Positions 1-28,207 of a DNA stretch of 28,207 nt are shown here, piece after piece. The first letter of the stretch is position 1. Each line of letters begins with the position of its first letter. Below the pieces are notes generated by a model that had not been told where the DNA came from, searched no databases, and worked only from the letters and a program-made list of their open reading frames with translations. The stretch is from a virus. The stretch spans positions 1 through 28,207 of IMG/VR virus record IMGVR_UViG_3300036883_000046; one strand, given 5' to 3'. Both the position numbers and the translations under genes were made by a program.

Positions 1-13
1 TGATTGTTGCCAT
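1..13 (-). CDS. Start of next late gene (5' end only)
   Basis: A start codon on the minus strand (CAT on the plus strand at 11-13) is followed by GCA ACA ATC, so the product begins M-A-T-I before leaving the window. A strong ribosome site, AGGGAGG, lies 6 nt upstream, between this start and the stop of the preceding gene at 26. It continues the head gene operon downstream of the capsid gene. Function cannot be judged from four codons. Confidence 0.6.
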
Positions 14-25
14 GAACGGCCTCCC

Positions 26-682
26 TTAGATGATGTCGCAGCCAACGAGCACGTCGACCAAGCCGGCTGTGAGAGCCGACAAAACCGATGCCTGTCTGCC
101 GAACGGTTGATAGGTTGCCGAGCTTCCGGCCGCGATTGAGTTCATGCTGAGAGTTCCTGCAACCGGAACTAGCCATGAGCCAATTCCAGCGGCAGACGAA
201 CCAGAGCAATACGCCTGCGACAAGAAGCCGGCGACTTGGATCATGATGTAGGAACCGACAAGTTGCGCCGCCGTCAAAGACGTGAGCGAAGTCGTGTTCA
301 ACATCATGAATCCGGCCGGGAAATTCAACCCGAGGGTCGTCCCTCCCAATGCCTCAGTCGTGATTCCGGTGACTGTCGTGTAGGTTTCGTCCGTCCAGTA
401 GACCGGAGCCGGAGCCGCAGCGGTCGTCAGGTTCCCCGTGGTGATTGCCGAAGTCGACAAATACTGGACGAGCATGAAGATTGCCGGAGAACCGCTTGGA
501 TTCGCCTGCAAACTCGTAGCGCCAGTGGTTGTACTGGTTACGCCGAAATACCTCTGACCGAGCACTTGGTTCTCGCCCAATCCCTTCCACGGAGCAAATG
601 CGGTCGTGGGGTTGTAGAGATAGGTACGAGTTAAGCCTGTGTCGATCTGAAGAAGTTGATTGCTTACACCGAAAATTGCCAT
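26..682 (-). CDS. Probable head/virion structural protein downstream of capsid
   Basis: A 218-residue protein rich in Ser, Thr, Ala and Gly, with no visible signal peptide, cysteine cluster or enzyme motif. It starts 15 nt after the capsid stop with a clear AAAGGAG ribosome site 6 nt before ATG. The long runs of small and beta-forming residues, such as TSTTTGATS and SSATYQPF, are typical of virion decoration, head-completion or fibre-like proteins. The position directly after the major capsid gene supports a structural role. The exact role (decoration, head closure or other) is not readable; structural assignment is inference from position and composition. Confidence 0.55.
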   Translation of the reverse strand: MAIFGVSNQLLQIDTGLTRTYLYNPTTAFAPWKGLGENQVLGQRYFGVTSTTTGATSLQANPSGSPAIFMLVQYLSTSAITTGNLTTAAAPAPVYWTDETYTTVTGITTEALGGTTLGLNFPAGFMMLNTTSLTSLTAAQLVGSYIMIQVAGFLSQAYCSGSSAAGIGSWLVPVAGTLSMNSIAAGSSATYQPFGRQASVLSALTAGLVDVLVGCDII

Positions 683-697
683 GTCATTCTCCTTTTC

Positions 698-1678
698 TCA
701 CAGGCCGCTAAAGTTCAGATTAAACATGAGCCTTGGCGCATCGAACACCAAGTCGCCGTCATAGAAATACTGGCCGGCCACGTCGTCAGTGTTCTGCGCT
801 TCCTTCCACCCCGAGAACCCGAAAGCGTACTTCGGAATCGTCGACACGTAGAAGAAGATGTAGTTGGTGTTGAAGCCGTACATCTGGTAGGCACCGCCCA
901 GCGTACTCAGGTACTGGTCGACAACCACCTGGGATCCATTCCAGAAGAACGAGCGGAATCCAACGTGAACGTCGGAGGTCTCGTCATTGAACCGCTGTTG
1001 CGGCTGGAGCTTGTTCCACATAGCATCCCACACCGGCTGTGTGGTCGTAATCATGTCGACCTTCTCCTGGCCGAACCATGACGCACCGTAAGCCGTCTGC
1101 ACAGCGCCCAGCGAGAATGCCGATGGAGCCGCGTAGTAAGCGTTGATGCCAGTGTTAGCCGCCGATGCGATGTCGGTTCTGGTGACACCGCCATACGTCG
1201 GATAGTTGGCCGGGATATTGATGGCCGCTGCCGCGCCGTCCAGATCGGTCGTAGAGTTCAACGAAGTCGAACCGTCTAGGCCGCCGTCTCCGTACAGGTT
1301 AATCGCAAGCAACTGCGCCATCGTACCGGAAGCGTTAATCATCTTCGAGCCGATGAAACTCAAAGCGCCTTCGGGACCACGGTTCAAAACCTGATCGGAC
1401 CCATACAATGTGACGTTTACATAATATTGCTTCACATTGAAATAGAGCGCCGTGTCGGTCTGCACTGCGGATATGTCGAAGGCTTGGCCGCGCTGGTAGG
1501 AGCCGCCCTTGAGGGGCGCGTACATGATGTTGTGGCGGATCGTTAGACCGCCCTCGAACTGGAAGCGTCTTTTGTTCTTGAGCCGAGTCAGGACCGGCGA
1601 GTTCTTGAACACGGAGTCCACGATTCTCGGTACGATCTTGTCAACGGTTTTGCTCGTGAGGTCATTATAAGTGAGCAC
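698..1678 (-). CDS. Major capsid protein
   Basis: A 326-residue protein of the size expected for an HK97-fold major capsid protein, encoded just downstream of a scaffold-like gene and in a packaging/head operon. The N-terminal part (about residues 20-70) has the recognisable pattern of these proteins: a helix with NSPVLTRLKNKR, then FEGGLTIRHNIMYAPLKGG. Further on are GSDQVLNRGPEGALSFIGSK and a C-terminal domain rich in aromatics. The start is GTG: the frame upstream has no ATG, GTG or TTG before a stop, and GAGG sits 7 nt before it. No cleavage site or fused protease is seen. The assignment rests on context and sequence pattern; no database check was possible. Confidence 0.85.
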   Translation of the reverse strand: MLTYNDLTSKTVDKIVPRIVDSVFKNSPVLTRLKNKRRFQFEGGLTIRHNIMYAPLKGGSYQRGQAFDISAVQTDTALYFNVKQYYVNVTLYGSDQVLNRGPEGALSFIGSKMINASGTMAQLLAINLYGDGGLDGSTSLNSTTDLDGAAAAINIPANYPTYGGVTRTDIASAANTGINAYYAAPSAFSLGAVQTAYGASWFGQEKVDMITTTQPVWDAMWNKLQPQQRFNDETSDVHVGFRSFFWNGSQVVVDQYLSTLGGAYQMYGFNTNYIFFYVSTIPKYAFGFSGWKEAQNTDDVAGQYFYDGDLVFDAPRLMFNLNFSGL

Positions 1679-1860
1679 GTTAAAGCCTCGATTCCGCCCA
1701 TTCGGGCCTGAGATGCTGACAACTCGGCTTTCGCCGCTTCATCGTTCAACAGGCTCTGCTAACGCTTCCTGTTGACTCATCCCTGCCAATCCCGAGTGGG
1801 TTCTGCACGAGGCTTCCCGCTTACAGATTGCAGTTGCGGTTTTGAAAGAACCGCAAAACT
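1679..1860 (-). promoter_or_regulatory. Structured untranslated leader of the capsid gene
   Basis: 182 bp without a credible gene, in an operon where other gaps are usually below 70 bp. In mRNA sense it contains four hairpins in series. TTGCGGTT/AACCGCAA (8 bp, 1834-1856) follows the scaffold stop. CAACAGG/CCTGTTG (7 bp, 1747-1774) is next. CGGC-GAAA-GCCG (1725-1736) has a GNRA tetraloop on the transcribed strand. GCCC-GAAT-GGGC (1696-1707) lies about 18 nt before the GTG start. None is followed by a T run, so these look like mRNA stabilisers, processing sites or translational control elements rather than terminators. Two 13- and 20-codon ORFs here were not accepted as genes. Confidence 0.55.
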
Positions 1861-2787
1861 CTAAACCTTGCCGGCCTGGATCAATTCCTTTGCTCCCTCG
1901 ACAACTCCTGCTTGTACGAGATCGCGTACATCAACCGGACCCTTGTCGCTGCCTGCGCTGTCATCCAACGCCTTTTGCAAAAGTCCCTTGGCATCACCGC
2001 CAAACTGTTGCGGAATGAAACGCTCCCCGCCGCCCGCCGGCATTCCACGATCCGCAAGCCGCTTGTTGACTTCAGCTTCGATGTCGGCCTCACGCTGCTT
2101 CTTGGCCTTCACTGGCTCCATCAGTTTGTCTTCGAGAGCGTAAGGGTCAAACTTGTTCTCCTTACTCATCATCTCGAAAAACTCTTTCTGCTTGTCCGGC
2201 GTCCACTTCTCCCCGGATTCCTTCTCGTATCGTAGCGCCACAACTCCATTGGCTGCGGCAAATCCAGCTACAAACGGGATGGTCTCCGAGTTGAACTTCG
2301 CTTCACGGGCCGTGAATCCATCCTCTACGGCCTTCTTCGTCTCGGCTGCGTAGAGTGCGGTTGCTTCTTCCCGCGTCAAACCGCCAGCTTGCTTGGCGAT
2401 CTCCTGAACTTTCTTCGTAACCAGTTCGTCCAACTGCTTCGGGTCCATGTCTCCTCCAAGAGCTTTTGCCGCTTCAATCTGCCGTTCGAGTTCTGCCTTC
2501 TGGTCAGTCCAAAGGACTTTCCCTTCAGAATCGAGAACGCCTGCCTCTTCCAGAGCATGAAGTCTGTCGTAGGCTTCCTGCGACCAAGGCTCCATCTTTG
2601 CCTTGTACGCCACGGCTTCCTCGTACACAGTCTCTTTCGACTTCAACTCGTTCTGCTTGCGGCTGTAGTCGTCTTGGCGAAGCCACCCGCCTTTTAGTTC
2701 GGGTTCCTTTGCAAAAAGGTTGTCAATGAGCGTCTTCTCTTGGGCACTGAGCGCAGAGTAAATCTCTTCAAAGGTCTTGACTGCCAT
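1861..2787 (-). CDS. Probable capsid scaffolding protein
   Basis: A 308-residue, strongly charged and mainly helical protein, rich in Glu, Lys, Ala and Gln. There is an extended coiled-coil-like stretch around residues 90-135 and another near 215-245, and no cysteines or enzyme motif. Such proteins directly upstream of the major capsid gene are typically internal scaffolds that guide procapsid assembly and then leave. Around residues 170-210 it reads FVAGFAAANGVVALRYEKESGEKWTPDK, a more compact part. There is no serine protease signature, so maturation protease activity is not supported. The start has GAAGGA 8 nt upstream of ATG. Role is inferred from position and composition. Confidence 0.65.
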   Translation of the reverse strand: MAVKTFEEIYSALSAQEKTLIDNLFAKEPELKGGWLRQDDYSRKQNELKSKETVYEEAVAYKAKMEPWSQEAYDRLHALEEAGVLDSEGKVLWTDQKAELERQIEAAKALGGDMDPKQLDELVTKKVQEIAKQAGGLTREEATALYAAETKKAVEDGFTAREAKFNSETIPFVAGFAAANGVVALRYEKESGEKWTPDKQKEFFEMMSKENKFDPYALEDKLMEPVKAKKQREADIEAEVNKRLADRGMPAGGGERFIPQQFGGDAKGLLQKALDDSAGSDKGPVDVRDLVQAGVVEGAKELIQAGKV

Positions 2788-2853
2788 CTCCCTTGTCCTT
2801 CCTCGCTTCCCTCATCGGGCTCCGTCGAGGCTACGGGCTGCGGGTGTTAATGA

Positions 2854-3207
2854 TTATCCGGGCATCTGCCCCGGCATCGGAGGTAACTGAGGTTGCGGTG
2901 GGGGTGCGCCTGCTCCAGCCGCCGGAGGAGGACCTGCCATTCCCCCTGGCTGAGATTGAGGCCCCTTTTGCTGCGCCATTGCCGCTCCGGTCTTCAAGAT
3001 GGCGATGGCTCTTGTTGCATAGGTGCGGAACGTGTCGTCGTTCACACCCATTGCAATTTTCTCGATTGTCGAAACAGCCAAATCGATTTGGTTCTTGCCC
3101 ACTTGCTCTTGAGCTTGCCCAATTGCTGAACCGAACCCGCTGCCGCCTGGAGGCCCCATTTGGGCCTGGGCTTGTGGTGACATCGGCGGTCTGTCGATTG
3201 GAGGCAT
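2854..3207 (-). CDS. Pro/Gly/Gln-rich small protein of the head operon
   Basis: A 117-residue protein with low-complexity ends and a helical middle. Residues 1-25 and 85-117 are rich in Pro, Gly, Gln, Met and Ala (MPPIDRPPMSPQAQAQ at the start, PPPQPQLPPMPGQMPG at the end). The core, about residues 30-75, could form helices (AIGQAQEQVGKNQIDLAVSTIEKIAMG). Its ATG shares one base with the TGA of the preceding gene (TGATG), so translation is probably coupled. Genes of this type between portal and scaffold are often minor virion or assembly proteins. Family not recognised. Confidence 0.6.
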   Translation of the reverse strand: MPPIDRPPMSPQAQAQMGPPGGSGFGSAIGQAQEQVGKNQIDLAVSTIEKIAMGVNDDTFRTYATRAIAILKTGAAMAQQKGPQSQPGGMAGPPPAAGAGAPPPQPQLPPMPGQMPG

Positions 3208-3407
3208 CAGAATTCCGAGTTCCCAACCTGCGTTTTGCCGGTCTTCACGTTGACACTCGTGCCACGCGGTTCAACCGTGGTCATATCGCCTTCGTCAATG
3301 AAGGTTCCAACGGCTGCGAACTCGCCCTTCTTCATCTTCGGCGCCGAAGTCGCATCATAGTGACCGCCTACTGCAATGGGTGCGGCCATGCCCTTTCCAT
3401 CTTTCAT
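3207..3407 (-). CDS. Small protein of unknown function, head operon
   Basis: A 66-residue protein, basic at the N-terminus (MKDGKGMAAP) with a predicted beta-rich middle containing KMKKGEFAAVGTFIDEGDM and TSVNVKTGKTQVGNSEF. The ribosome site GAGGAAT lies 3-4 nt before ATG. The stop TGA overlaps the ATG of the next gene by one base, which supports both as real. No membrane segment or metal site. The function is not known; position suggests a minor head or assembly role. Confidence 0.55.
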   Translation of the reverse strand: MKDGKGMAAPIAVGGHYDATSAPKMKKGEFAAVGTFIDEGDMTTVEPRGTSVNVKTGKTQVGNSEF

Positions 3408-3440
3408 GTGATTCCTCGTCGGATGGTTTGCTTGAGTTAA

Positions 3441-3490
3441 GGGGAGAGCTTTTGGCCCTCCCCCACTTGCTGCCGGTCAAAACCGGCTAG
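3441..3490 (-). terminator. Paired hairpins between the tiny basic gene and the next gene
   Basis: In the transcribed (minus) sense the first hairpin is GCCGG-TTTTGA-CCGGC at about 3473-3488, just after the stop of the 17-codon gene. It is followed by GGGGAG...CTCCCC at 3441-3463 and then TTAACT. The second has only a poor T run. The pair could be partial terminators or attenuators that set the ratio between portal and capsid-side transcripts. There is no gene in this stretch. Confidence 0.4.
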
Positions 3491-3496
3491 CTCCGA

Positions 3497-3550
3497 TTAG
3501 CGCCGTACGTGCTTGACACGGGCCTTCTTGCCACGCTTGGTCTCGAACAT
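3497..3550 (-). CDS. 17-residue strongly basic peptide
   Basis: An ATG preceded by a textbook AAAGGAG ribosome site at 6 nt opens a 17-codon frame, MFETKRGKKARVKHVRR, ending in TAA. Eight of 17 residues are Lys or Arg and there is one His. It stands alone between the portal gene (196 bp upstream) and the paired hairpins. The strong ribosome site and the isolated position argue for a translated peptide, perhaps nucleic-acid binding, or a leader peptide. A competing GTG-started 43-codon frame over the same stretch lacks a good ribosome site. Confidence 0.45.
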   Translation of the reverse strand: MFETKRGKKARVKHVRR

Positions 3551-3745
3551 GGGATGCTCCTTTCCGGGTAGTTCGCCCTGGGTTTTATTTCGCCGGTGTT
3601 CTGGTTGCGGCCTCTCACCGCTGTACTGCTGGCGATCCCCGGAATGGATACCGGAGGTCTAATGCAGCAAGTAGTTAACTTGCCTCATTGAGCAAATGAT
3701 TAAACAATTGTCCGAATGATTTCAAGCGAAATCGTAAAGAGAAAA
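3551..3745 (-). promoter_or_regulatory. Intergenic region with candidate promoter for the capsid part of the operon
   Basis: 195 bp without an accepted gene. Reading in the transcribed sense, TTGAAA (3720-3725), a 17-bp spacer and TAATCA (3697-3702) resemble a weak sigma70 promoter. The stretch is AT-rich right after the portal stop. A 6-bp hairpin, GCAAGT/ACTTGC (3667-3683), follows the -10 box. This could let the scaffold and capsid genes be transcribed independently of the long operon. The match is imperfect at -10. Confidence 0.35.
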
Positions 3746-5608
3746 TTATTTATGGTGTGCCGCTCCCGGCTTTATGCCAGCAGCAGCCGCCGCAAGCGCC
3801 ATCTGCTTTGCCTCTTCCGCAAGCTCTTCATCGTTCTCTTTCTGGTCTATATTCCAATCTGGAACAGCGATGGCAAAAAACTTCTTGCGGCTCAAATCTC
3901 GATTCTTTCTCAGTCCGGCCGCAATCGAAATACGGTCCTGGCGCTGGAATCCGAACAACGATCCCTGCTCGCATTCAAAGCCGAACTTACGGACGTGCGA
4001 TTCAGAGTTCACACCTTCAGGTATCAAACTTCCCGGCCTATCGTCGATGTCCTCTTTCGTTAGTCCATCCATACCGAGAGTTTCAACGCGCCTTGCAGCG
4101 TCATAGAACTGTAGTGCTGTTCCGGTCCACAATTCTCCAACTTCATTCACGCCCGTCTCAACGTTTGCGGCTTTGAACCTGATTGGTGTTGTCTTCGAGA
4201 ACTGAATCTTTTCGAGTGTGTCTCCACCTGGAACCTGCTTCTTCCCGAGAGCTTGATTAACAGCATCGGTCCCTGAGTTCTCCTTGATCGTCCTTCTGAG
4301 CATCTCAAGCACTGGCAGTGGGTAGTTTCCAATATTTGGAGGAGCCTGCCACGTCGGACCTGTAATGGCATTCGAGTTGAAAGAGATTTTCAGGTTTGGC
4401 TTGTTGGCGTCTATAGCCTTCAATGCGTCTGGGTGAATAGCCGATTTTGGAGCCATCAAAGCCGGTGCTAGTGCTCTCTTCACAGCCAACAACAATCCCG
4501 ACATAATCTGGTTCATGATGTCGTTTGTGTCCATCCACGGCTTCAATACACTCAAAGCGTACTGCTGCCACGGGACCGAGTGAAGACCCATCAAAACGAA
4601 TGGCCTCTTGCGGTGGTAGTAGGGGTTGGGCTCATCGTATAGGGTCACTTTGTTCGAACGAATCACAAGCCTCCCACGAGGATAGAGCTTCTCTTCTGGT
4701 TTAACCCAGTATCCCCACGGTGCGCTGTTTGGGCTCTTTCCATCCCCAGGCCCCATCCATAATGTGTTGCGGCTTTCATTGATCGAATCGTCGTTCATCC
4801 AGAACTCGACTACTTCTGCCTCTGGATACTTGCTTCTCGCGCTCGACGCCTCAGACCCTCCCATAATACGTTTCCAGCCGGAATTCAACTGCTCAAACAA
4901 TTGCGGCATGACCGTTGGAGGAACCTGTGGCTCAACACCGTAGGTGCTGTAATCTTCCTGCGGACGAACGTGCTTGCCCATATTCGGATAGGCTCTCTTG
5001 ATCCAGTCGAGCGTCTCCCGGCGCCGGTAGATCACCATCTCGTCTTCTTGAAGATCATGAGGTCTTGTAGGCCCAAGCCGCATCAGGGCCTTGGGGTTCA
5101 AATGCTTCATGGAGATGTCGGCGTCACACGCATCCCCGCTCGTCCCTCTGGCAAACCGATTCCAGTAGAGGAGGACCGGCGAAGTCGTGAACATTCCGAA
5201 CATTGTCCAGAACGCAAGCGTTTGATTGAATTTGTCCCTGCGAGCCCAACCCTTGACCATCGCATTCAGAATCTTTGCGGTCTTCGAATAATCACCAGCA
5301 AACCCAACTTCCGAGATATGGAAGATCGGCCTTACATCGGTGAGCAGTCCTATCGTCTCCCAAAAATTCGAGAGAACCTCGTTCGACACCGGCTTTGGCC
5401 TGTAATTGGGGAGTTTCTCGCGCCATTGGATTCCGGCCAGATAATCGATAGCCTCATCCATTGCCTTCAGTTCTGGAGTGGTCTTTTGGCGCGCAATTCC
5501 CTCGCTGAAACAGCCGTCAAGGAAATCGGCCATCTTGGAATAATATTCCAACAGATAGCGGTCTTCTACTTCAGGAGTCTTAGGAATGGGAGCTTGAAAG
5601 TCTGCCAT
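3746..5608 (-). CDS. Portal protein
   Basis: A 620-residue protein, soluble and helical, of the size of large phage portals and placed between the terminase and the scaffold/capsid genes, the usual place for the portal. It forms the dodecameric ring at the capsid vertex through which DNA enters. Visible features are an aromatic N-terminal region (RYLLEYYSKMADFLDGCF), a middle part rich in Trp and Pro (GYWVKPEEKLYPRGRLVIRS), the helical segment LEMLRRTIKENSGTDAVNQ near residue 430 and an Ala-rich C-terminal end (EEAKQMALAAAAAGIKP). No clear ribosome site precedes the ATG, which is 44 bp after the previous stop. Assignment is by size, position and character. Confidence 0.75.
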   Translation of the reverse strand: MADFQAPIPKTPEVEDRYLLEYYSKMADFLDGCFSEGIARQKTTPELKAMDEAIDYLAGIQWREKLPNYRPKPVSNEVLSNFWETIGLLTDVRPIFHISEVGFAGDYSKTAKILNAMVKGWARRDKFNQTLAFWTMFGMFTTSPVLLYWNRFARGTSGDACDADISMKHLNPKALMRLGPTRPHDLQEDEMVIYRRRETLDWIKRAYPNMGKHVRPQEDYSTYGVEPQVPPTVMPQLFEQLNSGWKRIMGGSEASSARSKYPEAEVVEFWMNDDSINESRNTLWMGPGDGKSPNSAPWGYWVKPEEKLYPRGRLVIRSNKVTLYDEPNPYYHRKRPFVLMGLHSVPWQQYALSVLKPWMDTNDIMNQIMSGLLLAVKRALAPALMAPKSAIHPDALKAIDANKPNLKISFNSNAITGPTWQAPPNIGNYPLPVLEMLRRTIKENSGTDAVNQALGKKQVPGGDTLEKIQFSKTTPIRFKAANVETGVNEVGELWTGTALQFYDAARRVETLGMDGLTKEDIDDRPGSLIPEGVNSESHVRKFGFECEQGSLFGFQRQDRISIAAGLRKNRDLSRKKFFAIAVPDWNIDQKENDEELAEEAKQMALAAAAAGIKPGAAHHK

Positions 5609-5652
5609 GTCGTTTTAATCGTATCTCTCAACAGTTCAGTTTGCTACGAAAA

Positions 5653-6258
5653 TCAGAGCCAGTTGTTCTCAACCACATGCTTGATTACGCGCTCTGCCCA
5701 CAACTTTGCGGTCTCCCCCTGGTCGCGGGCCTTCTCGACTACGGCACCGTAAAGACTTCCCAAGTTGATTAGTACGGCCCCCGGATTGCGCCCCTCGTAA
5801 ATCGCAACGTCCTTCTTCGCTTCATCTGCAATCAACTTGGCGGTTTCAAGTTCCATCGAGAGGTTGTAGACCAACCCAAACAACTCAGATGCGCTTTCAG
5901 GCCGCTTTCCCAATAGTTCCTTCATCCGTTGGAGATCCGCTTCGGGAACGATCACTACCTCCCCCTCAGCCAGCATTTGAATCAATCCAGAGACCGTTGC
6001 GTTTCCCCTGTCTCCAAACTTAGCTTCAAACTTTGTCTTCGCGGTCGGCGGTACAACCACTTCCATCTTGACGTGGTTCGGCTGGACCATCACTGGCGGC
6101 TTAGACTCTTCGTACTTCACTTGCGGGTTCAATCCAAGGAACGCTGCGGTGTCGTTCCATGAATGGCTACTGTTGGCCGAGCACACTAGCTTGCGATGTT
6201 CGGCGTTGACCTGTGCTCCGCATTGCGGGCAGGCATAACGGGTTTTTACGATTGGCAC
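5653..6258 (-). CDS. Zinc-ribbon protein between terminase and portal
   Basis: A 201-residue protein starting at GTG. The ribosome site GAGGAGGG lies 7 nt upstream, which decides this start over a longer frame overlapping the previous gene. An N-terminal zinc-ribbon-like module has CPQCG at about residues 10-14 and a second Cys (CSANSSHSW) near residue 27; only three Cys plus one His are seen, so the metal site is atypical. The rest is helical, with a segment VSGLIQMLAEGEVVIVPEADLQRMKELLGKRP and a long C-terminal helix region. Its function is unknown; position suggests a packaging or assembly accessory. Confidence 0.6.
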   Translation of the reverse strand: MPIVKTRYACPQCGAQVNAEHRKLVCSANSSHSWNDTAAFLGLNPQVKYEESKPPVMVQPNHVKMEVVVPPTAKTKFEAKFGDRGNATVSGLIQMLAEGEVVIVPEADLQRMKELLGKRPESASELFGLVYNLSMELETAKLIADEAKKDVAIYEGRNPGAVLINLGSLYGAVVEKARDQGETAKLWAERVIKHVVENNWL

Positions 6259-6273
6259 TTTCTTTCCCTCCTC

Positions 6274-6290
6274 ATTCCAAATTTTAGAAT
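6274..6290. repeat. Imperfect copy of the TCCAAA-T-TTTGGA palindrome
   Basis: ATTCCAAATTTTAGAAT matches the dispersed palindrome except for one base in the right arm. It overlaps the stop codon of the 144-residue upstream gene and sits just before the ribosome site of the zinc-ribbon gene. It is the only copy inside the packaging block. Confidence 0.5.
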
Positions 6291-6724
6291 TAGTGTTTCG
6301 TCGTTTTGTGATAAGGGCAGCGGCAATGAAATCCCAATCGACAACTGCAATCTGGTTCGGCGTAGAGATCGAGGATTCTCTCCTGTTCCGCAACCTTGCC
6401 TTTCACTTTGTCAGACCAATCTTTATCCACACATCTTTCAAGATCGGATACCGTGATGTTCCGGTAGTAGTAGTTTCCATCCCGCATACGGATTCCACCC
6501 TTGACGCAGATGCACCACTGAGCGGAGCAGCCTAAATCGTTAGGGTTCTCCCTAAAGCCAGTAAATTCCTTCCAAGTCACTTCGCCGGGGCCATTGCCTT
6601 GGAAGTAGTTCTTCCAATCGGTTTGCTTGCAGGTTCTCCAAAATCCACGTAGCCGGTAGAGCATTAAACCGAACCAGCCAACCTCAACTTCTTCGCCGTC
6701 ATGATAAATCACAGATGCTTCCAT
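6290..6724 (-). CDS. Cys-rich protein of unknown function, after terminase
   Basis: A 144-residue protein beginning with a predicted beta region (SVIYHDGEEVEVGWFGLMLYR). It contains CSAQWCICVKGG in the middle and a C-terminal cluster, CSCRLGFHCRCPYHKTTKH, with four Cys and several His that could bind metal. A ribosome site, GAGGAGG, overlaps the end of the terminase gene and lies a few bases before ATG. The family is not recognised. The cluster suggests a structural zinc site at the tail end of the protein. Confidence 0.6.
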   Translation of the reverse strand: MEASVIYHDGEEVEVGWFGLMLYRLRGFWRTCKQTDWKNYFQGNGPGEVTWKEFTGFRENPNDLGCSAQWCICVKGGIRMRDGNYYYRNITVSDLERCVDKDWSDKVKGKVAEQERILDLYAEPDCSCRLGFHCRCPYHKTTKH

Positions 6725-6733
6725 ATTTCCTCC

Positions 6734-8980
6734 TCACTGGTATTTCCAAGCCTCCGCATCGTTCATCACTTCTTCGCCGTCATGCCGCGACTCGTATTCC
6801 GCTACGCTTTCGGCATTAATCAATTCAGTAGGAATGCCTTCCTCAAACATCTGCTGCTGTGTGCCAGGGCGATCATGAATCGGACTAAATCGACTATTCT
6901 GAAAGTCTGATGGCACTCGAACAGTCTTCTCAACCAACTCACCCTTTTCATTTCTCCGCTTCAAAACCAAATCCGCCATCGCTCCGTGTTCGTTGACGAT
7001 GTAAGAGCCGATCATCCTCTTTGAAAACTTCTCGGCCTCGAATGGAGAGCTTGATCGGTACTGCTCAACTTGAACAGGCATTCCCTCGAATATGACCCTC
7101 TTGTAGACGATGTAATTGTTTTCGTCCTTCTTGCCTTCTACTGGCCGTTGTCGCCGCTCTTCGAACTCACCTTCATGGCCGCAGTAAAGAGCGATTATAA
7201 ATGCCATCACAATATCGTCATGGGCACCTTCTCCCTCCGCGCCATCCTCAGTGAAGTCTCTCAACTCATCGATCAAATACTTGTTACGGATGAGCACCTG
7301 ATTGTCGAGCATCATCTTCGACATGTGCGCTATCAGAGTCCGCTTAGATTTGTAGTCGGTCCACCATCCAACGATGTCAGTCATGAAGTGCTTGAGGCGG
7401 TCCATGCGCTTGAACCGATAAATGTTTTCGTATTCGTAGTCACGCATCAGACGAGTGTTGGTTGCCATGCCAAAGGAATTGACTTCGACAGCCGCAAGAG
7501 CTTCGTTGTAGTACCAGCAAAGAGCAAGCACAATGTCTGTAAGGTTGTACGGGTCCATGTACCCATGCCAACTTGCAACCTGTTCATCGAGTTGATGGCC
7601 GTCACCGATCTTGATTACTTCACAGCAGGAATAATCCGCACCTTTCTGCCCTAAAGCAACATCGGCGGATACGACGTATCTAGCCCCTGGAATCCGCTTC
7701 TCCCACATGTGCAAGCGGTTTTCGTTCTCCGGGTATGACGCCTTTTTAACAAGTCCAAGCAATTCCCCTTTATCGTCACGCGGATTTATTTCCGTCATGT
7801 GGAGATGCGGCAACCACTGAGTAAAATCAAAACTGATTTCTCCAATCCATCTTGGTTCTTCAGTCAATTTGCTGTAGCGGTTGATGACCCCTCTAGGAAT
7901 TGCGGAGATGATTGCGTTTTGGAATGACACTTCAGCGGTGACCGGATACTCTTGGTCGAAAATCATATCGTCGCCGTCAGTGGCGATGAATTCCTCCTTC
8001 GTCTTTCGCATCCAGTTGATCGTTTCATTCGATATAGTGATGCCATCTTTCTTCTTTATCTGCTCAACCATATCTTTCTCTTCGAGAGTCAGTGTAAATG
8101 CTTCTCCCTTTGGGATTGGTAGTGAGTAGGTCTTCGGTCTCCGATAGAACGGAATGAAGATCGGATGCCAATCAACCGATCCAGCCTCTGCGCGTCTCCA
8201 CAGGTTATGCCACGCATCGTTACGTCCATTGGCTGTTGATCCCATGACGTAGAATCCGTCTTTAGCAAGAAAGGTACGAATGAGCGACTTTGAAAGCTGT
8301 GACGAATCCTTCCAGTGAGCCAACTCGTCCAGCATCGCGCATCGAAAACCCTTACCTCGACCAACACCTGAAGGTCTGTTGGCATTGTCTGCGTACACCC
8401 AGTTCTTCAATCCTGGGCGGCTTGTTCTTAAATTTTCATCTGGCTCGTCAAAGCAGTACACCTTTCCATTCTCGTGCTTCATGACTCTTGGCTGCATCCA
8501 CCACGGCAGGAATGAGAAAGCGGACTCGTACATCTCCATGTTGTACTTTGCGCCGTCTTCATCCTGAGACACAAAAACTGTGTTGGTGTGCTTATACCGA
8601 ATTACTGTCTTGTGAAGGAACTCGCCAACCATATAGGTCGTGTATCCCATGCGGCGAGCTTTATCGACAATTGCACGAACACGCCCATACTTCTTCTCCA
8701 GTTTTCTCAATTCATCATGGAGAATTTCTTGGCTGTCAAAAAATGGGTAGAGACCTTGGAAGCCTTTGTCTTCAGTTCGGACGGCGTAGTAGTTAGAGAG
8801 AAAATATCGAGTGTCAATCAGGGAGTGGTAGCATTCACCATCGATCCATTCATTATCGGCAGAGGAAAGCGAGGCTCGGGCTTCATCATCCCCTATGTTG
8901 CCGGCCCGGTACTTCTGCCGGTGCATGTCGAGGATTTCTATGATCTCTCCAAGGTACTTGTTCGCCCGAATGATCGACAT
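6734..8980 (-). CDS. terL: Terminase large subunit (packaging ATPase and nuclease)
   Basis: A 748-residue packaging motor protein, longer than the usual 450-600. The ATPase half shows a deviant Walker A, KARRMGYTT (about 107-115), like the RxxG/T forms of TerL. Walker B is AMLDELAHW (215-223, D218/E219) and the coupling motif GSTAN is at 247-251. The nuclease half has the RNase H-like acidic residues: D440 in VVSADVALG, E499 in AAVEVNSFG, and D588/D589 in GAHDDIVMAF. It cuts concatemers and drives DNA through the portal. ATG lies 1 nt after the stop of the upstream gene. A long C-terminal tail after residue 600, ending DAEAWKYQ, is not part of the conserved core. Confidence 0.95.
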   Translation of the reverse strand: MSIIRANKYLGEIIEILDMHRQKYRAGNIGDDEARASLSSADNEWIDGECYHSLIDTRYFLSNYYAVRTEDKGFQGLYPFFDSQEILHDELRKLEKKYGRVRAIVDKARRMGYTTYMVGEFLHKTVIRYKHTNTVFVSQDEDGAKYNMEMYESAFSFLPWWMQPRVMKHENGKVYCFDEPDENLRTSRPGLKNWVYADNANRPSGVGRGKGFRCAMLDELAHWKDSSQLSKSLIRTFLAKDGFYVMGSTANGRNDAWHNLWRRAEAGSVDWHPIFIPFYRRPKTYSLPIPKGEAFTLTLEEKDMVEQIKKKDGITISNETINWMRKTKEEFIATDGDDMIFDQEYPVTAEVSFQNAIISAIPRGVINRYSKLTEEPRWIGEISFDFTQWLPHLHMTEINPRDDKGELLGLVKKASYPENENRLHMWEKRIPGARYVVSADVALGQKGADYSCCEVIKIGDGHQLDEQVASWHGYMDPYNLTDIVLALCWYYNEALAAVEVNSFGMATNTRLMRDYEYENIYRFKRMDRLKHFMTDIVGWWTDYKSKRTLIAHMSKMMLDNQVLIRNKYLIDELRDFTEDGAEGEGAHDDIVMAFIIALYCGHEGEFEERRQRPVEGKKDENNYIVYKRVIFEGMPVQVEQYRSSSPFEAEKFSKRMIGSYIVNEHGAMADLVLKRRNEKGELVEKTVRVPSDFQNSRFSPIHDRPGTQQQMFEEGIPTELINAESVAEYESRHDGEEVMNDAEAWKYQ

Positions 8981-8981
8981 A

Positions 8982-9413
8982 CTAGAGCCACCCGTCGAAA
9001 GCGCCAGCGTTCATCAATCGTCGCATTTCTTTTTTCCAGTTTTTTCCTTCCCCCATGCTGCGACCGAATTTGCTATTCACTTTCATGTGGGCCATTTCAT
9101 GAAGTAGGGACAGTCTGGTTTCATTGACATTGAGGTCATCCGGCAAGAGTATTGCCTTTGGGCACGGATGCCCTGCAACCTTACCCCCATAGCAGCAGAG
9201 TCCGTCTACGTCGTCATAGCCGCCAAGTCGGGTTATTTCACGCCTCGGAAGAAACATGAGCAATACTTCTTCAGTTGGAGGAATGGTGTTTCCAAAATGC
9301 CTATTGCGAAGGACTCGATAGTCCCGCATCAAGTCGATGATTCGCAACTCTGCGATGGTTGGAGTCACCATCTTGATGCGTTCTACTTCCGACTTGGAGA
9401 GTTTGGATACCAC
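8982..9413 (-). CDS. SprT-like zinc metallopeptidase domain protein
   Basis: A 143-residue protein with the zinc peptidase signature HEMAH at residues 105-109 (LSLLHEMAHMKV), followed by GEGKNWKKEMRRLMNAGAFDGWL. In SprT-like proteins this second part normally carries the third zinc ligand as His (HGxxW/F); here the position is Glu122. The Cys pair CCYGG near 73 could add structure. The start is GTG, overlapping the TAG of the preceding gene (TAGTG), with AGAGGGAG just upstream. Role in phage is unknown: protein processing during infection or a DNA-protein crosslink protease are family-based guesses. Activity is uncertain because of the replaced ligand. Confidence 0.75.
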   Translation of the reverse strand: MVSKLSKSEVERIKMVTPTIAELRIIDLMRDYRVLRNRHFGNTIPPTEEVLLMFLPRREITRLGGYDDVDGLCCYGGKVAGHPCPKAILLPDDLNVNETRLSLLHEMAHMKVNSKFGRSMGEGKNWKKEMRRLMNAGAFDGWL

Positions 9414-10027
9414 TATTCTCCCTCTTCGTCTTCGCCGTCTTCATCGTCGCTGCTAGGAGGATCTTCATCGCGGTCCAGATACCCAGGCACAGCCGCTACT
9501 TCGGCAGGGAGCAAGTTCTCTTCTGCGGCCCTCTTTCTCAGCCGGTCCATCCTCTCTTCTGTGGTCTCCGCTGTGCTCAGATTGGCTACCTGATTCGTCT
9601 GGTTCACGTTGATCTCCGCAATCGGCTGCTTTGGTTGCTTGGCGACAATAATGTCCTTTACGATGCGGCTGGCCTCAAGGCGCGTGGTCTTGTCGTCCTG
9701 CTTGACGATCTTCTTCTTCCCAGTGTTTGCGTCGTTGATCTCGACCAACTCAGTCGCCTCCAAGAGTCCGACCATGCTGTTTTCGAATGCCGGCATCACC
9801 CTGAGAATTGATTCGTTAAGACGAAGCTCAACTCTCCCAGATTCATTCTGCCTGTTGTAGCTTTCGATCTGGCGCACGGAATCCTTGACGGTCTCGACGC
9901 TCACGCTCTCAGACTTGGCGATAGCCTTCAACCTTTCAGGCTCGGTCCCGGTGAGCGCCTGGAACTTCACAAACCGCATCAAGTGACGCGGGTCGCGCAT
10001 GTTGTGCTTAGAAAATGCAGTCGCCAT
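9413..10027 (-). CDS. Probable small terminase subunit
   Basis: A 204-residue protein directly upstream of the large-terminase neighbourhood. The N-terminal third has a helix-turn-helix-like stretch, about residues 30-55 (ERLKAIAKSESVSVETVKDSVRQIE), suited to DNA recognition. A helical middle follows (ESILRVMPAFENSMVGLLEATE, then TTRLEASRIVKDIIV), which could be the oligomerisation core. The C-terminus is extremely acidic (DDEDGEDEEGE). This order (DNA binding, helical core, charged tail) fits small terminases. The ATG overlaps the TAA of the upstream gene by one base. Assignment is inference from position and architecture. Confidence 0.6.
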   Translation of the reverse strand: MATAFSKHNMRDPRHLMRFVKFQALTGTEPERLKAIAKSESVSVETVKDSVRQIESYNRQNESGRVELRLNESILRVMPAFENSMVGLLEATELVEINDANTGKKKIVKQDDKTTRLEASRIVKDIIVAKQPKQPIAEINVNQTNQVANLSTAETTEERMDRLRKRAAEENLLPAEVAAVPGYLDRDEDPPSSDDEDGEDEEGE

Positions 10028-10533
10028 TACTTGCCCTCCGGTTCACCGCTCAAGTCAGCAAGCTCCTTGAGTCGCGCATGATCTGCTTCGCGGGTTGCGG
10101 CCTTCATCCTCTCCTGAGTTTCAAAGTCCGCAGCCTGGGTGTCTCTTTCTTGTTCGAGCACTTCCTCATCGGTCGCCGTCACGTCCACTTCTCGGGCAGA
10201 TTCAGCGGGCGCATCCTCCTCCACAACTTTGATTGGGAACCTACCCAAATACGGGTCCGGCATTCTCGATCCGTACTGCTCCTGCTTGGGAATGATCGAC
10301 TCCGGTTCGTCTCCCGGAGTTGCAACCGGCGCCGACTGTGCGATCTGCCGAAGAATGGAAAGGTCTTCGCGGTAGGACCTCGCTATCTCTGTAGCGTCCT
10401 TTAGGGTACTGGTAAGGTCGTTGGCGACACTCATAATTCGCTTGGAGCCCGTCACAACCCAGCGCACGAATGTCCATACGCCGAGACAAGCGAAAAATCC
10501 ACCGACAATACAGAGCCAGATTATGCCTGTCAT
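10027..10533 (-). CDS. Membrane-anchored protein with helical cytoplasmic part
   Basis: A 168-residue protein with one N-terminal membrane segment, about residues 4-27 (IIWLCIVGGFFACLGVWTFVRWVV). Next comes a basic turn, then helical, partly coiled-coil sequence (LTSTLKDATEIARSYREDLSILRQIAQ) and an acidic C-terminal half rich in Glu, Asp and Ala. It overlaps the previous gene by four bases (ATGA). The topology resembles a spanin or a membrane anchor, but no lipobox or partner Rz1 gene is seen. Function unknown. Confidence 0.6.
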   Translation of the reverse strand: MTGIIWLCIVGGFFACLGVWTFVRWVVTGSKRIMSVANDLTSTLKDATEIARSYREDLSILRQIAQSAPVATPGDEPESIIPKQEQYGSRMPDPYLGRFPIKVVEEDAPAESAREVDVTATDEEVLEQERDTQAADFETQERMKAATREADHARLKELADLSGEPEGK

Positions 10534-10778
10534 TCCGCAATCCTCACTTCACTTCCGTCATCACGCAACGCAACTATCTGCGACGAAGAATCGGTCATTA
10601 CTGTTGAGTGGACCTTGTAGTTGCATCCAGTTTCTTTGTTCTTGCAGACGTACTCCAGATGATCGACAACCTGTTTCTGTCCCCTGCGGCCCATCACTAC
10701 CTTCGGCTTCAAGACGGTTCCGCAACTATGACACACGAGATTGGCCGCGACTAACGGCGAAAGGTCCGGTATTGACAT
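10530..10778 (-). CDS. Small zinc-ribbon protein
   Basis: An 82-residue protein beginning MSIPDLSPLVAANLVC. This ATG is chosen because AGGAG lies 7 nt upstream, while the upstream in-frame ATGs sit on top of that ribosome site. Cys pairs CHSCG (about 16-20) and CKNKETGC (about 45-52) make a plausible zinc ribbon. The C-terminus STVMTDSSSQIVALRDDGSEVRIAE is beta-like. The gene overlaps the 3' end of peptide deformylase by 53 nt in another frame and its TGA overlaps the next ATG. Function unknown. Confidence 0.6.
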   Translation of the reverse strand: MSIPDLSPLVAANLVCHSCGTVLKPKVVMGRRGQKQVVDHLEYVCKNKETGCNYKVHSTVMTDSSSQIVALRDDGSEVRIAE

Positions 10779-11331
10779 GCCCATTCTCCTCATTCCTTCT
10801 TGTTTGTGCTCTGCGCATTGCTTTCCAATTGTGAAATCGTTCCAGAACCTCTTTCCTGCGCCGCTCTGGAACCCTGTCAACGAAAAATGTTCCCGTCAGA
10901 TGATCGAGTTCATGTTGAACGATTCTCGCCACCGATCCCCTAAACGTCAACTTCTTTCGCTCGTATGGAGTTTCTGCTAGAGAAGCCTCAACGTCGACGA
11001 TTTCAAGCCGTGGCACCATGCACTCATTTCCCGAAGGCGGCAAACTTAAACAGCCCTCCGGTTCCTTAATCTCTTTTCCGTACAACCTAGTGATCTCCGG
11101 GTTCACTAAACCAATGACTATTCCGTGACTCCTGCCGATCAATACGAATTGCTTGAAGCATCCTATCTGCGGAGCCGCCAATCCCAATCCATCTGCCTTT
11201 CGCATCACTTCGATCATGTACTCGAATAATTTCGGAATCTCCGGCCACTCAGCCTCTTCGACAGGCTTCGCAAGGATGTTGTTCATCTCTGGCCCATAAA
11301 TAGAGAGCCTAAAATTCCTCTGAAAGTACAT
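10726..11331 (-). CDS. def: Peptide deformylase
   Basis: A 201-residue enzyme with all three signature motifs: GLGLAAPQIG at 48-57, EGCLSLP at 92-98 and QHELDHLTG at 139-147. C94, H140 and H144 should bind the metal and E141 act as catalyst. It removes the formyl group from the N-terminal methionine of new proteins; phage versions are often near-minimal, but this one keeps a C-terminal helix (RRKEVLERFHNWK) and a tail of about 30 residues. ATG 11331 is preferred, with AGGTGA 5 nt upstream; a GTG three codons earlier overlaps the previous stop. It lies in the late operon, which fits a need during virion protein synthesis. Confidence 0.95.
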   Translation of the reverse strand: MYFQRNFRLSIYGPEMNNILAKPVEEAEWPEIPKLFEYMIEVMRKADGLGLAAPQIGCFKQFVLIGRSHGIVIGLVNPEITRLYGKEIKEPEGCLSLPPSGNECMVPRLEIVDVEASLAETPYERKKLTFRGSVARIVQHELDHLTGTFFVDRVPERRRKEVLERFHNWKAMRRAQTRRNEENGHVNTGPFAVSRGQSRVS

Positions 11332-11336
11332 TTCCC

Positions 11337-11804
11337 TCACCTGGGTACAACAATACTCCCAGCAGCCCTCGACCGTTCGGCCTTGAACATGATCTCAATT
11401 GCTTCAGGGATAGCCGAGTTGCCAATCAATTCAAGACGATCTGTGTCCGCCCTCAACCATTGAGGCATATACATCTTATGCGTAGTACACCGCGTCCCCC
11501 TGGCACACTCGCAACCAAGCCAAGTGTCAAGCCGCTCTCGCGCTTTCGCGGTCCAGTCAAAATGTTCGGGGTAGATTTGCGGCAGAAAATAATCGGCGCA
11601 GAAGCATAGACCGTCAGACCTCAACCCAACGGCTCTGCCGGTCACTATCGGTCCAGCGTTGCTCGGAACCAAGACAATCATGTAGCCGACGTTTTTCCAC
11701 GATGACGTGTCGGCTGCGGGTTGACTTTCTGGAACCGCAATTACTTCCGTGGTTGGCGATTCCTGCTTCTCTTTGCGCCGGTCAATTACCTCAAAATTCG
11801 ACAA
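11337..11804 (-). CDS. Unknown protein with Cys cluster
   Basis: A 155-residue protein. Residues 1-37 are polar and probably disordered. A hydrophobic beta stretch follows (NVGYMIVLVPSNAGPIVTG), then GLCFCADYF and CECARGTRC near residue 105, a possible metal or disulfide site. The start is TTG, the only reasonable start in frame, overlapping the upstream gene by 14 nt; a GGGGG run lies about 8-13 nt before it. Family not recognised. The TGA of this gene overlaps the region just before the deformylase start, so expression is probably coupled. Confidence 0.55.
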   Translation of the reverse strand: MSNFEVIDRRKEKQESPTTEVIAVPESQPAADTSSWKNVGYMIVLVPSNAGPIVTGRAVGLRSDGLCFCADYFLPQIYPEHFDWTAKARERLDTWLGCECARGTRCTTHKMYMPQWLRADTDRLELIGNSAIPEAIEIMFKAERSRAAGSIVVPR

Positions 11805-11979
11805 TGTAATCTTCCCCCTCGCTGGTTATGGTTTCACCCGGCAGTAGGCAGTACGCGAACGCTACGCGGCTATCATTCTTCGCAACGATCTCTCGAAGGA
11901 CTACGCATGATCCTTCTATCTCGACGTAGCCTTTAGCTACCGAACGCTTTCCCCCGTTCTTTATTTTCAGACTTGCCAT
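11791..11979 (-). CDS. 62-residue unknown protein
   Basis: A basic N-terminus (MASLKIKNGGKRSVAKG) is followed by beta-like sequence YVEIEGSCVVLREIVAKNDSRVAFAYCLLPGETI and an acidic end. A strong AAGGAG ribosome site lies 6-7 nt before ATG. No metal site or membrane segment is evident. It is one of a series of short genes in the late operon whose function cannot be read. Confidence 0.55.
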   Translation of the reverse strand: MASLKIKNGGKRSVAKGYVEIEGSCVVLREIVAKNDSRVAFAYCLLPGETITSEGEDYIVEF

Positions 11980-11989
11980 TGCTCACTCC

Positions 11990-12277
11990 TTAGTTCGGCT
12001 TTGGTTTGTTTTGATCGATGGCATCCTTGATGTTCGACACCATCATTTGATTCTCTCCGGTTTTGAATCCCTCACGCGCCTGTTGCTCAAAAGCAATAGA
12101 CGTTGTTTTTGATGCAACCTTTAGAACCCCAATCTGGAGCGCAAAGTCTATGAAGTTAACCTGCATCTCCAAACCCATAGGAGAATGCACGATCACGATA
12201 ATCGGACACCCCTCGCGCTCCTTCAAATGGTTCTGGACCGCCTGCATGAATCCTTCGTGGGTCATAGGGGACTCCAT
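11990..12277 (-). CDS. 95-residue unknown protein
   Basis: The N-terminal half has a helix (HEGFMQAVQNHLKEREG) and a hydrophobic strand (CPIIVIVHSPMG). The second half is helical and polar, ending DAIDQNKPKPN. The ATG shares a base with the TAA of the upstream gene, so the two are likely translated together. No recognisable motif. Confidence 0.55.
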   Translation of the reverse strand: MESPMTHEGFMQAVQNHLKEREGCPIIVIVHSPMGLEMQVNFIDFALQIGVLKVASKTTSIAFEQQAREGFKTGENQMMVSNIKDAIDQNKPKPN

Positions 12278-12531
12278 TAGTTCACCGCCGCTCTGTGTGT
12301 GATAATCGTTCGGTCCTGAGAGTAAATCTCAGTGATCTTTGGGTGGCAAGCGCAGTCACGCCCCAAGTTGTGAACCCCAAAGTTCAACCGCTGCGGGTCC
12401 GGCTCCTCTTTGAAGGGAACAATATGAGCCACGTTGTCGTAGCGAGGGTCTTCAGGATCGAAGTCTGTCGACGGAGTAATAATCTCCAATGCTCCGCTCT
12501 CCACGTTCTTGACTACGACCAGCCAGCGCAT
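12277..12531 (-). CDS. 84-residue unknown protein
   Basis: Begins with a hydrophobic strand, MRWLVVVKNVESGALEIITPSTDF, and includes HNLGRDCACHPKITEIY, a small Cys/His group. Starts at an ATG overlapping the TAA of the upstream gene and ends overlapping the next ATG, so it is embedded in a chain of coupled genes. The function is unknown. Confidence 0.55.
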   Translation of the reverse strand: MRWLVVVKNVESGALEIITPSTDFDPEDPRYDNVAHIVPFKEEPDPQRLNFGVHNLGRDCACHPKITEIYSQDRTIITHRAAVN

Positions 12532-12851
12532 TACTTCTTTCCCTTCCCAAAGAATTCCGCGATCTTGGCTTCAATCGCCAGCACTCGCGGGTCGGCAGGG
12601 CGCCGCTTGATGCGGATCTCAAGATAGTACGTGTTCGGAATCTTGTCCGGGTTCGGGTTGTCGTTCTGGTGGAAGTCCCACTCAAACACCCCGGTATCCC
12701 ACTCGTAGGTCGTTGAGCCCCACTGAACCTTCGACTGGTTCTGCTGAATCGGAAGCCGGAACGCCTGATGCAGCAGCGTCTTTAGTTCGGCCCACTCCTC
12801 AACCGTGACGTTCTCGTACTTTGTTACTTCGTTTGCGAATTTCTCTTTCAT
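12531..12851 (-). CDS. 106-residue unknown protein
   Basis: The true start is taken as the ATG of MKEKFANEVTKYENVTVEEW because AAGGAG lies 8 nt upstream and it overlaps the preceding TGA by four bases (ATGA); the longer frame would overlay another gene. The protein looks folded, with an aromatic beta part (WGSTTYEWDTGVFEWDF) and a charged helical end (DPRVLAIEAKIAEFFGKGKK). No known motif. Confidence 0.55.
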   Translation of the reverse strand: MKEKFANEVTKYENVTVEEWAELKTLLHQAFRLPIQQNQSKVQWGSTTYEWDTGVFEWDFHQNDNPNPDKIPNTYYLEIRIKRRPADPRVLAIEAKIAEFFGKGKK

Positions 12852-13054
12852 GCTGTCTGTTCTCCTTCTTTGTTCTCTGGTGCGTGATTCTCGAACGGCA
12901 GAACCGGATTCTTTGCCGCTCGCTTTCCATGCCCTCGCGTCCACGGCCAGATGTAGCGGCCGGCGAACCAAATGCTCAATCCGGGGTTCAAACTCTGCGG
13001 CTTTCCCCAATACACCCCGAACACCAAATCCTTTTGCGTCAGTCGGACTTTCAT
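12848..13054 (-). CDS. 68-residue Trp-rich unknown protein
   Basis: Starts with ATG after a good AGAGGGAG ribosome site. It contains GVYWGKPQSLNPGLSIWFAGRYIWPWTRG, rich in Trp, Gly and Pro, then a polar acidic tail. It ends in an ATGA overlap with the next gene. There is no membrane helix of convincing length, and the function is unknown. Confidence 0.5.
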   Translation of the reverse strand: MKVRLTQKDLVFGVYWGKPQSLNPGLSIWFAGRYIWPWTRGHGKRAAKNPVLPFENHAPENKEGEQTA

Positions 13055-13057
13055 GGA

Positions 13058-13243
13058 CTACTCCCTCTTCCATTGGTAGCCGCGAAGAACTAACTCCTGA
13101 AGCGCTAAATACCTCGCCTCTGTTGGCGTTGGCATCGTGTCTTCGTTGTTGTCGAGAAGGATTTCCACCAACCGCTTGTCGCTCGGCGCCTTGCGCTTGA
13201 TTGCCGCCCTCGCTTCATCCGTCAGTACGATTGTCTTTTTCAT
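13058..13243 (-). CDS. 61-residue small helical protein
   Basis: MKKTIVLTDEARAAIKRKAPSDKR is followed by LVEILLDNNEDTMPTPTEARYLALQELVLRGYQWKRE. The short N-terminal strand followed by helices resembles small regulators, but the match is not strong. The start is set by GGAG 5 nt before ATG; this ribosome site directly abuts the TCCAAA-T-TTTGGA palindrome. The leader also carries GAGCGGTTTTGG. Function unknown. Confidence 0.5.
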   Translation of the reverse strand: MKKTIVLTDEARAAIKRKAPSDKRLVEILLDNNEDTMPTPTEARYLALQELVLRGYQWKRE

Positions 13244-13249
13244 CGCCAC

Positions 13250-13262
13250 TCCAAATTTTGGA
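13250..13262. repeat. TCCAAA-T-TTTGGA palindrome
   Basis: A perfect 13-bp palindrome in the leader of the 61-residue gene. Its minus-strand TTTGGA arm runs into the ribosome site (TTTGGAG), 7 nt before the start codon. A bound protein here would block both transcription and ribosome access. Confidence 0.7.
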
Positions 13263-13283
13263 ATCCAAAACCGCTCAGTCGTC

Positions 13284-13490
13284 CTATCGCCGCGTGATGA
13301 CATCCTTCAAAATTAAGGTCTTCGCCATCTCCAGCATCCCCAACCGCGTCGACAAAACCGATGTCGATCCGAGTGTGATGATGTCGCCGCCGGCTTCAGT
13401 CATAATCACAAGACACTCGACCGCATCGCCAACCTCTTCCATCGCCTTGACCAGCGTCTCTGTCGGAGTCCTCTTGATTACATCGCCCAT
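13284..13490 (-). CDS. 68-residue unknown protein
   Basis: Start set at MGDVIKRTPTETLVKAMEE, with GGAAGGG 5 nt upstream. Helical first half, then ECLVIMTEAGGDIITLGSTSVLSTRLGMLEMAKTLIL, resembling a small alpha/beta fold. Its leader carries the same 17-bp element (AGCGGTTTTTGGAAGGG in transcribed sense, 13496-13512) as the next upstream gene, at identical distance from ATG. The function is unknown. Confidence 0.55.
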   Translation of the reverse strand: MGDVIKRTPTETLVKAMEEVGDAVECLVIMTEAGGDIITLGSTSVLSTRLGMLEMAKTLILKDVITRR

Positions 13491-13510
13491 TCTTACCCTT
13501 CCAAAAACCG

Positions 13511-13717
13511 CTAGACTTTTCTCCATCGGTCCCTGCCGCCGACATATATATCGCGGACGCGCTCAACGTAAATCACTGCCTCCGGATTCATCCCCCGCGC
13601 TCGCTCAATGGCTTTGGCTTGGGTTGGGAGAATCGCGCTGGCCCGTTCCGAACCCGGCCTCCGTATCGCATACTCGCCGGTCCTTGTCTTCTCGATGTAC
13701 AGTTCAGACTTTGCCAT
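13511..13717 (-). CDS. DUF2188-like small protein
   Basis: A 68-residue protein: MAKSELYIEKTRTGEYAIRR, then ERASAILPTQAKAIERARGM, then EAVIYVERVRDIYVGGRDRWRKV. The pattern of strand, TQxxAIxxAR helix and strand recalls DUF2188 proteins, which are small, widespread and of unknown function; this is from memory of the family. Start chosen by the GGAAGGGG site just upstream. The leader shares a 17-bp direct repeat with the neighbouring gene. Confidence 0.6.
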   Translation of the reverse strand: MAKSELYIEKTRTGEYAIRRPGSERASAILPTQAKAIERARGMNPEAVIYVERVRDIYVGGRDRWRKV

Positions 13718-13751
13718 TCGACCCCTTCCAAAAACCGCTCGAAAACCGCCA

Positions 13752-13767
13752 GCCCGCGCCAGCGGGC
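13752..13767 (-). terminator. GC hairpin after the 77-residue gene
   Basis: In the transcribed sense GCCCGC-TGGC-GCGGGC is a perfect 6-bp stem with a 4-nt loop, lying 17 nt after the TAA at 13784. It is followed by TGGCGGTTTTCG, so the T run is short and delayed. It may act as a partial terminator or attenuator. Confidence 0.45.
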
Positions 13768-13783
13768 ACCGTCGTGCCACGCA

Positions 13784-14017
13784 TTACACTAACTCTTCAA
13801 CTCGACTCACATTCGACAACGCAGCGAACTGAATCAACTTACCATCCTCCACGCGGAACAAATCCACATATTCTGTCCCGCACGACCAGAAGTGACACTG
13901 CCACTCCTCCGGTGCATTATTGTGAAATGTCACCTTCAACCTGATCGGTCTCACCGCTTCCGTATTCAATATCCCTCCAACCTTTCTGCCTACATCCACA
14001 TCATTGCACATCTTCAC
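13784..14017 (-). CDS. First gene of the long late operon, unknown
   Basis: Up to 77 residues. The core, IRLKVTFHNNAPEEWQCHFWSCGTEYVDLFRVEDGKLIQFAALSNVSRVEE, looks like a compact beta domain. The start is uncertain: GTG or ATG near 14017-14011 lack a good ribosome site, whereas TTG at 13972 has GGAGGG three bases upstream. If TTG is used the protein has 62 residues. It is the first gene after the non-coding region and so may be the first gene of the late transcript. Confidence 0.5.
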   Translation of the reverse strand: MKMCNDVDVGRKVGGILNTEAVRPIRLKVTFHNNAPEEWQCHFWSCGTEYVDLFRVEDGKLIQFAALSNVSRVEELV

Positions 14018-14110
14018 GCTTTTGTGTTGACCAACTCAAATACACAACTTTTCAAAACTTCAAAACTGCTTACATCATTTCAACTTCTTGGATTTTGAAA
14101 ATCTGTTCGC
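14018..14110 (-). promoter_or_regulatory. AT-rich control region with short repeats
   Basis: This stretch is clearly more AT-rich than its surroundings. It holds two tandem copies of TTCAAAAC (14051-14066) and a perfect 13-bp palindrome, GATTTT-G-AAAATC (14091-14103). In the transcribed sense TTGAAG and TTGAAA boxes occur, but no convincing -10 box at the right distance was found. Possible roles are a regulated late promoter or an origin unwinding element. Confidence 0.4.
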
Positions 14111-14130
14111 TGGACCAGTCGCGTAGCGAC

Positions 14131-14238
14131 CGGACCCCCACCCCACCCCCTTGCGCCGGGTCCGTTGCGGCGTGCGTGCTGGGCGGTGGGCGCTGGCCGT
14201 GGCAGGGCGGCGGGGCAGGGGCAGGGCAGGCGGGAGGG
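14131..14238 (+). other. GC-rich tract with G-quadruplex potential
   Basis: The plus strand has a C-rich run at 14133-14150, then a G-rich run. A 7-bp stem, CGGACCC/GGGTCCG, closes at 14131-14164. From 14205 the G tracts are GGG, GGGG, GGGG and GGG, separated by loops of 2-4 nt (14205-14226), with GGG and GGGG continuing to 14239. This meets the usual rule for an intramolecular quadruplex. No frame here has a credible ribosome site, and the GC-rich frames look like compositional artefacts. Confidence 0.55.
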
Positions 14239-14342
14239 GCTGGGCCAAGCTGCGGAAGGCGAAGCAGAGGCAGGGTACCGGGACCGATGGAAGGCTCAAG
14301 AATGGCACCGGGTGGCGTCAATCATTAGAAGTGGGCGCGGTG

Positions 14343-14401
14343 AAGCTGGTACAGGGTGCCATGAGGCAGGCGAAACTGCCATGCTGTAGTATGTCCAGCT
14401 T
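14343..14401. ncRNA. Candidate structured RNA: 59-nt composite hairpin
   Basis: Four stem segments nest around one axis. AAGCTGG (14343-14349) pairs with CCAGCTT (14395-14401), TACAG (14350-14354) with CTGTA (14384-14388), CAT (14360-14362) with ATG (14381-14383), and GGCAG (14365-14369) with CTGCC (14376-14380). The loop is GCGAAA and there are three asymmetric bulges (GGTGC, GA, GTATGT). That is 20 pairs in 59 nt, with no mismatch inside stems. An alternative pairing, ATGGCACC (14302-14309) with GGTGCCAT (14355-14362), could compete. The strand is undecided because both fold. No family is recognised. Confidence 0.4.
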
Positions 14402-14444
14402 GGCTGCGATGCGTCCTAGAGGCGCTGGTCAGGCCGTTTCAGGA

Positions 14445-14473
14445 CACAACAAAGCCCCAGACGTATCTGGGGC
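14445..14473 (-). terminator. Intrinsic terminator with UACG tetraloop
   Basis: In the transcribed sense GCCCCAGA-TACG-TCTGGGGC (14454-14473) is a perfect 8-bp stem closed by a UNCG-type loop and followed by TTTGTTGTG. It stands 20 nt after the stop of the 60-residue gene and closes the accessory block before the non-coding region. Confidence 0.85.
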
Positions 14474-14493
14474 CAGTGTTGCCGATCCTGCCG

Positions 14494-14676
14494 CTAGTCG
14501 AGGTAGAGCCGGGTATTGATGTTCTTGAACTGGTCTTTGCCGTTGTAGGTTCCCATGTACATCCAGCCTCCGGCGTAGTTCCATTCCCCATCTTTGCCGC
14601 TGAGCCTGCCTGCTGCTATCGCCTCTTCAAATGCCTGCCTGCTGTCCTTGAATACTGGTGCTGTAGTGGTTGCCAT
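14494..14676 (-). CDS. 60-residue unknown protein
   Basis: MATTTAPVFKDSRQAFEEAI is followed by a Tyr/Trp/Gly-rich part (GEWNYAGGWMYMGTYNGKDQFKNINTRLYLD). The ribosome site AGGAGGG lies 3-4 nt before ATG and is preceded by a TGCGGC-CAAA-GCCGCA inverted repeat (14684-14699) that could mask it. The gene forms its own unit, between the terminators at 14731-14756 and 14445-14473. The function is not known. Confidence 0.6.
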   Translation of the reverse strand: MATTTAPVFKDSRQAFEEAIAAGRLSGKDGEWNYAGGWMYMGTYNGKDQFKNINTRLYLD

Positions 14677-14730
14677 GTTCCCTCCTGCGGCTTTGGCCGC
14701 ATCCCCAATATCTCACCGCTGCCAGACAAA

Positions 14731-14756
14731 GAAAAGGCCCCACCAGAGGCAGGGCC
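14731..14756 (-). terminator. Intrinsic terminator
   Basis: GGCCC (14752-14756 side) pairs with GGGCC (14736-14740 side) around a GC-rich loop, and is followed in the transcribed sense by TTTTCTTTG. It closes the three-gene unit 15520-14779. Confidence 0.75.
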
Positions 14757-14758
14757 GA

Positions 14759-14773
14759 TTCCAAAGTTTGGAA
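14759..14773. repeat. TTCCAAA-G-TTTGGAA palindrome
   Basis: A perfect 15-bp palindrome of the dispersed family, with G instead of T at the centre. Unlike most copies it lies in a 3' region, between the stop at 14779 and the terminator. It could still precede the next unit as an operator, since the start at 14676 is only about 80 bp away. Confidence 0.65.
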
Positions 14774-14778
14774 AGTTT

Positions 14779-15087
14779 CTACTGTATGACGTGCTGCCGC
14801 TTGCCGTTCTGCTCGATCACCGTATCTCTGTTGAGGTAGCCGATTATGCTGCTCTCTGAGAGTGGAGCCGTCGCCCTGGTGTGAAACTCTCCATAGCTCA
14901 GCGCGAACCCTGGCAGGGCGCGTACTGCGTTGTAGGCCGTCGCTACCAGACAATCAACCACATACAGATAGTCGCTCATGCCGCCGCGCTGCGCGTGGTC
15001 AAGCTCCTGAATACCGTTCGTGCGGATCGTGCCGGAAACTTCCGCGATGACTCGATCAATGATCTTTGATGCTTCCAAATGGTTCAT
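14779..15087 (-). CDS. 102-residue unknown protein
   Basis: Start at MNHLEASKIIDRVIAEVSGTI, set by GGAGGG 6 nt upstream; that ribosome site contains the stop of the previous gene. The protein is helical (YLYVVDCLVATAYNAVRALPGFALSYGEFHTRA) and ends in a polar region (SSIIGYLNRDTVIEQNGKRQHVIQ). It has no known motif. Third gene of a small operon with its own promoter and terminator. Confidence 0.6.
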   Translation of the reverse strand: MNHLEASKIIDRVIAEVSGTIRTNGIQELDHAQRGGMSDYLYVVDCLVATAYNAVRALPGFALSYGEFHTRATAPLSESSIIGYLNRDTVIEQNGKRQHVIQ

Positions 15088-15091
15088 GGTT

Positions 15092-15307
15092 CTACCCTCC
15101 AAACAGCGTCGGGTTAACCTTGCCGAAGAACAGAGGAGAATCATTCTCCATGCTCCCGGCTCGGTGGTTGATGTCGGCGAGGGGCTTTAGCATCTCTGCG
15201 GTTAGCTCCTCGGCTTGCATTGCGGCTGCGGCCTGGGACTGCAACTCAACTGCGGTCTCCATGCCGGCGAAGGTGTGAGACTCTACCGGCTTAACCATGC
15301 GCTTCAT
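15092..15307 (-). CDS. 71-residue unknown protein
   Basis: MKRMVKPVESHTFAGMETAVELQ, followed by an Ala/Gln/Glu-rich helix (SQAAAAMQAEELTAEMLKPLADI) and a tail with NDSPLFFGKVNPTLFGG. AGAGGTGA precedes ATG by 3-4 nt, on the stop codon of the upstream gene. Probably translated together with both neighbours. Its function is unknown. Confidence 0.55.
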   Translation of the reverse strand: MKRMVKPVESHTFAGMETAVELQSQAAAAMQAEELTAEMLKPLADINHRAGSMENDSPLFFGKVNPTLFGG

Positions 15308-15310
15308 GGT

Positions 15311-15520
15311 TCACCTCTTCAGCCGATAGGCTTCAGCTTTCAGGATAGAGAACCCAAGTTCCTTGGAATACATCCACTCTTCCGGTTTGTACGTTCCTTC
15401 ATCCTGCTGTTTCATGGCCGTAGCAATCCACAAGGCGCGGTCAAACTCAATGCGGTTACGTGTCATGTGCTGGATGCCTTCGGCCATGTCGATTACTGTC
15501 ATGTCCTCAAAGTTCTTCAT
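15311..15520 (-). CDS. 69-residue unknown protein
   Basis: MKNFEDMTVIDMAEGIQHMT is followed by a helical, Met- and Glu-rich body (EFDRALWIATAMKQQDEG) and EEWMYSKELGFSILKAEAYRLKR. The ATG follows GGAGGGAAACACT, the same arrangement used by the gene starting at 19856. First gene of the unit driven by the promoter at 15543-15571. Family not recognised. Confidence 0.55.
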   Translation of the reverse strand: MKNFEDMTVIDMAEGIQHMTRNRIEFDRALWIATAMKQQDEGTYKPEEWMYSKELGFSILKAEAYRLKR

Positions 15521-15542
15521 AGTGTTTCCCTCCAATGTCCCT

Positions 15543-15571
15543 ACTATCGGCCAAAGCCGCTAAGACTTCAA
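15543..15571 (-). promoter_or_regulatory. Sigma70-type promoter with GCGGCTTTGG spacer
   Basis: TTGAAG (15566-15571), a 17-bp spacer and GATAGT (15543-15548), followed about 25 bp later by the start at 15520. The spacer TCTTAGCGGCTTTGGCC is nearly the same as that of the promoter at 16802-16830, so the two probably share ancestry or a regulator. Confidence 0.65.
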
Positions 15572-15651
15572 TGCCCCTCAATTCTGCCATGCTAGGGGCT
15601 GTCCGAGGCCGCTGCAGCTCGTCCTGGGGCTTCCTATTGCGGCTTTGGGGC

Positions 15652-15681
15652 AAGAAAAAGGCCCGATCCGAAGACCGGGCC
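15652..15681 (-). terminator. Intrinsic terminator with UUCG tetraloop
   Basis: In the transcribed sense GGCCCGGTC-TTCG-GATCGGGCC forms nine pairs (one G-U), followed by TTTTTCTTG. It stands 22 nt after the stop of the 233-residue gene. The best terminator in the window. Confidence 0.9.
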
Positions 15682-15703
15682 GAATCTCGCATGATCGCGC
15701 TGT

Positions 15704-16405
15704 CTACCAGACAAAGCCGAAATGCTCGACGGCTGCGCGAAACGCCACCAACAACGCGGGGAGCCTCGCCTCCAGCCGCTCTTTCAATCCGGGCGCTGTC
15801 AGGTCTTCGTCTGTTGCTTCGGGCCACACTGCCGAACTGCGGGCGAAGTCTAGCTGTCTTTCCTTCCCATCGCCTACGATCCAGACCGGCTCCCAAGTTG
15901 CCGTGAGTGATTCCTGTGGTTGTTCATTGGACTCGCGCCAATCGGTATGGCCGATTTTCACTATCTCACCATCGGAACCGCGAATGATCCGCTCCCAGAC
16001 GGGCAGCTTCGTCTTGCCGTTGCGGAGTTGCCGCTTCTCGCCTTTGAGGAGTCCTTTGTAGTCGCGGTCGCTGGCATGGTAGACGGTATTTGCAACGTAG
16101 TGCATGGGGCCGTCAGAACTGCACAGATGCCACTTGATGAACGGCTCAAGCCCAGGAAAAGCTGCTGCAACTTCGTCATGGAGACAGCCGCCAGCTCCGC
16201 CACCCTTGCGGCGGTCAACCGGGCGAATATCCGCTGTGATACTGAAAGTGTTATGCCCATTGCCACGCTCGTCGTCATAGCGGACTTCTGCAACGATCAC
16301 AGAAGGCTCACCGTAGTACGTTATGCGTTTGGGGCCAAACTTCGCCCGCTGCCGTTTCGCTGTCTCGCTTTGCGTTGTGATTGCCAAAGCCGCTACGCTC
16401 CCCAT
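15704..16405 (-). CDS. 233-residue conserved-looking phage protein, unknown role
   Basis: A soluble protein beginning MGSVAALAITTQSETAKRQR. Two parts stand out: a beta-rich first region (ITYYGEPSVIVAEVRYDDERG, then HNTFSITADIRP) and a central GGGAGGCLHDEVAAAFPGLEPFIKWHLCSSDGPMHYVANTVYHASD containing several His and Cys. Similar HDE...KWHLCSSDGPMHYxANTxYHA strings occur in phage proteins of unknown function, as I recall; no family name is certain. GCGGAGGG precedes ATG. The gene is followed by a strong terminator and preceded by the tiny membrane genes. Confidence 0.65.
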   Translation of the reverse strand: MGSVAALAITTQSETAKRQRAKFGPKRITYYGEPSVIVAEVRYDDERGNGHNTFSITADIRPVDRRKGGGAGGCLHDEVAAAFPGLEPFIKWHLCSSDGPMHYVANTVYHASDRDYKGLLKGEKRQLRNGKTKLPVWERIIRGSDGEIVKIGHTDWRESNEQPQESLTATWEPVWIVGDGKERQLDFARSSAVWPEATDEDLTAPGLKERLEARLPALLVAFRAAVEHFGFVW

Positions 16406-16438
16406 AGTTGCACCCTCCGCCAGCCTTCCGGCCAGCCG

Positions 16439-16567
16439 TTACCATGCTACCAACTCGTAGATTGCTGCATACACCAGCAACCCAAACGCTACCGCTCCGG
16501 CAAACCCTTTTACCTGTCGCCAGGTCTTCGGGTCGCCGTTCACTAGGTTGTAAAGCCATTCATCCAT
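16439..16567 (-). CDS. 42-residue single-span membrane protein
   Basis: MDEWLYNLVNGDPKTWRQVK, then one membrane segment (GFAGAVAFGLLVYAAIYELVAW) at the very C-terminus. The ATG overlaps the TGA of the previous tiny gene (TGATG), so it is likely translated by re-initiation. Too short for most gene callers. Holin-like behaviour, an inner-membrane regulator or a superinfection factor are all possible; none is demonstrated. Confidence 0.55.
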   Translation of the reverse strand: MDEWLYNLVNGDPKTWRQVKGFAGAVAFGLLVYAAIYELVAW

Positions 16568-16704
16568 CACAGCACCAGCCCGATCAAAAACATTATTCCG
16601 GCTGCAACGATCCACAACAACCTGTACATGGCGCGGCTTTGCGTCCACTTCGCCCAGACCAGGAATACCGCTAGAGCGATTACCAAACCCCACGGAACTA
16701 CCAT
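16567..16704 (-). CDS. 45-residue two-span membrane protein
   Basis: MVVPWGLVIALAVFLVWAKW is the first hydrophobic stretch, a basic turn TQSRAMYR follows, and LLWIVAAGIMFLIGLVL is the second. It starts 7 nt inside the end of the preceding 28-residue gene and ends overlapping the next ATG. AAAGGTGG lies 5 nt upstream of the start. Topology is like that of a minimal class II holin, but there is no endolysin beside it. Confidence 0.55.
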   Translation of the reverse strand: MVVPWGLVIALAVFLVWAKWTQSRAMYRLLWIVAAGIMFLIGLVL

Positions 16705-16784
16705 ACAGCCACCTTTCCCAGCCGCCACGATACGAAAACCGCCGCAGCAGCTACCCCAACAAAGAACCCAATCACGTAGGCCAT
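16698..16784 (-). CDS. 28-residue membrane peptide
   Basis: MAYVIGFFVGVAAAAVFVSWRLGKVAVW has one membrane segment (residues 3-19) and a basic tail. The ribosome site GGAGGG lies 3-4 nt before ATG and the promoter at 16802-16830 lies directly upstream, so this is the first gene of a real transcription unit. It overlaps the next gene by 7 nt. The function is unknown. Confidence 0.55.
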   Translation of the reverse strand: MAYVIGFFVGVAAAAVFVSWRLGKVAVW

Positions 16785-16801
16785 AAGCCCTCCATGACCC
16801 A

Positions 16802-16830
16802 ACTATGCCCCCAAACCGCTAAGGCTTCAA
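16802..16830 (-). promoter_or_regulatory. Sigma70-type promoter overlapping the upstream stop codon
   Basis: TTGAAG (16825-16830), 17-bp spacer, CATAGT (16802-16807). The -35 box contains the TGA of the upstream gene. The spacer includes CTTAGCGGTTTGG, nearly identical to the spacer of the promoter at 15543-15571. Confidence 0.65.
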
Positions 16831-17171
16831 GGGGTCACTACAATCCGCCATCTTTGGCACTGCGAATTGAAGCAGGCTACGCCACCAGTTATCGCCTCCA
16901 TTGGACGTAAGCAGGCTCGACAAACACGCCTTGGTTTCTCGATCTCTGCCGGCTTCGGACTCTCGTGATCTATCGGTCTCTCTACCCTCGCCGGCTTCGG
17001 ACCTCGCGCAATAATCATTTTCTCGGCCTTCGGACTCTCGACCTTACCTGAGTTCCAATGGCTTGACCTGCACTTCCGGCTCGGACATCGTGCCGGATCA
17101 CTCGCGCTCTCAGGTATCCAAGTCCACCCGCAAACATCACATTTCCACGCTTCTATCGTCACTCTCGCCAT
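16827..17171 (-). CDS. Double zinc-ribbon protein with repetitive linker
   Basis: A 114-residue protein: CDVC...CPSRKC in the first 35 residues and CRAC...CFNSQC at 83-104. The two metal-binding modules are joined by a Pro/Lys/Glu linker in which a short unit recurs (VESPKAEK, GPKPARVERP, HESPKPAEIEKP). The repeats are visible in the DNA as GCCGGCTTCGGACTCTCG-like copies. Such a layout suits a protein bridging two partners or nucleic acid. ATG lies 2 nt from a palindrome (GGTACA-C-TGTACC), with AGAGG at its far side as ribosome site. Function unknown. Confidence 0.65.
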   Translation of the reverse strand: MARVTIEAWKCDVCGWTWIPESASDPARCPSRKCRSSHWNSGKVESPKAEKMIIARGPKPARVERPIDHESPKPAEIEKPRRVCRACLRPMEAITGGVACFNSQCQRWRIVVTP

Positions 17172-17304
17172 TGGTACAGTGTACCTCTAATCGCATTGGT
17201 ACAGTGTGCCTAAATCTATCCCCTGAATGCAATACACTCACCGTGGTGCCACATTCGAGCGTATTTATAGGGCGCTCCAGTGGGCCGAGGAAAGGCTCAT
17301 CCAT
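17137..17304 (-). CDS. Doubtful 55-residue ORF over the operator region
   Basis: MDEPFLGPLERPINTLECGTT... runs through the tandem palindromes and 35 nt into the next gene. The composition is protein-like, but the ATG has no good ribosome site, and the longer GTG start lies inside a terminator hairpin. It may be a real coupled gene or chance. The rest of the 286-bp gap (17305-17457) holds only the terminator. Confidence 0.25.
   Translation of the reverse strand: MDEPFLGPLERPINTLECGTTVSVLHSGDRFRHTVPMRLEVHCTNGESDDRSVEM
17173..17210. promoter_or_regulatory. Tandem palindromes, candidate operator
   Basis: GGTACA-G-TGTACC (17173-17185) is a perfect 13-bp palindrome and GGTACAGTGTGCC (17198-17210) a near-perfect copy. 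Both are preceded by CATT and lie 25 bp apart. The first begins 2 nt from the start codon of the double zinc-ribbon gene. A repressor dimer pair, or an RNA hairpin masking the ribosome site, are both possible. Confidence 0.5.
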
Positions 17305-17399
17305 CGCGGTCTTTTCGGCTGGCTGTGGTTGTGGTTTGTCTGTGTCGGTGTAATTGGTGAGGGCGTCTGCAAGCGTTAATGATTTTGGTGTGGGATGGG

Positions 17400-17437
17400 C
17401 AAGAGAAAGCCCGCGCACTTGGGAAGGTGAACGGGCT
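17400..17437 (-). terminator. Terminator-like hairpin after the 72-residue gene
   Basis: AGCCCG and CGGGCT (17408-17413 / 17432-17437) enclose an 18-nt loop and are followed in the transcribed sense by TTCTCTTG. It lies 21 nt after the stop at 17458. Moderate quality because the loop is long. Confidence 0.55.
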
Positions 17438-17457
17438 AAAGTAGTTAATGTTGTGTT

Positions 17458-17676
17458 TTAACTGGCTTCGGTCTCGCAGATTCCGGTCAGGATGTACTTG
17501 TCTGTCCAGTCGATGCCGCAAGCATTGCAGTGCATATCCTGAAGCGCCAACCCATCGTTAATGGAAATGTCTCCACCTTGCAGGTCGCCGCTTTCGCATT
17601 GCGGGCAAACTACGCCAAGGCTTGAGACGTACTCCTCTTCTTGGTGTTTGGTGATTGCTGCCTTCACTTGCTCCAT
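17458..17676 (-). CDS. Zinc-ribbon protein, 72 residues
   Basis: A helical start, MEQVKAAITKHQEEEYV, leads to CPQCESGDLQGGD and later CNACGIDWTDKYILTG, two CxxC knuckles 24 residues apart that form a classic zinc ribbon. The string CxxCGxxWTDxYxLTG recurs in small phage proteins of unknown function. GAGGATTC precedes ATG at about 7 nt. Possible transcription or translation modulator; not demonstrated. Confidence 0.7.
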   Translation of the reverse strand: MEQVKAAITKHQEEEYVSSLGVVCPQCESGDLQGGDISINDGLALQDMHCNACGIDWTDKYILTGICETEAS

Positions 17677-17725
17677 TTAGAATCCTCGCTTTCACTTTGG
17701 TTGTCTTCTCTGCGGTTTTGAATCA

Positions 17726-17896
17726 CTATTCGTAGTGTTTCCGCTCACAGTCCGCACAGAGAACCCATTCCCCAACGATCCCCAATTTCTCTGTGGTTCC
17801 GCAACAGTCACACCGGCTGTCGTCGTAAATCTCCGCCTTCGGTCTCCTGTTGGCGTCTATGCCCGGCTCCCGATACGGACTGTCGTCTCTTAGCAT
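17726..17896 (-). CDS. Small zinc-knuckle protein, 56 residues
   Basis: MLRDDSPYREPGIDANRRPKAEI is followed by CDCCGTTEKLGIVGEWVLCADCERKHYE. The start is fixed by GGAGGG 6 nt before ATG. Two CxxC knuckles in the last 30 residues form a compact zinc finger. The leader contains AAAACCGCA just before the ribosome site, a motif shared with several neighbours. The function is unknown. Confidence 0.65.
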   Translation of the reverse strand: MLRDDSPYREPGIDANRRPKAEIYDDSRCDCCGTTEKLGIVGEWVLCADCERKHYE

Positions 17897-17938
17897 CCCT
17901 ATTCCCTCCATTGCGGTTTTAGGCCGTCGCCGGCCGGT

Positions 17939-18172
17939 TCAAAACAAACTCATCTGCCGCTCAGGTTCCGGCGCCCACTCTTGCACTTCCGGCTCCGCTT
18001 CCATGCGGCTTGCCACTACTGAGACTGTACCTTGCAATGCAGGCTGGTGGTAGGGGTCGGTTATGTCCCTGCCGCAGATCCCGCACTGGTACGGCTTCTT
18101 GCGGCTTTTATCCACGAAAGCATGGAAAGCCTCATCTGCCGTTGCCCAGCCGAACCTTGCTCGGTTTCTCAT
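17939..18172 (-). CDS. Zinc-finger-like protein ending in a sliding-clamp-type motif
   Basis: A 77-residue protein with N-terminal basic residues, CGICGRDI near residue 30, and an acidic Pro/Glu-rich linker. The last five residues are QMSLF. This matches the bacterial beta-clamp binding pentapeptide (QxxLF type, consensus QLSLF), and a free C-terminal end is a usual place for it. The protein may bind the host or phage sliding clamp; that is inference. GAGGG lies 4 nt before ATG, 10 bp from the palindrome at 18183-18199. Confidence 0.6.
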   Translation of the reverse strand: MRNRARFGWATADEAFHAFVDKSRKKPYQCGICGRDITDPYHQPALQGTVSVVASRMEAEPEVQEWAPEPERQMSLF

Positions 18173-18182
18173 CGCACCCTCG

Positions 18183-18199
18183 ATTCCAAATTTTGGAAT
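18183..18199. repeat. ATTCCAAA-T-TTTGGAAT palindrome (best copy)
   Basis: A perfect 17-bp palindrome, the longest of the family, in the 30-bp gap between the genes at 18203 and 18172. It ends 10 bp before the start codon of the QMSLF protein gene. Confidence 0.75.
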
Positions 18200-18202
18200 T
18201 TC

Positions 18203-18409
18203 TCAGCCCTGGTAGTTCATCACAGCTATGTCGAAGTCTTCCGCTCGCATGTCCCGCTCGTGCTGCTTCCCGCAGCCGTCGCCGGCACACATCACTTTCT
18301 TGGTTGCAGGGAAATACAAGGCATCCTCGCCTTTCTTGATGCCAAAGCCACAGCGGGAGCACTTCCCGCCAAACTTCGTTTTGATCCAATACGGGGTTGT
18401 GTTTTTCAT
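18203..18409 (-). CDS. Zinc-ribbon protein, 68 residues
   Basis: MKNTTPYWIKTKFGGKCSRCGFGIKKGEDALYFPATKKVMCAGDGCGKQHERDM: a knuckle CxxC and a second CxxxxC/H pair make a PARP-finger-like zinc site. Start chosen by GGAGG 9 nt upstream, with AAAACCGCA between them. It lies after a terminator, so it begins a new unit. The function is unknown; nucleic-acid contact is plausible. Confidence 0.65.
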   Translation of the reverse strand: MKNTTPYWIKTKFGGKCSRCGFGIKKGEDALYFPATKKVMCAGDGCGKQHERDMRAEDFDIAVMNYQG

Positions 18410-18450
18410 TGCGGTTTTCCTCCATGCTTCGATTGTTGCACTACTCCACA

Positions 18451-18482
18451 AATAGACAAGCCCCCACCCAAAGGCAGGGGCT
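18451..18482 (-). terminator. Intrinsic terminator
   Basis: AGCCCC/GGGGCT stem (18459-18464 / 18477-18482) with an internal GC-rich loop, followed in the transcribed sense by TGTCTATTTG. It lies 16 nt after the stop of the 269-residue gene. Confidence 0.7.
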
Positions 18483-18497
18483 CATCCTTGCACTTCA

Positions 18498-19307
18498 TTA
18501 CGCTGCGGCCGTCTCGCTCTGCGCCTCGGCCGTCTCATTGTGGGCTGCTGCTTGGATCTCGCGCTCTGCTCTCCGATGTAGCTCCTCCCTGTAGCAATCG
18601 ACGTATTGCGTCGCCCGGCGCCGGTTACTGTGCAGGTCTACTGCGGCTTGGCAGGCTTCGAACGCATCGCGGAAATCCCTCGCAAGTTGGTACTGGTCGG
18701 CTTGCGATCCGCGTATGCTCTTCGCGCTCTCAAACCATTTCAAGTGAACGGCTGGCATCTCCATGTAGCTCTTTTTGAGGTTGTCCGCTGCCCAAGTCCG
18801 AACGGAGTCGGCATACTGCCAGCGTTCAAGGCCGTCCATGTGCTCATTCATCACCAGTCCGAGAATAGAATCCGCAGTCCCGGTCTGGTACTCGTTCAAT
18901 TCCTTGTACCGGGTGTCGTATTGCAGTTTCGGGTTCCGCGAGACTTTTAGCTCGCTCATGCTGTAATACCGTTTCTTGTTCCAGTCCTTGTCTTTCTCTG
19001 GATCGAAGACAAGCGATGCGGCAAACCTGAGTGAGTCCATCCGTGGTTGCGCGTGGAACATGTGGCTGTAGTTACTGGCGATCTCCTCGTCTTCCAAGAG
19101 AATGACGGCCAAGGAAAACAGGTAGTCGATTGCATACTCCTCAGTCACGGGCCAATCGTGGCTGTGCTGAGTCATGCCGTCACCCATCGTTTCGAACATG
19201 CGGAATTTTTGGGTGAGAAAAGGGTTAGCGCGATACTCCCACTTGTCGCTGTCGAAGGAGTAACCAAACTTGGCTGAATTTGCGATTGAAGCGAATTTCT
19301 TGTACAT
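18498..19307 (-). CDS. 269-residue soluble protein, unknown
   Basis: Mostly helical, rich in Asp, Glu, Arg, Tyr and Trp. It begins MYKKFASIANSAKFGYSFDSDKWEYRA. The middle reads EYAIDYLFSLAVILLEDEEIASNYSH and the C-terminus is a long basic/acidic helix (RATQYVDCYREELHRRAEREI) ending in an Ala/Glu-rich tail. No enzyme motif could be read. GGAGGG lies 6 nt before ATG, preceded by an ATCGGC-AAA-GCCGAT inverted repeat. Own promoter and terminator. One of the larger accessory proteins. Confidence 0.65.
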   Translation of the reverse strand: MYKKFASIANSAKFGYSFDSDKWEYRANPFLTQKFRMFETMGDGMTQHSHDWPVTEEYAIDYLFSLAVILLEDEEIASNYSHMFHAQPRMDSLRFAASLVFDPEKDKDWNKKRYYSMSELKVSRNPKLQYDTRYKELNEYQTGTADSILGLVMNEHMDGLERWQYADSVRTWAADNLKKSYMEMPAVHLKWFESAKSIRGSQADQYQLARDFRDAFEACQAAVDLHSNRRRATQYVDCYREELHRRAEREIQAAAHNETAEAQSETAAA

Positions 19308-19339
19308 CCCAATCCCTCCATCGGCTTTGCCGATAACTG

Positions 19340-19368
19340 ATAGTCACACTCTTCCCCATAGAGAGCAA
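19340..19368 (-). promoter_or_regulatory. Candidate promoter overlapping a stop-codon hairpin
   Basis: TTGCTC (19363-19368), 17-bp spacer, GACTAT (19340-19345). The -35 box is one arm of a perfect 7-bp hairpin, GAGCAAT/ATTGCTC (19363-19382), that includes the TAG of the upstream gene. Confidence 0.45.
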
Positions 19369-19373
19369 TCCCC

Positions 19374-19856
19374 CTATTGCTCCGCTGCGGCCGGCTCCAT
19401 CCCCGTCAAGGTCTGCGGAACAAAGAGAGACTGTTGCACCGCCAGCTTTCCAGACTTCCGACGTATCGCATCGCGCCACTTCGCGCAAAACTCGCCATCG
19501 GGCTGCGGCGCCATGTCGAGAAATTCCACCGGGCACGTGTCGTCATACGGCCCCATCGCCTCTTCCATGTCCTTGTGGCCCCACCCATAACTGCCGTCTT
19601 TGTCGAGCAAGGAAAGACCGATCCACTTCTCGGTCGTGACCGTGCCATCCGGCTTTGTCGTTGTCGTCTCCCGAACGTACCAGAGAGAATTGCCAACGCA
19701 GCGATACGCCAGCACGATTGATTGCGTCCTGGTTCCGGCTGGCTTGGCCCCGTACCATGACTTCGCGGTTTCCTCGGTTGCGGTTGTGTCCCACGGCTCA
19801 AGAATGTCGTGGATGATTGTTTCCTTTGAAGCTCCACGTCTGAATGTCCACCCCAT
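19374..19856 (-). CDS. 160-residue unknown protein with QQSLF string
   Basis: Begins MGWTFRRGASKETIIHDIL, a start I have seen in small phage and plasmid proteins of unknown function. Beta-rich centre: TQSIVLAYRCVGNSLWYVRETTTT, then EKWIGLSLLDKDGSYGWGHKDMEE, then GEFCAKWRDAIRR. Near the C-terminus KLAVQQSLFVPQ resembles a clamp-binding string, less exact than the QMSLF at the end of the 77-residue protein. Start set by GGAGGG 7-8 nt upstream, beneath a strong promoter. Function unknown. Confidence 0.6.
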   Translation of the reverse strand: MGWTFRRGASKETIIHDILEPWDTTATEETAKSWYGAKPAGTRTQSIVLAYRCVGNSLWYVRETTTTKPDGTVTTEKWIGLSLLDKDGSYGWGHKDMEEAMGPYDDTCPVEFLDMAPQPDGEFCAKWRDAIRRKSGKLAVQQSLFVPQTLTGMEPAAAEQ

Positions 19857-19877
19857 AGTGTTACCCTCCATGTCCCC

Positions 19878-19914
19878 ATAGTAAAAGAAAAGCGGAGCCG
19901 GTCAAGGCCCCGCT
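19878..19914 (-). promoter_or_regulatory. Overlapping terminator and promoter
   Basis: Terminator stem AGCGG-A-GCC / GGC-C-CCGCT (19891-19914) with TTTTCTTTT after it in the transcribed sense. The loop and 3' side carry TTGACC (19900-19905), which with a 16-bp spacer and TACTAT (19878-19883) forms a near-consensus promoter for the gene starting at 19856. The upstream unit ends and the next begins within 40 bp. Confidence 0.7.
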
Positions 19915-19925
19915 CAGGGTTGCAG

Positions 19926-20201
19926 TTACTCAATGCTGGTATCGAAGCCCTCCAGTTCGCTAAGAGCCTCGATGATCTGCCCGGCACCTTCGTGGAACTT
20001 GTCACGGATCGCTTCTAGCTCGTCGGCCTTCTCGGTGTAACGACTGGCCTTGTCAGGGAACTTCTCTTCCATGTTTCCGGCTTTCTCTTGCAGTTCGTCG
20101 ATAGCGGCATCCAGGTCGTCAACCTCTGCTGGGATGTCACCGTAGGTCTTTTGCAACGCCGCTAAGGCGGCTGCGTGCTGTTTATCCAACCACTTAGGCA
20201 T
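19926..20201 (-). CDS. 91-residue coiled-coil protein
   Basis: MPKWLDKQHAAALAALQKTYGDIPAEVDDLDAAIDELQEKAGNMEEKF... is rich in Glu, Asp, Ala and Leu with heptad-like spacing over residues 10-85 and no cysteines. Acidic overall. The start is chosen by GGAGGG 3-4 nt upstream. It probably dimerises; possibly an inhibitor or DNA mimic, but this is speculation. Separated by 11 nt from the tiny basic gene upstream. Confidence 0.6.
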   Translation of the reverse strand: MPKWLDKQHAAALAALQKTYGDIPAEVDDLDAAIDELQEKAGNMEEKFPDKASRYTEKADELEAIRDKFHEGAGQIIEALSELEGFDTSIE

Positions 20202-20212
20202 TTCACCCTCCG

Positions 20213-20326
20213 TCACTTCACTGCGGTTTTGATCCGTCTCTCGGCGGACCTGTTAATCGACTGCTGCCGGCGATCACGCTTGCCGTCAGACTCCTTCCTC
20301 AACTTGAACTTCACTCGGATTTTCAT
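20213..20326 (-). CDS. 37-residue highly basic protein
   Basis: MKIRVKFKLRKESDGKRDRR begins a 37-codon frame with about 16 Lys or Arg, ending in RRIKTAVK and TGA. A strong GGAGGG ribosome site lies 7-8 nt before ATG. It overlaps the 3' end of the 98-residue gene by 41 nt in another frame. Likely binds nucleic acid or an acidic partner; notably, the next gene encodes an acidic coiled-coil protein. Too short for most annotation. Confidence 0.55.
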   Translation of the reverse strand: MKIRVKFKLRKESDGKRDRRQQSINRSAERRIKTAVK

Positions 20327-20582
20327 TCCCCAATCCCTCCGGTTTCTCGATCTGTGGATGCCTTTCCATCTCCAGCGTTCCAGTAGTCAAAAAACGCTGG
20401 AACAACGTCACAGCATGGCCCGATCCGCAAGCATGATGATCGTTCGGACTCGGCACCTTTTGCTTCCCCAATGAACCAACCTTAAACGCCTTACCTTCCA
20501 GCCGTACCCACCACCAGTGATTTACGGACTGCTTCTCGATCCCGCAGATGTCACAGATTATCGGACTTGACTTGATCGACAT
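20286..20582 (-). CDS. 98-residue zinc-finger-like protein
   Basis: The start MSIKSSPIICDICGIEKQSVNHWWWVRLE contains CDIC, and later HHACGSGHAVTLF supplies further Cys and His, so a zinc site is likely. The last third is polar and probably disordered. CxxC...NHWW and HACGxxH strings occur in small phage proteins of unknown role. GGAGG lies about 5 nt before ATG. It follows a terminator and so begins a unit. Confidence 0.6.
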   Translation of the reverse strand: MSIKSSPIICDICGIEKQSVNHWWWVRLEGKAFKVGSLGKQKVPSPNDHHACGSGHAVTLFQRFLTTGTLEMERHPQIEKPEGLGNENPSEVQVEEGV

Positions 20583-20620
20583 ACTGCCTCCATGACGTTA
20601 TCCTTGCACATCCCCCATAG

Positions 20621-20650
20621 AAAACAAGGCCCCTGCCGTAGCAGGAGCCC
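20621..20650 (-). terminator. Intrinsic terminator
   Basis: In the transcribed sense GGC-T-CCTGC / GCAGG-G-GCC with loop TACG, followed by TTGTTTTCT. It lies 20 nt after the stop of the DUF932-like gene. Confidence 0.8.
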
Positions 20651-20670
20651 CGTCTTCGCCGTGGAGGGTA

Positions 20671-21804
20671 TTAGGCGGCATCTTCAATGACCTGGCCGGT
20701 TTTGCCGTCGAGCATCGCGCCAGCAACTTTCATCACTTCCAGCTTGCGGCCCTCGTCCTCGACCTTCGTATTCGCAATCCACGAAATCGCGTTCGACATC
20801 CGCCATGTGGTTGAGCCCGGAGGAAGCATCTCGACTTCGGGAGAGTTGAAAGCCTCCACAACAGCATCGACTTCTCCCTTGCGGAGATTCTTCTTCAGGA
20901 ACCCCATCACGTTCTTGGGGTCGATCTTCTCCGTGTTCGCCTTCTCGATCAAACCCATGTACTCGTTGACGTTCTCTGCGGCTAAGGACCGTTGCACAAT
21001 ATCCTGCGCGGCCGATGCCATTGTCTGAGTGTCCAGATCGTAGGTGCGCTGTGACAGTTGCAGGTCTTCGCCCAGCCGCGCCCCAAGGTGGATCTTGCGG
21101 AGGTCTTCGGTTGAAATGGCCCGGTTCGTACACCACAACCGCTCAACAAAGGTGCGCAGCGACAGAGCACCCTGGCCGAAGTCTGAATTCTCCAGAGCTA
21201 CGCCGAAAATCATGACCTCGTGTGGCACCGGCTCAAAGACGTAGGGAAGCACAGCCTTGACCGCTATCTTCGTCTCCAGCGCGTATCCATCGAGAGGCAC
21301 CGCCCCGAAGGTGGCGACGGCCTGAATGAACTGGTCGACGATTGGCCGTGAGTCCAGGCGCCGATAGGAATCCGACAGGAACCCGCGAACCTCGTTCTTG
21401 ACGCTGCGGGTCAGATACCGTGCGCCGTTGCCGTTGTGATAGATGCGGTTCAGGTTCTCCGCTACCAGTTCGGCCCCCCACTGGCCTTTCTCCATGAGCC
21501 TATCAATGAAGGACAGAGGGATGTCAGCCCTCGCTGCGGCTTGCCCGATTGCGTGACGGTGGAAACCTTCTTCCGTCCGGTCGGTGTCGGGAAAGCGAAC
21601 CTTGATGCCATTCCCCAGGGTAATGAATTCCAACTTTTTTGCCGCTACGATGCGGTCCGTTGGAACTTGCGTCTGTACCTGTTCGATTACCGCGAGAGTC
21701 CTTGCTTTCCCCCGCTCAATCTCGGCTTCAAACTTCGACCGAGCTTCCGCTGCGGCTGCGCTTGCCGCTACGTTGTAGTCCTGCGCTCCGTGGTGATAAA
21801 GCAT
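20671..21804 (-). CDS. DUF932-like phage/plasmid protein
   Basis: A 377-residue protein; start MLYHHGAQDYNVAAS chosen by GGAGGG 7 nt upstream. An N-terminal helix (AAAAEARSKFEAEIERGKARTLAVIEQ) leads to a region with FHRHAIGQAAARADIPLSFIDRLM and then VRGFLSDSYRRLDSRPIVDQFI. The latter has the FLSDxYRRLD pattern typical of DUF932 proteins, common in phages and plasmids. Their biochemical role is unknown; many are encoded near replication or anti-defence genes. The family call is from memory of the motif. It has its own near-consensus promoter and a terminator. It is the largest protein of the accessory block. Confidence 0.7.
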   Translation of the reverse strand: MLYHHGAQDYNVAASAAAAEARSKFEAEIERGKARTLAVIEQVQTQVPTDRIVAAKKLEFITLGNGIKVRFPDTDRTEEGFHRHAIGQAAARADIPLSFIDRLMEKGQWGAELVAENLNRIYHNGNGARYLTRSVKNEVRGFLSDSYRRLDSRPIVDQFIQAVATFGAVPLDGYALETKIAVKAVLPYVFEPVPHEVMIFGVALENSDFGQGALSLRTFVERLWCTNRAISTEDLRKIHLGARLGEDLQLSQRTYDLDTQTMASAAQDIVQRSLAAENVNEYMGLIEKANTEKIDPKNVMGFLKKNLRKGEVDAVVEAFNSPEVEMLPPGSTTWRMSNAISWIANTKVEDEGRKLEVMKVAGAMLDGKTGQVIEDAA

Positions 21805-21848
21805 TCTTTCAACCCTCCAAGGTTGTGTGATTCCTTGCATCTGCCCCA

Positions 21849-21876
21849 ATACTACCCTCAGATGTTTTCGAGTCAA
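21849..21876 (-). promoter_or_regulatory. Sigma70-type promoter of the DUF932-like gene
   Basis: TTGACT (21871-21876), 16-bp spacer, TAGTAT (21849-21854), 45 bp before the start codon. The 16-bp spacing and the G run after -10 match the promoter at 19878-19905. It overlaps nothing but the 5 nt before the upstream stop. Confidence 0.7.
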
Positions 21877-21881
21877 GACCC

Positions 21882-22190
21882 CTACTCTTCAGGATTGAGT
21901 TGCGACACCAGCAGCCCAGCATCCGTCAACAGCCGCCGAGCCTTCATCTTGAACTCGGAGAACCCCATCACAGGCACATCGGCCTGGATATGACTCCCCG
22001 GCTTGTGATCGGAATCGCTCGGCCTCGACCAATACCCAGCCAGCGGCTTCAAAGCCTCCTTGATCGCACTCTTCCCTCGCCCTCGCAAGAGAACCCCACG
22101 GCCAAACAGTACCCTCCGCTTCGGACCAACTACCAAAGAGCGTCCAGCGGAACTCTCGTGAATCCGCAAAGTTGATAGAAAACAATACAC
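21882..22190 (-). CDS. 102-residue basic unknown protein
   Basis: Starts with GTG directly after the TAA of the previous gene; AAGGGCAAG acts as ribosome site. N-terminal part is basic and Gly-rich (VVGPKRRVLFGRGVLLRGRGKSAIKEALKPLAGYW), then FSEFKMKARRLLTDAGLL. A competing 98-codon frame over the same stretch has poorer composition and was rejected. The function is unknown. Confidence 0.5.
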   Translation of the reverse strand: MYCFLSTLRIHESSAGRSLVVGPKRRVLFGRGVLLRGRGKSAIKEALKPLAGYWSRPSDSDHKPGSHIQADVPVMGFSEFKMKARRLLTDAGLLVSQLNPEE

Positions 22191-22550
22191 TTACTTGCCC
22201 TTCGCTTTCTCGCGCTCTGCACGCTTCCGCAGGTTGCCGAACAGAGATCCCAACCGCTCAAACATCGTCGGCTTGATCACTTCCAACTCTGCGGCTGTGG
22301 GAACCAACTGGTAGGTCGTCCCATCCGGCAAAGTCTTCTTCTCTAAGAGCTTGCGCTTGGCGCTCCGCTCCAGCCGCTTCTTCTTCATGAGACTGAAGGC
22401 TTTAGGACCGATGGAGCGATTGAAGACTTCTCTTAGGTTGCGGCTTGTCAGACCGGGATTGTTGGGCATCAATCGCTTGAGCTTCTTCCTACTCAAAGGC
22501 TTCTCGCAATCCGTTTGAGTCCCAGTCATGTCGTGGTGCAGTAAAGCCAT
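22191..22550 (-). CDS. 119-residue highly basic protein
   Basis: MALLHHDMTGTQTDCEKPLSRKK continues with LTSRNLREVFNRSIGPKAFSLMKKKRLERSAKRKLLEKKTL and a C-terminal helix (FERLGSLFGNLRKRAEREKAKGK). Very rich in Lys and Arg, so a nucleic-acid contact or ribosome-associated role is possible. The ATG at 22550 is preferred because GAGGGAAGCG precedes it; a GTG four codons earlier overlaps the previous stop. Confidence 0.55.
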   Translation of the reverse strand: MALLHHDMTGTQTDCEKPLSRKKLKRLMPNNPGLTSRNLREVFNRSIGPKAFSLMKKKRLERSAKRKLLEKKTLPDGTTYQLVPTAAELEVIKPTMFERLGSLFGNLRKRAEREKAKGK

Positions 22551-22558
22551 CGCTTCCC

Positions 22559-22765
22559 TCACTTTAACGGCGCGGCCATGATCCTGTGCGCCTGTCTGAA
22601 CTCCACCTGAAACCGCTGCCCCGCCTGCCTCAGCGTATTTACTCTGTGAAGATATGCGTCTCGGCTTATTTGTGAACGCCGAAACTCGTCGCGGATCGTG
22701 TCAAACTCCGCTAGTACGTTCCCGACCGCAGTCTGGAACTCGTCCTTGCATACTCGGTCTTCCAT
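22559..22765 (-). CDS. 68-residue helical protein
   Basis: MEDRVCKDEFQTAVGNVLAEFDTI, then DEFRRSQISRDAYLHRVNTLRQAGQRFQVEFRQAHRIMAAPLK: two long amphipathic helices, rich in Arg and Gln. AAGGAGGG lies about 9 nt before ATG. No known motif; the family is not recognised. Confidence 0.55.
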   Translation of the reverse strand: MEDRVCKDEFQTAVGNVLAEFDTIRDEFRRSQISRDAYLHRVNTLRQAGQRFQVEFRQAHRIMAAPLK

Positions 22766-22783
22766 CCCCAATGCCCTCCTTCT

Positions 22784-23047
22784 TTACTTACGCTTGTGCC
22801 TTCCGATGTACGCGAACTCCCGCGACCAATCACACGAGGAACAGCAAAAACCACAACACACGTCTCCATCGGGAGTGTCGTCCATCAAATCTTGTGTAAA
22901 GCCATCACTCTTGCACCTTGTCTCATGCCGGTCCGCTGCACGAACTGCCGGAGTGTTCCTTGGATGAAGCCGTAGGTTGAATCCGTGGGGATCGTCTCCA
23001 ACAAGCAACCGGCGCTTTTCAAATGGTTTTCCATTTTGGCTTGCCAT
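22784..23047 (-). CDS. 87-residue protein with C-terminal Cys cluster
   Basis: MASQNGKPFEKRRLLVGDDPHGFNLRLHPRN begins a polar chain. Near the end DVCCGFCCSSCDWSREFAYIGRHKRK has five Cys in eight residues, a probable metal site or disulfide knot. The start follows TTTGGAGG, in which the palindrome's right arm merges with the ribosome site. Starts 7 nt from the palindrome. Unknown role. Confidence 0.55.
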   Translation of the reverse strand: MASQNGKPFEKRRLLVGDDPHGFNLRLHPRNTPAVRAADRHETRCKSDGFTQDLMDDTPDGDVCCGFCCSSCDWSREFAYIGRHKRK

Positions 23048-23054
23048 TGCGTCC

Positions 23055-23067
23055 TCCAAATTTTGGA
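23055..23067. repeat. TCCAAA-T-TTTGGA palindrome
   Basis: A perfect 13-bp copy whose transcribed-strand arm continues into GGAGG, the ribosome site of the 87-residue gene. Same arrangement as the copy at 13250-13262. Confidence 0.7.
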
Positions 23068-23068
23068 A

Positions 23069-23128
23069 TTACCTCGTTAACCCCCAAAGAATCGCTGCCA
23101 GAAAAGACAGCCGAACCAGCCACTTCAT
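23069..23128 (-). CDS. 19-residue hydrophobic peptide, doubtful
   Basis: MKWLVRLSFLAAILWGLTR, a possible membrane peptide. The stop TAA touches the palindrome. The ribosome site (AGGCTG) is weak. It is listed because it follows a similar 28-residue membrane peptide gene in an otherwise gene-free stretch. Confidence 0.3.
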   Translation of the reverse strand: MKWLVRLSFLAAILWGLTR

Positions 23129-23153
23129 CAGCCTAAACCTGTGTGCGGCCAAG

Positions 23154-23240
23154 TCAATGCCCCCGCTTCTGCGGCCATGCAAATAAAATAATCACAGCCG
23201 CAGTTAACGCAAAGCCAAGTAAAACAAAGACCTTATCCAT
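23154..23240 (-). CDS. 28-residue membrane peptide after the ParB-like gene
   Basis: MDKVFVLLGFALTAAVIILFAWPQKRGH has one membrane segment (residues 4-21) and a basic tail. Its ATG overlaps the TGA of the ParB-like gene (TGATG), which suggests coupled translation. Same length and topology as the 28-residue peptide at 16698-16784, but different sequence. Role unknown. Confidence 0.5.
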   Translation of the reverse strand: MDKVFVLLGFALTAAVIILFAWPQKRGH

Positions 23241-24076
23241 CACCTGCCCCTGGCGCGAACGTAAGAATCAGCCGCAGAGACCAATTCATCCCTGGCAATG
23301 GTCAAGTCCATCACCAAATCCGCAAGACCATCGGCTTTCTCCAGCCACTTGTCAATCTGAGCCTTGGTCGCTTCCTTGGCCTTGGTTGCCACGCCAGGGC
23401 CTTTCTCGCGTCGGACGGTAGTCTCACCCTTCGCCTTGGCCTCCGAAGCCGCTGTAGCCAGTCTCTCGCCCGCCGTGAGGGGATTCTTCTTCGCCTCAGC
23501 TACTGCGCGGCCCTCGCTGACCTTCACCCCGTCGACGCCCTTCCTTACCGCATCCTTGACTGCGATGGGAGCCGCATTCAGATCCAGAGCCTTCTTTGCG
23601 ATGCGGATTGCCTTCTGCGGATCGGTTGTGATCGACGGTGGAACGCACTTCACTACCTCGTCAAGAGGCTGGCCCAGGTCGATCAACTGCTGGAGAGCCT
23701 TGCCCAATTCCAACAGCGTCGGCGCCAACCCGGTATTCCGCAGGATGCTCCTTTTGAGCAGGTAGACTTCATCACCCTTCACTTGGAAACAGGGAATATA
23801 CCCGTCCCACTTCTCCTTGCGAAGTTCCTTGCAGGCCGTCAAACGGCACTCGCCGCCTCCCGGTGCCAAGTACCACTTTCCATCCGAAAAGATTACGTCG
23901 ATGGGGTCTTTAACCCCTTCATTCCGAATGGATTCCTTCAACCATGCGACGTGCGCTTTGGTCTCTGCGGAGTTCATGTCACGGTAGTTCGAGCCCGCGA
24001 TGATGCTGATGATTTCCGGCCGCAGGTTCCCGCCGCGAACACTCCCCGTACTGTCTTTCTCGATTTGACTTGCCAT
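23240..24076 (-). CDS. ParB/Srx-fold protein
   Basis: A 278-residue protein. Residues about 20-100 show the ParB N-terminal pattern: IISIIAGSNYRDM, then HVAWLKESIRNEGVKDPIDVIFSDGKWYLAPGGGECRLTACKELRK, with GGGECRLTA in place of the usual GERRLRA box. Residues 115-200 are helical (LLELGKALQQLIDLGQPLDEVVKCV, then VKDAVRKGVDGVKVSEGRAVAE), consistent with an HTH-type DNA-binding part. The last 70 residues are Lys/Ala/Glu-rich and coiled-coil-like. Family members bind CTP and centromere-like sites or regulate transcription. No ParA is present. The leader contains a TCCAAA-T-TTTGGA palindrome. Confidence 0.75.
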   Translation of the reverse strand: MASQIEKDSTGSVRGGNLRPEIISIIAGSNYRDMNSAETKAHVAWLKESIRNEGVKDPIDVIFSDGKWYLAPGGGECRLTACKELRKEKWDGYIPCFQVKGDEVYLLKRSILRNTGLAPTLLELGKALQQLIDLGQPLDEVVKCVPPSITTDPQKAIRIAKKALDLNAAPIAVKDAVRKGVDGVKVSEGRAVAEAKKNPLTAGERLATAASEAKAKGETTVRREKGPGVATKAKEATKAQIDKWLEKADGLADLVMDLTIARDELVSAADSYVRARGR

Positions 24077-24093
24077 CCCAATCCCCTCTCTTT

Positions 24094-24106
24094 TCCAAAT
24101 TTTGGA
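24094..24106. repeat. TCCAAA-T-TTTGGA palindrome upstream of the ParB-like gene
   Basis: A perfect 13-bp copy, 17 bp before the start codon of the ParB-like gene, between the 58-residue gene and the ParB-like gene. It could be an autoregulatory operator for that protein; inference only. Confidence 0.7.
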
Positions 24107-24128
24107 CTGCGGTTGTCGGCCAAAGACG

Positions 24129-24305
24129 CTACTTGGCTATGAACGCATTGACGCCTACGGTCACCGCCTTGCCGTCCACCTGGGCGGTCGTCGGCACGAG
24201 ACCGGATGATGTTGCGACAATCAAGGTTTTTCCGCTCTTGCTCAACTCCGGCGTCCTCAACGGCAGCGTAATCACCAAATCCTTCCCTACGATTTCAACC
24301 TTCAT
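24129..24305 (-). CDS. 58-residue conserved-looking beta protein
   Basis: MKVEIVGKDLVITLPLRTPELSKSGKTLIVATSSG, then TTAQVDGKAVTVGVNAFIAK: a compact beta protein resembling small proteins of unknown function that I recall from diverse bacteria and phages. Start fixed by GGGAGGG 5 nt before ATG. A strong promoter with a consensus -35 box lies 65-93 bp upstream. Its leader of about 60 nt has no hairpin terminator. Confidence 0.65.
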   Translation of the reverse strand: MKVEIVGKDLVITLPLRTPELSKSGKTLIVATSSGLVPTTAQVDGKAVTVGVNAFIAK

Positions 24306-24369
24306 GAGTACCCTCCCTTGCATTTGAGATTGAGATGTCGAAACTGCCTACATCCCTTCATGGTCTCTC

Positions 24370-24398
24370 ACTGTATGGGGGAAATGATTATTTGTCAA
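24370..24398 (-). promoter_or_regulatory. Strong sigma70-type promoter
   Basis: TTGACA (24393-24398), a perfect -35 box, 17-bp spacer, TACAGT (24370-24375). The -35 box shares bases with the TGA of the upstream gene at 24395. This is the best promoter match in the window and would drive the 58-residue gene and the ParB-like gene. Confidence 0.8.
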
Positions 24399-24667
24399 AT
24401 AGCCTTGCAGTCTGGGCAGATGAATGAGGCTATGAAACCATGCGCACAGCGTTCCCCAAGCCGCAGAGAGTCCGTGCCTTTTAGGGCTTTCTTTATTGCA
24501 GAGTCGCCGTAGATCCGAACTGCCTCGATCTCAATATCTTGGCCGGCAAGCCGGATAACCGTGTGCCCGGAGTAATTCCTGCGACAGTTTGGGCAGGCAC
24601 CGGGACACTCAGCGGCCACGAATTGCAGACGGCAGCGGTCGCAAACCCATAAGAAATCAATTTTCAT
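24395..24667 (-). CDS. Zinc-ribbon protein, 90 residues
   Basis: MKIDFLWVCDRCRLQFVAAECPGACPNCRRNY forms a first zinc ribbon (CDRC, then CPNC). A second pair of Cys sites is C74 and CPDC at the end (RCAHGFIASFICPDCKAI). The centre is beta-like (GHTVIRLAGQDIEIEAVRIYGDS). The start overlaps the previous gene by 11 nt and lacks a strong ribosome site, so it depends on coupling. Function unknown. Confidence 0.6.
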   Translation of the reverse strand: MKIDFLWVCDRCRLQFVAAECPGACPNCRRNYSGHTVIRLAGQDIEIEAVRIYGDSAIKKALKGTDSLRLGERCAHGFIASFICPDCKAI

Positions 24668-25055
24668 TGGGAATCAAACCGCCACCTGGTTGCACAATTC
24701 CCACGGGCCATCGCGAAAAATACTCTTGCCACCATTCAATAGCAGGCTCAATGATTTGTTGCACATACGTGCATGTAGGACAGCAAACCAATGTCGCCAC
24801 TTGCTCTGTAGCGGGATCGAACTCAGTGTAAATCTCTGCGGTGTTCGTCCAATGGCCACATCCCCAATTTAACAAGCCTTGGTACGAAAACGGATATATC
24901 GGCTTGTAGTCCGCATGTTTCCAATTTTTCGGTGGACTCGTCTGCGGAGGCTGGGGAAAGACGGGACTTCCGGGGCCTCCGGGTTGGGTGTAAACGAGGA
25001 GCCCGTTCTGGTATCCACCGTTGTAAAGCGTTCCGATCTGGGGAAGTCCCGCCAT
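24657..25055 (-). CDS. 132-residue Pro/Gly-rich protein with CCPTC motif
   Basis: First half is Gly/Pro-rich (LPQIGTLYNGGYQNGLLVYTQ, then PPQTSPPKNWKHADYK). Second half carries WGCGHWTNTAEIYTEFDP and TLVCCPTCTYVQQIIEPAIEWW. The CCxxCxYVQxIIEP string recurs in phage proteins of unknown function, as I recall. ATG lies 3 nt after the TGA of the upstream gene. Could be a virion or assembly protein; not decided. Confidence 0.55.
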   Translation of the reverse strand: MAGLPQIGTLYNGGYQNGLLVYTQPGGPGSPVFPQPPQTSPPKNWKHADYKPIYPFSYQGLLNWGCGHWTNTAEIYTEFDPATEQVATLVCCPTCTYVQQIIEPAIEWWQEYFSRWPVGIVQPGGGLIPNEN

Positions 25056-25058
25056 GCG

Positions 25059-25352
25059 TCAATTGTCTGCCTTTTCCTTCGCGGCTTCAACTTGTTCTTT
25101 TGAGCGGAAACCCTGCCATTGCTTCCGGCCCTGAGTCTGCCGCTTCCTCGACGCGGCCCCTGGATTCAGCCTCCGCTTGTTCTTCGTGATCCCCTTCCTG
25201 ATGTAGATCGCGTCTCGGATCTCTGGCGCCTCTTCCCAGTTCAGGCTTCCACATACCTTGCACTTCTCGGGAGGGTCTTCTCCCCGCTCCAAGTCGAAAC
25301 ATTTGCCACATATTTCACACAAACAGCGCCGGACTATGATGATTACAATCAC
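25059..25352 (-). CDS. 97-residue zinc-ribbon protein with basic tail
   Basis: A hydrophobic start (MIVIIIVRRCL) leads to CEICGKCF and CKVCGSLNW, a zinc ribbon at residues 12-38. After that comes a strongly basic, Gln-rich tail (GITKNKRRLNPGAASRKRQTQGRKQWQ). Such a layout suits nucleic-acid binding. The start is GTG, overlapping the previous TGA (GTGA). The function is unknown. Confidence 0.6.
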   Translation of the reverse strand: MIVIIIVRRCLCEICGKCFDLERGEDPPEKCKVCGSLNWEEAPEIRDAIYIRKGITKNKRRLNPGAASRKRQTQGRKQWQGFRSKEQVEAAKEKADN

Positions 25353-25963
25353 CGTTTTCCAGCCGGACTGAAGTAGGCGTCCAGAGCCTCCTGAAAGAAC
25401 TCGTTACACCAACGCTCAAGGGTTATGCCTCGATCCTTCGCTAACTCGTTCACCGGCTCAAACACGCCTTCTGGAATCGCCACGATAACTTTGGTGGAGC
25501 CGTCCGGCTGGAGACCGACGATTGGGAAACTCTTGCCGCCGAGCGGAGGTTGCAGGTCTTTTATCGTCCCCGTCCCAACCGCCATTGCGGTTTCCAGGTC
25601 GACTCCATACGGTTCGCCAAGAACCTGTATTAGCTCTGGAGACTCGTCGACTTCCTCGAATTCGGCGTCGATTACCGCCTCCCCAGACTCATTTAAGGCC
25701 GCCTCAAGTCCGTCGTCATGTGCAAGGCTGGTTTCAGAATTTTCCAAATTTTGGAATTCTGCCGCTCCGTTTTCCGTTTCTAGGTTACCGGGGGTTTCGT
25801 TCCCCTCTTGAGGCTCCAAAACGGCCTCTTTGGGGGGTGTCTCGTGTCCCTCAACCGTGGATTGCTCTGTCATTTCTCTCGTCTCCTTTTGCGGCTTAAC
25901 TTCTTTGTTCCCACGCGGTTTCATGTTGTTTCCGATCTTTCTCGCTTTTTGTCCCTTGCCCAT
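25349..25963 (-). CDS. Possible ribbon-helix-helix regulator, first gene of the leftward block
   Basis: 204 residues from ATG 25963, whose GGAGG is 11 nt upstream; ATG 25873 (MTEQSTVEGHE, AGGAG at 9 nt) is an alternative giving 174. The N-terminus is basic, then a long acidic, disordered part (EEVDESPELIQ and neighbours). The C-terminus, STKVIVAIPEGVFEPVNELAKDRGITLERWCNEFFQEALDAYF, has the strand-helix-helix order of RHH DNA-binding domains. As the first leftward gene it could regulate the divergent promoters at 25964-26099. The RHH call is inference. A copy of the palindrome lies within the coding sequence. Confidence 0.55.
   Translation of the reverse strand: MGKGQKARKIGNNMKPRGNKEVKPQKETREMTEQSTVEGHETPPKEAVLEPQEGNETPGNLETENGAAEFQNLENSETSLAHDDGLEAALNESGEAVIDAEFEEVDESPELIQVLGEPYGVDLETAMAVGTGTIKDLQPPLGGKSFPIVGLQPDGSTKVIVAIPEGVFEPVNELAKDRGITLERWCNEFFQEALDAYFSPAGKR
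25742..25756. repeat. TTCCAAA-T-TTTGGAA palindrome inside a gene
   Basis: A perfect 15-bp copy in the coding sequence of the RHH-like gene, translated as EFQNLEN. It is the only copy fully inside a gene body, so it is not a ribosome-site by-product. Confidence 0.65.
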
Positions 25964-26099
25964 GATCGATTTGCCCTCCTTATCGACCAAATCATAGCAC
26001 TTTCCATTCGGCATTTTGGGGCTCACACCACAAAAATGATTTTTGGTGCGATACTGCCAACATGCAAAGGCACTTTAGTTCGACCAGAAAGGAAGGCAA
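25964..26099. promoter_or_regulatory. Divergent promoter region with inverted repeat
   Basis: 136 bp between the leftward gene block and the rightward operon. Leftward: an extended -10 box, TGCTATGAT, about 30 bp before the start. Rightward: GATACT at 26050-26055 is a possible -10 box with a poor -35. Between them CACC-AC-AAAAAT-G-ATTTTTGGTG (26026-26048) is an inverted repeat with a 2-nt bulge, a candidate operator controlling both directions. Confidence 0.5.
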
Positions 26100-26210
26100 A
26101 TGAACGCGCTGATTATGTGGTGGGGCGTACCTACAATGCTCCAGATCGTGCTCTGCATCGTAATTATCACTCGTGAAGTGTGGACGGGCGGAAGGAAGTG
26201 GAAGCCATGA
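26100..26210 (+). CDS. 36-residue membrane peptide
   Basis: MNALIMWWGVPTMLQIVLCIVIITREVWTGGRKWKP has one membrane segment (about 3-24) and a basic tail. AAGGAAGG lies 4 nt before ATG. Its TGA overlaps the next ATG by four bases. First gene of the rightward operon. Too short for most callers. Function unknown. Confidence 0.6.
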   Translation: MNALIMWWGVPTMLQIVLCIVIITREVWTGGRKWKP

Positions 26211-26392
26211 CCCGCCCACGCATCACCGAATGGCCCTATGCCGATCCTGACCAGCAGGACGATCCGGTTCCCGACGTGCCGCTGATGGCCGCGCTGGTTG
26301 CGGTCGTGTGGTGGCTGCGCTGGTGGATCATGGCCGCTGTGGGAGTGGGCGTGGTGGTGTTTGGCGTGGTCTGGATTGCGGGGAGGATGTGA
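26207..26392 (+). CDS. 61-residue membrane protein
   Basis: A polar, acidic N-terminus (MTRPRITEWPYADPDQQDDPVPDV) is followed by a long hydrophobic region, PLMAALVAVVWWLRWWIMAAVGVGVVVFGVVWIAGRM. That is long enough for one long or two short membrane passes around an RWW turn. Coupled with the 36-residue membrane peptide by an ATGA overlap and with the next gene by a TGATG overlap. A two-component membrane pair is plausible; holin-type function is possible but not shown. Confidence 0.6.
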   Translation: MTRPRITEWPYADPDQQDDPVPDVPLMAALVAVVWWLRWWIMAAVGVGVVVFGVVWIAGRM

Positions 26393-26604
26393 TGACAAGT
26401 GAGCAAAAAGTGAAGCAGGTTTACCCCAAGGCGTATTGGAGCGATCATCGGATATGTAGTCCTCTGGAAAATGGTCTGCCCTTCAAGGTAGAAATTTATT
26501 TATCTAGCAGGCTGACCGTGCCTCGCGGTACCAAAAGCAGCCAAGAACGGTGCTGGGCAGACGCCTGGAGACGCATAACCTCCGCCGCGCGGTCCTTGCC
26601 GTAA
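26392..26604 (+). CDS. 70-residue unknown protein
   Basis: Starts MTSEQKVKQVYPKAYWSDHRI with GGGGAGG 4-5 nt upstream. Continues with LPFKVEIYLSSRLTVPRGTKS and a helix ending AWRRITSAARSLP. The last nine codons and the stop are part of a 29-bp direct repeat found again at 26950, so the C-terminus may have been replaced by recombination. The fold resembles small phage proteins that bind DNA or metabolites; not recognised. Confidence 0.6.
   Translation: MTSEQKVKQVYPKAYWSDHRICSPLENGLPFKVEIYLSSRLTVPRGTKSSQERCWADAWRRITSAARSLP
26576..26604 (+). repeat. 29-bp direct repeat, copy 1
   Basis: TAACCTCCGCCGCGCGGTCC followed by TTGCCGTAA, identical to 26950-26978. This copy codes for the end of the 70-residue protein, with TAA as stop. 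The core CCGCGCGG is self-complementary. Confidence 0.85.
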
Positions 26605-26652
26605 ACAGTTTTCAACCAGTTGTACAGATCAACAGCATAAGGAGCAGCAAAA

Positions 26653-26952
26653 ATGAGCGCAGCTACCAAACTCCATCGAATCTGGCTCTACTTACTTGAG
26701 CACAGCCGTGATACGGATGCGATTATCCTCCTTAACCGGGTGATCCGTTTTGAAGAGGATAGACGCCGGTCATGTAACGCTTTTATGCAGGCCGCTCGAA
26801 AGGCTGGTAATGAGGCTGCGGAGCACGCAACTGGTTTCTACCAGCTTCCGGGGAATCCGCCAGACTGGTGGGATATTCAAGCGGCAGGGAATTTCGCCCG
26901 TAAGGCTGCAAGTAACGCTTTTGCTGCTCACCCGGAATTACGAGTAGCCTAA
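26653..26952 (+). CDS. 99-residue unknown protein between direct repeats
   Basis: MSAATKLHRIWLYLLEHSRDTDA, then a basic helix (RFEEDRRRSCNAFMQAARKAGNEAAEHATG) and YQLPGNPPDWWDIQAAGNFARKAASNAFAAHPELRVA. Helical throughout. AAGGAG lies 8 nt before ATG. The stop TAA forms the first three bases of the second repeat copy. The gene plus one repeat unit (374 bp) looks like a cassette inserted or lost by recombination between the repeats. Confidence 0.6.
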   Translation: MSAATKLHRIWLYLLEHSRDTDAIILLNRVIRFEEDRRRSCNAFMQAARKAGNEAAEHATGFYQLPGNPPDWWDIQAAGNFARKAASNAFAAHPELRVA

Positions 26953-26978
26953 CCTCCGCCGCGCGGTCCTTGCCGTAA
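26950..26978 (+). repeat. 29-bp direct repeat, copy 2
   Basis: Identical to 26576-26604, 374 bp downstream. Here the first TAA is the stop of the 99-residue gene and the rest is non-coding. Confidence 0.85.
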
Positions 26979-27027
26979 GCGGTAACAGCAGGCCGGGCGC
27001 GCAGACCCGGAAGAATCGAGAAAGCAA

Positions 27028-27213
27028 ATGGCAGACATCAAGCAAGCGGCAAAATGGATGCAGGATCGCAAGCATGTGCGCCGGGCAGGCGACGAACCCA
27101 AATACGTGTGGGAGAGAGGCCGCGGCATTTATCGGGGCAACGAAGACGAAGGCGAGGTAATGGCGTTCACGTCCGCGGATCTGCTGGCTGAAGATTGGGA
27201 GATCGCCGAGTGA
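27028..27213 (+). CDS. 61-residue unknown protein
   Basis: MADIKQAAKWMQDRKHVRRAGDEPKYVWERGRGIYRGNEDEGEVMAFTSADLLAEDWEIAE: a basic first half, then an acidic end with a strand-turn pattern. The string FTSADLLAEDWEI resembles the DUF2829-type domain start known from phages (…DLLAxDW…), from memory. Ribosome site weak (GAGAAAG). Overlaps the next gene by four bases. Confidence 0.6.
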   Translation: MADIKQAAKWMQDRKHVRRAGDEPKYVWERGRGIYRGNEDEGEVMAFTSADLLAEDWEIAE

Positions 27214-27341
27214 CCCGCTCCCTGCTCATGCTGTACCAGGACCTCGCCGATCACTGCCGCTCGAACCGGCTGGGGATGGCGTGCATTGACGGCGCGATAC
27301 TGGCGTGCGCGGTGACGGTAATACGGATGATTGCCCGCTGA
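27210..27341 (+). CDS. 43-residue small protein
   Basis: GTG start overlapping the previous TGA (GTGA), with GGGAG 8 nt upstream; ATG at 27228 is an alternative. It reads MTRSLLMLYQDLADHCRSNR, then LGMACIDGAILACAVTVIRMIAR: the second half is hydrophobic with a final Arg, possibly membrane-associated. Below the usual size limit. Unknown function. Confidence 0.45.
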   Translation: MTRSLLMLYQDLADHCRSNRLGMACIDGAILACAVTVIRMIAR

Positions 27342-27361
27342 CGGGCACGGAGGAGAAGATC

Positions 27362-27568
27362 ATGGAAGCTAACCAGCAGCGAGTTGTAGACGAAAAATTG
27401 GCATTGTCTGACAAACTAGACAAGCTCGAAACCTTTCACAACACGGTGATTTACGCAGGACTTCCGCCAGCCGAACAATCGCGCCTCACCCGCCAGTTGT
27501 ACATTATGAAACTCTACGAGCAAGTTCTTGCCGAACGCATCTCTGCGTTTGCCACTCCAGCGCCCTAA
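27362..27568 (+). CDS. crAss001_48-like small phage protein
   Basis: A 68-residue helical protein: MEANQQRVVDEKLALSDKLDKLETFHNTVIYAGLPPAEQSRLTRQLYIMKLYEQVLAERISAF. The pattern QQRVVxEKxxLxxKLxKLxxF...L...QLxxMxxYxxxLxxRI matches the widespread small phage family sometimes called crAss001_48-related; recall only. Its function is unknown. The start is set by GGAGGAG 6 nt upstream. Last gene of the rightward operon. Confidence 0.7.
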   Translation: MEANQQRVVDEKLALSDKLDKLETFHNTVIYAGLPPAEQSRLTRQLYIMKLYEQVLAERISAFATPAP

Positions 27569-27585
27569 CCCAGCCGCACAAACCA

Positions 27586-27613
27586 AAGGCCCCTCCAGTA
27601 ACGGAAGGGCCTT
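27586..27613. terminator. Convergent terminator
   Basis: AAGGCCC-C-TCC / GGA-A-GGGCCTT around loop AGTAAC (10 pairs, one mismatch) between convergent genes. The T-rich side (TTTGGTTTG) favours the leftward endolysin transcript; the rightward side is weaker. Confidence 0.7.
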
Positions 27614-27642
27614 GGCGTTCCCGCTCTGGACTTCCCCCTTTC

Positions 27643-28101
27643 CTATGGATTGAACACCACAGCCTGATAAGCCCCGGCCCCGTTAGTCTCACCCGTGAGC
27701 GCCATTCTGCGCTGTTCCGCCAGTGCTCCGTTGTAGCTGATGTGGATGCAGACCGGCGTCTGCGTGCCGGGGTGACACTCCAAGATGATTTGATCGACGG
27801 GTAAATGACTTTCCAGCCTGATCCAGTCGAAGACGGTCTCCAGCAATTCCCCCAAAGGCCGAATATCCGCCGCGCTGTTCTCGCCCAGGTACAGATGCTG
27901 GCTCGTGGCAGCCCCGCCTACAGCCGCGTTGTGCTCCGGGGTGCGGTAACCATCATCCACCGCTATCGGGCCGTACTGCGCCCGAATGGGCTCCAGCAAG
28001 AGGGTGCAGAGTTGCTGGGCGTTCGCTACCTGCTGCGGAGTTGCGCCGCTGCCAGATTGCACGCCAAGCTCGGTGTCGGAAAAGTGCGGGGAAAGCATCA
28101 T
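27643..28101 (-). CDS. M15-type D-Ala-D-Ala peptidase, probable endolysin
   Basis: A 152-residue enzyme with the zinc-site signature of the M15A family: SQHLYLGENSAADI (H69, D79) and CIHISYN (H120). GYRTPEHNAAVGGAATSQH is the usual lead-in. It would cleave the peptide part of peptidoglycan to release virions. It has no signal peptide or wall-binding domain, so a holin or other pore would be needed for export. The ATG overlaps the TGA of the upstream gene (ATGATG). It is transcribed leftward, convergent with the small operon. Confidence 0.85.
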   Translation of the reverse strand: MMLSPHFSDTELGVQSGSGATPQQVANAQQLCTLLLEPIRAQYGPIAVDDGYRTPEHNAAVGGAATSQHLYLGENSAADIRPLGELLETVFDWIRLESHLPVDQIILECHPGTQTPVCIHISYNGALAEQRRMALTGETNGAGAYQAVVFNP

Positions 28102-28207
28102 TTTGTTTCCTCTTTCGGCGCGTTTTCACTTTCTGCCATAAGCGGGAAATGCTCGGTGAGAACCTGTGTGAGAATATCCAGTGCGAGAACGAACTCATCC
28201 CGCACAT
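28098..28207 (-). CDS. C-terminal end of a gene coupled to the endolysin
   Basis: The last 36 codons of a gene entering from outside, ending DEFVLALDILTQVLTEHFPL then MAESENAPKEETK. The stop TGA overlaps the endolysin ATG by four bases. Helical end with an acidic tail. A second open frame over the same stretch runs on through the endolysin and was rejected. The gene might be a lysis or tail protein; not identifiable. Confidence 0.65.
   Translation of the reverse strand, partial: VRDEFVLALDILTQVLTEHFPLMAESENAPKEETK

Follow-up and report, generated by a model that had tools for sequence, protein, structure and literature searches.

The question raised by this locus was whether a small phage protein uses its C-terminal end to bind the sliding clamp of its host. 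The window, which is the whole 28,207-nucleotide stretch of viral DNA that was analyzed, encodes a 77-residue protein that the initial annotation had described as zinc-finger-like, with an acidic tail ending in a near match to the clamp-binding consensus QLSLF, and had proposed as a possible clamp hijacker. Our analysis covered the ending itself, its homologues, the related genomes, and similar endings in other phage proteins. The results indicate that the 77-aa protein probably docks on the host β clamp (DnaN) by its C-terminal motif.

The 77-residue protein and its ending

The minus-strand frame from 17939 to 18172 encodes 77 residues, and translation bore out the annotated ending, QMSLF followed directly by a stop codon; the frame read on the plus strand contains a stop. 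The parts of the gene are listed here.

17939 to 18172, minus strand: 77-aa gene with an acidic tail ending in QMSLF; same protein in L001 and L002 (100%), 83% version in L003
18047 to 18085, minus strand: CGICGRDITDPYH, residues 30 to 42, with a single CxxC and a His, a possible metal site judged from sequence; no family above the cut-off
17957 to 18022, minus strand: acidic tail with prolines, residues 51 to 72; net charge −4 (L003 version −5)
17942 to 17956, minus strand: last five codons, CAG ATG AGT TTG TTT (QMSLF); in L003, CAA TTA TCA CTG TTT (QLSLF)

The tail is acidic, as annotated: residues 51–72 include six acidic residues and three prolines and carry the net charge of −4. The head contains one CxxC pair (C30 and C33) and the nearby H42. 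A profile search of the PDB matched eukaryotic zinc fingers (best E 9.8e-5, PRDM9), the matches covering about 20 residues around KKPYQCGICGR, or half of a C2H2 finger. The zinc-finger-like description is only partly right: C2H2 and ribbon zinc fingers have two pairs of metal ligands, and here there is the one CxxC with a single His nearby. No zinc family was listed for the protein in the Pfam search, the sole match being DUF6887 (E 0.1, below the family cut-off); the sole PHROGs match was phrog_4293 (E 0.13), and NCBIfam and PADLOC gave no match at E 0.1. The AlphaFold model was poor (mean pLDDT 52.6 over the whole protein, from a two-row alignment), which is compatible with disorder but is no proof of it.

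For the 56 approximate genes of the window, a C-terminal Q[LM]SLF was expected 3.4e-5 times from composition and was seen once. The looser pattern Q[LIVM]x[LM][FL] was expected 0.005 times at C-termini and 0.77 times anywhere in the same proteins; the only occurrence seen was the ending of the 77-aa protein.

Retention of the ending in an exchanged tail

Scans of viral contigs with the protein as query and with the two-row alignment returned the same three contigs carrying the gene. The known sample is four records with only two distinct versions: the gene in L001 and L002 is identical to that of the window, and the L003 protein is 83% identical and ends in QLSLF, the exact consensus. A profile search of 22 related records, most of the others short fragments, found the gene only in the three contigs already known, scans with the neighbouring genes returned only already known contigs, and a plasmid search with the 77-aa protein gave no match. 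Three matches in phage records (38% over 34 residues, E 0.4–0.8; the one inspected had no CxxC) were rejected. Also rejected was the sole match in a bacterial genome contig, L009 (38% to the head); its frame is antisense to an ORF that, from its sequence, we take to be acyl-CoA-dehydrogenase-like.

Across 9,240 bases that run as far as codon 62 of the 77-aa gene, the window and the L003 contig are 98.2% identical, and beyond the differing segments the match resumes at 99.9% over 3,809 bases. The segment that differs in the window is the following.

17417 to 17985, no strand assigned: exchanged stretch, in place of which the L003 contig has 2.8 kb of different sequence; its boundary on one side falls after codon 62, within the tail of the 77-aa gene

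This 0.57-kb segment and the 2.8-kb segment have only a 43-base piece in common. The replacement, of 0.57 kb with two small Cys-containing genes by 2.8 kb (L005, 9461–12260), has the form of a clean cassette exchange between nearly identical phages. Because the edge falls inside the tail, the end of the tail belongs to the exchanged cassette, and in each of the two cassettes the encoded tail end is acidic and carries Q[M/L]SLF.

The two versions are identical at 49 of residues 1–50, and their differences in residues 51–72 are mostly amino-acid changing. Of the 15 bases in the last five codons, 7 are different, the Ser codon being AGT in the window and TCA in L003; the only change in the protein is M to L. 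The initial annotation had named free variation of the C-terminal residues among homologues as the result that would count against its proposal. In the two distinct versions at hand the tail itself changes freely, but Q[M/L]SLF was kept across both the base changes and the cassette replacement. We counted this retention as a sign of selection on the motif, from two versions between which recombination is probable. When each codon was changed at random by the same number of bases, Q[LIVM]SLF resulted with P = 0.0007 in one direction and 0.0012 in the reverse, and P for any Q[LIVM]x[LM][FL] was 0.009–0.021; these probabilities are only a guide, because the end of the L003 tail was probably acquired by recombination and not by random base changes. 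The two endings may come from one older allele or a shared donor lineage, and they are not strictly independent. Retention of the ending despite replacement of the tail DNA suggests that it gives the phage a hold on the host replication machinery.

A QLSLF tail in a related phage

A scan with the terminase yielded 22 loci, including the 97,230-base contig G013 (terminase 79% identical). Orthologues of 27 of the 56 approximate window genes are present in G013, and all 27 are in the same order. A 204-aa ORF of the window (10726–11340, minus strand) is 78% identical in G013; in its motifs it resembles a peptide deformylase. The 77-aa gene lies in an interval between such shared genes.

17172 to 20285, minus strand: block between two genes with G013 orthologues, flanked by a 114-aa gene (16827–17171) and a 98-aa gene (20286–20582)

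None of the genes inside this block, the 77-aa gene included, has a G013 orthologue at blastp E 1e-5. The block differs between otherwise co-linear genomes and contains several small Cys-containing ORFs (61, 72, 77, and 82 aa); genes for takeover or counter-defence are likely to reside there.

The corresponding block of G013 encodes a 106-aa protein with two Cys pairs and an acidic tail, whose C-terminus is ...EEPEPVEYESPQLSLFGGAFTF. Its QLSLF lies six residues before the end, so that the tail ends QLSLFGGAFTF. Homology with the 77-aa protein was not detectable (E 1.8); a weak match around LCAxCER (E 0.01) was found with the 61-aa gene of the window. The 106-aa protein had no match in INPHARED and no Pfam, PHROGs, NCBIfam, or PADLOC family, and its model was weak (pLDDT 59.6). 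Over 168 approximate G013 genes, Q[LM]SLF within 12 residues of the end was expected 0.0009 times, a limit that was set after the match had been seen. The six-frame list of G013 contains two further QLSLF strings, one within an opposite-strand ORF of 69 codons and one within an ORF of 46 codons; neither ORF belongs to the approximate gene set. Two ORFs elsewhere were taken as chance ORFs: one of 46 codons with QRQSLF three residues from its end, in L052 (one of five distant contigs, L052–L056, found with the 98-aa gene), and one of 56 codons with QSLSLF eight from its end, in G022 (L037).

These results bear on whether the ending is a coincidence of five residues in a low-complexity tail. The gene is known in just two distinct versions, and the looser motif was expected 0.77 times somewhere in the window proteins, both of which would suit a coincidence. 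At C-termini, however, the expectation for Q[LM]SLF was only 3.4e-5, the ending was kept through 7 of 15 base changes and the replacement of the tail, and a related phage has the motif again, on the acidic tail of an unrelated protein encoded in the matching block; we therefore consider coincidence very improbable.

The same comparison bears on the possibility that the C-terminus is read by some other partner, such as a protease or chaperone for which it is a degron, a PDZ-type reader, or a partner contacted in the manner of an SSB tail. Hydrophobic C-terminal ends can act as degrons, and SSB tails are likewise acidic and proline-containing, with a hydrophobic C-terminal tip. The SSB tip is DDxPF, however, which the 77-aa protein does not have, and Gln at −5 and Ser at −3 were kept although both codons had changed, which would be needless for a purely hydrophobic tip. 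The G013 motif, six residues from the end, would be unacceptable to a reader of the terminal carboxyl. Another partner is accordingly quite unlikely in our estimate. Docking on the clamp is the best reading because the ending is retained while the tail changes and because an unrelated acidic tail in the G013 block carries QLSLF; the six residues past QLSLF and the different head of the G013 protein count against it.

Comparison with known clamp ligands

A 2024 review gives the β-clamp motif rule as Q-aliphatic-x-[L/M]-[F/L], with QLxLF and QLxLxF as the strongest classes, and notes that clamp ligands typically have acidic flanks or the free carboxyl of a C-terminal motif (PMC11139829). QMSLF at the very C-terminus and QLSLF of L003 both conform to this rule, Met being aliphatic only loosely, and QLSLF of G013 falls in the strongest class, QLxLF. 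The acidic flank (net charges of −4 and −5) and the C-terminal carboxyl are present in both versions of the 77-aa protein.

The initial annotation had also pointed to a weaker QQSLF string in a 160-residue protein of the same block.

19374 to 19871, minus strand: 165-aa ORF (160 aa from the second ATG) with internal QQSLF; no support as a clamp motif

This string is internal, and its position 2 is not aliphatic. There is no conservation evidence for it, since the two further contigs that encode the protein show no difference in the matched residues. The hijacker proposal is partly supported: this part of it has no support, and the part concerning the 77-aa protein gained from the retention of its motif and from the second QLSLF tail in the related genome. 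A QGSLF string inside the portal protein was also set aside as a clamp motif.

Among host proteins, Pol II, Pol IV, Hda, and others share Q-hydrophobic-x-L-F with the 77-aa protein, and in Pol II and Pol IV the motif is in a C-terminal tail with an acidic or carboxylate flank (PMC11139829). These are host polymerases and regulators, however, whereas the 77-aa protein is encoded by a phage and matches no family above the cut-off. T4 gp33 and gp55, the late-transcription co-activator and sigma-like factor, are phage proteins that carry a clamp-binding motif via a linker (PMC7892883). They bind the phage's own clamp, gp45, but no clamp gene (PF00712, DnaN family) was found in any of the six records searched here, which are partial contigs. 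Insertion-sequence transposases that bind β belong to mobile elements, and their C-terminal Q-L-x-L-F is considered to be of many independent origins (PMC4549789); they have a known enzymatic domain, and none was detected in the 77-aa protein. Twort gp168 and SocB are non-polymerase proteins that act on the clamp, as proposed for the 77-aa protein (PMC11139829, PMC9690074). Twort gp168, however, binds the DNA channel and blocks clamp loading, and does not use the pocket (PMC11139829). SocB, a Caulobacter toxin that blocks elongation while bound to the clamp through its motif (PMC9690074), is bacterial, unlike the phage 77-aa protein.

Replication context and the possible action of a clamp-bound protein

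As with the clamp gene, searches for a family-B polymerase gave no match, in any of three records; these also are partial contigs, and family B was the only polymerase family searched over whole records. Twenty proteins chosen from the ORF lists were searched against Pfam; those identified were, for G013, RecT and a DnaB helicase, and for G022 an RNase-T-type exonuclease, a polynucleotide kinase/phosphatase domain pair, and an RNA ligase. Because neither a clamp nor a family-B polymerase was found and G013 has DnaB and RecT, the phage probably depends on the polymerase and clamp of the host. Related phages also encode very large proteins, one of 1,895 aa with weak helicase matches (L038:27–5711) and one of 2,917 aa without a Pfam match (L042:94–8844).

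In the mechanism that we infer, the 77-aa protein would be a small accessory phage protein of the host-takeover type. Its acidic tail, predicted to be flexible, would place QMSLF and the free carboxyl in the hydrophobic pocket of the β clamp (DnaN) of the host DNA polymerase III. The clamp would then serve as a tether that keeps the small cysteine-containing head, a putative metal binder, at replicating DNA, where the head would act on replication, recombination, or transcription.

A bound protein might instead act as a blocker. If expressed early and abundantly, it could fill the clamp pockets and stop or redirect host replication and repair, as SocB does (PMC9690074). The motif evidence is the same as for a tether, all known ligands are described as sharing one pocket (PMC11139829), and the block that contains the gene varies from one related genome to another. 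Blocking, however, would harm the phage itself, which seems to rely on the host polymerase. A blocker also needs no conserved head of 50 residues, yet 49 of residues 1–50 are identical between the two versions, in a stretch that lies within 98% identical DNA. As an account of the protein, blocking appears to us rather unlikely; given docking, a tether is somewhat the more likely of the two roles.

QLSLF endings in other viral contigs

A pattern scan of viral contigs for gene-terminal QLSLF, with one codon subset, gave 68 matches (L057–L124). Of these, 25 lie at the end of an open frame no shorter than 100 codons, compared with 4.1% of 7,812 control TGA codons; the enrichment is approximate, the control being random TGA codons and not a scrambled peptide, and near-identical contigs being left unmerged. 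Close copies among the 68 include six methylase, four methylase-helicase, and two polymerase matches. The families among the QLSLF-ended proteins searched were N6/N4 DNA methylases, a methylase with a SNF2-type helicase, an HNH protein, and a DNA polymerase, and two QLSLF-ended proteins were 'late transcriptional activators' of phrog_836. Small QLSLF-ended proteins of 84–105 aa without a PHROGs match were also seen; that of L063 had no match in INPHARED. QLSLF recurs at the ends of genes in viral contigs, which favors the docking reading of the 77-aa protein.

Endings of Mor/C-family activators

A similar ending in the Mor/C family of Mu-like phages was first noticed in the two phrog_836 activators, at L065:4641–5027 and L071:8102–8512. 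For a count, proteins were collected by homology and not by motif, and the motif-selected L065 and L071 were left out. The 26 proteins, from phage records L125–L149, comprise 11 relatives found by homology, Mu Mor and Mu C, and 13 chosen from homology lists, with 14 Pseudomonas records that have the same match as JBD25 counted once. Mu-like copies, other martha-type Vibrio records, several unannotated records, Klebsiella phage KP12, Salmonella records, and 18 further matching records beyond those listed are outside the sample.

Q-x-x-[LM]-[FL] occurs within the last 20 residues in 21 of the 26 proteins, which are related (RcapMu and RcWaterboi are almost the same), so that the 21 are not independent events. 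Shuffling of the last 20 residues gave a mean of 0.49 expected carriers, and the remainder of the 26 proteins contains four motifs in 2,931 residues. Examples are HQPDLF in Mu C, QPSLL at the end of Mu Mor, QLSLF in ThpS-P1, QLPLF in RcapMu, QFDLF in RR1-B, and QMSLL in FP_Mushu. The five-residue form is absent from Arya, QH16, Mae-JY22, JBD25, and Kp4866-3, and JBD25 has QGKLDL, which resembles the six-residue form. In many of the motifs, position 2 is occupied by Pro, Gly, or Arg in place of the canonical aliphatic residue, so the partner might not be the clamp.

Late genes of Mu are expressed once replication has started (PMC4461284), and late transcription of T4 is coupled to the phage's own clamp (PMC7892883). 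No report of clamp binding by Mor or C was found within the limited literature searched, and the word clamp does not occur in PMC4461284. From these endings, it is possible that Mu-type late transcription is coupled to the host clamp.

Significance

Clamp docking by short motifs is already well known. In the literature searched, we found no account of small phage proteins in which an exchangeable head is joined to a clamp-docking tail. Taken together, the results raise the idea that such proteins commonly steer the host β clamp. The 77-aa protein would be a member that acts like gp33 but on the host clamp, its head serving as a transcription or recombination co-factor brought to freshly replicated phage DNA, and the Mor/C activators would be the best-known members of an unrecognised class. 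We offer this joint proposal tentatively and consider it unlikely to hold as a whole. If true, it would open a simple and testable way to study the capture of host replication by phages dependent on the host polymerase, and the Mor/C lead would offer a mechanism by which the late genes of Mu are switched on only after replication has started (timing, PMC4461284).
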